In this document: positions 1 through 64,000 of the stretch, in pieces | How positions within the stretch are numbered: position 1 is the stretch's first letter | Layout: every line of letters begins with the position of its first letter | From: Holdemanella porci | GTDB lineage: Bacteria > Bacillota_I > Bacilli_A > Erysipelotrichales > Erysipelotrichaceae | Reading direction: 5' to 3' | DNA: 64,000 nucleotides | Assembly: GCF_009696075.1 (NCBI RefSeq) | Contig: NZ_VUMR01000004.1 | Coordinates: forward strand, 1-64,000 | Notes under the pieces: generated by a model | The model's database searches: none | Seen by the model: only the letters and a program-made list of their open reading frames with translations | Told to the model about the DNA's origin: nothing | Translations under genes and position numbers: made by a program

Positions 1-30
1 GGTTTAAATATTTTGAAGTTCTTGTCATAA
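1..30 (-). CDS. 5' end of a gene cut by the window edge, possibly a second tnpB-like gene
   Basis: An ATG at 28-30 on the minus strand opens a frame (M-T-R-T-S-K-Y-L-N) that leaves the window. The 53 bases upstream (48-100) match the tnpB leader (1677-1729) at about 41 positions by hand count, and the distance to the ATG is the same in both. The first residues (MTRT) resemble the start of TnpB (MYRT). I infer a second gene of the same family or a leader captured from it. Too little is visible to name a product. Confidence 0.3.
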
Positions 31-227
31 GTGTAGTCTCTCTTTCGTTTACACCTATACAATAAATCTTAAATAGACATCATTAATGTCAGTTATATTA
101 ACAAATCACCAATGTATCTGTTAAGCCATGTTTTTTATAAGTTTCATACGTGTCACCTCAAAAAGTATTATATAATGAACTACCGATGCATACAAATAAA
201 TCAATATACGTGGTTTCTTATATAGTG

Positions 228-315
228 TTCTGAGATCAGAATACCTATAAAAGCCTGTCCACAAGGCTTCTATCCGATTGCTTTATACAAGCTATTCGGA
301 ATACGTATTTTTTAT
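228..315 (-). ncRNA. candidate omega-RNA (reRNA) / right-end structure of the IS605-like element
   Basis: Directly after the tnpB stop codon, in its transcription direction, lie three hairpins. The first is CCGA 274-277 with TCGG 296-299, enclosing an inner GCTT/AAGC stem. The second is AAGCC 251-255 with GGCTT 265-269. The third is TTCTG 228-232 with CAGAA 237-241. TnpB proteins use a guide RNA encoded at the 3' end of tnpB and the transposon right end, so position and structure fit. The exact transposon end and guide segment cannot be set from this copy alone. Confidence 0.45.
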
Positions 316-1659
316 TTATGCAGCTATCGTAATTTTATGAACATTCTGCAAGCTTTTCGCTGTAAAAGGCGTTTCATCAAAGTGCTTACGATATATATTT
401 GCAGCACCATTGACATCTGCATTCAACAATGTACCATCAGCTGAGTTATACAATCCTCGATGGATACGTTTCCCTGAAAACGAATACTTCTTGTTTTCTT
501 CTTCAGGATTGTAAGTAGGAATCGCATCTTTATCTAGGTAGCTTGCTTTTGAAGTATAACTTTCTTCCTGAAGAATAACTTGAATACCTTCAGCCTCAGC
601 TTTGTACTGAATCAAGTTATACAAACGATTGTGAGGTATCTGAACAAAGTTTTGCGCATTAGTTTTACCAATATTACATTCTTGTTTCCAACCATTGTTA
701 GAGCCTAGAACCAGTATTCCAATTTTGTGTTCGACACAGTAATTGATGATGTATCTAGATACTTTATGTAGATAATCCAGCATCCATAACGAGCGCTTCT
801 TCCAAAGGGTTGTTAGCTGCTTTGAATCCTCATGCTTGGAAGTCTTGTACATCTTGTCAAGATGACTGTTAAGTTGGGAAGCTCGTTTATTGAACCATTG
901 ATTCTTGGATTTGATAATTCTGCCATTGATAACCAGACTTTCGTCTTCGGTTACTAGAGTTACAAGATTGTCGACACCTGGATCAATGGATGCTACCTTT
1001 GTTAAGGTATGTGGTTTTTCTTTGGTAAACTGTTCATAAACAATTTCCAGTTTGTACGTGTCGTAAAAAGGTACAATACGGACTTCTTTCAGCTTTTTAA
1101 AATCAGCTGGAAGATAAGGAACATCCAACAGAATTCCATCTTTTCTTGTGATATAAGGAAGTTTCAGTTTGTATGTTTCATCTGTTTGTTTATATAGCAC
1201 ACATCCCTGATTTGTCAGTACAAATGTCTTTCTATCTGCTTTACAATACTTTGTAAGCTTTGGCTTTCCTGTAAAGGCAGACGGATTCTCTTTGTACTGT
1301 TTTAGACTTTCGAAATAGGACTTAATATCATGAACCACAGCCTTTAAACAATGCTGAACACTCTGGTTAGGGAGATTTCTTTTGTAAAGTTCAGATTTGT
1401 GCTTACGAATGATTTTTTCAAGCTTGGCATATCCCACAGTCATCTGTGTTCTAGGAATCATCTCGCGAGTCAAAGAGCGCACTTCTTTTTCATTCTCAGA
1501 GTACATTCCTTCTGATTTGCCAGATGAAGAAACAAGCTGGCGTTCAATGAACAAGGCTGAGTTGTAAATAGCCTTCGATGTTAGACTCCATTCGTCAAAA
1601 TAAGAACAGATTACACTTTGTTTCTTTCTATTTAGGATTACGCTTTGGGTTCTATACAT
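316..1659 (-). CDS. tnpB: TnpB, IS605 OrfB-family RNA-guided nuclease (variant active site)
   Basis: A 447-residue protein of the IS200/IS605 accessory family, whose members are RNA-guided DNA nucleases that help retain the transposon. The first RuvC aspartate is visible in ASIDPGVDN and the third in NADVNGAANI near the C terminus. The usual RuvC-II glutamate (normally a hydrophobic run then E-D-L) is not at its standard place: the segment reads ILVLGSNNGWKQE. The CxxC zinc finger of ordinary TnpB is also absent, with EESYTSKASYLD in its place. This matches a divergent TnpB subfamily I recall from Firmicutes. The start follows a strong AAGGAGGTG. The gene is divergent from the tnpA-like gene at 1827. 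Confidence 0.85.
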   Translation of the reverse strand: MYRTQSVILNRKKQSVICSYFDEWSLTSKAIYNSALFIERQLVSSSGKSEGMYSENEKEVRSLTREMIPRTQMTVGYAKLEKIIRKHKSELYKRNLPNQSVQHCLKAVVHDIKSYFESLKQYKENPSAFTGKPKLTKYCKADRKTFVLTNQGCVLYKQTDETYKLKLPYITRKDGILLDVPYLPADFKKLKEVRIVPFYDTYKLEIVYEQFTKEKPHTLTKVASIDPGVDNLVTLVTEDESLVINGRIIKSKNQWFNKRASQLNSHLDKMYKTSKHEDSKQLTTLWKKRSLWMLDYLHKVSRYIINYCVEHKIGILVLGSNNGWKQECNIGKTNAQNFVQIPHNRLYNLIQYKAEAEGIQVILQEESYTSKASYLDKDAIPTYNPEEENKKYSFSGKRIHRGLYNSADGTLLNADVNGAANIYRKHFDETPFTAKSLQNVHKITIAA

Positions 1660-1826
1660 TTGATTTCACCTCCTTCTTTACACCTAGATAATTCATCTTA
1701 AATTGACGCTATAAATGTCTATTATATTGATTTGTTTGGTAAAATAAACAAAGATACCATATTTACGATATATACATAAGATTTTTAATATATAATATAG
1801 TTGGTATAAACACATATATTGAAGAG
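1660..1826. promoter_or_regulatory. divergent tnpB/tnpA intergenic region with tnpB -10 box
   Basis: On the minus strand a TATAAT lies at 1721-1726, about 60 nt before the tnpB ATG, and the ribosome site AAGGAGGTG is next to the start. The transcribed leader 1677-1729 recurs at 48-100. It includes an imperfect hairpin (GACGC...ATGTC here, a perfect GACAT...ATGTC in the other copy). On the plus strand a TATAAT-like run near 1795-1800 could serve the tnpA-like gene. Confidence 0.5.
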
Positions 1827-2267
1827 GTGATAACCATTACTCCTAAAGTCAATGGAATGTACAGAAGCTCATACTCTGTATATCTTCTTCAATATCACAT
1901 TGTGACAAAATACAGAAATCCTGTATTGCAAGGAAGCGTAAAAACAAGTGTGTACAAAACAATCGAAGATATGCTTGAAATGTTTAATTGCATAATCAAA
2001 GAAGTCAATGGAAAAGAAGATTGCATGTATCTGCTTATTGAAACTCTATCAGACATCAAATTACACAGGCTGATACAAACATTAAAAACAAGAAGTGCTC
2101 GCTTTGCACGAAGAGATTACCCTGATACAGTAGATAAATACTACTGGAAAAGCTACTTCTGGAACAACGCATATTTTGTTTCAACCGTATCCGAAAATAC
2201 ATTAGCGAACTTCGAAACTTATATACGTAAACAGGGAATGAAAAGCAAAAACAGATTAATTAAATAA
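1827..2267 (+). CDS. IS200/IS605 TnpA-like protein lacking the HUH histidines
   Basis: The fold is recognisable as the Y1 single-strand transposase of IS200/IS605: YSVYLLQYHIV-TKYR at the N terminus and YFVSTVSENTLANFETYIRKQ with the catalytic-type Tyr near the C terminus. The HUH motif (D-H-x-H-L-L) reads D-C-M-Y-L-L, so both metal-binding histidines are replaced. The N-terminal strand is also about two residues shorter than in family members. The annotated start is a GTG at 1827. The best ribosome site, GAGGTG at 1824-1829, overlaps that GTG, so an ATT start at 1836 or the ATG at 1857 are alternatives. The protein is probably inactive for cleavage or repurposed. Confidence 0.7.
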   Translation: MITITPKVNGMYRSSYSVYLLQYHIVTKYRNPVLQGSVKTSVYKTIEDMLEMFNCIIKEVNGKEDCMYLLIETLSDIKLHRLIQTLKTRSARFARRDYPDTVDKYYWKSYFWNNAYFVSTVSENTLANFETYIRKQGMKSKNRLIK

Positions 2268-2278
2268 AAGGCATTCAC

Positions 2279-2337
2279 CATTAGATATGTAAGCTTTTGC
2301 GGAGTAGTCTTATGTTCACATATCTGGTGTACTCTGC
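2279..2337 (+). other. interleaved inverted repeats (possible pseudoknot or IS end structure)
   Basis: Two pairs of complementary segments interleave. AGATATGT 2283-2290 pairs with ACATATCT 2318-2325, and extends to 12 pairs from 2279 if G-U pairs are allowed. GCGGAGTA 2299-2306 pairs with TACTCTGC 2330-2337 with one G-U. As RNA this would form an H-type pseudoknot ending 28 nt before the ABC-F start codon. It could equally be the end hairpin of the IS element. No T-run follows, so it is not a plain terminator. Confidence 0.4.
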
Positions 2338-2365
2338 CTTAATTCATAGAACACAAGGAGATTTT

Positions 2366-4108
2366 ATGTTAATTTCAACAGAAAGCTTAAAAAAGAATAT
2401 AAATGACAAATGCATTTTAAAAGATGTGAGTTTTACAATAGAAGATACGGATAAAATTGCGTTGATTGGAGTCAATGGTACAGGTAAAAGTACTTTATTA
2501 AAGATACTTGCAGGTATTGAAAATTATGATTCAGGAATCATTATTAAAAAGAATGGAATCAAGATTCATTATTTACCTCAAAATCCAGAATTTAAAACAG
2601 ATTGTGTATGGGATGAAATTCAATTGGTCAATTCTAAAAATGAGCATCCTGTAGCAGAGTTTGAATTAAAATCGATTCTAACGAAACTGGGTATTACAGA
2701 TTATCAAAGCGCCATGTCAAATATGTCAGGTGGACAAAGAAAAAGAGTGGCTCTTGCCTTAGCACTATGCACAAGTTGTGATTTGTTGCTTTTGGATGAA
2801 CCGACAAACCATTTGGATAACGATATGGTTGAATGGTTGGAAAATTATTTGATTCGTTCAAAGAGTGCAATATTTATGGTCACACACGATCGTTATTTTT
2901 TAGATCGTGTTTGTACAAAAATGATTGAATTGGATCAAGGCGACTTATATATTCATAATGGAAATTATGAAGTGTATTTAGAAAATAAGGAAACACGTAT
3001 TGAACAAGAAAAATTAGCAGCCCATAAACACAAGAACTTATATAAAAAGGAATTAGAGTGGGTTAGAGCGGGCGTACAGGCGCGTGGTACAAAATCGAAT
3101 AGCCGACTTCAAAGGTTTGAAGAATTGCGTCAGAAACGTTTTAAACAGCAAGAAGAGTCATTAAAAATAAATGCGACTATGCAACGATTGGGGAATAAAA
3201 CAATTGAATGTATGAATTTAGGATTTAATTATCCAGAAAAGTCATTATTTCATGATTTTAACTATGTATTATTACGACAAGACCGAATAGGTATCATTGG
3301 AGAGAATGGATGTGGAAAATCTACATTGTTAGATGTTATTGCAGGGTTGAAACAACCAACCTATGGAACCATTGAATATGGAACCACAGTTAAAATTGGA
3401 TATTTCAGACAAGCGGATCAAGGTGTCGATCTAAATATGCGTGTTATTGATTATATTGAAGAAGTTTCTAAAGTCATTGAATACGATCGTATGACACTAA
3501 GCGCTTCGCAAATGCTTGAAAGATTTTTATTTCCAAGAAATATGCACTATACCACGCTATCAAGATTATCCGGTGGAGAAAGAAGAAGACTATATCTATT
3601 AAGAGTTTTGATGCAAGAACCAAATATCCTGTTATTGGATGAGCCAACAAATGATTTGGATATTTTGACATTAGACGTATTAGAAGATTATTTAGATGAT
3701 TTTCAAGGAGCCATTATTACTGTAAGCCATGACCGATATTTTTTGGATCGTGTTGTGGATAAAGTGTTTGTCCATCAAGAAGATGGTACTTTTAAACAGT
3801 ATAGTGGTGGATATAGTGATTATTTAGTGAAATCAAAAGATGAGAATAAGAAGGTTGTTGTTCAAAAGCCGATTGAAAAGAAGAAAAAATCTCAATTATC
3901 TTATATGGAAAAAAAGGAATTGGAGCAACTACCTGAGAAAATGGAATTATTAGAAAGTGAAATGGAAGCTTTAGACCATCAGATGAATGAGTGTCAAAGT
4001 GATTTTGCGAAATTAAAAGAATTAAGTGATTTGAGAACGCAGAAAGAAGAAGAACTTGAAACTTTAACAAATCGTTGGATGGAATTAGAGGAAAAAAGGG
4101 AAGGATAA
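2366..4108 (+). CDS. uup: ABC-F family ATPase, Uup type
   Basis: A 580-residue soluble protein with two ABC cassettes and no membrane segments. Visible motifs are Walker A GVNGTGKST near residue 35, signature MSGGQRKR near 120, Walker B LLLLDEPTN near 145, the ABC-F interdomain linker with ARGTKSNSRL near 235, a second Walker A GENGCGKST near 312, signature LSGGERRR near 403, and a charged C-terminal coiled coil from about 515. The linker and coiled coil resemble Uup more than EttA. ABC-F proteins act on the ribosome and are not exporters. The ATG at 2366 was chosen because AAGGAG precedes it; a longer frame from 2297 has no ribosome site. The EamA transporter follows after 7 nt. Confidence 0.85.
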   Translation: MLISTESLKKNINDKCILKDVSFTIEDTDKIALIGVNGTGKSTLLKILAGIENYDSGIIIKKNGIKIHYLPQNPEFKTDCVWDEIQLVNSKNEHPVAEFELKSILTKLGITDYQSAMSNMSGGQRKRVALALALCTSCDLLLLDEPTNHLDNDMVEWLENYLIRSKSAIFMVTHDRYFLDRVCTKMIELDQGDLYIHNGNYEVYLENKETRIEQEKLAAHKHKNLYKKELEWVRAGVQARGTKSNSRLQRFEELRQKRFKQQEESLKINATMQRLGNKTIECMNLGFNYPEKSLFHDFNYVLLRQDRIGIIGENGCGKSTLLDVIAGLKQPTYGTIEYGTTVKIGYFRQADQGVDLNMRVIDYIEEVSKVIEYDRMTLSASQMLERFLFPRNMHYTTLSRLSGGERRRLYLLRVLMQEPNILLLDEPTNDLDILTLDVLEDYLDDFQGAIITVSHDRYFLDRVVDKVFVHQEDGTFKQYSGGYSDYLVKSKDENKKVVVQKPIEKKKKSQLSYMEKKELEQLPEKMELLESEMEALDHQMNECQSDFAKLKELSDLRTQKEEELETLTNRWMELEEKREG

Positions 4109-4115
4109 GTTTTAA

Positions 4116-5042
4116 TTGGACATGGAGAACAGGGAATTTTTTAAAAAGCCATTACATGTATTTTTACTAGCCATGCTATGTTGTACACTATGGGGAAGTG
4201 CGGCTCCCTTTATTAAATGGGGATATCAATTATTTAACATTAAAGGCGTACCAAGCATATTGATGTTTGCGGGCATTCGCTTTGCGTTAGCCGGACTTTT
4301 AGTCATATTATTTGGCTCTTTCTTACAGAAAAAAGTATTAGTCGCAAAAAAAGAAAACATGCAAGGCATATGTACATTAGCTGTATTTCAAACGGCTGGA
4401 CAATACTTTTTCTACTATATAGGACTTTCACATACATCGGGCGTAAATGGTTCGATTATTACCGGTACCAGTGCCTTTATATCTTTATTAGTAGCCAGTT
4501 TGATCTTTCATTATGAAAAGCTGACACTAAGGAAAACATTGGGATGTTTTATCGGATTCTTAGGTATTTTATTTATGAATATGAGTGGGGCTAGTGCAAA
4601 CTTTTCATTTATAGGTGAAGGCTTTGTGTTGATGTCACAATTTTGTGGATCTATATCGGCTGCCTTTATTAAGAAGTTCACACAACATCAAAATGCCGTC
4701 CTGTTAAGTGGATATCAATTCTCTCTAGGAGGTATTCTCTTAGCTATAATAGGCTATTTAATGGGAGGGCACATTACATTTGGATTTAATCTAGGCCTTC
4801 TTGTATTGATTCACTTAGCTCTTGTATCTGCTATCGCCTATACGATTTGGGGATTGTTATTATCTGTAAATCCTGTTAGTAAGATTGGTGTCTATATGTG
4901 CGTAACACCTATCATCGGTGTGATTTTATCAAGTGTTGTATTACATGAATCCAATCAGGCATTCCAACCATCAAGTTTAATTGCATTGTTACTTGTAAGT
5001 TTAAGTGTATTTTTAGTCAATAAAGAAACACAGACAGATTAA
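4116..5042 (+). CDS. EamA/DMT family transporter
   Basis: An integral membrane protein of about 308 residues with ten hydrophobic segments in two similar halves, typical of the drug/metabolite transporter superfamily. The N-terminal CTLWGSAAPFIKWG matches the usual start of an EamA repeat. The substrate cannot be read from the sequence. Translation may begin at TTG 4116 or ATG 4122, and AAGGAT at 4101-4106 fits the TTG better. It is probably cotranscribed with the ABC-F gene and ends at a terminator overlapping its stop codon. Confidence 0.8.
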   Translation: MDMENREFFKKPLHVFLLAMLCCTLWGSAAPFIKWGYQLFNIKGVPSILMFAGIRFALAGLLVILFGSFLQKKVLVAKKENMQGICTLAVFQTAGQYFFYYIGLSHTSGVNGSIITGTSAFISLLVASLIFHYEKLTLRKTLGCFIGFLGILFMNMSGASANFSFIGEGFVLMSQFCGSISAAFIKKFTQHQNAVLLSGYQFSLGGILLAIIGYLMGGHITFGFNLGLLVLIHLALVSAIAYTIWGLLLSVNPVSKIGVYMCVTPIIGVILSSVVLHESNQAFQPSSLIALLLVSLSVFLVNKETQTD

Positions 5043-5055
5043 GTTCTGTCTTTTT
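5032..5055 (+). terminator. rho-independent terminator of the EamA gene
   Basis: AGACAGA 5032-5038 pairs with TCTGTCT 5045-5051, followed by T-rich sequence. The stop codon TAA lies in the loop. Confidence 0.8.
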
Positions 5056-5063
5056 CTTTGCCT

Positions 5064-5092
5064 AAAAAAGATCCTAGGCTTATCTAGGATCT
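5064..5092 (-). terminator. terminator of the serC-serA-PHP operon
   Basis: AGATCCTAG 5070-5078 pairs with CTAGGATCT 5084-5092. Read on the minus strand the stem is followed by a run of six T. The stem contains the last codons and stop of the PHP gene. Confidence 0.8.
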
Positions 5093-5856
5093 AATAATTC
5101 AAAGCAGCGCCCCACATCGTTAGGATAATGAGCATCACTTGCAGTAACAATTTGTACATTATTTTCTTTTAGGATATTTCTAAAATCAGCATTTAAGCCA
5201 ATATCAGGATGATGATATGAATAATGAGCTTTAGTGTTGTCTTCCATTTTAATGTTGTATTCATTTGCCAGACGAGCGATATGATGGTAGGTAGGATGTA
5301 AATCGTAGCCTGGAACAATCGAATACAATTTGATCACATCTGGATGACCCACTTGATCAAAGAGATTGGATTGGATTAGTTTTTCAATAGCGTCATAATA
5401 GGACTTATAAATATTAGAAGGATCATTTTTGTTCCAAAGTAATTCTTTAGAAAAGGCATCCATATCATATAGATAACCATCTACAGAGTGCACACTGCCA
5501 ACTAGAAAGTCAAAATGGTAGTTTTTAAGAATGGAGGATAATAGACTTTCTGTTTCAGGCGTATAACAAACTTCAAGGCCAAAACGTACATCGATGTCAA
5601 AAGTTTCCTTTTTTAATGCTTCAATTAATTTTAAATAATCATCTATGGAGTTTTTTTGTTTCTTTAAAAACCACTCTTCTTGTAATTTAGATACTTCACA
5701 AACTCTTTTATAACAGTCTTTAAATTCAAAGAATCTATGTGTGTGATCTAATATTTGAAGATGAGTAATCCCTTTTTCTTTGGCAGCATCAATAAACTTA
5801 TGAACATATTCAATGCTTAAATCACCATTTTCTAAATGTGTATGTGCATCAATCAT
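5080..5856 (-). CDS. PHP-domain phosphatase (histidinol-phosphatase-like), candidate phosphoserine phosphatase
   Basis: A 258-residue PHP-superfamily metal hydrolase. Metal-ligand motifs are visible in order: DAHTH at residues 3-7, DHTH near 37, LEVCYTPE, GSVHSVD, GHPDVIK and ASDAH near the C terminus. The family includes HisK/HisJ-type histidinol phosphatases. No histidine genes are nearby. It is the third gene after serC and serA, 14 nt behind serA, in an operon that otherwise lacks the last step of serine synthesis. I therefore infer phosphoserine phosphatase activity. Histidinol phosphatase remains the homology-based alternative. Confidence 0.7.
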   Translation of the reverse strand: MIDAHTHLENGDLSIEYVHKFIDAAKEKGITHLQILDHTHRFFEFKDCYKRVCEVSKLQEEWFLKKQKNSIDDYLKLIEALKKETFDIDVRFGLEVCYTPETESLLSSILKNYHFDFLVGSVHSVDGYLYDMDAFSKELLWNKNDPSNIYKSYYDAIEKLIQSNLFDQVGHPDVIKLYSIVPGYDLHPTYHHIARLANEYNIKMEDNTKAHYSYHHPDIGLNADFRNILKENNVQIVTASDAHYPNDVGRCFELLDPR

Positions 5857-5870
5857 AGTACCATCCCATC

Positions 5871-7019
5871 CTATTTCTTATAAGTAGATACTCTAATCAT
5901 ACCATTGATTTTTTCGATTGGAGAAACATCAACTTCTGAATCTAAATCAATAATTGTATACGCAATATCTTTTTTAGATTTATTCATTAAGTTTTCAATA
6001 TTAGCATCCTTCAAAATATCTGTGATTTGAGAAATCATTTTAGGCTTATTTTCATGAATACAAGTGATTCTAAATGGTGAATTCATATCCATCTTCGCAT
6101 TTGGTAAATTGACAGAATTTGAAATATTTCCATAAGTTAAATAATCCATCAGTTCCTGAGCGGCTTTTACAGCACAATTCTCTTCACTCTCTTCGGTTGA
6201 AGCACCTAAGTGAGGAATTGCGATGACTTTATCATTTTGAATAACTTTTAAACTTGGAAAATCAGTCACATAAGATTCAACTTTGTTGCCATCTAATGCC
6301 ACCAATAGAGCATCTTCATCAACTAGGCCACCACGAGCAAAGTTTAATAATTTGACGCCATCTTTCATCTTGTCAAAACTGTCTTTATTGATAAAGTTTT
6401 TAGTTCCATCATTTAAAGGCACATGAATCGTAATAAAATCACATTGACGATATAAATCATCAATATTTGTGACATGATTTACATATCGAGATAAGTTCCA
6501 TGCGGCATCGACTGACATATATGGATCATATCCATAAACTTTCATACCAAATCGTAAGGCTAGATTGGCAACCTGGATACCAATGGCACCACAACCGATG
6601 ACACCTAGTGATTTACCGGTTAATTCATGTCCAGCATATTTCTTTTTTTGTTTTTCAACATCTTTTGCGATGTTCTCATTTTCTTTTTGCGTTTGGATCC
6701 ATTCAATACCATGATAAATATCACGACTTGCAAGTAACATACCCGCAAATACAAGTTCTTTTACGGCATTACTATTTGCGCCTGGAGTATTGAATACGGC
6801 AATCCCTTTTTTAGTACAAGTATCAATATCAATGTTGTTGACACCAGCACCTGCACGAGCGATGGCTTTAAGGTTGGCATTATATTCAATATCATGAAGA
6901 TTGGCACTACGAACTAAAATGGCATCTTCGTCTTCCATGTTTTCGTTTACTTCATAATCTGGCGTAAACTGATCTAAACCAATTTGCGCAATATTATTGT
7001 AGAGTTTTATTTTAGGCAT
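5871..7019 (-). CDS. serA: D-3-phosphoglycerate dehydrogenase
   Basis: A 382-residue enzyme catalysing NAD-dependent oxidation of 3-phosphoglycerate, the first step of serine synthesis. It shows the Rossmann motif GVIGCGAIGIQVA, the catalytic-region NFARGGLVDE and PHLGASTEE, and a C-terminal ACT domain from about residue 315, with no intervening ASB domain. The ACT domain suggests serine feedback. The ATG at 7019 is preceded by AGGAGA lying inside the end of serC, and the two genes overlap by 8 nt, so translation is probably coupled. A longer start at 7037 is less likely. Confidence 0.93.
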   Translation of the reverse strand: MPKIKLYNNIAQIGLDQFTPDYEVNENMEDEDAILVRSANLHDIEYNANLKAIARAGAGVNNIDIDTCTKKGIAVFNTPGANSNAVKELVFAGMLLASRDIYHGIEWIQTQKENENIAKDVEKQKKKYAGHELTGKSLGVIGCGAIGIQVANLALRFGMKVYGYDPYMSVDAAWNLSRYVNHVTNIDDLYRQCDFITIHVPLNDGTKNFINKDSFDKMKDGVKLLNFARGGLVDEDALLVALDGNKVESYVTDFPSLKVIQNDKVIAIPHLGASTEESEENCAVKAAQELMDYLTYGNISNSVNLPNAKMDMNSPFRITCIHENKPKMISQITDILKDANIENLMNKSKKDIAYTIIDLDSEVDVSPIEKINGMIRVSTYKK

Positions 7020-8097
7020 TATAATTCTCCTCTTCAAATTTCTTCATAAATGCAATTAGGGCTTCTACACCTTCAAGTGGCATGGCATTATAAATACTTG
7101 CACGCATACCACCAACGGTTCTGTGACCTTTAATATTTACAATTCCTGCTTCTTTTGCTTCTTTAACAAATTTAGTATCTAGATCTTTATCACCAGTCAC
7201 AAAAGGAACATTTGTATAAGAACGATCTTCAGGCACAACAGGATTTGAATAGAGTTTAGAAGCATCGATATAGTCATATAATAATTTAGCTTTTTGACGA
7301 TTGATCTTTTCCATGTTTTCCAATCCACCAATTTGTGTTTCTAGCCATTCAAGTACTAAACCACAAATATAGATGGCATAAGTAGGTGGCGTATTGAACA
7401 TAGAATCATTGTCAGCATATGTTTTGTAGTTTAACATGCTTGGTGTTTTTTCATCAGCTAAACCAATCAAGTCTTTTTTTATGATAACCACAGTTAAACC
7501 TGCAGGCCCCATATTCTTTTGGGCACCGGCAAAAATTAAATCATATTTAGAAACATCCGTTCTTTCACTTAAAATACAACTTGATAAATCTGCAACTAAT
7601 AACTTTCCTTCATGTGGAGGAAGTTCTTTATATTTAGTTCCATAGATTGTGTTGTTCTCACAAATATATACATAATCAGAATCTTCACTTAAATCTTCTT
7701 GTTTAATTTTAGGAATATACGTAAAGTTATCTTCTTCACTTGACGCGACTACATTTACTTTTCCAAATTTTTCATGTTCTTTTAAAGCTTTTTTTGTCCA
7801 TTGACCCGTATTGATCAAATCTACGTTATGTTTTTCTAAATTCAAAGGAATCATAGTAAATTGTAAAGAAGCACCTCCTTGTAAGAATAAAATTTCATAT
7901 TCATCAGGAATGTTCATCAATCTTTTTAATCTTGCTTTACAAGTATCTATAATATCCTGGAATTCACTGGAACGGTGGGACATCTCCATAACACTCATTC
8001 CACTATTATGAGCATCTAACATTTCGCTTGCAGCTTTTTTTAAGACCCATTCTGGTAAGCATGCGGGACCGGCACTAAAGTTATATACACGTGTCAT
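7012..8097 (-). CDS. serC: Phosphoserine aminotransferase
   Basis: A 361-residue class V PLP enzyme making phosphoserine from 3-phosphohydroxypyruvate and glutamate. It starts TRVYNFSAGPACLP, the family hallmark, and has the PLP lysine in AGAQKNMGPAGL near residue 193. RTVGGMRASIYNAMP near the C terminus is also typical. It is the first gene of the minus-strand serine operon, read from a strong promoter at 8149-8177. The leader holds an 18-nt inverted repeat just before the ribosome site. Confidence 0.95.
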   Translation of the reverse strand: MTRVYNFSAGPACLPEWVLKKAASEMLDAHNSGMSVMEMSHRSSEFQDIIDTCKARLKRLMNIPDEYEILFLQGGASLQFTMIPLNLEKHNVDLINTGQWTKKALKEHEKFGKVNVVASSEEDNFTYIPKIKQEDLSEDSDYVYICENNTIYGTKYKELPPHEGKLLVADLSSCILSERTDVSKYDLIFAGAQKNMGPAGLTVVIIKKDLIGLADEKTPSMLNYKTYADNDSMFNTPPTYAIYICGLVLEWLETQIGGLENMEKINRQKAKLLYDYIDASKLYSNPVVPEDRSYTNVPFVTGDKDLDTKFVKEAKEAGIVNIKGHRTVGGMRASIYNAMPLEGVEALIAFMKKFEEENYNA

Positions 8098-8108
8098 TTT
8101 GTTACCTC

Positions 8109-8126
8109 GGTGAAAATATTTCCACC
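8109..8126 (-). promoter_or_regulatory. inverted repeat in the serC leader, candidate operator or RNA hairpin
   Basis: The minus strand reads GGTGgAAATATTTtCACC, an 18-base near-perfect palindrome with one G/T pair, between the promoter and the serC ribosome site. Its position suits either a repressor site or a small RNA hairpin. No known regulator is implied. Confidence 0.4.
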
Positions 8127-8148
8127 TTTCCTTTCTTTATGTTTCATG

Positions 8149-8177
8149 ATTATACATTTATTTACATTATATTTCAA
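8149..8177 (-). promoter_or_regulatory. sigma-A promoter of serC-serA-PHP
   Basis: On the minus strand TTGAAA (8172-8177) and TATAAT (8149-8154) are separated by 17 nt. Confidence 0.8.
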
Positions 8178-8215
8178 GAAATATGTTCATAAATTGAATT
8201 CAGGTGTGCTTAAAA

Positions 8216-8283
8216 TTAAAACAAATCATTTAACAAAATCTTAACAGAACCATTTTTTTCGTTTAACAAACATGCATTATGAT
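8216..8283 (+). promoter_or_regulatory. Pho box and promoter of pstS
   Basis: Direct repeats of TTAACA occur at 8230, 8241 and 8263, in 11-nt register (the 8252 position is degenerate), with a weaker TTAAAACA at 8216. The PhoP box of Bacillus relatives consists of TT(A/T/C)ACA repeats with about 5-nt gaps, which this matches. A -10-like TATGAT lies at 8278-8283. The phosphate-starvation response regulator is not in the window. Confidence 0.7.
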
Positions 8284-8316
8284 ATGTGTGTCGAAAGAAA
8301 AGAGGACAAGGAAAAT

Positions 8317-9192
8317 ATGAATAAGTTTTTAAAAGGTGCAATGATCGTAGGATTATCTGTAGCTATGGTAGGATGTAGTTCAAATGTTGCATCCGATGAC
8401 AGTGATTCAAAAAATGAAAGTTTAAGCGGAACAATTACAGCCGCAGGCTCAAGTGCATTGAAACCATTGGTTGATGTTGCAGCCGAACAGTTTTCAAACG
8501 AAAACCCAGATGTTTCAATTACAGTAGATGCTGGTGGTTCAGGAGAAGGTTTAAAACAGGTAGCTGATAAAACAGTTTCACTAGGAAACTCCGATGTGGC
8601 AGCTGAAGAAAAATTAGATAAGGATCAAGCTAAAGATTTAGTTGATCACCAAGTTTGTGTTGTAACAATGGCTCCAATCGTAAATAAAGATGTTGGTGTT
8701 AAAGATTTAACCAAACAACAATTGATTGATATCTTCACAGGCAAAACAACGAACTGGAAAGATGTTGGTGGACCAAATGAAGACATTGTCTTAGTTACTC
8801 GTCCAACTTCATCAGGAACAAGAGCCACATTCCAAAAATATGCATTAGAAGGAAATGAAGAGGCAAGCAACGCTTCAATGGAAACAGATGATTCTGGTGT
8901 ATTGTTACAAAATGTAACAGATACAAAAGGTGCAATCGGTTATGTGGCATTATCTTACTTAGTAGACAATGACGATGTAGATACAGTCGCAATTGATGGC
9001 ATTGAACCAACATTAGAAAACACATATAGAGGTGACTATAAAGTTTGGACATTTGAGCACATGTATACAAATGGAGAGCCAGATAAAGCTACAAAAGCAT
9101 TCTTAGATTACATCATGGGTGAAAAATTCGGTAAGAAAATGGAATCATTAGGCTATGGTGTTTCTAGCAAAATGGAAAAAACAGATCACTAA
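8317..9192 (+). CDS. pstS: Phosphate ABC transporter substrate-binding lipoprotein
   Basis: A 291-residue periplasmic-type binding protein with a lipoprotein signal: MNKFLKG, hydrophobic run, then lipobox VGC with Cys20. ITAAGSSALKPLVDVAAEQF and TRPTSSGTRATFQKYALEG are the PstS phosphate-loop signatures. The ATG at 8317 follows AAGGA and starts a normal signal peptide; an ATG at 8272 is upstream without a ribosome site. First gene of the pst operon, controlled by the Pho box. Confidence 0.93.
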   Translation: MNKFLKGAMIVGLSVAMVGCSSNVASDDSDSKNESLSGTITAAGSSALKPLVDVAAEQFSNENPDVSITVDAGGSGEGLKQVADKTVSLGNSDVAAEEKLDKDQAKDLVDHQVCVVTMAPIVNKDVGVKDLTKQQLIDIFTGKTTNWKDVGGPNEDIVLVTRPTSSGTRATFQKYALEGNEEASNASMETDDSGVLLQNVTDTKGAIGYVALSYLVDNDDVDTVAIDGIEPTLENTYRGDYKVWTFEHMYTNGEPDKATKAFLDYIMGEKFGKKMESLGYGVSSKMEKTDH

Positions 9193-9204
9193 TTGCGAGT
9201 TCTT

Positions 9205-9232
9205 TAACGGACATTGAAATATATGTCCGTTA
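9205..9232 (+). terminator. intercistronic hairpin between pstS and pstC
   Basis: TAACGGACAT 9205-9214 pairs with ATGTCCGTTA 9223-9232, a ten-pair stem, followed by a poor T-tract. Such hairpins commonly protect or partly terminate the pstS message so that PstS exceeds the permease. Confidence 0.6.
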
Positions 9233-9255
9233 TTCATTTAGTTTGGAGGAATTTG

Positions 9256-10149
9256 ATGAGTCGTAAAAGCATGTTTTGTAAAGAATATTTTTGGCAGATT
9301 CTCGTTACAATTGGTGGTCTGTTCGTGATATTTGTAACTCTATTAATTGGAGCTTTTCTAGTTTATAAAGGTTCTGATACATTTTTAAAATTTCAACATA
9401 CTCTACAAGAGTTTCTTGGCAGTGCAAATTGGGCACCAATGGATAATGCCAGTTCAAAAGGACATGTAGGAGCCTTGATCTTTATTGTTGGATCGCTATG
9501 TGTTTGTGGATTAGCCTTATTGATTGCCACACCATTTGCGTTAGGATCATCTATTTTTATGACAGAAATCTCACCTAAGTTTGGTGAAAAATTCTATCGT
9601 CCTATGGTAGAAATTTTTGCCGGAATTCCTAGTGTTGTCTATGGATGGGTTGGATTAACGGTCTTGATTCCGTTCTTAAAGAAAGTATTTGATTTGCAGG
9701 TAGGACACTCCATACTTGCAGCAAGTCTTGTTTTATCCATTATGATATTTCCATCGATTTCCAGTGTTGCTAGTGATGCGATTCGAGCTGTTTCAAAAGA
9801 AACACGAATGGCTGCTTATGGACTTGGCTCAACGCGTTGGCAAACGATATATCGTGTCGTAATTCCTGCTGCATTGCCTGGAGTCATTTCAGGAATTGTA
9901 TTAGGACTTGCAAGAGCGTTTGGTGAAGCTTTAGCTGTTGCGATGGTTATTGGGCAAACAACAGCTTTGCCTAAGAGTATTTTTTCTACTTCAAAAACAC
10001 TAACAACGGAAATTGCAGCTCAAATGGGAAATGCGATGGAAGGTGGAGAAATGAAGGCAGCCCTATGGACAATGGCTTTATTGTTGTTCTTGATTTCGCT
10101 ATTGTTTATTACTGTTATTCATAAGTTTTCAAAACCGAAAGGAGAATAG
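9256..10149 (+). CDS. pstC: Phosphate ABC transporter permease PstC
   Basis: A 297-residue membrane protein with six hydrophobic segments and the permease loop YGLGSTRWQTIYRVVIPAA that contacts PstB. The ATG at 9256 was chosen for GGAGGA at 9245-9250. pstA begins 2 nt after its stop. Confidence 0.92.
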   Translation: MSRKSMFCKEYFWQILVTIGGLFVIFVTLLIGAFLVYKGSDTFLKFQHTLQEFLGSANWAPMDNASSKGHVGALIFIVGSLCVCGLALLIATPFALGSSIFMTEISPKFGEKFYRPMVEIFAGIPSVVYGWVGLTVLIPFLKKVFDLQVGHSILAASLVLSIMIFPSISSVASDAIRAVSKETRMAAYGLGSTRWQTIYRVVIPAALPGVISGIVLGLARAFGEALAVAMVIGQTTALPKSIFSTSKTLTTEIAAQMGNAMEGGEMKAALWTMALLLFLISLLFITVIHKFSKPKGE

Positions 10150-10151
10150 AG

Positions 10152-11030
10152 ATGGATTCTAGAATTAAAAGAGCAAAAATGATAGATCAATTCATGACAA
10201 TCGTCTTCTATGGTATCGCCTTATTCTTCTTTTTACTTCTTGTAGGTTTTGCCGGTAAAGTTATTATTGGCGGCTTGCTAGGGGCTAAACCAGAAATGTT
10301 TGGCTTTACTCGATCTGGTAGCATTGGAAACCAAGTTTTTAATACGATTTACTTAGTATTTATTTCTTTGTTGGTTTCGGTTCCAATTGGAATATTAGCA
10401 GGCATTTATTTGGCGATGTACGCAAAACCAGGGCTTGTAACACACTTTTTAAGAACTTGTATTGAAACATTGTCTTCTTTACCAAGTATTGTTGTAGGCC
10501 TATTTGGATATTTGATTTTCTTAGTTGTCATTGGATTATCAAAAAGTTTATTAGCAGGTGCCCTGTCTATATCAATTCTAAGTTTACCTTTGATTACAAC
10601 AACCACAGAAGATGCTATAAAAGGTTTGCCTGAAGGCTATTATCACGGAAGTATGGGACTTGGAGCAACAAAGTGGCAAACCATATTCCATGTACTATTG
10701 CCAGCATGCCTATCACGTATTATGACCGGTGTTATTTTAGCGGCTGGTCGTGGATTTGGTGAAGCTGCTGTATTACTTTATACAACTGGTTCAGGAAGCG
10801 ATTTGCGTTGGAATAATTTTAGCTTTACTTCTCCAACATCGCCAATTAATGTATTAAGACCTGCTGAAACATTATCCATCCAAATCTGGAACTTACAAAC
10901 CAATGGACAAGATCGAGCATTGGCTAATTTATCCAGTGCTGTGTTGATGATTTTAGTATTGGCATTTAGTATTGGAGCCAATGTCTGGTCAAGACACATT
11001 TCCAAAAAACAAGCTGGATTAGAGAAATAG
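10152..11030 (+). CDS. pstA: Phosphate ABC transporter permease PstA
   Basis: A 292-residue partner of PstC with six hydrophobic segments and the coupling loop [18 protein letters not shown] near residue 170. AAAGGAGAA lies before the ATG, within the end of pstC. pstB follows after 11 nt. Confidence 0.92.
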
Positions 11031-11041
11031 AAAGGTTACGT

Positions 11042-11794
11042 ATGAATAATAAATTTACAGTGAATGATCTGAATTTATATTATGGTGATTTTCATGCCTT
11101 AAAAAATATAAATTTGGATATCAAAGAAAAAGAAATTACAGCATTCATTGGTCCTAGTGGATGTGGTAAATCAACATTTTTAAAAACATTGAATCGAATG
11201 AATGACTTGGTGGAAAGTACTAAAATCACAGGTGATATTTGTCTAGATGGAATGGATATCTACAAAAATATGGATGCGATTGAATTAAGACGTAGAGTTG
11301 GGATGGTATTTCAACAACCCAATCCATTCCCAAAAAGTATTTATGACAATATTGCGTATGGCCCTAGAATTTTTGGAATCAAAAAGAAAAGTGAATTGGA
11401 TGAAATTGTTGAAAGAAGTTTAAGACAAGCTGCCATATGGGATGAAGTGAAGGATCGTCTACATAAATCAGCTTTAGGAATGTCTGGTGGCCAACAACAA
11501 CGCTTATGTATCGCAAGAGCCTTGGCTATGCAGCCGGAAGTATTGTTGATGGACGAACCTACAAGTGCTCTAGATCCAATTTCAACTAGTAAGATTGAAG
11601 AGTTAACTTTAGAATTGAAAAAAGACTATACAATTGTTATTGTTACTCACAATATGCAACAAGCTATGCGTATTAGTGATAAAACAGCCTTCTTCTTATT
11701 GGGGGATTTAATTGAGTATAGTGATACAGAAACATTGTTCTCTACGCCAAAAGAAAAGAAAACAGAAGACTATATTACAGGGAGGTTTGGATAA
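11042..11794 (+). CDS. pstB: Phosphate ABC transporter ATPase PstB
   Basis: A 250-residue ABC ATPase of the usual length. It has Walker [10 protein letters not shown] near residue 37, signature MSGGQQQR near 150, and Walker [13 protein letters not shown] near 170, followed by a switch histidine in IVTHNM. Its stop codon shares one base with the phoU start (TAATG). Confidence 0.95.
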
Positions 11795-12447
11795 TGGTTT
11801 TACCTACAAAGTTTTTAAAACAAACAAGACAGTTAGAACTGACTATGACACAAATGTCTCAAGACTGTTTAAAAGGATTGTGGTTTTGCAAGCACGCTAT
11901 TTTAGATGGAAACAAAACTTTAGTTCAAGATGTTTCGCAAATGCATGAAGAAGTGAGTGAACAAGGAAGAGAAGCTGAACAAATTTGTATGAAGATTCTT
12001 CTTCTTCAACATCCGGTTGCGAAAGACTTAAGACGTATTACTGTAGCTACAAATACAATTCGTGATCTAACACGTATCATGGATCAGGAAAAAGAAGTTT
12101 CAGAACTGATTTGTGCTTTGAATATGGAAGATTTAGTTGTGGATGATAGTATTCAACAACAATTTATCATCGCAAAAGAAATGATTACACTTGCGATTGA
12201 AGGTTTTATTCAGAAAGACGAAAAAGCAGCAGATCAAGTTATTAAAATGGATGATCAAGCGGATGCACAATATGAAAAGGCTAAAGAGGTCTATGTTGAT
12301 TTATTAGCCAGAAAAGAGCATGATACAGGGACTCTAGTGGATGTGTTACTTGTCGGTAAGTACTTAGAAAGAATTTGTGATCATTGTGTAAATATTGGGA
12401 AATGGGTTCTTTATCAAAAGTCTGGTATTTTTGAAGCAATTGATTAA
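11794..12447 (+). CDS. phoU: Phosphate transport regulator PhoU
   Basis: A 217-residue, largely helical protein with two PhoU repeats. The conserved LLLQHPVAKDLRRI and ICDHCVNIGKWV segments mark the metal-binding helices of the two halves. It normally restrains PstSCAB and Pho signalling. The ATG overlaps the pstB stop by one base, with GGAGG just upstream. Last gene of the pst operon. Confidence 0.92.
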   Translation: MVLPTKFLKQTRQLELTMTQMSQDCLKGLWFCKHAILDGNKTLVQDVSQMHEEVSEQGREAEQICMKILLLQHPVAKDLRRITVATNTIRDLTRIMDQEKEVSELICALNMEDLVVDDSIQQQFIIAKEMITLAIEGFIQKDEKAADQVIKMDDQADAQYEKAKEVYVDLLARKEHDTGTLVDVLLVGKYLERICDHCVNIGKWVLYQKSGIFEAID

Positions 12448-12456
12448 AACAAAAAA

Positions 12457-12487
12457 GCTGTAAGCAAATTTGCTTACAGCGTATTTT
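12457..12487. terminator. bidirectional terminator between phoU and tRNA-Ala
   Basis: A perfect 24-nt palindrome (12457-12480) is flanked by A6 on the left and a T-rich tract on the right. It can terminate phoU on the plus strand and the tRNA on the minus strand. Confidence 0.85.
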
Positions 12488-12492
12488 TTACT

Positions 12493-12568
12493 TGGTGGAG
12501 CGTATCGGGATCGAACCGATGACCCCCTGCGTGCAAGGCAGGTGCTCTCCCAGCTGAGCTAACACCCC
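12493..12568 (-). tRNA. tRNA-Ala (TGC)
   Basis: The minus strand begins GGGGTGTTAGCTCAG, has anticodon TGC in CCTTGCACG, a T-arm GGTTCGATC, and ends CGCTCC-A-CCA with CCA encoded. 76 nt. Confidence 0.97.
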
Positions 12569-12580
12569 AAGTACCTTTTA

Positions 12581-12609
12581 ATATTACCTAATAATTTTGG
12601 AAAATGCAA
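12581..12609 (-). promoter_or_regulatory. promoter of tRNA-Ala
   Basis: On the minus strand TTGCAT (12604-12609) and TAATAT (12581-12586) are 17 nt apart. It overlaps the -35 region of the divergent capA-like gene (12597-12602). Confidence 0.7.
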
Positions 12610-12632
12610 GCTTTTTTTGGTAAAATTAAATT
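12597..12632 (+). promoter_or_regulatory. promoter of the capA-like gene, predicted leaderless
   Basis: TTGGAA (12597-12602) and TAAAAT (12621-12626) are 18 nt apart. The -10 ends 6 nt before the ATG and there is no ribosome site. Confidence 0.6.
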
Positions 12633-13811
12633 ATGAAAAAGAAATGGACATGGATCATTATATTATGTATATTCAATTTCAGCTTAATGGGCTTTATTTT
12701 AACACACCCCACACCAAATTCGAAAGAAGCAACAAAGGTTGTAAAACATGTTTCTACAAAAAAACAGGAAAATAAAAAATCATTTACGTTTGTAGGTGTA
12801 GGTGACAACTTGTATCATGGTGCGATGTATTGGTACCCATACCAAAGAGATGGATATTACAATTTTGATTCCTATTATGAAATGACAAATAAATATACGC
12901 AAAATGCAGATTTGGCATATATCAATTTTGAAACGTTATGCATTGGAGAAGAGTATGAATTGAGTGGATACCCTACTTTTAATGGGCCTATAGAAATTCT
13001 GTCTTCTGTCAATAAGGCTGGCTTTGATTGGTGGAGTTTAAGTTCAAATCACTCTATGGATCGAGGGGCTGAGGGTTTATTAACACAGATTGATTTGGTT
13101 CGAAAGAATTATCCAGATGTTATTACGACGGGTTCGCATACGTCTCAAAAGGATAAAAAGCGTACATTAGTAAAAGAAATCAATGGAATCAAAGTAGGAT
13201 TTCTTGGATATACCTATGGCTTGAATGGATTTAATGTGCCTGAAGATAAGCCATGGCTTGTGGATTTGATTGATAAGGATCAAATGAAAAAAGATATGGA
13301 AGCTTTAAGTAAAGTGAGCGATGTCCAATTGGTTTCTATGCATTGGGGTGAAGAATATCAGATGGAGCCGACTGAAGAGCAGGAAGATTTGGCAAATTAT
13401 TTAAATGAACTAGGTGCCGAGGTTGTGATTGGTTCACACCCACATGTTATTGAACCGGCAAAGGTTATTAAAGGAAAGAAGCAAGATACACTTGTGTATT
13501 ATTCATTAGGAAATTATACAAGTGCCCAGGATATGGATATTACTATGGTTGGTGGAATGGCGAGCTTTACACTGAACTATGATCCAGATACAAAAAAGAC
13601 TTCTTTTACAGATACTAAATTTATTCCATTGATTACATGGTTTGATGTAGGGTATAATGCATGGAAGACTTACCCAATCGAAGATTACAATGATTCGCTT
13701 GCACAAACACATAACTTAGCTTCGAATTATGATCTTTCAAAAGAGTGGGTGCAACAATTTGTCCAGTCTGTAATGCAAGATTGTGATGGAGTAGAGGTGG
13801 TTTTAGAATGA
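12633..13811 (+). CDS. CapA-family metallophosphoesterase-like surface protein
   Basis: A 392-residue protein with an N-terminal signal anchor (residues about 5-24) and a PGA_cap/CapA domain. Typical motifs are GVGDNLYHG, NFETLCIG, SLSSNHSMDRG, MHWGEEYQMEPTEEQ and GSHPHVIEP. Related proteins take part in poly-glutamate capsule formation, but no other capsule genes are nearby, so the substrate is unknown. It lacks a ribosome site: the -10 box ends 6 nt before the ATG. The stop overlaps the smpB ATG by 4 nt. Confidence 0.82.
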   Translation: MKKKWTWIIILCIFNFSLMGFILTHPTPNSKEATKVVKHVSTKKQENKKSFTFVGVGDNLYHGAMYWYPYQRDGYYNFDSYYEMTNKYTQNADLAYINFETLCIGEEYELSGYPTFNGPIEILSSVNKAGFDWWSLSSNHSMDRGAEGLLTQIDLVRKNYPDVITTGSHTSQKDKKRTLVKEINGIKVGFLGYTYGLNGFNVPEDKPWLVDLIDKDQMKKDMEALSKVSDVQLVSMHWGEEYQMEPTEEQEDLANYLNELGAEVVIGSHPHVIEPAKVIKGKKQDTLVYYSLGNYTSAQDMDITMVGGMASFTLNYDPDTKKTSFTDTKFIPLITWFDVGYNAWKTYPIEDYNDSLAQTHNLASNYDLSKEWVQQFVQSVMQDCDGVEVVLE

Positions 13812-14266
13812 GTCAAAATCAAAAGACAATAGCCGAAAATCGTAAAGCAAGACATGAATATGAGTTGTATGATCGTTTTGAAGCAGGTTTAGTGCTTCAG
13901 GGAACAGAAATTAAAAGTATTCGAAGAGGAAAAGTTCAATTAAAGGACAGCTATATCAGTTTTCAAAAAGGGGAAGCTTTTATTAAAGGTATGCATATTT
14001 CTCCTTATGAATTTGGAAACCGATTTAATCATGATGAAACGCGTGATCGCAAACTCTTAATGCATAAGCAGGAAATTCAAAAATTGGAGCAATCTGCGCG
14101 TGTTAAAGGGTATACGGTTGTACCTGTGAGAATTTATTTGTATAAAGGTTTGGCAAAGTTAGAAATTGCTTTGGCGAAAGGTAAAAATCTTCATGATAAG
14201 CGTGAGTCTCAAAAGGCGAAGGATGCGCAAAGAGAGATTCAAAAGGCCTTGAAAAATCAGTATTAA
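13808..14266 (+). CDS. smpB: SsrA-binding protein
   Basis: A 152-residue tmRNA partner needed for rescue of stalled ribosomes. It shows the family segments NRKARHEYELYDRFEAGLVLQGTEIKS (residues about 11-37), DSYISFQKGEAFIKGMHI and a basic C-terminal tail. The start overlaps the upstream gene (ATGA), with GGAGTAGAGG before it. ssrA lies 21 nt downstream, so both trans-translation components sit together. Confidence 0.95.
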   Translation: MSQNQKTIAENRKARHEYELYDRFEAGLVLQGTEIKSIRRGKVQLKDSYISFQKGEAFIKGMHISPYEFGNRFNHDETRDRKLLMHKQEIQKLEQSARVKGYTVVPVRIYLYKGLAKLEIALAKGKNLHDKRESQKAKDAQREIQKALKNQY

Positions 14267-14277
14267 TAGATTATACT
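14249..14277 (+). promoter_or_regulatory. promoter of ssrA inside the end of smpB
   Basis: TTGAAA (14249-14254) and TATACT (14272-14277) with a 17-nt spacer; the mature tmRNA 5' end is 11 nt beyond the -10. Confidence 0.65.
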
Positions 14278-14287
14278 GATGTTCCTT

Positions 14288-14678
14288 GGGGATGTTCAGG
14301 CATTCGATGAGTAAATGTTTGGATTCAGCCACAGCCACGAAGGATACGTGTAATAACCAACTAAAATTAATTGCTAAAAATAAACTTGCTAATGTATTTG
14401 GTATGAACCAAAGCATGGCTTTCGCTGCTTAATTTTATTGCCTACGTTTGGCTTCGCAGCCCCTTTCTGAAATTTCGCTTTCTTATTTCAGACTGAGTGT
14501 TAAAGAAAAGAAGATAGAAATAAGCATTGGCTAGCTGCTTATTTTGAATCAACTATAGCTAACCCAAAAGAATTTTTGTTTCCATCCAAAACTTTTGGAT
14601 AACTAGATGGAAAAAGCTGTAAACGCTGTCTCGTGGGACTTTGCTTAGACAGGAGTTCGATTCTCCTCATCTCCACCA
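14288..14678 (+). ncRNA. ssrA: tmRNA (SsrA)
   Basis: The 5' GGGGATG (14288-14294) pairs with CATCTCC before the encoded ACCA at the 3' end, and the T-arm is GGAGTTCGATTCTCC. The tag frame at 14373-14432 encodes AKNKLANVFGMNQSMAFAA followed by TAA, a plausible degradation tag ending in two alanines. 391 nt. Confidence 0.95.
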
Positions 14679-14687
14679 AAGACAATC

Positions 14688-14715
14688 AACGCCCTTATTT
14701 AAAGGGCGTTTTAAT
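14688..14715 (+). terminator. terminator of ssrA
   Basis: AACGCCCTT 14688-14696 pairs with AAGGGCGTT 14702-14710, followed by TTAATTT. Confidence 0.8.
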
Positions 14716-14743
14716 TTGTCGTGATGTATTTTTGAAGTATAAT
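14716..14743 (+). promoter_or_regulatory. promoter of the NifX-like gene
   Basis: TTGTCG (14716-14721) and TATAAT (14738-14743), 16-nt spacer, right behind the ssrA terminator. Confidence 0.6.
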
Positions 14744-14764
14744 AAATAAGAAAGAAGGTATAGT

Positions 14765-15139
14765 ATGAGAATTGCAGTCAGTTATAAAGATGGAGAAGTG
14801 TTCCAACATTTTGGGCATAGCTCAGAATTTAAAATCTATGAAACTGATCATAATGAAATTATGAAGAGTGAAGTGATTACAGTCGAAGGACATGGACATG
14901 TTAGTGTTTCGAATGCTCTAAAAGAACAAAATGTAAACATTGTACTTTGTGGTGGTATTGGACAAGGGGCTAAAACTGCATTGGCTAGTTTTGGAATTCA
15001 TTCTTTTGGTGGAGTAACCGGAAATGCGGATGAGGCTGTTAAAAAATATTTAAGTGGGCAACTAGAATTCACAACGGATGTGACTTGTACAAAACATGAA
15101 TCTGGCGAAAGTCATTCGTGTGGTGGACATTGTCATTAA
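14765..15139 (+). CDS. NifX/NifB-type dinitrogenase iron-molybdenum cofactor family protein
   Basis: A 124-residue protein of the Nitro_FeMo-Co fold (MRIAVSYKDGEVFQHFGHSSEFKIYE, residues 1-26; LCGGIGQGAKTAL; GVTGNADEAVKKYLSG). In nitrogen fixers the family binds FeMo cofactor. In most Firmicutes, as here, no nif genes accompany it and the cluster it handles is unknown. The last 18 residues are rich in Cys and His (CTKHESGESHSCGGHCH), suggesting metal binding. GAAGG precedes the start. It stands alone between ssrA and the thrS T-box. Confidence 0.82.
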   Translation: MRIAVSYKDGEVFQHFGHSSEFKIYETDHNEIMKSEVITVEGHGHVSVSNALKEQNVNIVLCGGIGQGAKTALASFGIHSFGGVTGNADEAVKKYLSGQLEFTTDVTCTKHESGESHSCGGHCH

Positions 15140-15155
15140 TTCTTGAGTTTTTCTT

Positions 15156-15184
15156 TTGACACACCTCGTATTTCGGTCTATAAT
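15156..15184 (+). promoter_or_regulatory. promoter of thrS
   Basis: Consensus TTGACA (15156-15161) and TATAAT (15179-15184) with a 17-nt spacer. Confidence 0.9.
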
Positions 15185-15190
15185 CTAGGC

Positions 15191-15408
15191 AACAATAGTG
15201 ATAAGGATATGAATGCATTCTATTCAAATGTAGAGAGAGTGTGGTTGGTGAAAACACTTTGCGAATGTATGTGTTTACTCCCTTTGAATTGCCCTTGAAA
15301 AAGTGTGCCGTAATTCTTGCGTTAAAAGGTTTGAGGTGTATACAGTAATTGTATAAACAAAGGTGGTACCGCGTGCGACAGACGTCCTTTGATGGCTGTC
15401 GCTTTTTA
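15191..15408 (+). promoter_or_regulatory. T-box riboswitch of thrS
   Basis: The antiterminator box AAAGGTGGTACCGCG (15359-15373) is the T-box hallmark, and the Stem I apical region with AGAGAG and GGTG is seen near 15232-15250. The terminator is GCGACAG 15375-15381 with CTGTCGC 15396-15402 and a T-run. Uncharged tRNA-Thr should stabilise the antiterminator. An ACT triplet at 15277-15279 is a possible specifier, which I could not fix by structure. Confidence 0.93.
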
Positions 15409-15432
15409 TATGGAAAAATGGAGGAAAGTAAA

Positions 15433-17181
15433 ATGGAATTAGTGAACGTATTAGAAAATGAACATTTATCTATGTTGAACCACTCATGTGCTCATATGAT
15501 GGCTCAAGCTGTTAAGCGTTTATATCCAAATGCTAAATTCTGGGTAGGACCTGTTATTTCTGAAGGTTTCTACTACGATATGGATTTAGGAGATGTAAAA
15601 TTAAAAGAAGAGGATTTGGCAAAAATCGAAAAAGAAATGAAGAAAATTGCCAAAGACGGAAAGAGAATTGTTCGTGAAGAAATCTCTAAAGAAGATGCTT
15701 TAGAAATGTTCAAGGATGATCCTTATAAAATTGATTTGATCAACGGATTAGAAGATGGAAATATCACAATCTATCGTCAAGGTGAATTTGCGGACTTATG
15801 TCGTGGACCTCACGTTGAGACTGTTAAGATGTGTAAAAACTTTAAATTGTTGAAACATTCTGGTGCTTACTGGAAAGGTGATGCAAACAATAAAATGCTT
15901 CAACGTGTTTATGGTATTTGTTTCGATACAAAAGAAGAATTGGAAGCTCACTTAGAAGCTTTAGAAGAAGCTAAAAAACGTGACCACAAGAAATTAGGGA
16001 AAGAAATGGGCTTGTTCACAATTAGTGAATTTGCGCCAGGTATGCCTATCTTCTTGCCAGATGGAATGATTTTACGTAATATTTTGGAACAATACTGGTA
16101 TCAAGAACATACAAAAGAAGGATATCAATTCATTAAGACTCCAATTATGATGTCAAAAGAATTATGGGAGTTGAGTGGACACTGGGATCACTATAAAGAC
16201 AATATGTACACTTCAATGGTCGATGATCGTGAATTCGCAATCAAACCAATGAATTGTCCGGGTGCATTATTAGTATATAACTCAACTTTGCACTCATATA
16301 AAGATTTACCATTGCGTTTAGGGGAATTAGGACAAGTACACCGTCATGAAGCAAGTGGTGCATTAAACGGATTGTTCCGTGTGCGTACATTCACACAAGA
16401 TGATGCGCACTTATTTGTAACTCCTGATCAATTGGAAGAAGAAGTTAAAAAAGTATTACAATTGGTAGATCGTATTTATTCTGTATTTGGTTTACCATAT
16501 GAAATTGAATTATCAACTCGTCCAGAAAGTGGATATATTGGATCTGAAGAAATCTGGGATGCTTCAGAAAAAGCATTGGCACAAGCTTGTGTTCATGCAG
16601 GTAAAGAATATAAAGTAAATCCTGGAGATGGTGCATTCTATGGACCTAAATTGGATATCCATATCAAAGATAGCTTAGGACGTGTATGGCAATGTGGTAC
16701 TGTACAGTTGGATATGAACTTGCCTGAAAGATTCGAATGTAAATATGTAGATGCGGATGGAACAAAGAAAACTCCAATTATGTTACACCGTGTAGTTTAT
16801 GGATCAGTTGAACGTTTCATTGGCATCTTAATCGAACACTTTGGTGGACACTTCCCATTATGGTTAGCTCCACGTCAATTTGTTGTAATTCCAGTACACC
16901 ACGAAAAACATGTAGAATACGCAAATAAAGTATGTGATGCATTAACAGCATTAGGAATGCGTGCAACAGTAGATTCTCGTAACGAAAAATTGGGTTATCG
17001 TGTTCGTGAGGCACAGCTACAAAAGGTTACTTACCAAATCGTAGTTGGTGATGGAGAGCAAGAAAACAATACAGTTACAATTCGTCAGAGTGGTAAAAAG
17101 GATAGTGTTACATTATCTTTAGATGAAGCTTTAGCTAAATTTAAAGCTGAAGTAGACAACAAAACATTGTTTGGAAAGTAA
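15433..17181 (+). CDS. thrS: Threonyl-tRNA synthetase lacking the TGS domain
   Basis: A class II synthetase of 582 residues. The editing domain starts almost at once: HSCAHMMAQAVK with the HxxxH pair near residues 16-20, then CRGPHVE. Catalytic motifs follow: MNCPGALLVY (zinc Cys), GQVHRHEASGALNGLFRVR (motif 2), LHRVVYGSVERFIGILIEH (motif 3), then the anticodon-binding domain. Most bacterial ThrRS have about 640 residues with an N-terminal TGS domain, which is absent here. The ATG at 15433 follows GGAGGAAA. An upstream frame from 15349 only reads through the T-box. Confidence 0.93.
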   Translation: MELVNVLENEHLSMLNHSCAHMMAQAVKRLYPNAKFWVGPVISEGFYYDMDLGDVKLKEEDLAKIEKEMKKIAKDGKRIVREEISKEDALEMFKDDPYKIDLINGLEDGNITIYRQGEFADLCRGPHVETVKMCKNFKLLKHSGAYWKGDANNKMLQRVYGICFDTKEELEAHLEALEEAKKRDHKKLGKEMGLFTISEFAPGMPIFLPDGMILRNILEQYWYQEHTKEGYQFIKTPIMMSKELWELSGHWDHYKDNMYTSMVDDREFAIKPMNCPGALLVYNSTLHSYKDLPLRLGELGQVHRHEASGALNGLFRVRTFTQDDAHLFVTPDQLEEEVKKVLQLVDRIYSVFGLPYEIELSTRPESGYIGSEEIWDASEKALAQACVHAGKEYKVNPGDGAFYGPKLDIHIKDSLGRVWQCGTVQLDMNLPERFECKYVDADGTKKTPIMLHRVVYGSVERFIGILIEHFGGHFPLWLAPRQFVVIPVHHEKHVEYANKVCDALTALGMRATVDSRNEKLGYRVREAQLQKVTYQIVVGDGEQENNTVTIRQSGKKDSVTLSLDEALAKFKAEVDNKTLFGK

Positions 17182-17184
17182 GAG

Positions 17185-17218
17185 TTTAGAGGTCAAAAAT
17201 TGGCCTCTAAATTTTTTT
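17185..17218 (+). terminator. terminator of thrS
   Basis: TTTAGAGG 17185-17192 pairs with CCTCTAAA 17204-17211, followed by a run of T. Confidence 0.85.
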
Positions 17219-17239
17219 GTCTTTTTTTGAAAAATTTGC

Positions 17240-17268
17240 TTGCAATAAGTTTTTATCCATGTTATTAT
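17240..17268 (+). promoter_or_regulatory. promoter of the tRNA-Ser/Asp/Gly/Asp cluster
   Basis: TTGCAA (17240-17245) and TATTAT (17263-17268), 17-nt spacer. Confidence 0.7.
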
Positions 17269-17328
17269 AAACGGGCGTTACGGATAACGCAGGTGTTCTA
17301 AAAAAATAAGTATTCTGGAAATATTCTT

Positions 17329-17419
17329 GGAGAAGTACTCAAGTGGCTGAAGAGGTGCCCCTGCTAAGGGTATAGGTCGGGAAACTGGCGCGAGAGTTCA
17401 AATCTCTCCTTCTCCGCCA
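17329..17419 (+). tRNA. tRNA-Ser (GCT)
   Basis: GGAGAAG acceptor start pairs with CTTCTCC before G-CCA. The anticodon is GCT in CCTGCTAAGG, and the long variable arm is typical of serine. 91 nt. Confidence 0.97.
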
Positions 17420-17439
17420 TCTTATTTTTGGAAAATTAT

Positions 17440-17515
17440 GGTCCAGTGGTGTAGTGGTTAACATGCCTCCCTGTCACGGAGGAGATCGTGGGTTCGAGTC
17501 CCATCTGGACCGCCA
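17440..17515 (+). tRNA. tRNA-Asp (GTC), first copy
   Basis: GGTCCAG pairs with CTGGACC. Anticodon GTC in CCTGTCACG, T-arm GGGTTCGAGTCCC, encoded CCA. Identical to the copy at 17611. Confidence 0.97.
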
Positions 17516-17520
17516 TTCAT

Positions 17521-17594
17521 GCAGATGTAGTTCAATGGTAGAACACAGCCTTGCCAAGGCTGATACGGGGGTTCAATTCCCCTCATCTGCTCCA
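17521..17594 (+). tRNA. tRNA-Gly (GCC)
   Basis: GCAGATG pairs with CATCTGC. Anticodon GCC in CTTGCCAAG, T-arm GGGTTCAATTCCC, encoded CCA. 74 nt. Confidence 0.97.
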
Positions 17595-17610
17595 TTTAAA
17601 ATTAAATATT

Positions 17611-17686
17611 GGTCCAGTGGTGTAGTGGTTAACATGCCTCCCTGTCACGGAGGAGATCGTGGGTTCGAGTCCCATCTGGACCGCCA
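17611..17686 (+). tRNA. tRNA-Asp (GTC), second copy
   Basis: Base-for-base repeat of the tRNA at 17440-17515, separated from it by tRNA-Gly. Confidence 0.97.
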
Positions 17687-17697
17687 TTTAGAAATTT

Positions 17698-17725
17698 AAG
17701 TCATCTTAGGATGACTTTTTTCTTT
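17698..17725 (+). terminator. terminator of the tRNA cluster
   Basis: AAGTCATC 17698-17705 pairs with GATGACTT 17710-17717, followed by a T-run. Confidence 0.85.
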
Positions 17726-17728
17726 ATA

Positions 17729-17763
17729 TTGACTATTATTTTGTTTCTTAGTTTAATAAAACT
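17729..17763 (+). promoter_or_regulatory. promoter of the DUF1848 gene, predicted leaderless
   Basis: TTGACT (17729-17734), 17-nt spacer, TTTAAT (17752-17757), then 6 nt to the ATG; no ribosome site. Confidence 0.7.
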
Positions 17764-18618
17764 ATGATTATTAATGCGAGTGGAAGAACAGATATTGTAG
17801 CATATTATATGAATTGGTTTGTGAACCGCTGGAATGAAGGATATTTTGATGTAAGAAACCCTTTTAATCCAAAACTTGTCAGTCGTATCTTTGTATCTGA
17901 TGTAGATATGATTGTATTTTGTACAAAAAATCCATTGCCATTGCTTGATACAATACATTTGTTTTCTGTACCCATTCAGCTACAAGTTACCATCACAGGA
18001 TACTTTAAAGATATGGAACCTCAAGTACCTGATAAAGGAGAAATCATTGCGTGTGTTCAAAAACTGTCTTCTTATCTTGGAAAAGAAAATGTATGTGTGC
18101 GATATGATCCAATCCTTTTGAATTCCAAATATAATGTTGATTATCATATTCGTGCCTTTAATAAATTATGTACAATATTAAAAGGATATGTATCTAAAGT
18201 GATTGTCTCTTTTGTGGATGATTATAAAAATGTTCGAAATAATCATTTGGATTATCATGAACCCTCTAATGAGGAATATCTTAAGTTAAAAGAAACTTTT
18301 GAAAAGAATGATATGAAGATTGTTAGTTGTATGGAAAATAAATATCAAATTGGTGATGAAAAAGATTGCTGCATCAGCATTAAATATGCCTTTGAAAGAA
18401 CGGGCAAGCTTTTTAAAGAGTGGAAGGCAAGGGATTGTCATTGCGTGAATATGGTGGATGTTGGTGCTTATAATTCATGTTTACACGGATGCAAATATTG
18501 CTACGCCAATTTTGATCCCAAAAAAATTGTGTCAAACTATAAGATGCATGATGTGAACTCTAGTTTATTGATTGGACATTTGAATTTGGATGATCAAGTC
18601 AAAATACGAAGAAAATAA
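17764..18618 (+). CDS. DUF1848 family protein with C-terminal cysteine motif
   Basis: A 284-residue protein whose N terminus (INASGRTDIVAYYMNWFVNR, then FCTKNPLPLL) is the DUF1848 signature. Near the C terminus CHCVNMVDVGAYNSCLHGCKYCYAN holds a CxxxCxxC arrangement that looks like the iron-sulfur ligand motif of radical SAM enzymes, but at the opposite end of the chain. Further cysteines (DCC near residue 206) could also bind metal. Function unknown. A stand-alone gene behind the tRNA cluster, with a promoter whose -10 ends 6 nt from the ATG. Confidence 0.8.
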   Translation: MIINASGRTDIVAYYMNWFVNRWNEGYFDVRNPFNPKLVSRIFVSDVDMIVFCTKNPLPLLDTIHLFSVPIQLQVTITGYFKDMEPQVPDKGEIIACVQKLSSYLGKENVCVRYDPILLNSKYNVDYHIRAFNKLCTILKGYVSKVIVSFVDDYKNVRNNHLDYHEPSNEEYLKLKETFEKNDMKIVSCMENKYQIGDEKDCCISIKYAFERTGKLFKEWKARDCHCVNMVDVGAYNSCLHGCKYCYANFDPKKIVSNYKMHDVNSSLLIGHLNLDDQVKIRRK

Positions 18619-18619
18619 A

Positions 18620-18652
18620 ATGAGTGAAGCTAGTTTATTTTGCTTCACTCAT
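18620..18652. terminator. bidirectional terminator between convergent genes
   Basis: ATGAGTGAAGC 18620-18630 pairs with GCTTCACTCAT 18642-18652. T-rich sequence follows on the minus strand. The right arm is also coding sequence for the last residues (MSEAK) of the minus-strand gene. Confidence 0.8.
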
Positions 18653-19204
18653 TAATTTTATATAGATTTTTGTTAGTTGCTCTTTTTCATCGTTTGTCAT
18701 TTTTCTTTCGGTCGCATCATGACTTTCTAATGTTCCTTCATGTCCATCAATGACTTTTCCATTCTTTATAACCAACACTAGAGGAACATATAAGGTTAGA
18801 ACACCTTCATCGTTATTTGACATATAATCTTGGATATATGGTTCAATAATCGCTTTTTGCTCATCTGTATAAAGACGATTCTTTTCTTCATCTCTTACTT
18901 TTACATATTGGATGTCGATTCCATTATCTTTTGCGACTTTCTTTAAAATGGGTTTAGCTTCTTTGCACCAAGGACAACTTGAAAATCCGAAATATAAAAC
19001 ACCCGATTTTTCTTGAGTGAAGTATTGAATGGCTTCATCAAAGTTAATTTCATTAAAATTTGTTTTAGTATTGTCTTTTTTGCTGCACTTTTCTTCTTCG
19101 CTTGTTACATCACAAGCTTTTTTTGAAGTCGAAGTTGTACTCTTTGTTGGTGCTTGACACGCACATAATGTAAGACTTAAAAGTATGAGTAATAATTTTT
19201 TCAT
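18635..19204 (-). CDS. Thioredoxin-fold lipoprotein
   Basis: A 189-residue secreted lipoprotein: MKKLLLILLSLTLCAC with lipobox Cys, a Ser/Thr/Lys-rich linker, then a thioredoxin-like domain with active-site C-P-W-C in FGFSSCPWCKEAKPIL. It probably acts in thiol exchange at the outer face of the membrane. I chose ATG 19204 over one at 19219 because the signal peptide then has normal length and a promoter (TTTACA-17-TATATT) ends 6 nt before it. No usable ribosome site. Confidence 0.8.
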   Translation of the reverse strand: MKKLLLILLSLTLCACQAPTKSTTSTSKKACDVTSEEEKCSKKDNTKTNFNEINFDEAIQYFTQEKSGVLYFGFSSCPWCKEAKPILKKVAKDNGIDIQYVKVRDEEKNRLYTDEQKAIIEPYIQDYMSNNDEGVLTLYVPLVLVIKNGKVIDGHEGTLESHDATERKMTNDEKEQLTKIYIKLMSEAK

Positions 19205-19239
19205 GTTCCTAATATACAAATAAATTTAAAAAATGTAAA
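19205..19239 (-). promoter_or_regulatory. promoter of the thioredoxin lipoprotein gene, predicted leaderless
   Basis: Minus strand: TTTACA (19234-19239), 17-nt spacer, TATATT (19211-19216), then 6 nt to the ATG. Confidence 0.65.
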
Positions 19240-19266
19240 TAAAAAAGCTTCGATTTCTCGAAGCTT
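19239..19266 (-). terminator. terminator of tRNA-His
   Basis: AAGCTTCGA 19245-19253 pairs with TCGAAGCTT 19258-19266. On the minus strand a T-run follows (19241-19246 are A on plus). Confidence 0.85.
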
Positions 19267-19277
19267 AAAAATCTTAG

Positions 19278-19355
19278 TGGGGCGGCTGACGCGATTCGAA
19301 CGCGCGCGTGACGGAGCCACAATCCGCTGTGTTAACCAACTTCACCACAACCGCC
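19278..19355 (-). tRNA. tRNA-His (GTG)
   Basis: The minus strand starts with the extra G-1 typical of His, has anticodon GTG in GATTGTGGC, a GC-rich T-arm, and ends CAGCCGC-C-CCA with G-1 opposite C73. Confidence 0.95.
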
Positions 19356-19376
19356 ATGTTTGCTTAACGCTTAAAT

Positions 19377-19405
19377 AATATACCATGTGATTCTGTACTT
19401 TGCAA
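19377..19405 (-). promoter_or_regulatory. promoter of tRNA-His
   Basis: Minus strand: TTGCAA (19400-19405) and TATATT (19377-19382), 17-nt spacer. Confidence 0.7.
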
Positions 19406-19458
19406 GCAAAAAAGTAAAATAAATTAAAAAAAAGTGTATTTTTTTCGTATAAGAGTAT

Positions 19459-20133
19459 ATGAAGGTAAAAGAGATGGAAGTGGAACAGCGCCCACGAGAA
19501 AAAGCGCTACGCTATGGCTTAGAATCTTTGAGCGATTTAGAGTTGGTTGCCTTGATTCTTCAAAGCGGGAATAAAAATCGTTCCGTATTCGAAATTGCAT
19601 CCGATGTATTGAAAGAAAGTGAAGGTTTATCAAAATTAATGTCAATGCATGCAAATACATTGATGCAGATTCAAGGAATACGAGAAGTTAAAGCTTTACA
19701 GCTTTTGGCAAGTGTGGAACTCAGTAAACGTGTCATTAGATCAAAGGTGTATCATGCCTCCATTATGAGACCTGAAGATGTGATTGAATGGTTTGAATTT
19801 GAGTATGGCTCTTTGCCACAAGAATGTTTTATTGCTCTGTATTTAGATACAAAAAGTAAACTCATTTCTCATCGTGTTTTGTTTAAGGGAACGTTGAATG
19901 AAAGTGTAGTACATCCTAGAGAAGTGTTTAAAGAGGCTTTTCTTCAAAACGCAAACTCCGTTTTGATTGCCCATAATCATCCTTCTGGCGATTGTACACC
20001 ATCCAAAGCAGATTTTGAGGTAACCTATAAAATGGTTCATGTCGCAATGACAATGGGAGTGAATTTAATTGATCACATTATTGTAGGACAAAATCAATAT
20101 TATTCGTTTAAAGAGCATAAATATCTCGATTGA
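19459..20133 (+). CDS. radC: RadC family protein (JAB/MPN domain)
   Basis: A 224-residue member of the UPF0758 family. RPREKALRYGLESLSD is the usual N-terminal helix-hairpin-helix entry, and HNHPSGDCTPSKADFE near residue 173 is the JAMM/MPN+ zinc motif. The biological role of RadC is unsettled. As in many Firmicutes it precedes mreC-mreD. No clear ribosome site lies before the ATG at 19459; a TATAAG ends 5 nt upstream, but I see no good -35. Confidence 0.9.
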   Translation: MKVKEMEVEQRPREKALRYGLESLSDLELVALILQSGNKNRSVFEIASDVLKESEGLSKLMSMHANTLMQIQGIREVKALQLLASVELSKRVIRSKVYHASIMRPEDVIEWFEFEYGSLPQECFIALYLDTKSKLISHRVLFKGTLNESVVHPREVFKEAFLQNANSVLIAHNHPSGDCTPSKADFEVTYKMVHVAMTMGVNLIDHIIVGQNQYYSFKEHKYLD

Positions 20134-20180
20134 AAGAAGGAGGGTTTGTCGCTATAATATAAGTTAGTTTGGGGGATATT

Positions 20181-21017
20181 ATGCGCAAATTTACTCGAAT
20201 TCAAAAAAGATTACTTACGACAATTGTCGTTTTATGTATACTAGCATGTGCAATGTTTGGCTTAAGACAAAACTCCATCACGAATATTGGATATAGCGTA
20301 TGGACATACTTAAAATATGGATTAATTCAATATCCGCTGTCTTCAATTGGAAATGCAGTTAATGATTTTGCGAATCTTTGGCATGCTTATGATGATAATG
20401 AATATTTGTCAAAACAATTGGCAGAACAAAAGAATTATCAGACGGCATATGAAGATGAAAGAAATAAAAATAAACAACTAGAAGGGTTGCTTGAAATGAA
20501 AGGCGGATTTGGGGATGCTAAAACAATTAGTGTATCAGTTTTAGAACGTTCAAGTGATTCGTGGTTGCAGACAGTGACAATTTCAGCTGGCAAAAAACAA
20601 GGGGTAGAAAAGAATATGCTTGTGGCAACAAGTGATGGTGCCATTGGCTTGGTTGAAAGTGTTCAAACAATGACGAGCATTGTACAATTGTTGACAAGCC
20701 AGCATTTAAGTAATGATATTGCGATAAAGATGTCTTTGGAAGATGGTACAAGTGTAGAAGGTGTTTTACAATCGTATGATACAGAAAAAAAGGCATATCG
20801 AGTATCTTTATTTGACAATGATGCGATTGTCACAAAAGGGCAAAAAGTTGCGACAAGTGGTAAGGGTGGAAACTATCCGAGTGGAATTTTGATAGGTGAA
20901 GTAAAAGATGTATCTTTAAATGATGACTCTATTATTTCAACTGTCTATGTATCACCTGTATCCAATATGAAAAGTTTTGACTATTGTCTTGTGATTGGAA
21001 AAGAGGAGAGTAAATGA
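20181..21017 (+). CDS. mreC: Rod shape-determining protein MreC
   Basis: A 278-residue protein with one N-terminal membrane segment (about residues 12-30), a coiled coil around 65-100 and a beta-rich extracellular part with TVTISAGKKQGVEKNMLV. It organises the cell-wall elongation machinery. The ATG at 20181 follows GGGGGAT. mreD overlaps its end by 4 nt. mreB, usually just upstream, is not here. Confidence 0.9.
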   Translation: MRKFTRIQKRLLTTIVVLCILACAMFGLRQNSITNIGYSVWTYLKYGLIQYPLSSIGNAVNDFANLWHAYDDNEYLSKQLAEQKNYQTAYEDERNKNKQLEGLLEMKGGFGDAKTISVSVLERSSDSWLQTVTISAGKKQGVEKNMLVATSDGAIGLVESVQTMTSIVQLLTSQHLSNDIAIKMSLEDGTSVEGVLQSYDTEKKAYRVSLFDNDAIVTKGQKVATSGKGGNYPSGILIGEVKDVSLNDDSIISTVYVSPVSNMKSFDYCLVIGKEESK

Positions 21018-21580
21018 TAAATAAGGAACGTTATTCATTTATTTTCTTAGCCATTCTAGCTATGTTAGATCAATTGATTGCTTCTTTGTTTGGCGTTGAT
21101 TTTACATATTCCTCACTATCTTTAGTTAGCCATCTATGTTTTTGTGGATGTCTATTAGTCGTGGTTCATGAAAGAAGTTTAAATCGGTTTCTATATGCTT
21201 GTTTATGTGGCCTTTGTGTGGGAATGTTTTTTACTTCAGACTGGCTTGTTAAGATGCTTTTGTTTGGCTTGTTTGGCTGGGCTATTGGCTTTTTTCAAGA
21301 AGCGATGGATCAAGATCACTGGGTACAATTTGGTATTGTATTCCTAATGATGTTTGCGAGTGATTTAATTTGTTTTTTTGGCGCAAAGATCTTCGGATAT
21401 CTCACAATGAGCTTTGTGAAATGGTTTATTCACGTTGAAGCTTTGACATTGATTTTTAATGGTGTGGCTATATTCGTGTTGATCTATATTATTACAGTAT
21501 TCATGCGATATGCGACAATCAAAGATATTCGATTTAAGCGGATGGAGAAGTTGAAAATGCAAAATATTCGAAGGAAATGA
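21014..21580 (+). CDS. mreD: Rod shape-determining protein MreD
   Basis: A 188-residue, very hydrophobic protein with about five or six membrane segments, in the standard position after mreC and overlapping it (ATGA). Sequence conservation in this family is low, so the call rests on size, topology and position. Confidence 0.8.
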   Translation: MINKERYSFIFLAILAMLDQLIASLFGVDFTYSSLSLVSHLCFCGCLLVVVHERSLNRFLYACLCGLCVGMFFTSDWLVKMLLFGLFGWAIGFFQEAMDQDHWVQFGIVFLMMFASDLICFFGAKIFGYLTMSFVKWFIHVEALTLIFNGVAIFVLIYIITVFMRYATIKDIRFKRMEKLKMQNIRRK

Positions 21581-21604
21581 GTCAGGGATTCGTTTCCTTC
21601 TTTT
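21570..21604 (+). terminator. terminator of mreD
   Basis: GAAGGAAA 21570-21577 pairs with TTTCCTTC 21593-21600, followed by TTTTC. The left arm overlaps the last codons. Confidence 0.7.
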
Positions 21605-21639
21605 CATATATGTTAAAATAGAAGAAAAGAGGTACGCGT

Positions 21640-24216
21640 ATGAAAAAACTATTATTATTAGATGGAAACTCCATGCTATTTCGTGCATATTATGCAACGT
21701 TATATACACATAGAATGACTACATCCAATGGCATTCCAACCAATGCGGTTTATGGCTTTGTGATGATGTTAAACAAGGCAATTGACATTATTGAACCAGA
21801 TAAGATTTTAGTGGCTTGGGATGCAGGAAAACCTACGTTTAGACACAAACAATTTGAAGCGTATAAAGGAACGCGGAAACCATTGGATGAAGAATTGATT
21901 GTTCAATTTCCAATTGTTAGAGAATACTTGGATGCGGCTGGAATCAAACGTTATGAACAAGAAGGTTATGAAGCTGATGACATTATTGGAAGTATGGCCA
22001 AATGCTGCAAAGATGTTCAAACTACAATTCTGACTAGTGATCGTGATTTATTACAGTTGATTGATTCAAGTACACATGTTCTTTTGATGAAAAAGGGCCT
22101 AAGTGAAATGGATCTAATGGACGAACAAAATTTAATGGATACGTATGGAATTACTCCAAGGCAAGTTATTGATATGAAAGGATTAATGGGTGATACAGCC
22201 GATAATATTCCAGGCGTAGCCGGTGTTGGTGAAAAGACAGCCTTGCGTTTATTGAATCAATATTCCACTGTAGAAAATGTTTATGCTCATATTGATGAAG
22301 TAAAAGGAAAATTAAAAGAAAAGCTAGAAAAAGATAAAGATAATGCCTTCATGTCTTTAGAATTGGCTACTATTTATACAAAGATGGAATTGCCATTTGA
22401 ATTATGCGATTGTGAGTTTACAGGAATTCAAGATAATGTGAATGCATTCTATGAAAAATATGAAATGCGATCATTGGTAAATCGTACTAAACAGACTAAA
22501 GAGGAAAAATGGCCTTTAAAAGAAGTGGACCATTTTGAATTTGAAAATATGGATGACGTTATGGTTATGCCAGTATGTACTCAAGAGCCTTATTTAGATC
22601 AAAAATTGTATGGTTTTATGATTCCAAAAGATAAAACTGTTTATTATATTTCAGTAGAAAACGCATTAGAGGATACAAACTTTAAAACATTGTTGGAAAC
22701 AAAAGAAATGAGTACATGGGATACAAAGGAAATGATGCATCTATTAGATCGCTATGGATTTAAATGGAATACTTTTAGTAATGACTTACATATTGCAGGA
22801 TTCTTATTGAATTCTACCGCAACAGATAGTGATGCAGTCTTAGAAGCACTTCAAATTCATCTTCCAGAATCTTTCCATGATGTATCTAAGAAGACAAAAG
22901 AGGGGCCTGCTTATAGTTTGGAAAGAGAAAAGGCGATCTATCATAGTTTGACTCAGCAACTATGTGAAAAAAAGGATAAGCTTCGTGCTTCTTTAAAAGA
23001 AGAAAATGTATTGTCTTTGTATGAAGATATTGAAATGCCATTAACACATGTCTTGTTTTCGATGGAACAAGAAGGTATTTCGATTCAAGAAAGTTTTTTA
23101 GATGAGTATGGAGCTTTATTAAACGAGAAATTGGATGCTCTTGCTCAAAAAATCTACTCACATGCAGGTATGATTTTTAATATCAATTCACCAAAACAAT
23201 TGGCGAATGTCTTATTTGATGAGTTGAACTTAAGTTCAGGTGGAAAAAAACGTTCAACATCCGCAGATGTATTAGAGAAGCTTCGTGGAAAACATCCAAT
23301 CATTGATGATATTCTTGAATATCGAAAAATTGCGAAGGTATCCAGTACATATATTGATGGTTTGAAAAAACATATTCGTTCGGATCAAAAGATTCATACT
23401 TCTTTTAATCAGACAATGACGCAAACTGGAAGACTTTCAAGCAGTGAACCAAACTTACAAAATATTAGTATTCGGGATGACTTAGGTAAAGAAATTCGTA
23501 AGGCGTTTGTCGCCGAAGATGGATATCACTTATTGTCTGCTGATTATTCGCAGATTGAATTAAGAATGTTGGCACATATGGCCAATGAGGATCACATGAT
23601 AAAAGCGTTTAATGAAGGTTTGGATATTCATACAAAAACGGCAACTTTAATTTTTGGGTGTTCACCAGAAGAGGTAGATGAACATAAAAGAAGAATTGCC
23701 AAGACAGTTAACTTTGGCATTGTATATGGACAAACTGAATTTGGTTTATCTTCACAATTAAATATCACACGAAAAGAAGCGGGTGAATTTATGAAGATGT
23801 ACTTTGAAAGTTATCCTCAGATTCACGAATATATGAATCAATTGATTGATTTCTGTAAAGAACATGGATATGTCGAAACATTATTCCACAGAAGAAGAGA
23901 GATTCCTGAAATCAACGATAAGAATTTTATGACACGAGAATTTGGTAAGCGAGCTGCCATGAATGCACCAATTCAAGGTAGTGCAGCTGATTTGATCAAG
24001 ATTGCGATGTTGAAAATGGATCAAGCTTTAAAAGATGCCAATGTAAAATCAAAAATGCTTCTTCAAATCCATGATGAATTGATTTTCTTAGTGCCAGATG
24101 AAGAATTGGACTTGATGCAAAAACTTGTCAAAGAAACAATGGAAAGTGCAATGGAATTAAAGGTTCCATTAAAGGCAAGTATTAGTGTTGGAAAGTCATG
24201 GTATGAGGCAAAATAA
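21640..24216 (+). CDS. polA: DNA polymerase I
   Basis: An 858-residue repair and Okazaki-processing polymerase. The 5' nuclease domain starts LLLLDGNSMLFRAYYA. The middle 3'-5' exonuclease-like domain (about 290-470) lacks a recognisable DxE motif and is probably inactive, as in Bacillus. The polymerase domain has motif A DYSQIELR near 632, motif B RRIAKTVNFGIVYGQ and motif C QIHDELIFL near 810. AAGAGG precedes the start. The stop shares a base with the mutM ATG. Confidence 0.95.
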   Translation: MKKLLLLDGNSMLFRAYYATLYTHRMTTSNGIPTNAVYGFVMMLNKAIDIIEPDKILVAWDAGKPTFRHKQFEAYKGTRKPLDEELIVQFPIVREYLDAAGIKRYEQEGYEADDIIGSMAKCCKDVQTTILTSDRDLLQLIDSSTHVLLMKKGLSEMDLMDEQNLMDTYGITPRQVIDMKGLMGDTADNIPGVAGVGEKTALRLLNQYSTVENVYAHIDEVKGKLKEKLEKDKDNAFMSLELATIYTKMELPFELCDCEFTGIQDNVNAFYEKYEMRSLVNRTKQTKEEKWPLKEVDHFEFENMDDVMVMPVCTQEPYLDQKLYGFMIPKDKTVYYISVENALEDTNFKTLLETKEMSTWDTKEMMHLLDRYGFKWNTFSNDLHIAGFLLNSTATDSDAVLEALQIHLPESFHDVSKKTKEGPAYSLEREKAIYHSLTQQLCEKKDKLRASLKEENVLSLYEDIEMPLTHVLFSMEQEGISIQESFLDEYGALLNEKLDALAQKIYSHAGMIFNINSPKQLANVLFDELNLSSGGKKRSTSADVLEKLRGKHPIIDDILEYRKIAKVSSTYIDGLKKHIRSDQKIHTSFNQTMTQTGRLSSSEPNLQNISIRDDLGKEIRKAFVAEDGYHLLSADYSQIELRMLAHMANEDHMIKAFNEGLDIHTKTATLIFGCSPEEVDEHKRRIAKTVNFGIVYGQTEFGLSSQLNITRKEAGEFMKMYFESYPQIHEYMNQLIDFCKEHGYVETLFHRRREIPEINDKNFMTREFGKRAAMNAPIQGSAADLIKIAMLKMDQALKDANVKSKMLLQIHDELIFLVPDEELDLMQKLVKETMESAMELKVPLKASISVGKSWYEAK

Positions 24217-25037
24217 TGCCGGAAGCACCAGAAGTACAAACCGTATTAAGTACGTTGGAAACACAAATTAAAAATGTTTCAATTGAAGATGTATTGATAT
24301 ATTATCCTAAGATTATAGATAATGTAGAAGTAGAAACTTTTAAAAATCAATTAATTGGGCAAACATTCCATTCATTTAATCGACTTGGGAAATATTTGAT
24401 TTTTGGTCTGGATGACTATGATCTAGTTGTTCACTTAAGAATGGAAGGTAAATTTTATCTTTATAATATGCTTTGTGAGAATAAACATATTCATATAGTA
24501 TTTAAATTAAATAGTGGAACCTATATGTCGTATCATGATACAAGAAAATTTGGAAGAATGTATTTGTATCCTAAAAAAGAAGATATTCATGCATATCCGT
24601 GTTTTAAAAATGTTGGATATGATTATATGGATGAAAGAGTGAATGGAATGTATTTCTATACCTGTGTTCATTCGTTAAAACGAAATTTGAAATCCTGCCT
24701 GTTAGATCAATCGATTATGGCAGGTGTTGGAAATATTTATGCGGATGAGATATGTTTTGCCTCAGGATTAGATCCTAGAAGCCGTGCCTCAAAGCTTTCA
24801 AAGAAAGATTGTGAGAAAATAGTTTTTCAGACAAAGCGAATCTTGCAGGGAGCTACACGTTTTGGTGGAACAACCATCCGTTCTTATACTTCAAGTTTAG
24901 GGGTAACGGGACGTTTTCAACTCTATTTGAATGTACATGATCAAACACAATGTAAAGTGTGTCATCATGCTATTAAAAAATTAACTGTATCACAAAGGGG
25001 GACTTATCTATGTCCAAATTGTCAAAAAAGAAAGTAA
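24216..25037 (+). CDS. mutM: Formamidopyrimidine-DNA glycosylase
   Basis: A 273-residue base-excision enzyme for 8-oxoguanine. It has the N-terminal catalytic Pro2-Glu3 (MPEAPEVQ, usually MPELPEVE), the lysine in RLGKYLIFGL, DQSIMAGVGNIYADEICFASGLDP, and the C-terminal zinc finger CKVC...CPNC. It overlaps polA by one base and coaE by 28, so the three are cotranslated. Confidence 0.95.
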   Translation: MPEAPEVQTVLSTLETQIKNVSIEDVLIYYPKIIDNVEVETFKNQLIGQTFHSFNRLGKYLIFGLDDYDLVVHLRMEGKFYLYNMLCENKHIHIVFKLNSGTYMSYHDTRKFGRMYLYPKKEDIHAYPCFKNVGYDYMDERVNGMYFYTCVHSLKRNLKSCLLDQSIMAGVGNIYADEICFASGLDPRSRASKLSKKDCEKIVFQTKRILQGATRFGGTTIRSYTSSLGVTGRFQLYLNVHDQTQCKVCHHAIKKLTVSQRGTYLCPNCQKRK

Positions 25038-25615
25038 TAGGAATCACTGGATCTATGGGTTCAGGAAAGAGTGAGATTTCTCGATATTTAAGAAAAAAAT
25101 ATCCTGTTTTAGATTGTGATCAGGTCAATGCGGATTTATTAAAAAAGGGAAATTTGGGTTATCAGAAATTAAATGATTTACGTATTGTTGAATTGGATTC
25201 AAATGGACAGATCATTAAGGAAAGTTTAGCTTCATATATGTTTTCTAAGGCAGAACATAGAAAACAAGTGGAAGCCATCTTGCATCCTTTGATTTTTGAA
25301 CAGATGCATAAATGGATTTATGAACAAGAGAGTTCGATTGTCTTTGTGGAAATGCCAATTTTATTTGAGATTTCTGCACAAGATCATTTTGACTCAATAT
25401 GGTGCGTTGTGGCTGATTTAGATGTAGCCTTATCGCGTTTACAAACCTATCGCAATTTTACTAGGGAACAAGCTTTGGCAAGGCTTGTATCACAGATGAA
25501 TCCGGAAGAGAAGATGGCAAAAAGTGATATTGTACTGCAAAATAATGGTACAGTAGAACAGTTGCATAAACAAATAGAAGAAGCATTAAAAGAGGAGAAG
25601 GTACATGGCGATTGA
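25010..25615 (+). CDS. coaE: Dephospho-CoA kinase
   Basis: A 201-residue P-loop kinase for the last step of CoA synthesis. It has Walker A GSMGSGKS near residue 14, DCDQVNADLLKKG (DxDxxxx family motif) and EMPILFE. The start, with GGGGG upstream, lies within the 3' end of mutM. Its 3' end overlaps the next gene. Confidence 0.93.
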   Translation: MSKLSKKKVIGITGSMGSGKSEISRYLRKKYPVLDCDQVNADLLKKGNLGYQKLNDLRIVELDSNGQIIKESLASYMFSKAEHRKQVEAILHPLIFEQMHKWIYEQESSIVFVEMPILFEISAQDHFDSIWCVVADLDVALSRLQTYRNFTREQALARLVSQMNPEEKMAKSDIVLQNNGTVEQLHKQIEEALKEEKVHGD

Positions 25616-26738
25616 AGTGCGTTGCATAGAACATTTATCTGTTGAACAAAGACAATCTTTGCATTTGTTGTATGGTCCTTTGATGGGTAAAAGTTCAATT
25701 TGTCTATATGAATTTTTAGGCTCTATTCAAAATTCTGTTGAATTAGAAGACGTATATTTACTGTTGAATATAAATGCTTCACAATTTGATAAGGCACGAA
25801 ATTATTTAGAGCAATATCATTTAATTGAAACCTATGTTCATGAAGATGACATGTTGATTTTATTGTATGCTCCATTATTACCAGATAAATTTTTATGTCA
25901 CGATACCTATTCAAGATTGTATTTGGCAAGTGTAGGATCAAAGTGTTTTGATAAAATAAAGGCAATGCTTCATAAAGATAAGACGATTTCTTCTGTATAT
26001 ACCAAAGTAGAAAGTCCTTTGGATGTTTCAATTTTAGATTCGTGGAACGAATCTAAAGAGATTGCGTACGAAAAGGTGAAACCGACAATCAAACAAAAAT
26101 ATGATTTTGATTTTGCAACACTCTTCAAAGGGATGGATCGTGTTTTTCCGGCACGTTATCGAACTAATGAAAATTTAGATCGTATTGCACAGATGGCACA
26201 AATATATGGAATTGATGCCAAAGATATGCGTAGATACGTGCAAAGAAGTATTAATCCTTCAACACATGTATTTGATTTGGACAAATTAAAAGAGATGGTT
26301 ATGCGTAATCGTAAGGTTATGGAAACAAGTAAAGATCCATATCAGATGCCACCTGTTAAATTTTTGCAGAATAAGCAAAATGGAATTCCTGTTGTGAAAT
26401 CGGATCAGGCATTGATTGAACGTTTATGCACACAATTCCAGCTTTCAGTTGAAGTTGTGAATACTTTGATTGAATATACTTTGCAGCAAACACATCAACA
26501 ATTTTCTAGAAATTACGTTGAAAAAGTTGCGGCAAGCTGGGTTCGTCTGGGCGTGGATTCTAGGAAGAAAGCATTGGAAATTATCAACCAAGCGCCAACA
26601 GAAAATAAAAGAGAGAAAAAAGAAGAAAAGGTTGTACTTGATGAGAAGTTCTATACGCAAAAGGAAGAAAAATCAGATACGCAAATCCAACAGGAGATGT
26701 TAGAACTTCAAAAGATGTTGAAAGAAGGTAAGTTGTAG
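25605..26738 (+). CDS. DnaB/DnaD-type replication initiation protein (helicase loading)
   Basis: A 377-residue protein that sits directly before dnaI, as Bacillus dnaB does. It has winged-helix-like N-terminal sequence (SICLYEFLGSIQNSVELEDVYLLL region) and a DnaD/DnaB2-type helical segment around 290-330 (LCTQFQLSVEVVNTLIEYTL; NYVEKVAASWVRLGVDSRKKAL). In Bacillus this protein works with DnaD and DnaI to load the helicase. The last 60 residues are charged and probably disordered. GGAGAAGG precedes the ATG. Confidence 0.82.
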   Translation: MAIEVRCIEHLSVEQRQSLHLLYGPLMGKSSICLYEFLGSIQNSVELEDVYLLLNINASQFDKARNYLEQYHLIETYVHEDDMLILLYAPLLPDKFLCHDTYSRLYLASVGSKCFDKIKAMLHKDKTISSVYTKVESPLDVSILDSWNESKEIAYEKVKPTIKQKYDFDFATLFKGMDRVFPARYRTNENLDRIAQMAQIYGIDAKDMRRYVQRSINPSTHVFDLDKLKEMVMRNRKVMETSKDPYQMPPVKFLQNKQNGIPVVKSDQALIERLCTQFQLSVEVVNTLIEYTLQQTHQQFSRNYVEKVAASWVRLGVDSRKKALEIINQAPTENKREKKEEKVVLDEKFYTQKEEKSDTQIQQEMLELQKMLKEGKL

Positions 26739-27640
26739 TGAATTTAAATATTAAACTTTCAGAAGAGCAGATGATGGAAAGACAACAGAATATTGCTCGT
26801 TTAAAAGAAAATGAATGGATTCAAATATTTCTTGAACAGAATCATTTAGATGCATCTTTTGTAGAAGAAAATAGTGGCGTTTTGTTGCAGTGGATCAAGA
26901 GTGTGAGCGCATGTAGAAACTGTAAGGGATTGGATTATTGTGTACAGAAGATTCGTGGGAAGGCTACAAAATTAAAAATTGACGATTCTGGTTTCTTGAA
27001 TGAATATTACGCTTCTTGTCAGTATGAACAAAAAAGAGATCAACAATTGGCTCATCAAAGTAAATTTCGCTTTTCTCATATGTCTTTAAATGATTATTTA
27101 ATCGATCTAAATGATGCTTGCTTTTTAAGTGCTGCCAAAGAAAAAGATTATATGGCAGCTTATACCCAAAGTGTGAGTAGCATACCGCTAAATCAAGGTG
27201 TGTATTTATATGGAAATCCAGGGACTGGAAAGTCTTATTTAATGAAGGGAATCTGTAATTACTATGCGAAAAATAATAAGAGTGTTTCTTTTGTACAGGT
27301 TCCATTATTGATTCAGGAATTGAAACAGTTTATGACAGATAATGATTATCGTCAAAGAGTGATGAACCATTTACGCTACAGTGATGTTTTGGTTTTAGAT
27401 GATATTGGAGCTGAAAGTATTACGCAATGGACGCGAGATGAAATCTTACTTCCTGTTTTAGATGAGCGTATGAATAAAGGAATGAAAACATACTTTACAT
27501 CAAATTATTCAATGGAAGAATTAGAACAGCAGTATCGTCTTGTGAATAAACCGAATAATACAATTGCGAGTCTAAGAATTCTAGAAAGAATTCGTACTTT
27601 GTCCAAACCTGTTGAATTATCCGGAAAATCACGTCGTTAG
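26738..27640 (+). CDS. dnaI: Primosomal protein DnaI, helicase loader ATPase
   Basis: A 300-residue AAA+ loader. The N-terminal helicase-binding part holds a cysteine cluster (SACRNCKGLDYC near residue 50-60). The ATPase has Walker A GNPGTGKSY near 160 and Walker B VLVLDDIGAES near 217. It starts at GTG 26738, sharing one base with the preceding stop. The replicative helicase it loads is encoded at 49461. Confidence 0.92.
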   Translation: MNLNIKLSEEQMMERQQNIARLKENEWIQIFLEQNHLDASFVEENSGVLLQWIKSVSACRNCKGLDYCVQKIRGKATKLKIDDSGFLNEYYASCQYEQKRDQQLAHQSKFRFSHMSLNDYLIDLNDACFLSAAKEKDYMAAYTQSVSSIPLNQGVYLYGNPGTGKSYLMKGICNYYAKNNKSVSFVQVPLLIQELKQFMTDNDYRQRVMNHLRYSDVLVLDDIGAESITQWTRDEILLPVLDERMNKGMKTYFTSNYSMEELEQQYRLVNKPNNTIASLRILERIRTLSKPVELSGKSRR

Positions 27641-27718
27641 TTAATAATTTCACTTTTCAAATTGGGCGTTATGGAGTAGAATAGTTATGACAGAAATGTT
27701 TAAAGGAGGAATAGAGTA

Positions 27719-28588
27719 ATGTTAGTATCTGCTACTGAAATGATCAACAAAGCTCACGAAGGGCACTATGCGATTGGTGCTTTCAACATCAATAACTTGG
27801 AATGGACAAAAGCTATCTTAGCTGCTGCTGAAGAAGCTAAATCACCAGTTATGTTAGGAGTATCTGAAGGTGCTGCTAAATACATGTGTGGTTTCAAAAC
27901 AGTTGCTGCTATGGTAAAAGAAATCCACGATGCAATGGGAATTACAGTTCCTGTAGCTTTACACTTGGACCACGGTTCATATGAAGGTGCAAAAGCTGCT
28001 ATCGAAGCAGGATTTACTTCTGTAATGTTCGATGGTTCTCATTATGCATTCGAAGAAAACTTAGAAAAATCAAAAGAAATGATCGCCTTAGCACACTCAA
28101 AAGGATTATCAATTGAATGTGAAGTTGGTGGAATCGGTGGAGAAGAAGACGGTGTAGTATCTGCTGGTGAATTAGCTGACCCTGAAGAATGTAAAACTAT
28201 CGCTGACTTAGGTGTAGACTTCTTAGCAGCTGGTATCGGAAATATCCACGGTAAATATCCTGCAAACTGGGCTGGATTAAACTTTGATCGTTTAGGAGAA
28301 ATCCAAAACGCAACAAACGGAAAACCATTAGTATTACACGGTGGTTCAGGAATTCCTCGTGAACAAGTTCAAAAAGCTATCACATTAGGTGTTTCTAAAG
28401 TTAACGTTAATACTGAATGTCAGTTAGTATTTGCTGAAGCAACTCGTAAATACATCGAAGCTGGAAAAGACCAAGAAGGAAAAGGATACGATCCACGTAA
28501 ATTATTAAAACCAGGTGCTGATGCAATCACAGCATTATGTAAAGAAATGATGGAAAACTTCTTTGGTTCTGCTGGAAAAGCTGAATAA
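27719..28588 (+). CDS. fba: Class II fructose-bisphosphate aldolase
   Basis: A 289-residue zinc aldolase of glycolysis. Zinc and substrate motifs are ALHLDHGS near residue 80, MFDGSHYAFEENL, EVGGIGGEEDG, AAGIGNIHGKY and VLHGGSGIP. A strong AAAGGAGG site and preferred-codon use suggest high expression. A single-gene unit closed by its own terminator. Confidence 0.96.
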   Translation: MLVSATEMINKAHEGHYAIGAFNINNLEWTKAILAAAEEAKSPVMLGVSEGAAKYMCGFKTVAAMVKEIHDAMGITVPVALHLDHGSYEGAKAAIEAGFTSVMFDGSHYAFEENLEKSKEMIALAHSKGLSIECEVGGIGGEEDGVVSAGELADPEECKTIADLGVDFLAAGIGNIHGKYPANWAGLNFDRLGEIQNATNGKPLVLHGGSGIPREQVQKAITLGVSKVNVNTECQLVFAEATRKYIEAGKDQEGKGYDPRKLLKPGADAITALCKEMMENFFGSAGKAE

Positions 28589-28603
28589 TTAAAGTTTTTA
28601 AAT

Positions 28604-28627
28604 AAAGCAGGTTTTAAGCCTGCTTTT
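28604..28627 (+). terminator. terminator of fba
   Basis: AAAGCAGG 28604-28611 pairs with CCTGCTTT 28619-28626, followed by TT. Confidence 0.85.
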
Positions 28628-28650
28628 TGCATAATTTGGAGGGGAAATAT

Positions 28651-30504
28651 ATGAAGTCAGTTGAAATTAATGATTTATTGTCTTATCACTTTTATGGAAA
28701 TTTAAAAGTGAAAGATGGAGTAAAAGTTTTTGTTGATGGAGTAGCAGCAGAAAAGGAAAATGCTTATGAATATACTTTAAAATGCGTAAAGGACGATAAA
28801 GTATATGATTTAACTTCTTATGGAAAAGAAGCAGGGTTTTATATCGAAAATGAAAATTCGATTCTATTCTGTGGAAATCGTAAGAATATTGAAAAATCTA
28901 CATCTTTATATCGTTTGGCATTGAATGGTGGAGAAGCCAAAGAAATTGCTCGCTTTGATAAACCAGGAATGAATGTTTTGGGATATTTAAACGAGAATAC
29001 TTTGGTTTTGATGACGAAAGAAAAACTTGTTGAAGAAGAAAGTGATTATGAAGTGTTTGATGAGATTCCTTTCTATATGAATGGTCAGGGAATCACCAAT
29101 AAACATCGTACGCATTTATATACATATAATTTAGACACAAAAGAACTTGTTTGCGTTACAGAAGGTACTTTTGATGTGTCAAACGCAAAGATTCATGATG
29201 GTGCTTTGTATTATACAGGACAAAATTGGACAAGAAAACAAGCTTTATATGAAAATCTTTATAAATATGATGGTTCTGTAAGTACAGTTGTAGATGCTAA
29301 GGAAAGAAGTATTCAAAGTTTTGATTTTGTGGATGGTAAATTGGTTCTTATCGCAAGCACACATGAAAAATATGGCTTGAATGAGAATCCAAAATTCTTT
29401 GATCAAGACTTTAATTTAATTGCTGATTGGCAAGAATGTGTTGGAAACAGTGTAGGTACAGATTGTGCTTTAGTTGCAGGTAATGCGACTCTAGTAAATA
29501 AAGATGCGTTATATTTTGTTTCTACGATCTATGATCACAATAATTTGTATAAATTAGAAAATGGAAATATTGAACTTGTATTTGAATGGCCAGGAACAAT
29601 TCAATCTTTCGCATTTGAAGATGACACATTATATTTTATTGGAGCTGATGTGGCAAGTCTTCAACAATTGTATAAAGTTGTAGATGGTAAAGCCGTTCAA
29701 TTATCTGATTTTAATAAAATGGAAGATACATATGTGGCAAATCCTGTAGAAGTTAATTTTGGTGAAAATTTAACAGGATGGGTATTATTGCCTAAAGATT
29801 ATGATGGAACAAAAAAATATCCGGCTATTTTAGATATTCATGGTGGACCTAAAACAGTATATGGAAAAGTGTTCTATCATGAAATGCAAGTATGGGCAAG
29901 TAAAGGATACTTTGTATTCTTCTGTAATATTCATGGTTCTGATGGACGTGGCAATGAGTTTATGGACATTCGTGGAAAATATGGAACGATTGATTATGAT
30001 GAATTGATGCAGTTTACAGATAAAGTCTTAGAAACATATCCTCAAATTGATTCAAGCAGAGTTGGTGTAACTGGTGGAAGCTATGGTGGATTTATGACAA
30101 ACTGGATCATTGGTCATACGGATCGTTTTGCGTGTGCTGCTAGTCAAAGAAGTATTGCCAACTGGATCTCATTCTCTCAGACAAGTGATATTGGGCCATA
30201 CTTTGCACAAGATCAACAATCTGCTACATATGATGAAAATCCAGAAAAATTGTGGTGGCATTCACCATTGAAATATGCACGTAATGTGAAAACACCAACA
30301 TTATTTATTCACTCTGATGAGGATTATCGTTGTCCACTTTGTGAAGGCCTACAAATGTTGAATGCTTTATTAGATCAGAATATTGAAGCTCGCATGTGCT
30401 TGTTCCATGGTGAAAATCATGATTTATCACGTACGGGACTTCCTCAACATCGTTTGCGTCGTTTAAATGAAATCACAAATTGGATGGAAAAACATTTAAA
30501 ATAG
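28651..30504 (+). CDS. S9 family (prolyl oligopeptidase-type) serine peptidase
   Basis: A 617-residue cytoplasmic peptidase: an N-terminal beta-propeller-like half (about 1-350) and a C-terminal alpha/beta-hydrolase. The catalytic serine is in GVTGGSYGGFMTNW near residue 476, the aspartate in FIHSDEDYRCP near 555 and the histidine in GENHDLSR near 591. It resembles acylaminoacyl-peptidases; the exact peptide substrate is not readable. The ATG at 28651 follows GGAGGGG; an in-frame ATG at 28627 lies in the fba terminator. Confidence 0.9.
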   Translation: MKSVEINDLLSYHFYGNLKVKDGVKVFVDGVAAEKENAYEYTLKCVKDDKVYDLTSYGKEAGFYIENENSILFCGNRKNIEKSTSLYRLALNGGEAKEIARFDKPGMNVLGYLNENTLVLMTKEKLVEEESDYEVFDEIPFYMNGQGITNKHRTHLYTYNLDTKELVCVTEGTFDVSNAKIHDGALYYTGQNWTRKQALYENLYKYDGSVSTVVDAKERSIQSFDFVDGKLVLIASTHEKYGLNENPKFFDQDFNLIADWQECVGNSVGTDCALVAGNATLVNKDALYFVSTIYDHNNLYKLENGNIELVFEWPGTIQSFAFEDDTLYFIGADVASLQQLYKVVDGKAVQLSDFNKMEDTYVANPVEVNFGENLTGWVLLPKDYDGTKKYPAILDIHGGPKTVYGKVFYHEMQVWASKGYFVFFCNIHGSDGRGNEFMDIRGKYGTIDYDELMQFTDKVLETYPQIDSSRVGVTGGSYGGFMTNWIIGHTDRFACAASQRSIANWISFSQTSDIGPYFAQDQQSATYDENPEKLWWHSPLKYARNVKTPTLFIHSDEDYRCPLCEGLQMLNALLDQNIEARMCLFHGENHDLSRTGLPQHRLRRLNEITNWMEKHLK

Positions 30505-30594
30505 ATGGCTTTTGGAATTTACAATATTTTTCTAGATTATCCGGATTGAATAGGCTATAATAGATAGGCATTACCTTGAAATGGGGGAAAATGA

Positions 30595-31863
30595 ATGGAA
30601 AAAGTCATTAAAATTGAAGGTGGACATGATTTAAATGGAACAGTACGTATTAGTGGTTCAAAGAATGCGACTGTGGCTTTAATTCCAGCATGTGTTTTAG
30701 GGAATGAGCCGGTTACAATTTATGGTGTACCTAATATTTCAGATGTACAGTCTTTGATCGTTTTATTAAATGAACTTGGTGTTTATGTTGAAAAACGAGA
30801 TGAAGAAACATTATATATAGATCCTACTCATATGGAAAATATTCCTATGGTATCTAAAGCTGTTTCTAAATTAAGAGCAAGCTACTATTTTATGGGAGCT
30901 TTGTTAGGAAAATTTGGGCATGCAGAAATTAAGATGCCTGGTGGATGTTACTTAGGTCCAAGACCTATTGATTTGCACTTAAAAGGGTTTGAGGCTTTGG
31001 GTGCAAATATTCAATATGAAAATGGATGTTATATATTGGATGCGAAAGAATTAAAAGGAACAAATATTTTCTTAGATATTTCGAGTGTAGGAGCTACAAT
31101 CAACATTATGATGGCAGCTGTTTACGCAAAAGGTAGAACGGTTATTGAAAATGCCGCACGTGAGCCTGAAATTATCGATATCGCAACATTATTAAATAAA
31201 ATGGGTGCTAGAATTCATGGCATGGGGACAAGTACTCTTGTGATTGATGGTGTTGAATATTTAAAGGGCTGTATTCATGAAATCATTCCAGATCGTATTG
31301 AAGCAGCAACTTATGTGATTATGGCAGCCGCTATGGCCAATGACATGCGCATCGAAAATATTATTCCTCAACACTTGGAAGCCATTGTTATGAAACTTCA
31401 AGAAGTGGGAATCAATATGGAAGTTGGTTCGGATTTTATTCATGTATTAAAAACAGATAAACCTTTAAAACGTACAGAAATTTTGACAAAACCATATCCA
31501 GGCTTTGCCACAGATGTTCAACAACCATTTACTGTATTATTAACACAATGTGAAGGCCAATCTGTAGTAACAGAAACAATTTATACAGAACGTTTCAAAC
31601 ATTGTGCAGAGTTAAATAAGATGGGTGCTGACATTGATGTACACACACCAAGTGCGTTTATCAACGGAAAGACAAAGTTACATGGTTCTAAAGTAACTGC
31701 AACAGATCTTCGTTGTGGTGCTGGACTTGTCATCGCAGCTTTAATGGCTGATGGTGTGACAGAAATCCATGATATTTATCACATTGATCGTGGTTATGAT
31801 AACTTGGACGGAAAGTTAGCTCATTTAGGAGCCAAAATGTGGCGTGAAGAGGTAGAAGATTAA
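30595..31863 (+). CDS. murA: UDP-N-acetylglucosamine 1-carboxyvinyltransferase
   Basis: A 422-residue EPSP-synthase-fold enzyme for the first committed step of peptidoglycan synthesis. GSKNATVALIPACVL near the N terminus binds substrate, and PGGCYLGPRPIDLH has the catalytic cysteine (about Cys118) that fosfomycin modifies. DRIEAATYVIMAAAM and ATDLRCGAGLVIAALMADG are also typical. A TATAAT at 30556-30561 lies 33 nt upstream with no clear -35, and GGGGG serves as ribosome site. Confidence 0.95.
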   Translation: MEKVIKIEGGHDLNGTVRISGSKNATVALIPACVLGNEPVTIYGVPNISDVQSLIVLLNELGVYVEKRDEETLYIDPTHMENIPMVSKAVSKLRASYYFMGALLGKFGHAEIKMPGGCYLGPRPIDLHLKGFEALGANIQYENGCYILDAKELKGTNIFLDISSVGATINIMMAAVYAKGRTVIENAAREPEIIDIATLLNKMGARIHGMGTSTLVIDGVEYLKGCIHEIIPDRIEAATYVIMAAAMANDMRIENIIPQHLEAIVMKLQEVGINMEVGSDFIHVLKTDKPLKRTEILTKPYPGFATDVQQPFTVLLTQCEGQSVVTETIYTERFKHCAELNKMGADIDVHTPSAFINGKTKLHGSKVTATDLRCGAGLVIAALMADGVTEIHDIYHIDRGYDNLDGKLAHLGAKMWREEVED

Positions 31864-31902
31864 AAGGTGTATGGTGACATACATCTTTTTTCTTTGTATA
31901 AT
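31862..31902 (+). terminator. terminator of murA overlapping the promoter of the MATE gene
   Basis: AAAAGGTGTATG 31862-31873 pairs with CATACATCTTTT 31878-31889 (one G-T), and T-rich sequence follows. The same DNA holds a promoter: GTGACA (31874-31879) in the loop and right arm, 17-nt spacer, TATAAT (31897-31902). Confidence 0.75.
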
Positions 31903-31908
31903 CATCTT

Positions 31909-33276
31909 ATGAACATGATGGAAATAACGGCGCAGATGCGCGAAAATAAAAAAATAGAATTCAAAGATCAATTAAAAATTGTCGTTTTATTATCTGTACC
32001 TGCAATATTAGAACAATTAGTTGGAACGGCCATGAGTTATATTGATACAGCTATGGTTGGGTCACTAGGTTATAAGGCTACGGCAGCCATTGGTGTGGTT
32101 GCCAGTACAACATGGCTTTTTGGAGGAATTTGTGCAGCTGCGGTATTAGGCTTTTCAGTGCAGGTAGCTCAATATTTAGGGGCTGGTAAAAATAAATTGG
32201 CTAGACAGGTAGTATGTCAGTCGATTCTCTTTAATATTATCTTTGGTTTATGTATGGCATTGGTTGTGGTAACATCCAGTTTTTATTTGCCAAAATTATT
32301 GGGGGCAGCCCCATCAATTTGTAGAGATGCCACTTTATATTTGGCTATAGTAGGTGCTTTTATTCCATTTAATATGATGGCGATGTTACATTCAGGAATG
32401 TTAAGATGTTCAGGGAATGCCGTGCTTCCAAGTCTTATGAATATTTCAATGTGTGTATTTGATGTTATTTTTAACTATTTCTTTATTTATATACTAAATT
32501 TAGGCGTTGCCGGAGCTGCACTAGGAACGGGAATGGCGCAGTTGATTGTAGGCTTTATATTAATGTATATTGCAGTCAAAAAGGAAAAATCATTACGACT
32601 TCTAGGTGATGAATCGTGGAAATTTGATAAAGATATCTTGAAGAATGTAGTGAATCTTTCAATTCCAGCAGGTCTTGAAAGAGTGACACTATCTTTAGCT
32701 CAAGTTGTGATGACGGGTGTCGTTTCAGGGATGGGTGCAATCAGTGTAGCTATTAATTATGTGGCTGTTTCAGCAGAAGGATTATGTTATTTGCCAGCTT
32801 ATGGAATTGGTGGTGCTGCAACTACATTGGTTGGACAAAGTATTGGAGCCAATCGAAAGGATATGGCAAAACGATTTGCGTATTTAACAACCTTATTATC
32901 TTTTGTTCTAGTGATATTTATGAGTGTTATCATGTTTGTGCTTGCACCATTTTTGGCTTCAACACTAACGAATAGTCAAGAAGTTATTGATGGAGCTAGT
33001 GAGTGCTTAAGAATTGTTTCTTTTTCTGAACCATTATTTGCGATTAGTATTGTAGTAATGGGGGCATTACGTGGTGCTGGAGATAGTAAACGTCCTTTTG
33101 TCTTAAATGCTTTGAGTATGTGGGGAATGCGTGTTTTACCAATTATTATTTTCACAAAACGATATGGTGTTATTGGTGTATGGGCCACAATGACTTTCGA
33201 GCTGGTATTTAGGGGTATTATATTCTTTATTCGTATGGTTCGAGGTAAGTGGTTAGATCAAAATTCAGTTAAATAA
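31909..33276 (+). CDS. MATE family efflux transporter
   Basis: A 455-residue membrane protein with twelve hydrophobic segments in two related halves. VVLLSVPAILEQLVGTAMSYIDTAMVG and NLSIPAGLERVTLSLAQVVMTG open the halves, typical of MATE cation/drug antiporters. The substrate is unknown. The start is inferred: ATG 31909 is 6 nt past the -10 box and lacks a ribosome site; ATGs at 31915, 31918 and 31936 are alternatives. A GTG at 31867 falls within the murA terminator. Confidence 0.85.
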   Translation: MNMMEITAQMRENKKIEFKDQLKIVVLLSVPAILEQLVGTAMSYIDTAMVGSLGYKATAAIGVVASTTWLFGGICAAAVLGFSVQVAQYLGAGKNKLARQVVCQSILFNIIFGLCMALVVVTSSFYLPKLLGAAPSICRDATLYLAIVGAFIPFNMMAMLHSGMLRCSGNAVLPSLMNISMCVFDVIFNYFFIYILNLGVAGAALGTGMAQLIVGFILMYIAVKKEKSLRLLGDESWKFDKDILKNVVNLSIPAGLERVTLSLAQVVMTGVVSGMGAISVAINYVAVSAEGLCYLPAYGIGGAATTLVGQSIGANRKDMAKRFAYLTTLLSFVLVIFMSVIMFVLAPFLASTLTNSQEVIDGASECLRIVSFSEPLFAISIVVMGALRGAGDSKRPFVLNALSMWGMRVLPIIIFTKRYGVIGVWATMTFELVFRGIIFFIRMVRGKWLDQNSVK

Positions 33277-33283
33277 AAAAATT

Positions 33284-33300
33284 GAGTGGAATTTCCACTC
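33284..33300. terminator. terminator between the MATE and Lar-like genes
   Basis: GAGTGGAA pairs with TTCCACTC around a single central base. The minus-strand side is followed by AATTTTTTT, so it chiefly serves the minus-strand gene. Confidence 0.7.
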
Positions 33301-33306
33301 ATTCTC

Positions 33307-33531
33307 TTATTCACCAGGATTTGATTTTAATACTTTACCTGTATTAAATAATTCAGCGGCTCTTTTAGCAGCTTCTAAACGATCTTCTTCGTTTTTATAA
33401 TCAACATGAACTGTATAGCAGCCACAATCCATGCATTGTGCATAGAATCCGTTTCCTTCTTCTTCTAGAATCGAACCACCTTCACATAGAGGGCATTCGT
33501 GTAAATCAACTAATTCATCAATGTTTTGCAT
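33307..33531 (-). CDS. Small zinc-ribbon protein resembling the Lar restriction-alleviation family
   Basis: A 74-residue protein with C-P-L-C near residue 13 and Q-C-M-D-C-G-C near 34, then VHVDYKNEEDRLEAAKRAAELFNTG. Order and spacing (CPxC-G, aromatic-xxCxxCG, then acidic residues and an alanine-rich helix) match Lar-like proteins, best known from phages and from E. coli as restriction modulators. No restriction system is visible. AAGGAAGGA precedes ATG 33531; a longer frame to 33573 lacks a site. Confidence 0.6.
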   Translation of the reverse strand: MQNIDELVDLHECPLCEGGSILEEEGNGFYAQCMDCGCYTVHVDYKNEEDRLEAAKRAAELFNTGKVLKSNPGE

Positions 33532-33623
33532 AAGAATCCTTCCTTCTTTTATTCTTATCCATTGTACAATCAAATGCTAAGAAAGTTAAGAGAAATTTAA
33601 GATTTAATAAAGGAATGAAATGA

Positions 33624-33629
33624 TATAAT
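33624..33629 (+). promoter_or_regulatory. -10 box of the small membrane protein gene
   Basis: TATAAT at 33624-33629, 28 nt before the ATG; the -35 is weak. Confidence 0.5.
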
Positions 33630-33657
33630 ACATCGGTAACAATAAGGGGATGTTATT

Positions 33658-33879
33658 ATGGATCAAAAGGATCGTGTATTTACACCTGCATTTGTTGCGA
33701 ATTTATTTTTGATTGCAGGAACTGTTTTCTTGCTTTTAAAGGGGAAAATAAACGCATATGTAGGAGTAGATGGTTTAAAGCATGAAGGGATGGCTTTGGC
33801 ACTCATTGGATTTAGTTTCATGGTTGTCGGAATGTGCATATGGATTGTAATATGGATTAGTCGCAGGATGAATAAATGA
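33658..33879 (+). CDS. Small membrane protein of unknown function
   Basis: A 73-residue protein with two hydrophobic helices (about residues 10-27 and 46-67) and basic ends, without a motif I recognise. It has its own promoter, an AAGGGG site and a terminator that overlaps its stop, so it looks like a genuine single gene. Confidence 0.65.
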   Translation: MDQKDRVFTPAFVANLFLIAGTVFLLLKGKINAYVGVDGLKHEGMALALIGFSFMVVGMCIWIVIWISRRMNK

Positions 33880-33893
33880 ATTCATCCTTTTTC
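33865..33893 (+). terminator. terminator of the small membrane protein gene
   Basis: AGGATGAAT 33865-33873 pairs with ATTCATCCT 33880-33888, followed by TTTTTC. It abuts the -35 of the next gene at 33894. Confidence 0.8.
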
Positions 33894-33928
33894 TTGTGAT
33901 AATTTCATTTTCTTAATACAATAATAGT
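33894..33928 (+). promoter_or_regulatory. promoter of the GGDEF-kinase gene, predicted leaderless
   Basis: TTGTGA (33894-33899), 17-nt spacer, TACAAT (33917-33922), then 6 nt to the ATG. Confidence 0.65.
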
Positions 33929-36900
33929 ATGAAGAATAAGAAAAAGAATCATTTCTCAAAAATAATACGTTTTCTAATGACGGCTTTAACCAGTCTTTTG
34001 ATTGTACTGATTTTAATCATCATTTTGATGGTATCACGCATTCAAGGGACGGCTCGTGTTGTCAATTATGCAGGATTAGTACGTGGAAAAACACAGCAAA
34101 TTATTAAATTGGAAGATGCAGGAATGCCGCAAGATGAAATGATTGCGGATGTGGAAGGCTATATAAAAGGACTTCGTTTTGGTAGTGAAGAACTAGATTT
34201 AGTATCTTTAGATGATAAGGCTTTTCAGGCAAAGATGGAAGAATTAGATGCGTATTTTGATACTTTAAAACAAGAAATTGATCTTGTTCGACAAGTTGGA
34301 TATGAGAATACGAATATTATTCAAAAGAGTGAAACTTTCTTTTCTCTATGTGATGTGGCCACAGGGCTTGCAGAAACATATGCACAAAGAATCGCAACAC
34401 GCTTAGGACAATTTGAAGCGTTGACAATCATTGATATTGTAATTCTCATCTTTATGATTTTGTATGAGCTTATCAAGGCTTTGCGTTATGCCAAAGTGAA
34501 TCGTGAGTTAAAGACCAAAGTTTATTTAGATGAAGCAACGGGATTGCCAAATAAAAATAAGTGCGAAGAGATTTTAACTTTAGAAGCTGAACAAAATATG
34601 GCAATCTGTGTTTTTGATTTAAATAATCTTAGAATCATCAACAATCAACAAGGACACGAAAGAGGTGATTTATATATCAATTCGTTTGCGAAAAGTCTTC
34701 GTAAAGGTGTGGATGAAAATCAATTTGTAGGTCGCTGTGGCGGTGATGAATTCATTGCCTTCTTTAAAAATGTGACAAAGGAAGATGTAAAAAGAAATTT
34801 AGAAAATATCAAAAAAGAATGTGCTAAATGTTCAGAAATTCCATTAAGTTATGCGGTTGGTTTTGCGTATTCAAATGATTTTTCAATATTAACAATGCGT
34901 GAATTGTTTTGTCAGGCGGATAAAAATATGTATATTGATAAAAACCAGGCAAAAATCAATGAAGCTACAGAAAAACGTGATTTGATTCTTCGTGTTATAC
35001 AACAATTAAAAGATAAAGGGTATAATTTTTCGGATTGTATTTATTGTGATGCCAAAATCGATGCATATTTTACTTTACGGGCTAGCTATTCCTTTTTCTT
35101 AGCAGAAGATGGCATCTACTCGGGAGCAGTTGAGCAAATTCTAAATGAATTGTTTGAAGAGAATAAGAAGGAAGAGTATCGTCATGTGTTGCAGCTGGAC
35201 TATTTAAATGAGTGTCTCACAAAGGAAAATCCTGTATTAGAAATTTCATATTGTCATCAAATTAAGCGTACAAAATTAAAAGGGAAAATTATAGCCGTTT
35301 ATTTAGACAGCGATGAAAAGAATCATCTGCATCATTTTGCGTTAGGTTTTAAAATTTATTATGACACAATTGAAATGGATGAGAAGCAACAATTGATGCG
35401 TTATTATGATCAGTTGAAACAATCTATTTTAGAAAACGATCATTATATTGAAGCTTTGATGGCAATGGCACAATCAATTTTCTCGGTGAATTTAACGCAG
35501 AATCAAATCGATGGTATTTACGACAATTATATGTGTGCAGATAAAAAACCAAATTTACCATGTGATTATAATGCATATGTTAAACAATTAAAAGCGAATG
35601 TGTTAGAGGATTGTTTGGGAAGCTTTAGCGTTGTTGAATCGAGTCAAAGCCTTTTAAATCGATATAGAGCAGGGGATAAACATGTTACGGTTGAATATCA
35701 GATTCAAATACCACATCAAGGTGTGATTTGGATTCAAGAAATGATATTGATGAGTGAAGATGTTATTTATGATATAGATATTCAAAAGGAACGTAATATA
35801 GTACGTGCTATTATTTTGTTCAGAAATACATCGGCATTTCATGAGAAAGAAGATAGAGAAAAGAAAAAGTTACAATTAGCATATCAAAAAGTAGATTTAG
35901 AAAGTAAAGCTAAAACTGATTTTATAAATCGTATGAGCCATGATATTCGTACGCCAATCAATGGTATTTTAGGTATGATGCAGATTATACGTAAAAACTG
36001 GGGTGATATGGATAAGTTGGATGATTCTTTAAATAAGATGGAAGTTTTGACAAAACACTTAAATGAATTGGTTGAAGATGTTTTGAATATGTCTAAATTA
36101 GAATCAGATCATATGGAGATTGTGAATGAGCCATTTGATTTAAATTATATGGTTGAAGAATTGAATAGTTTGATTGATGCCCAAGTATCCCTTCAAAATA
36201 TTACATATCACAAGCATATGGAGAATGTAGTCCATACGCATTTAATTGGAGATGCATTACAACTTAGAAGAATTCTCGGAAACTTATTAACGAATGCCAT
36301 TAAGTACAATAAGTCAAATGGCACGATTGATACGTATGTCAGAGAAATATCGAGTGACGATTCAAAAGTTACATTTGAATTTGAAATCAAAGATACGGGA
36401 ATTGGTATGAGTGAAGATTATATTGGAAATCACTTGTTTACGCCATTTTCACAAGCTAAACAAGATGCCAGAACAAGATATGAAGGAACTGGTTTAGGTA
36501 TGTCGATTGTGAAAGGTTTAGTGGATAAGCTTGGCGGAAGTATTGAAGTCAAAAGTGAAGTGGGTGTAGGTACACAAATTAAGGTCATTCTTTCTTATCA
36601 ATTGGATACATCCAATACTGCAAAACAAGATACTTCAAAATTGGATTTAAAGGATAAAAGAATTCTTTTAGTAGAAGATAATGAAATCAATATGGAAGTG
36701 GCAGAGTTTTATTTAAATGCCGTACATGCCAATGTAGATAAGGCATGGAATGGATTAGAAGCAGTTGAAAAAGTTAAGGAACAACCAAATAAGTATTCTT
36801 TGATTTTGATGGATATTATGATGCCAAAAATGAATGGGGATGAAGCTGCTAAATGCATTCGTAAAATCAATCCATCCATTCCAATTGTCGCCATGAGTGC

Positions 36901-37003
36901 ACAATCAGAATATAGTGTGAATCAAACGATTATGAATGATTCGATCTCAAAACCAATTGATGAACAAAAGCTTAATCATATATTAAGTAAATATGTTGCA
37001 TAG
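33929..37003 (+). CDS. Membrane GGDEF / hybrid histidine kinase fusion protein
   Basis: A 1024-residue signalling protein. In order: membrane segment about 10-38, extracytoplasmic sensor about 39-165, second membrane segment about 166-188, diguanylate cyclase domain with intact G-G-D-E-F near 271, an unassigned stretch 345-530, a PAS-like stretch 535-650 (EYQIQIPHQGVIWIQE), HisKA with phospho-acceptor His in RMSHDIRTP near 669, HATPase with NLLTNAIKYN, DTGIGMS and GTGLGMS, and a receiver domain with phospho-acceptor Asp in LILMDIMMPKMNG near 961. It could both make c-di-GMP and run a phosphorelay. No output partner is adjacent. Confidence 0.9.
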   Translation: MKNKKKNHFSKIIRFLMTALTSLLIVLILIIILMVSRIQGTARVVNYAGLVRGKTQQIIKLEDAGMPQDEMIADVEGYIKGLRFGSEELDLVSLDDKAFQAKMEELDAYFDTLKQEIDLVRQVGYENTNIIQKSETFFSLCDVATGLAETYAQRIATRLGQFEALTIIDIVILIFMILYELIKALRYAKVNRELKTKVYLDEATGLPNKNKCEEILTLEAEQNMAICVFDLNNLRIINNQQGHERGDLYINSFAKSLRKGVDENQFVGRCGGDEFIAFFKNVTKEDVKRNLENIKKECAKCSEIPLSYAVGFAYSNDFSILTMRELFCQADKNMYIDKNQAKINEATEKRDLILRVIQQLKDKGYNFSDCIYCDAKIDAYFTLRASYSFFLAEDGIYSGAVEQILNELFEENKKEEYRHVLQLDYLNECLTKENPVLEISYCHQIKRTKLKGKIIAVYLDSDEKNHLHHFALGFKIYYDTIEMDEKQQLMRYYDQLKQSILENDHYIEALMAMAQSIFSVNLTQNQIDGIYDNYMCADKKPNLPCDYNAYVKQLKANVLEDCLGSFSVVESSQSLLNRYRAGDKHVTVEYQIQIPHQGVIWIQEMILMSEDVIYDIDIQKERNIVRAIILFRNTSAFHEKEDREKKKLQLAYQKVDLESKAKTDFINRMSHDIRTPINGILGMMQIIRKNWGDMDKLDDSLNKMEVLTKHLNELVEDVLNMSKLESDHMEIVNEPFDLNYMVEELNSLIDAQVSLQNITYHKHMENVVHTHLIGDALQLRRILGNLLTNAIKYNKSNGTIDTYVREISSDDSKVTFEFEIKDTGIGMSEDYIGNHLFTPFSQAKQDARTRYEGTGLGMSIVKGLVDKLGGSIEVKSEVGVGTQIKVILSYQLDTSNTAKQDTSKLDLKDKRILLVEDNEINMEVAEFYLNAVHANVDKAWNGLEAVEKVKEQPNKYSLILMDIMMPKMNGDEAAKCIRKINPSIPIVAMSAQSEYSVNQTIMNDSISKPIDEQKLNHILSKYVA

Positions 37004-37005
37004 AT

Positions 37006-37035
37006 AAAGACTTGATTTGAATTCAAGTCTTTTCT
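37006..37035 (+). terminator. terminator of the GGDEF-kinase gene
   Basis: AAAGACTTGA 37006-37015 pairs with TCAAGTCTTT 37023-37032. Confidence 0.8.
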
Positions 37036-37061
37036 AGTATATGCAACTGTAAATTGATAAA

Positions 37062-37089
37062 TTGACAAGCCAGGTTGGTGGAATGTAAT
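37062..37089 (+). promoter_or_regulatory. promoter of the XRE regulator gene
   Basis: Consensus TTGACA (37062-37067) and TGTAAT (37084-37089), 16-nt spacer. Confidence 0.6.
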
Positions 37090-37127
37090 CGCAAATTTTA
37101 GTAAACTTTGGCTAAGGAGGAAGAACT

Positions 37128-38087
37128 ATGATTCTAGCTAATAAAATAATTGAAGAAAGAAAAAAGAATGGATGGACACAAGAAGATCTTGCACAAAAAC
37201 TAAGTGTATCCAGACAATCGGTTTCAAAATGGGAAAGTGCAGGAGCTATTCCAGATTTAAAAAAGATTATTCAGTTAGCTGACTTATTTGGAGTGAGCAC
37301 AGATTACTTGTTAAAAGATGAAGTTGAAAAAGAAAATACAGAGACAATATGCGATACAGATTGTGAATTACATCGTGTGAGTATGGAAGAAGCGAATGCA
37401 TATATGGATGAAAAGAAAAAAGCAGCACCTATGCTTGCGAATGCGACAACATTATGTATCCTAAGTCCAATTCCTTTATTTCTAGTTTCAACTTTCAATA
37501 ATGGCTTAGCCATTGGAATTGCATGTGCCATATTATTAGGTATGGTTGCACTTGCAGTATTTATCTTCATTAAAATAGGAATTAAATTGAGTCCTTTACA
37601 ATTTTTAGAACAAGAACCCTTTGAAACAGAATATGGCGTAACAGGACTTGCCAAAGAAAAGAATCAAAGCTATCAAGAACATTATTCCTTTTCGTTAGCT
37701 TGTGGTGTTGTTCTATGTATTTTGTCTGTAATTCCGTTGATTATTGCAGGTTGCATGGAAGCATCTGATTATGTGTGTACATTATGTTTAGCTATATTAT
37801 TAATTTTGGTTTCCGTTGGTGTGAATATTCTAATTCGTGTTTCCACAATAAAAAGTAGCTATGATACATTGCTGCAAGAAGGTGATTATACGAAAAAAGA
37901 AAAGCGTGCAAAGAAGAAAACTGAAACATTCACAGGTGCATATTGGTGTCTTGTAACAGCTGTTTATCTTGGTTGGAGCTTATGGACAAAACAATGGGAT
38001 ATCACCTATATGATTTGGCCTGTTGCTGCCGTCTTATATGCAGCCATGCATGGAATTATAAAAACGATCATGAAATTAGATAAATAA
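37128..38087 (+). CDS. XRE-family regulator with C-terminal membrane domain
   Basis: A 319-residue protein with an N-terminal helix-turn-helix (residues about 5-60, RQSVSKWESAGAIPDLKKIIQLADLFGVS) and several hydrophobic helices from about residue 108 on (near 108-150, 190-235 and 260-310). Membrane-tethered XRE proteins of this build are common in Firmicutes, but targets and signals are unknown. AAGGAGG precedes the ATG. A single gene closed by a bidirectional terminator. Confidence 0.82.
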   Translation: MILANKIIEERKKNGWTQEDLAQKLSVSRQSVSKWESAGAIPDLKKIIQLADLFGVSTDYLLKDEVEKENTETICDTDCELHRVSMEEANAYMDEKKKAAPMLANATTLCILSPIPLFLVSTFNNGLAIGIACAILLGMVALAVFIFIKIGIKLSPLQFLEQEPFETEYGVTGLAKEKNQSYQEHYSFSLACGVVLCILSVIPLIIAGCMEASDYVCTLCLAILLILVSVGVNILIRVSTIKSSYDTLLQEGDYTKKEKRAKKKTETFTGAYWCLVTAVYLGWSLWTKQWDITYMIWPVAAVLYAAMHGIIKTIMKLDK

Positions 38088-38118
38088 AAAGATTGTACGT
38101 TACTTGTACAATCTTTTT
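38086..38118. terminator. bidirectional terminator between the XRE and MFS genes
   Basis: AAAAAGATTGTAC 38086-38098 pairs with GTACAATCTTTTT 38106-38118; A and T runs flank it for both directions. Confidence 0.9.
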
Positions 38119-39353
38119 CAGTCGTCCATTTTAGATACTTTATTAAAAATTAGGTATCCAATCACAAACATGATGGAGAGAGCGGCAACACCTAAGTTTT
38201 GTTTACCCGTAATCTGTGTTACAACACCAATCAACATAGTTCCTAAAAAGCTAGCGCCTTTACCGCAGATATCAAATAGTCCGAAGTATTCACCACTGGC
38301 ATTTTCTGGAATGATTTTTGCGAAGTATGATCTAGATAAAGCTTGAATACCACCTTGGAAACATCCAACCGCAACCGCTAATATCCAGAATTCCCATTGT
38401 TTATCCAATTGTACGGCAAATAAAGCAATTAAGAAGTATGCGATGATCGCAACCTTAATCAATGAAGCCGTATCTTTTGTTTTGGATAATACAGCGAATG
38501 TTAAACTTGCAGGGAAGGCAACAATTTGAGTCAATAATAAAGCCAATAGAAGACCAGTTGTATTTAATCCTAAACTTGTTCCGTAGGCGGTAGCCATATC
38601 AATAATTGTATAAACACCATCAATGTAGAAGAAGAATGCGAATAAGAATAAGAAGACTTTCTTTTGTTCTTTTGCCTTTATTAAAGTGTCTTTTAAACGA
38701 GCAAACGTATCTAATACAGGATGTGCTTCTGGTTCAATATAGAATTTTTGTTTGTAGCTTTTTACTAAAGGAAGTGTAAATGCTATCCACCATACAGCAT
38801 TTAAGATGAATGCAATCATCATGGCTGTCTTTAATGTCATTCCCATTTTGTCATACATTAATACGAAGACTAAACTAATAATAAATGGAACAACACTAGC
38901 GATATAACCCCATGCATATCCTTTTGAACTTACGGCATCCATTCTTTCTTCTGTAGTAATGTCTGTAAGCATTGAATCATATACGATCAAAGATAAAGAA
39001 TAGGCAACTTTGGCAGCAATAAATAGGACTAGAAATGCAAACCAAGAAGTTGGAATCCAAAAACAAGCTAATGCTAGTGCACCTAGCATTGCACAAGTTA
39101 AGAAGATTTTTTTCTTGTGATCTTTATAGTCAGCCAGTGTTCCAAGAATTGGACCAGCAAGTGCAACAATTAATGTTGAAAGACTTGCTGCATAGCTCCA
39201 ATAACTTAGGTAGTTGTGTTCGGCTACCCCTTGCGAGCTTGAAAGATAATTAAAATAGATAGGAAGAATTGTCGCGACTAATAAAATAAAGGCAGAGTTT
39301 CCCATGTCGTAACAAATCCACTTGAATTCAAGTTTTGTTAATTTGTTTTTCAT
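38118..39353 (-). CDS. MFS transporter, UMF1/Atg22-like family
   Basis: A 411-residue protein with about twelve membrane segments. WICYDMGNSAFILLVATILPIYF at the N terminus and LAGPILGTLADYKDHKKKIFL are the signature of the UMF1 (vacuole effluxer Atg22-like) subfamily. The substrate is unknown. The start is uncertain: ATG 39353 or TTG 39365, the latter nearer the -10-like TATAAT on the minus strand at 39379-39384. Confidence 0.85.
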   Translation of the reverse strand: MKNKLTKLEFKWICYDMGNSAFILLVATILPIYFNYLSSSQGVAEHNYLSYWSYAASLSTLIVALAGPILGTLADYKDHKKKIFLTCAMLGALALACFWIPTSWFAFLVLFIAAKVAYSLSLIVYDSMLTDITTEERMDAVSSKGYAWGYIASVVPFIISLVFVLMYDKMGMTLKTAMMIAFILNAVWWIAFTLPLVKSYKQKFYIEPEAHPVLDTFARLKDTLIKAKEQKKVFLFLFAFFFYIDGVYTIIDMATAYGTSLGLNTTGLLLALLLTQIVAFPASLTFAVLSKTKDTASLIKVAIIAYFLIALFAVQLDKQWEFWILAVAVGCFQGGIQALSRSYFAKIIPENASGEYFGLFDICGKGASFLGTMLIGVVTQITGKQNLGVAALSIMFVIGYLIFNKVSKMDD

Positions 39354-39487
39354 TTGATTTACCAACTTTCCAAAAATAATTATAACAATCCCATGTATTG
39401 AACATGTTAACTATTCGTTAATTTAATGATATATGTTTTGTCATGAATAATCTACAACAAAGTGAACATATTTTGTAAGTTGTCGTT

Positions 39488-39511
39488 ATTTTCATTTGAA
39501 TACATGAAAAT
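39488..39511 (+). promoter_or_regulatory. inverted repeat upstream of the activase operon, candidate operator
   Basis: ATTTTCAT 39488-39495 and ATGAAAAT 39504-39511 form a perfect 8-nt inverted repeat with an 8-nt gap. It covers the -35 region of a TATAAT at 39526-39531 that lacks a good -35 of its own. Confidence 0.4.
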
Positions 39512-39563
39512 AAATGAAAAATGGGTATAATAATACTAATAATAAAAGAAAATGGAGGAGATT

Positions 39564-42482
39564 ATGGGTTATCGTATAGGATTCGACATTGGAAGTACAA
39601 CAATCAAAGCGGTTGTTTTAGATGAAAATAACCAAATCTGTTATAAAAGTTATGAAAGGCACAAGGCGCAAGTGCGTCAAAAAGCTTTAGATAAATTAGT
39701 AGAATTAAAGAAATATACAAAAGAACCATTTAAATTCGCAATCAGCGGATCAGGGGCTTTAGGATTAAGCGAACAAGGAGAATTGCCTTTTGTTCAAGAA
39801 GTATTTGCGAGTGCGACTGGAGTTAGTAAATTATACCCGGAAACAGATTGTGCTATTGAACTTGGTGGAGAAGATGCGAAAATTCTTTTCTTTCAAGGAA
39901 GCGTAGAACAAAGAATGAATTCAACTTGTGCTGGGGGTACAGGAGCTTTTATTGATCAAATGGCCACCTTATTAAATATGTCTTTGGAAGAAATGAATGA
40001 AGCCAGTTTAAACTATCATCGTTTATATCCCATCGCATCTCGCTGTGGTGTGTTTGCGAAAACAGATATTCAGCCATTGATCAATCAGGGTGTGGATAAA
40101 TGCGATTTATGTGCCAGTATTTTCCAGGCGGTAGTAGATCAAACCATTACTTCACTAGCACAGGGAAGAAAAATTGAAGGAAACATTCTGTTTTTAGGCG
40201 GACCACTTTACTTTATGAGTGGATTAAGAAATCGATTTGTTGAAACTTTAAAATTAAGTGATGTACAAGTGAATTGTCCTGACACAGCCATTAACTTTGT
40301 GGCTTTAGGAACTGCCATTTGTGCAGATCAAGAATATACATATGATGAATTGTATAAGGTTTTAGAAGATTTGGTGCATGCACCGGCTAAATTAACTGAA
40401 TCAAAACCTTTGTTTGAAAGTGAAGAAGACTATCAAAAATTTATTGAACGTCATAAATCACATGATGCGAAGTATGCAGATTTAAAAAATTATGCAGGTA
40501 AAGCTTATTTAGGAATTGATTCGGGTTCAACGACCACAAAACTCGTTTTACTCGATGAAAATGATGCAATTCTATATGATTCTTATACATCAAATAAGGG
40601 AAATCCATTAGATGTTGTATTAGGGGATTTAAAGAAAATTTATGAAACAAATCCAAATATTAAAATCTATGGATCCTACGCGACAGGTTATGGCGAAGAA
40701 TTAATGCGTCATGCTTTCCATTTGGATGGTGGAATCGTTGAAACAATGGCGCACTATACAGCTGCTCGATCTTTCAATCCAGAAGTAGACTACATTCTAG
40801 ATATTGGTGGGCAGGATATTAAGTGTTTTAAAATTCGTGATGGACACATTGATGATATTGTATTGAATGAAGCTTGTTCAAGTGGATGTGGTTCATTTAT
40901 TGAAACGTTCGCAAAATCGTTGGGATATGATGCAAAAGAATTTGCGACACTTGGATTAAAATCGAAACACCCTGTTGATTTAGGAACTCGTTGTACAGTG
41001 TTTATGAATTCAGGGGTTAAACAAGCCCAAAAGAATGGGGCAAGTATTGAAGATATTTCGGCTGGACTTTGTAAATCTGTTGTAAAGAATGCGTTATATA
41101 AAGTTATTCGTGCAAAAAATAAGGACGATCTTGGAAAGCATATCGTTGTGCAAGGTGGAACTTTCCAAAATGATTCTGTACTTCGTTGTTTTGAACAAGA
41201 ACTTAGACTTGAAGTCATTCGACCAAGCATTGCACCTTTAATGGGTGCTTATGGAGCAGCTTTATATGCGAAAAAATTACATCGAACAAGAAGCAATATT
41301 TTGAATTATGAACAACTAGTTAAATTTACGCATGAATCACAATCTGTTGCTTGCCAAGGCTGCAACAACCATTGTTCATTGACAATTAATACATTCAATG
41401 ATGGAACACGCTTAGTTGCAGGAAACAAATGTGAAAAAATGGCGCACAATTTAGATATAAAAAAGGAAGAATTACCAGACTTATACAAAATCAAAACGGA
41501 CATGTTGAATGCGCAAAAGAAAAAATTTAAACATGATAAAAAAATTGGTATGCCTTTAGTTTTAAATAACTATGATTTATTGCCTTTCTGGACGCGTTTC
41601 TTTGATAGTTTAGGCTACGAAATTGTGTGGTCAACACCTAGTACTAAAGAAATGTATCATTCAGGACAACAAAGTATTCCTAGTGATACGGCATGTTTTC
41701 CTGCTAAAGTTGTGCACGGACATATTCAACAATTGATTGATAAAGGTGTGGATGTAATTTTCTATCCATGTATGACCTATAATATAGATGAACATCAATC
41801 GGATAACCATTATAATTGTCCATTGGTTGCCTACTATCCAGAAGTGATTGCGGCCAATATGGATCTTGATAAGACAAAAATTGTATATCCATTCATTAAT
41901 TTTGATCATGATGCGACTTTTGCAAAGGCCATTCGTATGCATTTTGAAAAGGTGGGTATTCATTTTAGTGAAAAAGATATTATTATTGCGAAAAATGCAG
42001 CTACAAATGAGTATGAAGCATTCCATGAACAATTAGTAAAGGAACATCAAAAAGCTGTAGCGTATGCACGCGAAAACAACCATCCAATTATTGTGCTTTG
42101 TGGACGCCCATATCATTTAGATCCACTGATTAATCATCAAATGAATCAGTTGTTAACACAACTTGGCTTTGTGGTTGTTAGTGAGGAAAGTGTCCCTCGT
42201 CAAAAGAATCATAAAGTGAATGTTTTAAATCAATGGACGTATCATGCAAGACTTTATCAAGCAGCACATTATGTAGTTGAGAATAAAGATATGAACTTAA
42301 TTCAACTTGTAAGTTTTGGCTGCGGTATTGATGCCATTACAAGTGATGAGGTTCGAGATATATTAAAGGATGGAAATAAATTTTATACTCAAATCAAAAT
42401 TGATGAAATTGATAATTTAGGTGCGGCAAAAATTCGTTTGCGTTCGTTGAAAGAGGCGATTGGCCAAAAGAAAGGAGTATAA
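39564..42482 (+). CDS. BadF/BadG-type ATPase, 2-hydroxyacyl-CoA dehydratase activator-like
   Basis: A 972-residue protein with two ASKHA ATPase domains of the HgdC/BadF family: GFDIGSTTIKAVVL near residue 4 with STCAGGTGAFID, and GIDSGSTTTKLVLL near 315 with EACSSGCGSFIE. A DUF2229-type region with a cysteine cluster (CQGCNNHC near 595) follows. Activators of this family use an iron-sulfur cluster and ATP to drive electrons into dehydratases. In many clostridia this and the next gene form one chain of about 1400 residues, here divided. No classical dehydratase subunits are nearby, so the substrate is unknown. ATG 39564 follows GGAGGA. Confidence 0.85.
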   Translation: MGYRIGFDIGSTTIKAVVLDENNQICYKSYERHKAQVRQKALDKLVELKKYTKEPFKFAISGSGALGLSEQGELPFVQEVFASATGVSKLYPETDCAIELGGEDAKILFFQGSVEQRMNSTCAGGTGAFIDQMATLLNMSLEEMNEASLNYHRLYPIASRCGVFAKTDIQPLINQGVDKCDLCASIFQAVVDQTITSLAQGRKIEGNILFLGGPLYFMSGLRNRFVETLKLSDVQVNCPDTAINFVALGTAICADQEYTYDELYKVLEDLVHAPAKLTESKPLFESEEDYQKFIERHKSHDAKYADLKNYAGKAYLGIDSGSTTTKLVLLDENDAILYDSYTSNKGNPLDVVLGDLKKIYETNPNIKIYGSYATGYGEELMRHAFHLDGGIVETMAHYTAARSFNPEVDYILDIGGQDIKCFKIRDGHIDDIVLNEACSSGCGSFIETFAKSLGYDAKEFATLGLKSKHPVDLGTRCTVFMNSGVKQAQKNGASIEDISAGLCKSVVKNALYKVIRAKNKDDLGKHIVVQGGTFQNDSVLRCFEQELRLEVIRPSIAPLMGAYGAALYAKKLHRTRSNILNYEQLVKFTHESQSVACQGCNNHCSLTINTFNDGTRLVAGNKCEKMAHNLDIKKEELPDLYKIKTDMLNAQKKKFKHDKKIGMPLVLNNYDLLPFWTRFFDSLGYEIVWSTPSTKEMYHSGQQSIPSDTACFPAKVVHGHIQQLIDKGVDVIFYPCMTYNIDEHQSDNHYNCPLVAYYPEVIAANMDLDKTKIVYPFINFDHDATFAKAIRMHFEKVGIHFSEKDIIIAKNAATNEYEAFHEQLVKEHQKAVAYARENNHPIIVLCGRPYHLDPLINHQMNQLLTQLGFVVVSEESVPRQKNHKVNVLNQWTYHARLYQAAHYVVENKDMNLIQLVSFGCGIDAITSDEVRDILKDGNKFYTQIKIDEIDNLGAAKIRLRSLKEAIGQKKGV

Positions 42483-42484
42483 AA

Positions 42485-43741
42485 TTGAGTTTAGAATATA
42501 CATTATTTAATTCAGATATGAAGAAGGATTATACGATTTTAGTTCCTTCTATGCTTCCTATTCACTTTCGCTTATTGACACCTGTCTTTGCGAAAAGCGG
42601 ATATAAATTAGAAGTTTTGACAAATGAAGGGGAGCAAGTACGTGAAGAAGGTTTAGCACATGTGCATAATGATACTTGTTATCCAGCGTTGTTGGTTATT
42701 GGACAGATGATTGATGCGTTAAAAAGCGGAAAATATGATATGGATCATGTAGCCTGTGCTATTACACAAACGGCAGGAGGATGTCGTGCAAGTAATTATC
42801 TTTCTTTATTGAGAAAAGCTTTGGCTATGGAAGGATGGCAACACATTCCTTGTTTATCTGCCAATGCGAATGGTCTAGAAAAAGGTAGTAGCGTTGAATT
42901 TACAATGCCTTTGATTCTTCGCATTCTTAATGGAGCTTTATATGGTGATGCTTTAATGTGGTTAAGCAATCAGGTGAAGCCTTATGAACTTGAAAAAGGA
43001 GCTACAGATAAGGCGGTAAATCAGTTTATTGATGAATTGATTCCGATGTTTGAACATGGATCTTATAAACAATCAAAGCGTATTTATAAAAAGATGTTGG
43101 AAATGTTTAAGGCGATTCCACAAGATCGTACTCAGATAAAGATTCGTATTGGAATTGTTGGGGAAATTTATATGAAATATTCTCCATTAGGGAATCAACA
43201 CTTAGAAGATTATTTAATTGAAGAAGGCTTTGAACCAGTACTTTCTGGTGTTATGGATTTTGCGCTATATTGTGTAGAAAATTCAATTATTGATTATGAA
43301 TATTATCATATGCACGAAAAAAATCACTATATATACAATATAGTAAAAGATGTGATTATGCGTATGCAGAAAACATTTAGAGATATAGTAAAAAAAGATG
43401 GAACTTTTATTGCACCAGACGATTTTAGTGAAGTCATTGGTAACGGAAAAGCATTTATTAATCCAGGTGTAAAAATGGGTGAAGGTTGGCTTTTAACAGG
43501 TGAAGTTGTTTCACTTATTAAATCTGGCGTCACTAATGTGATTAGTGTACAGCCATTCGGTTGTCTGCCAAATCATATCGTTGCCAAAGGTATGGTTCGT
43601 AAGATTAAGGATGAATATCCGAAAGCGAATATTGTTGCGATTGATTATGATCCTAGCGCATCAAAGGTAAATCAGGAAAATCGTATTCGATTGATGTTGG
43701 CAAATGCCAAGTTAAGTGAAGAAATGAAGGCAAGTATATGA
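42485..43741 (+). CDS. 2-hydroxyacyl-CoA dehydratase-like component
   Basis: A 418-residue partner of the preceding activase, matching the C-terminal part of the long fused proteins of other Firmicutes (HVHNDTCYPALLVIGQMIDALKSG; AITQTAGGCRASNYLSLLRKAL; SVQPFGCLPNHIVAKGM). Conserved cysteines in those segments could hold an iron-sulfur cluster. It starts with TTG 42485, with GGAG 7 nt upstream, two bases after the activase stop and in another frame. The next gene overlaps its stop by 4 nt. Confidence 0.82.
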   Translation: MSLEYTLFNSDMKKDYTILVPSMLPIHFRLLTPVFAKSGYKLEVLTNEGEQVREEGLAHVHNDTCYPALLVIGQMIDALKSGKYDMDHVACAITQTAGGCRASNYLSLLRKALAMEGWQHIPCLSANANGLEKGSSVEFTMPLILRILNGALYGDALMWLSNQVKPYELEKGATDKAVNQFIDELIPMFEHGSYKQSKRIYKKMLEMFKAIPQDRTQIKIRIGIVGEIYMKYSPLGNQHLEDYLIEEGFEPVLSGVMDFALYCVENSIIDYEYYHMHEKNHYIYNIVKDVIMRMQKTFRDIVKKDGTFIAPDDFSEVIGNGKAFINPGVKMGEGWLLTGEVVSLIKSGVTNVISVQPFGCLPNHIVAKGMVRKIKDEYPKANIVAIDYDPSASKVNQENRIRLMLANAKLSEEMKASI

Positions 43742-44961
43742 TGGAATTTGTATATGCCTATGCTTACTTTGTTTTGTACGCCTTTTTAGGTTGGGTTTGT
43801 GAAGATTTATATTGTGGAATTCCCGCAAAGAAATTTATTAACCGAGGCTTCTTTTATGGTCCGTATTGCCCAATCTATGGAGTAGGTGCTTTACTGGTTT
43901 TATATCCTTTATTGTTTGTGAAAGATTATCCTATACTTGTGTTTGTTTTGGGTGTCATTATTACGAGTGCTTTGGAATATATTACAAGTTGGGTAATGGA
44001 TATTTTATTTAAAACAAGATGGTGGGATTATTCGGAAAGATTTATGAATATTAACGGGCGCGTATGTTTGTTGAATTCCACTTTATTTGGCATTATGTCT
44101 ATTGTGGTGGTTTATATCATTCATCCTGTAATTCAAGATATCGTAATGGATATTCCTTTTACGGCATTGATGAGTTTTTTATCGGCTTTTACAATTGGAT
44201 TTGGTATTGACTGTGTATTTACTGTACTTGCCTTACTTCGTCGCAAACAAGTATTCCAGAAAGTGCAAGTTCAAATGGAAGCTTTCAAAAAGGATTTCGA
44301 AGCCGAAAGTCAATTGCGTGTTCAAGAAGCGCAAGAAGCTTTCCAAGAATGGATGTTGTCTCGTCCTGATTTATCCGAACGTATAGAAGAATTTCAAAGC
44401 AGTTTGGACAATTTCTCTTTAGAAGCAAAAAAACATATTTCAAAAGCTTTCCCAGAACGTCGTATTTCTACAGAAATTCGTAATATTGTAGCGGATGGTA
44501 AATTAGCACTTGAAAGAAGACGATTAAATGTGAATAAGCAAGCTGAATATTGCGAATTAACAAATATGGTTATGATTCAGGATGAAAAGGGTAATGTGTT
44601 AGTTCAAAATAGCAAAAATCCAAATGGATACACATTGCCAACTGGTCATATTGAACTTGGTGAATCATTTGTACAATCAGCAATGCGTGATGTGAAAGAA
44701 AAAACTGGTTTAAATGTTGAACAGTTATGTTTGTGTGGAACAAAACAATTTATCTCGAGTGATAATTGCAGACATATTGTTTTTTTATATAAAACAAATG
44801 TGTTTAATGGAATCGAAAATGAAGAATCAAAGTGGATTCCACTGTCAAATATTCATGATTATAAGTTGATTTCAGGTTTAAATGATGTTCTAGAAGTGTT
44901 TGAAGGAACAAAATATAATGAGCTTTACTATAATGCTCAATATCAATTAAAAAAATATTAG
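43738..44961 (+). CDS. CmpB-type membrane domain fused to a NUDIX domain
   Basis: A 407-residue fusion. Residues 1-155 are a membrane domain like the putative ABC-transporter type IV family (FLGWVCEDLYCGIPAKKFINRGFFYGPYCPIYGVGA). Residues about 165-260 are charged and helical. Residues about 275-400 form a NUDIX fold with the box near 302-324, GHIELGESF...AMRDVKEKTGL. In that box the usual REUxEE reads R-D-V-K-E-K, so two of three acidic positions are changed and hydrolysis may be weak or lost. It overlaps the upstream gene (ATGA) and ends the operon. Confidence 0.8.
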   Translation: MMEFVYAYAYFVLYAFLGWVCEDLYCGIPAKKFINRGFFYGPYCPIYGVGALLVLYPLLFVKDYPILVFVLGVIITSALEYITSWVMDILFKTRWWDYSERFMNINGRVCLLNSTLFGIMSIVVVYIIHPVIQDIVMDIPFTALMSFLSAFTIGFGIDCVFTVLALLRRKQVFQKVQVQMEAFKKDFEAESQLRVQEAQEAFQEWMLSRPDLSERIEEFQSSLDNFSLEAKKHISKAFPERRISTEIRNIVADGKLALERRRLNVNKQAEYCELTNMVMIQDEKGNVLVQNSKNPNGYTLPTGHIELGESFVQSAMRDVKEKTGLNVEQLCLCGTKQFISSDNCRHIVFLYKTNVFNGIENEESKWIPLSNIHDYKLISGLNDVLEVFEGTKYNELYYNAQYQLKKY

Positions 44962-45000
44962 ACTTTGTGGTTTACAAGCAAAGTCTTTTTTTGTTATAAT
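44960..45000 (+). terminator. terminator of the activase operon overlapping the rpsF promoter
   Basis: AGACTTTG 44960-44967 pairs with CAAAGTCT 44979-44986, then a T-run. The loop contains TTTACA (44971-44976), the -35 of a promoter with TATAAT at 44995-45000 (18-nt spacer). Confidence 0.8.
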
Positions 45001-45003
45001 AGC

Positions 45004-45057
45004 TAAGCAGGTTTATGCCTGTTCTCTGCTTCGTAAGAAGCCAAAAGACCAAAGGGA
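45004..45057 (+). promoter_or_regulatory. rpsF leader with alternative hairpins
   Basis: AAGCAG near 45004 can pair with CTGCTT near 45027, or CAGG with CCTG inside it. GCTTC can also pair with GAAGC across GTAA. Many bacteria control rpsF by binding of the S6:S18 complex to the leader. I cannot confirm that motif here. Confidence 0.35.
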
Positions 45058-45066
45058 GGTGTACAC

Positions 45067-45360
45067 ATGAAAAAATATGAAATTATGTACATTGTGAATG
45101 CATCTTTAGATGATGCAGCGTTCAAAACAGTTTCAGATCGTTTACATGCAACAATCACTGAAAACGGTGGTTCAATTGATAAAGTAGATGACTGGGGTGT
45201 GAAAGAATTCGCTTACGAAATCGATCACATGAAAAAGGGACACTATGTAGTTATCAATGTAACTGCAAACAATGCAGGAGTTTTCGAATTCCAACGTTTG
45301 TCTCGTATCAGCAACAATGTAATTCGTGTTATGGTTGTTAAAACTGAAGGCGAAAAATAA
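45067..45360 (+). CDS. rpsF: 30S ribosomal protein S6
   Basis: 97 residues, starting KKYEIMYIVNASLDD, the standard S6 opening, with the conserved GVKEFAYEIDHMKKGHYVVI. It pairs with S18 in the small subunit. GGGAGGTG precedes the ATG. First gene of the conserved rpsF-ssb-rpsR unit. Confidence 0.97.
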   Translation: MKKYEIMYIVNASLDDAAFKTVSDRLHATITENGGSIDKVDDWGVKEFAYEIDHMKKGHYVVINVTANNAGVFEFQRLSRISNNVIRVMVVKTEGEK

Positions 45361-45376
45361 TCGAGGTTAAATAAAT

Positions 45377-45895
45377 ATGATTAATCGAGTAGTATTGGTT
45401 GGGCGTTTGACACGTGATCCTGAATTACGTAAAACGCAAAGTGGAACAAGTGTTTGCTCATTCACAATGGCAGTTGGTCGTCGTGTTTCAACACAAGGAC
45501 AGCCAGATGCAGATTTTATTAACTGTGTTGCTTGGAATAAAACAGCTGATTTAATGACACAGTATTTACACAAAGGTTCATTGATTGGTTTAGAAGGACG
45601 TATTCAAACTCGTTCTTATGACAATCAACAAGGACAAAGGGTATATATTACAGAGGTCGTCGCAGAAAGTGTTCAATTCTTAGAACCTAAAAATGCACAA
45701 TCAGGTTATTCAGCTCCAAGCCAGGATTATGGAATGAATCAAGGTTTTGCTCAAAATACATATGCTGCTCCTGTACAGAATGGATATAATCAAAATCCAT
45801 ATTCAAATCCTGTGCAGAATACAAATAATGCATTTGATTCAACATTCAATGCAGATGATTCACTAGATATTGCTAGTGATGATCTACCATTCTAG
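45377..45895 (+). CDS. ssb: Single-stranded DNA-binding protein
   Basis: 172 residues: an OB fold from [18 protein letters not shown] to about 105, a Gln/Asn-rich linker, and the acidic C-terminal tip DDLPF that recruits partner enzymes. Encoded between rpsF and rpsR as usual. Confidence 0.97.
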
Positions 45896-45912
45896 AAAGG
45901 AAGGACTTACTT

Positions 45913-46143
45913 ATGGCATTTAAAAAACAACGTATGGGTCGTAAAAAAGTTTGTTACTTCACTAAGAACAAAATTAAGGAAATCGACTACAAAGACGTAG
46001 AATTATTAAAACGTTTCATCAACGCTAACGGAAAAATCATTCCTAGACGTGTGACTGGAACTCGTGCAAAATACCAAAGAATGCTAGCAACAGCTATTAA
46101 ACGTGCTCGTCAAATGGCTTTGTTACCTTACGTGGTTGACTAA
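45913..46143 (+). CDS. rpsR: 30S ribosomal protein S18
   Basis: 76 residues with the family core [26 protein letters not shown] and [14 protein letters not shown]. One cysteine near the N terminus (KVCYFTKN). AAGGAAGG precedes the start. Confidence 0.97.
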
Positions 46144-46145
46144 TT

Positions 46146-46192
46146 AGACTTCATATATTGAAGTCTTTTTTTTAATTTTATATAATAGTCGT
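46146..46192 (+). terminator. terminator of rpsR overlapping the yybS promoter
   Basis: AGACTTCA 46146-46153 pairs with TGAAGTCT 46159-46166 and eight T follow. TTGAAG (46158-46163) in the loop and right arm is the -35 of a promoter with TATAAT (46181-46186) at 17 nt, which ends 6 nt before the yybS ATG. Confidence 0.8.
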
Positions 46193-47047
46193 ATGATAAA
46201 AACGAAACAAATCACTAAAGGCGCGATGGTTTGCGCTATTTATGGAGCTTTATTATTTTTAAATCAACAGAGTGCATTGATGATTGAATCCAGTGCTTCT
46301 TGGATTTTTGCATTTCCTGTACTTATTTATACAGCCATGAGTGGTGTTAAAATGGGTGCATTGGTTACCATATGCATGGGTTTGATGACGATGTTTTTTG
46401 GTGGCTTTACAACCTGGTTTTATAGTTGGACCTCATTATTAATTGGATTTATATATGGGGTGGGCGTGTTTAAACATGCTAAGAATATGACTAATTTTAT
46501 TATTTGCTTTATTCTTTCTATTATAGCTAATTTATGCATTATTCTATTGTGGAGTACTTTGTTTGGCATTGATTTCTATGAAGATTTCCGCTTGATTTCA
46601 CAATACATTCCTTTCATTAGCTTAAAAGTATTTACATACTTGATGATAGGGTTACTAGGTCTATTACAGGCATTATGTATTCATTTAGTGGCATTAATGG
46701 TGTGTTTACGTATGCATATGGACATTATTCCGCCACAACCATTATCTAAGGTACAAAGCCCAAGATGGGTAGGCATAGGTTCTGTTGTGGTGTGGATTGC
46801 GTTCTTTTTTGTTCAAAATGTGATAGAATGTCCAACGGGGATCGTTGATTTAGCACAAGTTATTTTCTTTGTGGATTGTATCTTGTTATTATATTTTGGA
46901 GTTGTTTATTTTATGAGTTTATGTGTCAAATACCAAAAGAAGAAATGGTCATTTCTTTCTATTTTTGGTGCGTTTGTGCCTGGACTTAATTTATTGTGGA
47001 TGTTTATGGGAGAGTTGGACTGTCTTTTACAGTTACGAAAAGAATAG
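46193..47047 (+). CDS. yybS: DUF2232 membrane protein, YybS-like
   Basis: A 284-residue polytopic membrane protein (about seven or eight helices) in the same place as Bacillus yybS, just before gdpP-rplI-helicase. The role of the family is unknown. The FGAFVPGLNLLWMFMGELDCL stretch near the C terminus is a further hydrophobic helix. Without a ribosome site; its -10 ends 6 nt before the ATG, and +1 probably is the A of ATG. Confidence 0.8.
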   Translation: MIKTKQITKGAMVCAIYGALLFLNQQSALMIESSASWIFAFPVLIYTAMSGVKMGALVTICMGLMTMFFGGFTTWFYSWTSLLIGFIYGVGVFKHAKNMTNFIICFILSIIANLCIILLWSTLFGIDFYEDFRLISQYIPFISLKVFTYLMIGLLGLLQALCIHLVALMVCLRMHMDIIPPQPLSKVQSPRWVGIGSVVVWIAFFFVQNVIECPTGIVDLAQVIFFVDCILLLYFGVVYFMSLCVKYQKKKWSFLSIFGAFVPGLNLLWMFMGELDCLLQLRKE

Positions 47048-47058
47048 AGGTTTTCTAT

Positions 47059-49029
47059 ATGAAACAGTTTGAAAAGTGGCGTAGTCTATGCATTACAGGT
47101 CTAGCTTTGGGCTTTATGCTATCAATCCTTTTGTTTTTAAAGAAAGAGTATATATATATGATTGCCGCTTTGATTGTATGGATTGTTTTTATCTGTGCTT
47201 TCTTTGGCTTTTGGAAATCTTTAAAAGAACATGGAATGAAGACGGAAGTAGATATTTCAAGAGTTTTAGGTAAAGATGCCAAAGATGCTTTGAATTTTGG
47301 GGATGTGGGTATCTTAACTTATAACGAAGAATACATTGTAACTTGGGCTTCACCTTTCTTTAAAGAGAAGGGTATTACGTTGACTAATAGTAAATTAACT
47401 AGCTGGATCAGTAATATTCGTACTTTGTTTGATGACGATGTGGATATGGTTATTGGAAAATCGGAAGGTCGAATTTACGAAATCACGAGAAAAAGAGATG
47501 CTCAAATTTTATATGTGAAGGATATTACAGATTACTATAATATGCGTCAGCAGTATTTGGACAATGAAATAGTGATTGGGTTATTGCAGTTAGATAACTA
47601 TATGGAATATCAGTCTTATGAAAATGAAGAAATCATGGCCCAAATCAATACACATTTAAGAGCTGCTTTAGTAACGTGGGCTAAAGATAATAAGATGTTT
47701 GTTAGACGTTTACGTTCAGATCGTTTTTTGGTGATTTTGAATAAAGAAATCTTAACGGAAGTACGGAAGCAGAATTTTACTATTTTACAACTTATTAAGG
47801 ATGAGGCAAATAAATTAGATGTTTCAATTACGTTAAGTATGGCTTTTGCGTATGGATCAAATGATTTTACGGTACTAGATGATATGGTCAATGAATTGAT
47901 TGAACTCGCACAAAGTCGTGGTGGAGACCAGGCGGCTATTCGTTCAAGTGGAGGAACGGTTCAATTTGTGGGTGGAAACTCCGAAACAAGTTCAACACGT
48001 TCTAAAGTTCGTGTACGCATTATGGCACAATCTATTCAAGAAGCTATTATGGAATCGAATCGTGTCTATATTGCAGGGCATGTTATGAGTGATTTTGACT
48101 GTATGGGAGCATGTCTAGCTTTATCTAGCTGGGTACATGCGTTAGGCAAGGAAGTATTTATTGTTTTAAAGGATGTTCCTAGAGATGAGCAGCTTCAAGA
48201 AATGATGAATTCATTTGTTACTGTCATTCAAGAAAGACATACTTTGATTACTCCAGATGAGGCGATGGATTCTATAGATTATAATAAAGATTTATTGATT
48301 ATGGCTGATCATGGTATTCCTGCAATATCAAGTGTCAAAGAATTTGTGGATCAATGCAATCGTATCCTTGTGATTGATCATCACAGACGTAGTGATGCGT
48401 TTGTTAAGAATACTTTGTTGACATATGTTGAAAGCAGTGCAAGTTCAGCGTGTGAATTAATTGTTGAATTGCTTCAAAATATTCCAAATCATATTCCTAT
48501 TTATGAAATGGAAGCGACGATTATGTATTTGGGTATTTTAGTGGATACAAATCGTTTTAAAATGCATACGGATGCCCGTACGTTTGAAGCAGCAGCTGCC
48601 TTACAAAATTGGGGGGCTAATACAAGTCGTGCTGAAAAAGCTTTGTGTGAAGACTATTTGTATTTCTCTATGAAGAATGCATTGATTCAGCAGGCAAAAC
48701 CTTACTACAATCATTTTATGATTGCAGCGATTGATGATGAAACATTAGATAAGACGATGATGGCTCAGGTTTCACAAGCCTTATTATTGATTAAAGGCTG
48801 TGTTGCTAGTTTTACCATCGCAAAGGTAAAGACAAATCCGAATGCCGTTGCGGTAAGTGCTCGTAGTGATGGGTCTTATAATGTTCAAAAAATTATGGAA
48901 AAATTAAATGGTGGTGGCCACTTTAGTGCGGCTGCTGTCGAAAGAGAAGGTGTATCCGTGCAACAGATGAAGGATATGATCTTAAATTGTATAGAGGAGG
49001 AACTTAAAAATGAAGGTAATATTGCTTAA
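47059..49029 (+). CDS. gdpP: Cyclic-di-AMP phosphodiesterase GdpP
   Basis: A 656-residue membrane protein: two N-terminal helices (to about residue 55), a PAS-like domain, a degenerate GGDEF domain (near 175-300), then DHH/DHHA1 phosphodiesterase domains with SDFDCMGACLAL near 350, IDHHRR near 440 and NGGGHFSAAAVE near 620. It breaks down c-di-AMP, which controls potassium and cell-wall balance. The ATG at 47059 has AGAGG upstream; a frame from 46996 lies within yybS. rplI overlaps its end by 20 nt. Confidence 0.94.
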   Translation: MKQFEKWRSLCITGLALGFMLSILLFLKKEYIYMIAALIVWIVFICAFFGFWKSLKEHGMKTEVDISRVLGKDAKDALNFGDVGILTYNEEYIVTWASPFFKEKGITLTNSKLTSWISNIRTLFDDDVDMVIGKSEGRIYEITRKRDAQILYVKDITDYYNMRQQYLDNEIVIGLLQLDNYMEYQSYENEEIMAQINTHLRAALVTWAKDNKMFVRRLRSDRFLVILNKEILTEVRKQNFTILQLIKDEANKLDVSITLSMAFAYGSNDFTVLDDMVNELIELAQSRGGDQAAIRSSGGTVQFVGGNSETSSTRSKVRVRIMAQSIQEAIMESNRVYIAGHVMSDFDCMGACLALSSWVHALGKEVFIVLKDVPRDEQLQEMMNSFVTVIQERHTLITPDEAMDSIDYNKDLLIMADHGIPAISSVKEFVDQCNRILVIDHHRRSDAFVKNTLLTYVESSASSACELIVELLQNIPNHIPIYEMEATIMYLGILVDTNRFKMHTDARTFEAAAALQNWGANTSRAEKALCEDYLYFSMKNALIQQAKPYYNHFMIAAIDDETLDKTMMAQVSQALLLIKGCVASFTIAKVKTNPNAVAVSARSDGSYNVQKIMEKLNGGGHFSAAAVEREGVSVQQMKDMILNCIEEELKNEGNIA

Positions 49030-49459
49030 AGATATTCGTAAATTAGGAAAGAAAGATGATGTAGTTGAGGTAAGTGATGGCTACGCAAGAAATTTCTTAT
49101 TTAAGAATAAATCGGCGATTGCGTATACAAAGGGTTCTGCCAAAGTTTTAGATAAACAAATGGAAGAAAGAGCTGAACATGAGGCTGAGTTAAAAAAAGA
49201 AGCAGAAGCTTTGAGCGAAACTTTAAAGGGTATTACTTTAGAGTTTACTTTGAGTACAGGTAAAAATGGAGCTACTTTTGGTTCTGTTTCTAGTAAACAA
49301 ATTGTGGAAGCTTTATCTAAAAAAGGGATTCGTGTAGATAAAAGAAAAATTCAATTGGAACAATCTATCGCATCTTTAGGTGTGACTCGTGTTCCTGTGG
49401 ATTTATATCGTGGACAAGTGATAGGTGAAATTGTTGTTCATGTAAGTGAAAAGGCATAA
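49010..49459 (+). CDS. rplI: 50S ribosomal protein L9
   Basis: 149 residues: MKVILLKDIRKLGKKDDVVEVSDGYARNFLF is the conserved N-terminal rRNA-binding domain, then a long helix and a C-terminal domain (TGKNGATFGSVSSKQI). The start lies inside gdpP with AGAGGAGG, implying coupling. Confidence 0.96.
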   Translation: MKVILLKDIRKLGKKDDVVEVSDGYARNFLFKNKSAIAYTKGSAKVLDKQMEERAEHEAELKKEAEALSETLKGITLEFTLSTGKNGATFGSVSSKQIVEALSKKGIRVDKRKIQLEQSIASLGVTRVPVDLYRGQVIGEIVVHVSEKA

Positions 49460-49460
49460 T

Positions 49461-50807
49461 ATGTCGCGTGAAATGCCTAACGCAGTTTCCTTAGAACAAT
49501 CAGTGCTTGGCTCTTTGATGGTATATCCTAAAGTCATTCAAGATTGTCAGGAACTCGATCTACATGCAGAAGAATTTTATTTGCCTTCTCATCAGCAGAT
49601 TTATCAAGCTATCTGTACAATTCATGAAAATGGTCAGCCTATTGATATGAATACGGTGGTCAATCGTTTACAGGAAACAGATCAGTTAGAGTCTAGTCAA
49701 GGAGCAGATTATATTATTCGTTTGGCAGACTCAGCTATTTCGAGTGCAACATCAAGATCTTATATTGAAACGATCAAAAACAAGGCACAGCTAAGAAGGT
49801 TGATTTATGTTGCGGATAAAATTAGTGAAGAAGGCTATTCATCTGGCGAAGATATTGACACAGTTTTAGATGATGCGGAACGTTTAATTATGGATGTAAC
49901 TAGACATCGTAGGGGAAGCGAATTTGAATCAAGTGAAGAAATCGTTACTCGTGTCATTAATGAATTAAAAGAGCTTCGTACGATGAAAGGTATAACTGGA
50001 ATTGAAACGGGTTATGTCTTATTGGATCGTATGACGAATGGTTTTCAGCGAGGCGATTTAATTATTCTTGCAGCCCGTCCTGCCATGGGAAAGAGTGCCT
50101 TGGCTTTAAATTTTGCAGCTCAAGTTGCGAAACGGAATGAAGGAGCTGTTGCAATATTTTCACTGGAAATGCCTAGTGATTCGATGATGAAGCGTTTAAT
50201 GAGTTCGGAATCTCAGGTATATTCGGATAAGCTTCGTAGCGGTAAATTGACAAATGAAGAAATGTCTCGTTTATATGAGGCAGGTTCACATTTGAGTGAA
50301 AGAAAGATTTATATTGATGACACAAGTAGTATCAAGGTATCTCAGATTTTCTCGAAGTGTCGTAAATTAAAGAGTGAAAATGGCTCTATTTCTTTAGTTG
50401 TAATTGACTACTTGCAGCTGATTACGGGAACACGCGCAGATTCTCGTCAACAAGAGGTTAGTGATATTTCGCGTAATTTAAAGATTTTGGCAAAAGAAAT
50501 GGAATGTCCAGTTATTGCGCTTTCTCAGCTTTCTCGTAAGGTTGAAGAAAGAACGGATCATGAACCGCAATTGTCCGATTTACGTGAGTCTGGATCAATC
50601 GAGCAGGATGCCGATATCGTAATGTTTCTATATCGTAGTAATTATTATGAGAAAGATAAGGAATCGCAAGAAGAAACAGAAGTTGTTGATTTATCTTTGG
50701 CAAAACATCGTAATGGTGGCATTGGTAAGATTCAATTGGCTTTTGAAAAGAATATATCTCGTTTTACAAATTTAGAAGCTTCTGGAGATGATATTTATGC
50801 GCATTGA
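49461..50807 (+). CDS. dnaB: Replicative DNA helicase
   Basis: A 448-residue hexameric helicase (called DnaC in Bacillus). The N-terminal domain starts PNAVSLEQSVLGSLMV. The RecA-type motor has Walker A ARPAMGKSALALNFA near 205, Walker B VVIDYLQLITG, and the arginine-finger region QDADIVMFLYR. The ATG at 49461, one base after rplI, was preferred over a GTG 15 nt upstream inside rplI. It works with DnaI (26738). Confidence 0.95.
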   Translation: MSREMPNAVSLEQSVLGSLMVYPKVIQDCQELDLHAEEFYLPSHQQIYQAICTIHENGQPIDMNTVVNRLQETDQLESSQGADYIIRLADSAISSATSRSYIETIKNKAQLRRLIYVADKISEEGYSSGEDIDTVLDDAERLIMDVTRHRRGSEFESSEEIVTRVINELKELRTMKGITGIETGYVLLDRMTNGFQRGDLIILAARPAMGKSALALNFAAQVAKRNEGAVAIFSLEMPSDSMMKRLMSSESQVYSDKLRSGKLTNEEMSRLYEAGSHLSERKIYIDDTSSIKVSQIFSKCRKLKSENGSISLVVIDYLQLITGTRADSRQQEVSDISRNLKILAKEMECPVIALSQLSRKVEERTDHEPQLSDLRESGSIEQDADIVMFLYRSNYYEKDKESQEETEVVDLSLAKHRNGGIGKIQLAFEKNISRFTNLEASGDDIYAH

Positions 50808-51537
50808 TTTGTTGTGTAGTGGCTCAAAAGGCAACAGTTGTTTGATTCGTCATGAAAATACGCAATTGTTGATTGATTGTGGTTCAACAAAAAAGTATTT
50901 GATGGAAAGCTTTAAAAAGGTTGGAGCTTGTGTTGATGATACAAATGGTGTCTTGATTAGTCATGCTCATTCGGATCATGTTTCGCAGTTAAAACATTTT
51001 AAGCATTTGGATGTGTATTCTTATTGTGATTTAAAGGATGCGTTAGATAAACATGATGTAGTACCGAATCAAAAGTTGATTATCAAAGATTTGAGCATTC
51101 AATTTCTAGGTTTGTCTCATGATTCGCCACATACAATTGGTTTTGTGGTAGAGTCGGATAAAGAAAAACTTGTGTATGTAACAGATTCAGGTTATGTACC
51201 TAATCAAATCAAACCGTATATTGCGAATGCAGACCATTATATCTTTGAAAGCAATCACGATGTGGATCGTTTGATGCATACCAATCGTCCGATGTTTTTA
51301 AAACAGCGTATTTTGAGTGATAATGGGCATTTGAATAATGAAGATTCAAGTTTAAATTTAACTTCCTTGATCAATGCGAAGACAAAAAATATTGTTCTTG
51401 CGCATTTGAGTGAAGAGGCGAATACGCTAGATCTAGCATTGGATACATTTTCGAATGTACTATTACGAAAGGACTTACATCCTTCTGGAATTGATGTAAG
51501 AGCGGCAAAGCAATTTGAAATTTTGACAATTGATTAG
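50797..51537 (+). CDS. walJ: MBL-fold metallohydrolase WalJ (YycJ)
   Basis: A 246-residue metallo-beta-lactamase-fold protein. CSGSKGNSCLI, DCG and the metal motif S-H-A-H-S-D-H near residue 55 mark the YycJ family, linked in Bacillus to the WalRK operon. It is here without walRK, directly behind the helicase gene and overlapping its stop by 11 nt. ATG 50797 has GGAG at a suitable distance; an ATG at 50788 is in the same frame. Confidence 0.88.
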   Translation: MRIDLLCSGSKGNSCLIRHENTQLLIDCGSTKKYLMESFKKVGACVDDTNGVLISHAHSDHVSQLKHFKHLDVYSYCDLKDALDKHDVVPNQKLIIKDLSIQFLGLSHDSPHTIGFVVESDKEKLVYVTDSGYVPNQIKPYIANADHYIFESNHDVDRLMHTNRPMFLKQRILSDNGHLNNEDSSLNLTSLINAKTKNIVLAHLSEEANTLDLALDTFSNVLLRKDLHPSGIDVRAAKQFEILTID

Positions 51538-51576
51538 AATTGTTTAATGATAAAAAGCAGAATATTCATATAATAT

Positions 51577-51620
51577 AACACTGGAAGTTTTGGAGTATTC
51601 CATTTCTTTCAGTGTTTTCT
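51577..51620 (+). terminator. probable terminator of the gdpP-walJ region
   Basis: AACACTG 51577-51583 pairs with CAGTGTT 51610-51616, with an inner TGGA/TCCA hairpin, followed by TTCT. The stem is long and imperfect. Confidence 0.5.
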
Positions 51621-51637
51621 ATTATGGACAAGGATGG

Positions 51638-51643
51638 TATAAT
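51638..51643 (+). promoter_or_regulatory. -10 box of upp and the atp genes
   Basis: TATAAT at 51638-51643 preceded by TGG, 26 nt before the upp ATG; no convincing -35. Confidence 0.5.
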
Positions 51644-51669
51644 TATGGCTATAAAGGTAGGTAATTTAA

Positions 51670-52290
51670 ATGTTAAAAGTTATTGATCATCCGTTGATTA
51701 AGCATAAATTAACAGTTATGCGAAAAAAAGAAACGGGAACGAAAGATTTTCGTCAAAACTTAGATGAAATTGGAGGATTAATGGTTTATGAAATCACTCG
51801 TGATTTGCCTTTGAAACCAATTGAAATCGAAACACCAATTTGTCAGTACACAGGTTATGAATTGGCTAAAAAAGTCGTGATTGTGCCAATTTTACGTGCT
51901 GGACTAGGTATGGTAAATGGAATTCAGGATTTGATTCCAACCGCAAAGATTGCACATGTTGGTATGTATCGTGATGAAGAAACGCTAGAGCCACATACTT
52001 ATTTTGAAAAATATCCAAAGAACTTAGAAGAAGCAATCACAATTGTTGTGGATCCAATGCTCGCAACTGGTGGTTCAAGTGTAGCAGCAATCGATATGGT
52101 TAAGAAGCAAGGAGCTACAAATGTGAAGTTGGTTTGTTTGGTTGGTGCACCTGAAGGTGTTAAAGCAGTTGAAAAAGCACATCCAGATGTAGATGTTTAC
52201 TTAGCTTCATTAGATGACCATTTAAATGAACATGGATATATTGTTCCTGGTTTAGGAGATGCTGGAGATCGTATTTTCGGTACGAAGTAA
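51670..52290 (+). CDS. upp: Uracil phosphoribosyltransferase
   Basis: A 206-residue salvage enzyme forming UMP from uracil and [21 protein letters not shown] and the PRPP loop [17 protein letters not shown], with [12 protein letters not shown] at the C terminus, are diagnostic. AAGGTAGG precedes the start. As in many Firmicutes it leads into the ATP synthase genes. Confidence 0.96.
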
Positions 52291-52293
52291 TTG

Positions 52294-52461
52294 ATGAAAC
52301 CTTATGCTTTTTCGGGAATGCTATGCACAAGCATGCTCATATTTGGACTTATTGGTTATAATATTGATGGCTGGTTACATACTACGCCTTTATTTGTGAT
52401 TATAGGTTTAATGTACAGCATTATTGGAAGTATTATTTTATTAATAAAAAAATCGAGGTAA
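52294..52461 (+). CDS. atpZ: AtpZ-like small membrane protein of the ATP synthase operon
   Basis: A 55-residue protein with two hydrophobic helices (about 8-24 and 34-52) joined by GYNIDGWLHTTPLFVIIG, the AtpZ signature of a glycine-rich helix, an acidic residue and a threonine-proline turn. AtpZ proteins with AtpI have been linked to ion handling and c-ring assembly. It begins 3 nt after upp (ATG 52294, or TTG 52291) with no strong ribosome site, so it may be coupled to upp. Confidence 0.7.
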   Translation: MKPYAFSGMLCTSMLIFGLIGYNIDGWLHTTPLFVIIGLMYSIIGSIILLIKKSR

Positions 52462-52465
52462 AGCA

Positions 52466-52834
52466 ATGCAGCAAATGAATAAAAAAATAGTAAAGTATAC
52501 TTTGATATTTAGTTTATTTTGCTCTTTGGTTTGTGCAGTGATTTTTCATTCTCAAATGATTCAAGTATTTATAGCGGTTTGGATAGGTTGCCTTACAGGT
52601 TTAGTGGGGTATCGTAAGATTGTTCAAATGGCTTTAAATATTCCAACAGATGAAATAGCTGGAAAAAAGACAGGTATACAAGAATATATGAAACGATATC
52701 TTATGTATGGTCTAGTTTTAGTTATTTGTCAATTAATGGAGTTGCCAATTTTGGCAGTTTTTGTTGGGCTTATGTGCAATAAAGGAGCCATTCTTTTATA
52801 TGCACTAAAAGAAAAGGAGGATTTCCATGAGTGA
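52466..52834 (+). CDS. atpI: ATP synthase subunit I
   Basis: A 122-residue membrane protein with four hydrophobic helices at the usual place before atpB. AtpI assists c-ring assembly. GAGG precedes ATG 52466; the in-frame ATG at 52475 is possible. It overlaps atpB by 8 nt. Confidence 0.78.
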   Translation: MQQMNKKIVKYTLIFSLFCSLVCAVIFHSQMIQVFIAVWIGCLTGLVGYRKIVQMALNIPTDEIAGKKTGIQEYMKRYLMYGLVLVICQLMELPILAVFVGLMCNKGAILLYALKEKEDFHE

Positions 52835-53534
52835 TGTAAGTGCAATTATCATTCACATTGGAAAGTTCTCTTTACAGATTCAACAATCTATTCTTGTATG
52901 GCTTGGAATTTGTGCTTTCTTTGCGTTTTTCTTCTACTTTGCGGGGAAGAAAATTGAAAAACAAGATCCTTCAAAAGCTAGTAAAGGGATTGTGTATATT
53001 TGTGAGGAGATCTACAACTTAGTGCTTTACGTAATTAAAGATAACTTAAGGGAAACGACAAAGAAATATATTCCTATGTTTGGCACTTTGATTGTGATGA
53101 TGATTGTAAGTAACTTGATTGGTTTGATTGGGCTTCAAAATCCAACGAGCAATGTAAGTTTTAATGCGACATTGGCTGTCACAATGTGGTTGATGATCCA
53201 AGGTAATGGTATTAAAAAAGGTGGATTATTAGCACGAATGAAAGAGTTGACAGAGCCGATGTTCTTGTTGACACCATTGAATGTCATAGGAGAGTTGGCG
53301 TTGCCTATCTCATTAACAATGCGTTTATTTGGTAATATTTTGGCAGGATATATCATTTCTATGTTGGTGTATACATTGATTAAAATGTTGATGCCAATAG
53401 GATTGTTAGGATTATTAGTAACGCCATTTTTACATATGTATTTTGATATATTCTCAGGTGTAATTCAGACATATATCTTCTTTACACTAAGCTCGTTCTT
53501 CTTAGGACAGCAAGTGGCGATTCAAGAAGATTAA
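52827..53534 (+). CDS. atpB: F-type ATP synthase subunit a
   Basis: A 235-residue membrane stator. LPISLTMRLFGNILAGYII contains the essential arginine (about Arg171) that faces the c ring, and the last helix has HMYFDIFSGVIQTYIFFTLSSFFLG. AAAGGAGG precedes the start. Confidence 0.95.
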   Translation: MSDVSAIIIHIGKFSLQIQQSILVWLGICAFFAFFFYFAGKKIEKQDPSKASKGIVYICEEIYNLVLYVIKDNLRETTKKYIPMFGTLIVMMIVSNLIGLIGLQNPTSNVSFNATLAVTMWLMIQGNGIKKGGLLARMKELTEPMFLLTPLNVIGELALPISLTMRLFGNILAGYIISMLVYTLIKMLMPIGLLGLLVTPFLHMYFDIFSGVIQTYIFFTLSSFFLGQQVAIQED

Positions 53535-53541
53535 TAAATAG

Positions 53542-53796
<255 letters not shown>

Positions 53797-53814
53797 TGAT
53801 TAGGAGAATCGGTA

Positions 53815-54330
53815 ATGATTGACTTTAATATTGACAATTATTTGCGAATTTCATTGACCGATGTTGTTTTAGTTTGTATTTCTACTTTTTTGATTGTAAT
53901 GTTTGCCAAAAAATTCTTTTGGGAAAAATTACTAACATTAATTCAAAAACGACAAGATTTAATTCAAGAAAATATCGATTCTTCAGTAGCTATTAAAAAG
54001 CAGGCTGAAGATGTTAAAGAACAGTATGATGAAAAATTGCGTAATGTGTCGCAAGAAGCTCATACCATTCTCGTTTCAGCTAGAGCACATGCGGATCAAG
54101 AAAAACAGCAGATTATAAAAGAAGCAAATGACGAAGCTTTGCGTATTAAGAAAAACGCAAATGAAGATATCGAACGTCAGAAGCGTGACGCTCAAAAAGA
54201 AATGAAAAAAGCAATTAGCGATGTCGCATTAAGCGCAGCTAGTCAGTTGATTAAAAAAGAAATGGATGAAGAAACACAGAAGCAGTTTGTGGAAGATTTT
54301 ATTGAACAGGCAGGCGATAAACAATGGTAG
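53815..54330 (+). CDS. atpF: F-type ATP synthase subunit b
   Basis: A 171-residue stator: one N-terminal membrane helix (about 12-32), then a long charged helix. Position between atpE and atpH confirms it. It overlaps atpH by 7 nt. Confidence 0.93.
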   Translation: MIDFNIDNYLRISLTDVVLVCISTFLIVMFAKKFFWEKLLTLIQKRQDLIQENIDSSVAIKKQAEDVKEQYDEKLRNVSQEAHTILVSARAHADQEKQQIIKEANDEALRIKKNANEDIERQKRDAQKEMKKAISDVALSAASQLIKKEMDEETQKQFVEDFIEQAGDKQW

Positions 54331-54851
54331 ATTACACGCCTTATGCCCAGGCTCTATTTGAATTAGCACAAGATTCAAAGCAAGAAATGGCTTGGATGTC
54401 GGAGCTAAAGCAAGTAGCGCAAGTGATTACTTCAGTACCAGAATTAAGCAAGATTCTAGCACATCCAAGTATTCCTCGAGTAAAGAAAAAGGAAATCATC
54501 CAAACAGCTTTCGAATCTGAATTAGATGCAACTGTATTTCGTTTCTTGCTTGTGCTAAATGAGCATAATGAACTTTCTCATCTTGATAAAATCAGTGATG
54601 CGTATGAAGAGTGTTATCGAAAGAAACATAGAATTGAAATCGTTAAAGTAACGAGTGCATCAAAAATAGATGAAGATCAATTATCAAGATTGAAAGAGAT
54701 GTTAGAGAATAAAATGAATAAGACACTTGAACTTGAAGTGCAAGTGGATCCAGCTTTGATTGCAGGTATTAAAGTACAGGCAAATGATTTAGTGATGGAT
54801 AATACGGTCATTGCGAAGATTGACGCAATGAAGGAAGCAATTAATAGATAA
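54324..54851 (+). CDS. atpH: F-type ATP synthase subunit delta
   Basis: A 175-residue peripheral-stalk protein. DYTPYAQALFELAQ is the family start, and GIKVQANDLVMDNTV is the typical C-terminal motif. Confidence 0.93.
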   Translation: MVDYTPYAQALFELAQDSKQEMAWMSELKQVAQVITSVPELSKILAHPSIPRVKKKEIIQTAFESELDATVFRFLLVLNEHNELSHLDKISDAYEECYRKKHRIEIVKVTSASKIDEDQLSRLKEMLENKMNKTLELEVQVDPALIAGIKVQANDLVMDNTVIAKIDAMKEAINR

Positions 54852-54863
54852 GCAGGTGATATG

Positions 54864-56399
54864 ATGAGTTTAAATCCAGCAGAGATTTCAAAATTAATCA
54901 AAGCTCAAATTCAAAGTATCGACCAGGATCTTGAAATGAATGAAAGTGGTACTATCCTAACAGTAGGTGATGGTATCGCAACGGTATATGGATTGAAAAA
55001 TGCCATGATGAGTGAATTGTTGTTATTCCCTCACGATGTATATGGTATGGTCATGAACTTAGAAGACGAACAAGTAGGTGTCGTATTACTAGGTGATAAT
55101 TCCGATATCAAAGAAGGAGACGTCGTAAAACGTACAGGTCACATCATTGAAGTTCCAGTTGGTGATAGTTTGATGGGTCGTGTTGTCAATGCATTAGGAC
55201 AACCGATTGATGGTTTAGGTGAAATCAAAACAGATAGAACACGTCCAGTAGAACGTGTGGCCCCAGGTGTAATGACAAGAAAGAGTGTATCGGTTCCATT
55301 GCAAACGGGTTTAAAAATTATTGACTCTATGATTCCAATTGGTCGTGGACAACGTGAGTTGATCATTGGTGACCGTCAGACTGGTAAAACAGCAATCGCA
55401 ATCGATACGATTTTGAATCAAAAAGGTCAAAATGTAAAATGTATTTATGTAGCGATTGGTCAAAAGGCAAGTACTGTAGCTCAAATCGTTGAAAAATTAA
55501 AACAACACGGAGCTATGGAATATACTACGATTGTAGCGGCTACTGCATCTGAAGCAGCGCCATTACAATATATTGCACCTTATGCAGGTTGTGCAATGGG
55601 TGAAGAATGGATGGAAAACGGAGAAGACGTATTAATTGTTTATGATGACTTATCAAAACATGCCGTAGCTTACCGTACACTGTCTTTACTTCTTCGTCGT
55701 CCTCCTGGACGTGAAGCGTATCCTGGAGATGTATTCTACTTACATTCACGTTTATTAGAGCGTGCTGCACGTTTAAATGAGAATTATGGTGGTGGATCTT
55801 TAACAGCTTTACCAATTATTGAAACACAAGCCGGAGATATCTCTGCCTATATTCCTACAAACGTAATTTCAATTACGGATGGACAGATTTTCTTGAAAAC
55901 AGATATGTTTAATGAAGGCGTTCGTCCAAGTGTAGATAGTGGTTTAAGTGTAAGTCGTGTAGGTAGTGCTGCACAGACAAAAGCTATGAAACAGGTTTCT
56001 GGTTCATTAAAGCTTGAACTAGCTCAATATCGTGAAATGGAATCTTTTGCGAAGTTTGGTTCAGATTTGGATACGAGTACAAAAGATGTATTGGATCATG
56101 GTGCAAGATTAACTCAATTATTGATTCAAAAACAATATTCACCATTAACAGTGCCTGAACAAGTATTATCTTTGTATGCTGCAAAAAATGGATATTTAAA
56201 ACCTGTTGAAGTGGACCAAGTTGGTGAATTTGAACAAGGAATGTTGGAGTATGTACATCGTGAATATCCTTATGTTTTAGATCAGATTGAAATGAAAAAG
56301 GCAATTGACGATGAATTAGACGCGGATATTAAGAAGTCTTTGGATGCATACGCAAAACAATATGCACTAGAAAAGGGTGCGCAACATGGCACAGAGTAG
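54864..56399 (+). CDS. atpA: F-type ATP synthase subunit alpha
   Basis: A 511-residue regulatory catalytic-ring subunit with P-loop GDRQTGKTA near residue 170 and [18 protein letters not shown] 54864 is preferred over ATG 54861 since the AGGTG site is better spaced. Its end overlaps atpG by 14 nt. Confidence 0.97.
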
Positions 56400-57234
56400 A
56401 CAGGCTATTCAGGCCCGAATCAGTTCCGTTAGTTCCACTAAAAAAATTACAAAAGCAATGCAGCTGATTGCTTCAAGTAAATTAACTAGACAAAGACAAA
56501 TTATGGAAGAAAACCGTAGTTATGCACAAGGTCTTCAAGAACTGTTCACAATGGTACTTCGTAGTGCTGGAGATGATTCTATGTATTTAAATGAGAATCA
56601 AGGAAAGCCAAGCTTTATCTTTGTGATCACAAGTGATATGGGACTTTGTGGTGGCTACAACGCAAACGTGTATCGTATGATACAAGATGAGTTTTCTGAA
56701 AAGGATCATGTAGTTATGATAGGGATTCGTGGTTCTGCATGGATTTCAAAAAGAAACTACAACGTTAAAAATGTATTAAGTGATCTTGACGAGGATGATG
56801 TATATGATGCTTTATCGAAATGTATGCAGGATGCATTAGACTTGTTTGAAAAGAAAGAAATTTCAAAAATTCAAATTTTATATACGCACTATAAGAACAC
56901 ATTGACATTTGTTCCTACTTTAGAAACGGTTTTACCTGTTTCTAAGCCTCAGGAAGAAAAGAAGTCAGGTATGCATGCGGATATGATTTTTGAACCAGAT
57001 AAGGAAACCATGTTACAAAACATGATTCCTATGGTGACAAAATCAATCCTTTATTCTCGTTATCTAGAGAGTAAAACAAGTGAACAGGCTTCTCGAAGAA
57101 TGGCAATGGAGAGTGCAACTGACAATGCAGAAGAATTGCAGGATAATCTTGAACTTGCATATAACCGTGTACGTCAAGGAGCTATCACGCAAGAAATCAC
57201 TGAAATTGTCGGTGGTGCAAATGCACTTTCATAA
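56386..57234 (+). CDS. atpG: F-type ATP synthase subunit gamma
   Basis: A 282-residue central stalk subunit. The N terminus [25 protein letters not shown] and C terminus [23 protein letters not shown] form its coiled coil. ATG 56386 has AAGGG upstream; a GTG at 56377 is an alternative. Confidence 0.95.
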
Positions 57235-58647
<1,413 letters not shown>

Positions 58648-58649
58648 TC

Positions 58650-59045
58650 ATGATTGCTTTTAAAGTAGTAACACCAAAAGGCGAATATTTAAAGCAGGAA
58701 GTCAAAAGTATCCATGTAAAGACGGTGGTTGGAGAAACAACAATTTTACCAAATCACATGCCTATCTTTGCATCTTTGGTACCTTGTAAGCTTGTTTTGA
58801 AAAACGAAAATGATGAAGAAGAAATCTTTGCGATTTCTGGTGGCTTTTTACAATTCAACAAAAATGAAGGCATGATTCTAGCTGATGCGATTGAAGGAAA
58901 AAAAGATATCGATCTTGAGCGTGCAAAAAAATCAATGGAACGTGCTAAAGAGCGTTTAGAGAAAAAAGATTCAAATACAAATCTAAAAAGAGCTCAGTTA
59001 TCATTGGAAAGAGCAATTAATAGAATTCATGTATATGGCGAGTAA
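58650..59045 (+). CDS. atpC: F-type ATP synthase subunit epsilon
   Basis: A 131-residue central-stalk subunit with the beta-sandwich (GETTILPNHMPIFASL) and a full two-helix C-terminal domain (residues about 88-131) that can inhibit ATP hydrolysis. Last gene of the operon, 2 nt after atpD. Confidence 0.93.
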   Translation: MIAFKVVTPKGEYLKQEVKSIHVKTVVGETTILPNHMPIFASLVPCKLVLKNENDEEEIFAISGGFLQFNKNEGMILADAIEGKKDIDLERAKKSMERAKERLEKKDSNTNLKRAQLSLERAINRIHVYGE

Positions 59046-59071
59046 TCCTCGCCATTTTCTTTTATTAAATT

Positions 59072-59098
59072 TTAGCAAAGTTGTTGCATCAGTGCTAA
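59072..59098 (+). promoter_or_regulatory. CIRCE-like operator 1 (HrcA site)
   Basis: TTAGCAAAG-N9-CAGTGCTAA has the outer arms and 9-nt gap of CIRCE (TTAGCACTC-N9-GAGTGCTAA) with changes only in inner positions. It covers the -35 element TTGCAT (59084-59089). Confidence 0.65.
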
Positions 59099-59105
59099 AA
59101 ATGAG

Positions 59106-59111
59106 TATAAT
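59106..59111 (+). promoter_or_regulatory. -10 box of groESL
   Basis: TATAAT, 16 nt after TTGCAT at 59084-59089, lying between the two CIRCE-like operators. Confidence 0.7.
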
Positions 59112-59116
59112 AGTAT

Positions 59117-59143
59117 TTAGCAGTTAGAATAGCTAAGTGCTAA
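59117..59143 (+). promoter_or_regulatory. CIRCE-like operator 2 (HrcA site)
   Basis: TTAGCAGTT-N9-AAGTGCTAA matches CIRCE with three inner changes. It lies at the predicted transcription start, just before the groES ribosome site. Confidence 0.8.
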
Positions 59144-59157
59144 AAGGAGGATGAATT

Positions 59158-59418
59158 ATGTTACAACCTTTACATGATTATGTTTTATTAAAGAAAGAGA
59201 AAGAAGAGAAAACTACGGCAAGTGGAATCATTTTGACAAGTGGAAAAGAAAAGTCAAAGCTTGCAGTTGTCGCAAGTATTGGTGCAGATGTTAAAGATGC
59301 TGGATATTCTTGTGGAGATAAAGTTTTATATAAAGAATATTCAGGAACTACAATGAAGATTGATGATGAAGAATTCATTGTCATCAAAGATGAAGATATC
59401 ATTGCAGTAAGTAAGTAG
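59158..59418 (+). CDS. groES: Co-chaperonin GroES
   Basis: 86 residues. LQPLHDYVLLKKEKEEKTTASGIIL is the mobile-loop region and GDKVLYKEYSGTTMKIDDEEFIVIKDEDI the C-terminal part. It lacks the common central GxG-rich stretch length of longer homologues and is slightly short. AAAGGAGG precedes the start. Confidence 0.95.
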   Translation: MLQPLHDYVLLKKEKEEKTTASGIILTSGKEKSKLAVVASIGADVKDAGYSCGDKVLYKEYSGTTMKIDDEEFIVIKDEDIIAVSK

Positions 59419-59431
59419 TAGGAGGTAATGA

Positions 59432-61048
<1,617 letters not shown>

Positions 61049-61058
61049 TAGTCGATTG

Positions 61059-61094
61059 AATAGCTAAGGTTTTGATAACTTTAGCTATTTTTTT
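61059..61094 (+). terminator. terminator of groESL
   Basis: AATAGCTAA 61059-61067 pairs with TTAGCTATT 61081-61089, followed by T. Confidence 0.85.
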
Positions 61095-61170
61095 GTGCAA
61101 AGAAAGCTTTTGAAAGTAATGTAAAATGTAAATATGGATGTAAAATAAGTGTAAAAAATGTAAAAAAGAC

Positions 61171-61199
61171 TTGAAAACGTTTTCCGCTTGCGCTATTAT
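61171..61199 (+). promoter_or_regulatory. promoter of the liv genes with overlapping cre-like palindrome
   Basis: TTGAAA (61171-61176) and TATTAT (61194-61199) are 17 nt apart. The perfect palindrome GAAAACGTTTTC (61173-61184) overlaps the -35; with its left flank it resembles the CcpA cre site (TGWAARCGNTWNCA), one end base off. Confidence 0.6.
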
Positions 61200-61228
61200 A
61201 TCTGTACAACTCGAGGGAGGTATAGATT

Positions 61229-62401
61229 ATGAAAGGTAAATTATTAAAAACGTTTGCATCTAGTGCAGTCGCATTAAGCATGTTAGTCGGATGTAGTTCA
61301 GGAAGTGGAACTGCTGCGACTGAATTAAAAGAAGGAGATACAGTCAAGATTGGTTTGAACTATGAATTGTCTGGTGCTGTAGCTTCTTATGGTCAAGCTG
61401 AGTATAAAGGGGCAACGCTAGCTATCAAAGAATATAACGTAAACAAGGATTCAAAATATAAAATTAAAGCTGTCAAAATGGACAATAAAGGAGATGCTAG
61501 TGAATCTACTTCAGCAGCTACAAAATTGATGACTGAAGATGGTGTAGCTTTTGTGGTTGGACCTGCAACTTCAGGTGCTTCTATTGCGACATATCCAGTA
61601 GCGGATCAAAACCAAGTTCCAGTCATTTCACCATCTGCTACTCAGGTAGATGCAACAATGAATGGGGATTCTCCTTATGAATATGCGTTCCGTATTTGTT
61701 TCGAAGATTCATATCAAGGTAAGGCAATGGCTATATTTGGATATGAAAATTTAGGAAAGAGAAAGGCTGCAATTATCAATGAAGTTAGTGATTATGGAAA
61801 GGGTCTTACTAAAGTATTTACACAAAAATTTGAAGATTTGGGTGGAGAAGTTGTAGCTACTGAAAGTTATAATGCTAAAGATACTGACTTTGCAGGTATT
61901 ATCACGAAAGTAAAAGATAAAGGAGCCGATGTACTATTCATTGCTGGTTACTATTCAGAAGCTGGATTAATTATTAAACAAGCTCGTGAAGCTGGTATGG
62001 ATTGCACAATTTTAGGTGCTGATGGATTTGAATCAGAAAAATTAGCAGAACTTGCTGGTAGTGAAAATTTAAATAACTGCTACTATTCAACTGCTTATAC
62101 TACAGTTAACGCAAGTGATGAATTAACTGCATTTGTAGATGCATATACTAAAGAATATGGAGAAGCTCCAAATATGTTCTCTGCATTAGCTTATGATGCT
62201 ACTAACTTAGGTTTACAAGCTTTAGAAAAAGCAGGTAAAACAGGTGCAGATCTACAAAAGGCTATTGCGGATACTAAATTTGATGGTTTAACTGGTTCAT
62301 TCACGTTTGATAAGACACATTCACCTAAAAAGTCTGTATTAGTTGTTAACTTAGTAGATGGTGTTCAAACGGAAGCCGTTTCAGTAGATCCAGATAAATA
62401 A
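61229..62401 (+). CDS. livJ: Branched-chain amino acid ABC transporter substrate-binding lipoprotein
   Basis: A 390-residue type I binding protein with signal MKGKLLKTFASSAVALSMLVGC and lipobox Cys at 22. IGLNYELSGAVASYGQAEYKGATLAIKEYN and VVGPATSGASIATYPVADQ are LivJ-like. Leucine, isoleucine or valine is the likely ligand, but this family also binds other amides. GGGAGG precedes the start. Confidence 0.88.
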   Translation: MKGKLLKTFASSAVALSMLVGCSSGSGTAATELKEGDTVKIGLNYELSGAVASYGQAEYKGATLAIKEYNVNKDSKYKIKAVKMDNKGDASESTSAATKLMTEDGVAFVVGPATSGASIATYPVADQNQVPVISPSATQVDATMNGDSPYEYAFRICFEDSYQGKAMAIFGYENLGKRKAAIINEVSDYGKGLTKVFTQKFEDLGGEVVATESYNAKDTDFAGIITKVKDKGADVLFIAGYYSEAGLIIKQAREAGMDCTILGADGFESEKLAELAGSENLNNCYYSTAYTTVNASDELTAFVDAYTKEYGEAPNMFSALAYDATNLGLQALEKAGKTGADLQKAIADTKFDGLTGSFTFDKTHSPKKSVLVVNLVDGVQTEAVSVDPDK

Positions 62402-62411
62402 GTCTTTGTTC

Positions 62412-62440
62412 AAAGGGGGAACAATTCCCCCTCTTTTTTA
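62412..62440 (+). terminator. terminator/attenuator between livJ and livH
   Basis: GGGGGAA 62415-62421 pairs with TTCCCCC 62425-62431, followed by TCTTTTTT. Read-through would feed the permease genes, so livJ message should exceed them. Confidence 0.75.
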
Positions 62441-62454
62441 ATAAGGAGGTTAAT

Positions 62455-63333
62455 ATGACAGCTTTTTTACAACAACTAGTCAATGGTCTATCCTTAGGAA
62501 GTATTTACGCATTGATTGCCTTAGGATATACCATGGTTTATGGAATTATTAAATTGATCAACTTTGCACATGGAGATGTCTATATGTTAGGAGCTTATTG
62601 TGCATTTTTGATTACAACTTATTGTGGTTTAGGGTTTATTCCTGCACTATTCATTTCAATGATTTTCTGTGGTGTTGTAGGTGTATTGATTGAGCGCATC
62701 GCATATAAGCCACTTCGTCATGCGACTCGAATTACCGCATTGATTACGGCAATTGGTGTAAGTTATGTCTTGGAGTATGCAACACAATATATCATGGGTA
62801 GTGAAGTAAGAACGTATCCTAAATTATTAACGAGTGCATCATTTCATTTAGGACCTGTCACAATTACGATGCAACAAGTCTATATTTTTGTCATTACTGT
62901 TATTTTAATGGTTGTTTTGCAGTTTATTGTTCAAAAGACAAAAATGGGCCGTGCCATGCGCGCTGTAAGTGTTGATGAAGATGCTGCACGTTTAATGGGT
63001 ATCGATGTGGATAAAACAATTTCATTTACATTCCTTTTAGGGTCAGCTTTAGCAGGTGTTGCCGGCGTTTTAGTTGGAATTTATTATAATTCAATCAATC
63101 CTTTGATGGGGATGACACCAGGATTAAAAGCATTTATTGCTGCAGTATTTGGAGGTATTGGAAGTATTCCAGGTGCTATGATTGGTGGATTGTTTATTGG
63201 GATTGCTGAAACTATGGTTACCGCTTATGGTAGTTCTTTGTATAAAGATGCGATTGTCTACATTATATTGATTTTGATTTTGATCTTAAAACCAGCTGGT
63301 TTATTAGGTAAAAACGTTAGAGAGAAGGTGTAA
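62455..63333 (+). CDS. livH: Branched-chain amino acid ABC transporter permease LivH
   Basis: A 292-residue permease with about eight membrane helices. QLVNGLSLGSIYALIALGYTMVYGIIKLINFAHGD is the LivH opening, and GSALAGVAGVLVGIYYNSINP and GGIGSIPGAMIGGLFIGI are typical. AAGGAGG precedes the start. Confidence 0.93.
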   Translation: MTAFLQQLVNGLSLGSIYALIALGYTMVYGIIKLINFAHGDVYMLGAYCAFLITTYCGLGFIPALFISMIFCGVVGVLIERIAYKPLRHATRITALITAIGVSYVLEYATQYIMGSEVRTYPKLLTSASFHLGPVTITMQQVYIFVITVILMVVLQFIVQKTKMGRAMRAVSVDEDAARLMGIDVDKTISFTFLLGSALAGVAGVLVGIYYNSINPLMGMTPGLKAFIAAVFGGIGSIPGAMIGGLFIGIAETMVTAYGSSLYKDAIVYIILILILILKPAGLLGKNVREKV

Positions 63334-63336
63334 GTC

Positions 63337-64000
63337 ATGCGTAAAGAATTATTGAATAAGGCAAATCTTGCTTGGCTTTTACTTTCTATTGTGTCTTTTG
63401 TAGTTTTATCCATTTTAATGAAGGTTGGAATTATTGGATCTTATTATTCCATCACTCTATATAATATCTTTATTAATATTATTTTAGCTGTTTCTTTAAA
63501 TTTAGTTATTGGTGTATGTGGCCAGTTTTCATTAGGACATGCTGGATTTATGTGTATTGGAGCATATTGTGCTGGTATTATGGTAAAAATGATGCCAAAT
63601 ATGACAGGTTTAGCTATTGGAGTATTGATTGGCTTTGCACTTTCAACCATTGTAGCTTTGATTGTCTCGATTCCAACATTGCGTTTGAAAGGGGATTATT
63701 TGGCAATTGCGACTTTGGGGTTTGCGGAAATTGTACGTATCCTAGTGCAAAATATGGAAATCACAAATGGAGCGGCCGGATTAAATGGAATTCCTAAATT
63801 AACTACATTTCCATTGTTGTTTGTATGTGCCGTTATTGCTATTCTAGTTGTTTGTAACTTTACACATTCCGCTCCAGGAAGAGCCTGTTTATCGATTCGT
63901 GAAGATGAAATTGCTAGTGAGGCAATGGGTATCAATACGACAAAGTATAAAGTGATTGCATTTGTGATTGGAGCATTATTAGCTTCATTAGCTGGTGCAT
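63337..64000 (+). CDS. livM: Branched-chain amino acid ABC transporter permease LivM (partial)
   Basis: The frame opens at ATG 63337 after GAAGGTG and runs past the window end, giving 221 residues. AVSLNLVIGVCGQFSLGHAGFMCIGAYCAG and RLKGDYLAIATLGFAEIVRI are LivM signatures. The ATPase genes livG and livF are expected beyond the edge. Confidence 0.93.
   Translation, partial: MRKELLNKANLAWLLLSIVSFVVLSILMKVGIIGSYYSITLYNIFINIILAVSLNLVIGVCGQFSLGHAGFMCIGAYCAGIMVKMMPNMTGLAIGVLIGFALSTIVALIVSIPTLRLKGDYLAIATLGFAEIVRILVQNMEITNGAAGLNGIPKLTTFPLLFVCAVIAILVVCNFTHSAPGRACLSIREDEIASEAMGINTTKYKVIAFVIGALLASLAGA

Follow-up and report, generated by a model that had tools for sequence, protein, structure and literature searches.

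The DNA analyzed here (the window) comprises the first 64,000 nucleotides of contig NZ_VUMR01000004.1 from the Holdemanella porci draft genome. At about positions 176 to 2345, it carries an insertion sequence (IS) element of the IS605 type in which tnpA and tnpB are divergent. A search of the organism's own genome recovered one copy of this element, which is inserted between an iadA-like gene and a gene for an ABC-F ATPase. The features of the region are as follows.

176 to 225, minus strand: right end (RE), in which ...GGTAGTTC is kept and the hairpin is lost
225 to 315, minus strand: putative omega-RNA region of tnpB, whose GGATAG and GCC...GGC stem-loop recur in relatives (compared by eye)
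316 to 1659, minus strand: tnpB, an intact frame of 447 amino acids that keeps RuvC residues D226, E365/E366, and D415
1836 to 2267, plus strand: tnpA-derived ORF for an IS605-type Y1 transposase (listed as an ORF from the GTG at 1827)
1836 to 1838, plus strand: ATT at the position of the ATG start, 6 nt past the Shine-Dalgarno sequence GAGGTG (1824 to 1829)
1902 to 1907, plus strand: two-residue deletion in strand 1 (HIV--TKYR), from alignments with relatives
2022 to 2030, plus strand: C66-M67-Y68 where the H-u-H metal ligands would be, with D65 kept at 2019 to 2021
2220 to 2234, plus strand: retained Y132...Q136, the catalytic tyrosine and the metal-site glutamine (residue roles from PMC5934647)
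2270 to 2345, minus strand: left end (LE), GGCAGAGTAC ... hairpin ... GGTGAATGCC, kept (z -3.6)
2346 to 2350, minus strand: TCTAT target pentamer adjoining LE, common to relatives
2366 to 4108, plus strand: ABC-F ATPase gene beside the insertion, used as the flank for the empty-site comparison described below

The Pfam Y1_Tnp domain (PF01797) spans the ORF listed at 1827 to 2267 from end to end (E 7e-27, residues 17 to 136 against 1 to 121 of 121), and the nearest solved sequences identified by phmmer are the TnpA proteins of ISDra2 and IS608. In every alignment, whether with ISDra2 TnpA by phmmer or with relatives, D65-C66-M67-Y68 falls on the D-H-u-H columns, such that the protein reads D-C-M-Y-L-L where the family has D-H-x-H-L-L. 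The Y---Q motif is present, with both Y132 and Q136 retained. The first-pass annotation of this DNA had reported that both HUH histidines are replaced while the catalytic tyrosine is kept, and phmmer and the alignments with relatives confirm this point. It had also asked whether an alignment might place suitable histidines elsewhere. Only two remain in the protein, H24 (in a conserved QYH) and H80; an alternative HUH motif built from these was rejected because neither can replace the lost pair, and the loss of the motif stands. H64, H66, D61, and Q131 are the metal ligands of IS608 TnpA, and Y127 is its attacking residue (PMC5934647). Judged from the alignments, two of the metal ligands are missing from the window TnpA, and from this loss single-strand nicking is predicted to be absent. 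Sequences that lack core motifs have been treated as probably nonfunctional (PMC6006769).

The same annotation held that the rest of the fold and the frame are kept, which proved to be only partly correct. The 147 codons contain no stop and no frameshift, and a structure model of modest confidence (pLDDT 76) retains the fold and is matched by Foldseek to the IS608 and ISDra2 TnpA proteins (TM 0.62 to 0.73 over the query). However, two strand-1 residues are absent after V26, and the near-invariant N-R-H that precedes strand 1 has become S-S-Y, with His replaced by Tyr. Among the 24 near-invariant columns (those conserved at 93% or more), six are altered, which is the highest fraction among 71 sequences. 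The end branch of the window TnpA has a length of 1.8 in one tree (median 0.22) and, at 2.2, is the longest in the other (median 0.23). The start codon is affected as well. The listed GTG lies inside the Shine-Dalgarno sequence, and alignment of ITPKVNGMYRSSYS with MRKNENGYYTNRHS and similar starts of relatives places the natural start at 1836, where the relatives have ATG and the window has ATT.

Only one end of the element retains its subterminal hairpin. RE, which was located by comparison with relatives and whose position agrees with the empty site described below, yields a hairpin of 0.0 kcal/mol, whereas the values for six relatives range from -6.8 to -12. The divergent tnpB with its RuvC residues is as expected for an IS605-type element. 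Nevertheless, 13 of its 57 near-invariant residues are changed, the highest count among 52 sequences.

The age of the insertion could be assessed with a congener, G001, whose ABC-F protein is 97% identical in amino acid sequence (dS 0.69). The corresponding intergenic region of G001 is uninterrupted and represents a clean empty site, wherein window positions 128 to 179 and 2346 to 5202 align to G001 positions 5097 to 5148 and 5144 to 8001. Together with the TCTAT adjoining LE, this site indicates that the element inserted 3′ to a short, fixed target and did not duplicate it. Given the empty site, the insertion probably occurred after the split from G001, the alternative being a precise excision in G001. 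Window positions 1 to 128 hold the terminal part of a high-copy repeat that is probably an IS; the 18 other matches to it lie mostly at contig ends. On our reading of the sequence, this repeat interrupts the start of the iadA-like gene, which is present in G001.

Neutral simulations were used to judge the open frames. An open tnpA frame persists with a probability of 0.30 at 0.05 substitutions per site and 0.10 at 0.1, and the value at 0.05 means that the intact frame is no argument against fairly recent decay. At 0.2 substitutions per site, the probability is already 0.014, and therefore the open frame is incompatible with neutral drift since the split, which corresponds to about 0.35 per site. 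If all six of the 24 losses were neutral (25% of residues changed), the probability of finding no stop would be about 0.06 for tnpA, and under comparable neutral divergence it is near 0 for tnpB. These low values imply that some of the divergence accumulated while a divergent lineage was still under selection, and that selection acted on the tnpB frame through most of its divergence.

The closest homologue of the window TnpA is 54% identical and has DHIHLL, and all homologues at 45 to 54% identity keep DHxH. Searches of phages, plasmids, viral contigs, GTDB contigs, and sampled genomes of the family, order, and class yielded nothing closer. The C-x-Y form is absent from all other genomes and homologues searched. 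Likewise, no orthologue of the window tnpA at a fixed locus was recovered from the sampled genomes, and the site in G001 is empty; the pattern expected of a domesticated gene is thus not observed.

We consider it likely that the window carries an ordinary single-copy IS605-type element whose tnpA decayed after insertion. A working transposase would have inserted the element between the iadA-like and ABC-F genes, with decay coming later. With the HUH pair gone, a divalent metal would not be held, and Y132 would be unable to cut single-stranded DNA, such that the element could not move itself. The ATT start would allow little TnpA protein to be made. Because the last jump would have needed a working transposase, whether its own or one acting in trans, the losses are best placed after it, and the simplest order would be insertion followed by loss of the histidines, the start codon, and the RE hairpin. 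The element thus offers a snapshot of element death, in which the catalytic pair, the start codon, and the RE hairpin are gone while both frames are open.

The element resembles the IS605-type elements of the IS200/IS605 family, with IS608 and ISDra2 TnpA as solved relatives, in its full-length Y1 fold, its divergent tnpA and tnpB, its subterminal LE hairpin, its catalytic tyrosine, and its metal-site glutamine, and it has the TCTAT flank of its relatives. It differs from IS605-type elements by the loss of the HUH histidines, the start codon, and the RE hairpin, and it is present as a single copy. Because the HUH motif is lacking, the element is classified as a decayed derivative of the IS200/IS605 family and not as an active member. 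The domesticated Y1 transposases TnpAREP/RAYT show that relatives of this protein are able to become resident genes, and they keep HUH and cut REP DNA (PMC8266576). In contrast, the window TnpA lacks HUH and still resides within an IS that carries tnpB.

A sister gene bears on this question. At locus L076 (the same as L010; genome G059) and locus L087 (genome G314), we found a TnpA-like gene with DYVH in which the Tyr and Gln are kept, at the following positions.

L076, 4989 to 5402: DYVH TnpA-like gene
L087, 2041 to 2454: DYVH TnpA-like gene

In the TnpA tree, this gene lies within the same small section as the window protein, and the first HUH histidine is lost in both. Unlike the window tnpA, it lacks tnpB and IS ends, holds a conserved position, begins with a normal ATG, keeps the second histidine, and shows strong purifying selection. 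In both genomes it is followed after 16 to 18 nt by a DUF3237 gene and then by an alpha-L-rhamnosidase gene. Between the two species, its dN is 0.12 and synonymous change is saturated (pS 0.84), which places the gene, by substitution rates, under strong purifying selection; dN/dS for the two downstream genes between the same species is 0.10. The Y is common to both copies at one locus and is thus older than their split, such that HUH was already altered throughout the time compared. Its fixed locus and purifying selection make this gene, detected in two genomes within a single genus, a credible candidate for a domesticated TnpA with an altered HUH. It resembles a Y1 transposase that became a resident host gene once one metal ligand had been lost, whereas the TnpAREP proteins keep HUH. 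In both genomes, two TATCCGAG sites lie upstream, 78 to 79 nt apart, and the motif occurs nowhere else in either locus; autoregulation would be a guess. A limited literature search, which is no proof of absence, did not find an HUH-less, retained IS200/IS605 TnpA. The main interest of this analysis resides in the sister gene, which provides a concrete protein, a gene neighborhood, and a candidate operator for the question of whether a TnpA can become a regulator; the window element itself belongs to a known family and is, on our reading, an unremarkable member in decay.

The sister gene also speaks against decay, since it shows that conservation of a TnpA with an altered HUH can occur, as do the uninterrupted 147 codons and the low probabilities of an open frame given above. 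The first-pass annotation had offered two readings, a fresh inactivation or a protein kept for DNA binding as a regulator of tnpB. The former is borne out by the missing metal site and by the accompanying loss of the start codon, the strand-1 residues, and the RE hairpin. The latter might take the form of a noncatalytic TnpA that binds the LE hairpin or the tnpA-tnpB intergenic region, thereby repressing tnpB or occupying the ends. The open tnpA frame and predicted fold, the retained LE hairpin, the intact tnpB frame, and purifying selection on the sister gene are all consistent with such a role. However, the ATT start and the absence of the RE hairpin, one of the two that the protein would bind, argue against it, as does the long end branch with its losses at conserved positions. 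The annotation had suggested a search for homologues with the same C-x-Y change, and none came to light, the closest all having DHxH. The sister gene, lacking tnpB, sets no precedent for tnpB regulation. We therefore regard retention as a regulator as unsupported for this copy and quite unlikely.

An older loss of the first histidine, shared with the sister gene (H to Y, and later Y to C), would instead imply an HUH-less branch mobilized in trans or by altered chemistry. An AU test run with the HUH columns left out did not reject a clade uniting the window TnpA with L076 and L087 (p 0.55), and the tree that joins them is better by 1.26 log units, although both lineages form long branches. In the unconstrained tree they do not form an exclusive group, and H to Y arises repeatedly elsewhere (L092, L017, and L004). 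Moreover, a dead TnpA would have needed help in trans for an insertion that G001 lacks, and the host genome has no closely related TnpA. An old, shared loss is accordingly quite improbable, and it is similarly improbable that a branch of IS605-type TnpA including the window protein and the sister gene gave up HUH catalysis and persists as DNA-binding regulators. Errors of assembly or binning could be suspected in a single sequence from a draft genome of 133 contigs that end in collapsed repeats. Several codon-level, frame-preserving differences together with a lost hairpin are atypical of assembly error, and we consider this explanation very improbable. Decay of tnpA after insertion remains our preferred account.

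Single-histidine losses are found in more distant copies, including DYVH in L092 as well as in the sister gene, NYIH in L017 and L110, and DYIH in L135. L110/L017 was considered as a second case of domestication. This reading was rejected, since the gene belongs to an IS remnant that has no tnpB and still carries a degraded left end.

L110, 4986 to 5405: NYIH TnpA in this remnant

The low pairwise dN/dS of L110/L017 indicates that such ratios for distant copies mostly reflect the time before inactivation. The window's own genome also contains another IS with tandem tnpA and tnpB, and three of its four copies (L002 to L004) carry DHIR or DYIR and not DHIH. These three sit at different sites (contigs C1, C57, and C45), and L003 begins with ATA. 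This distribution suggests that IS copies with a damaged HUH have spread, perhaps with the intact L001 type acting in trans.
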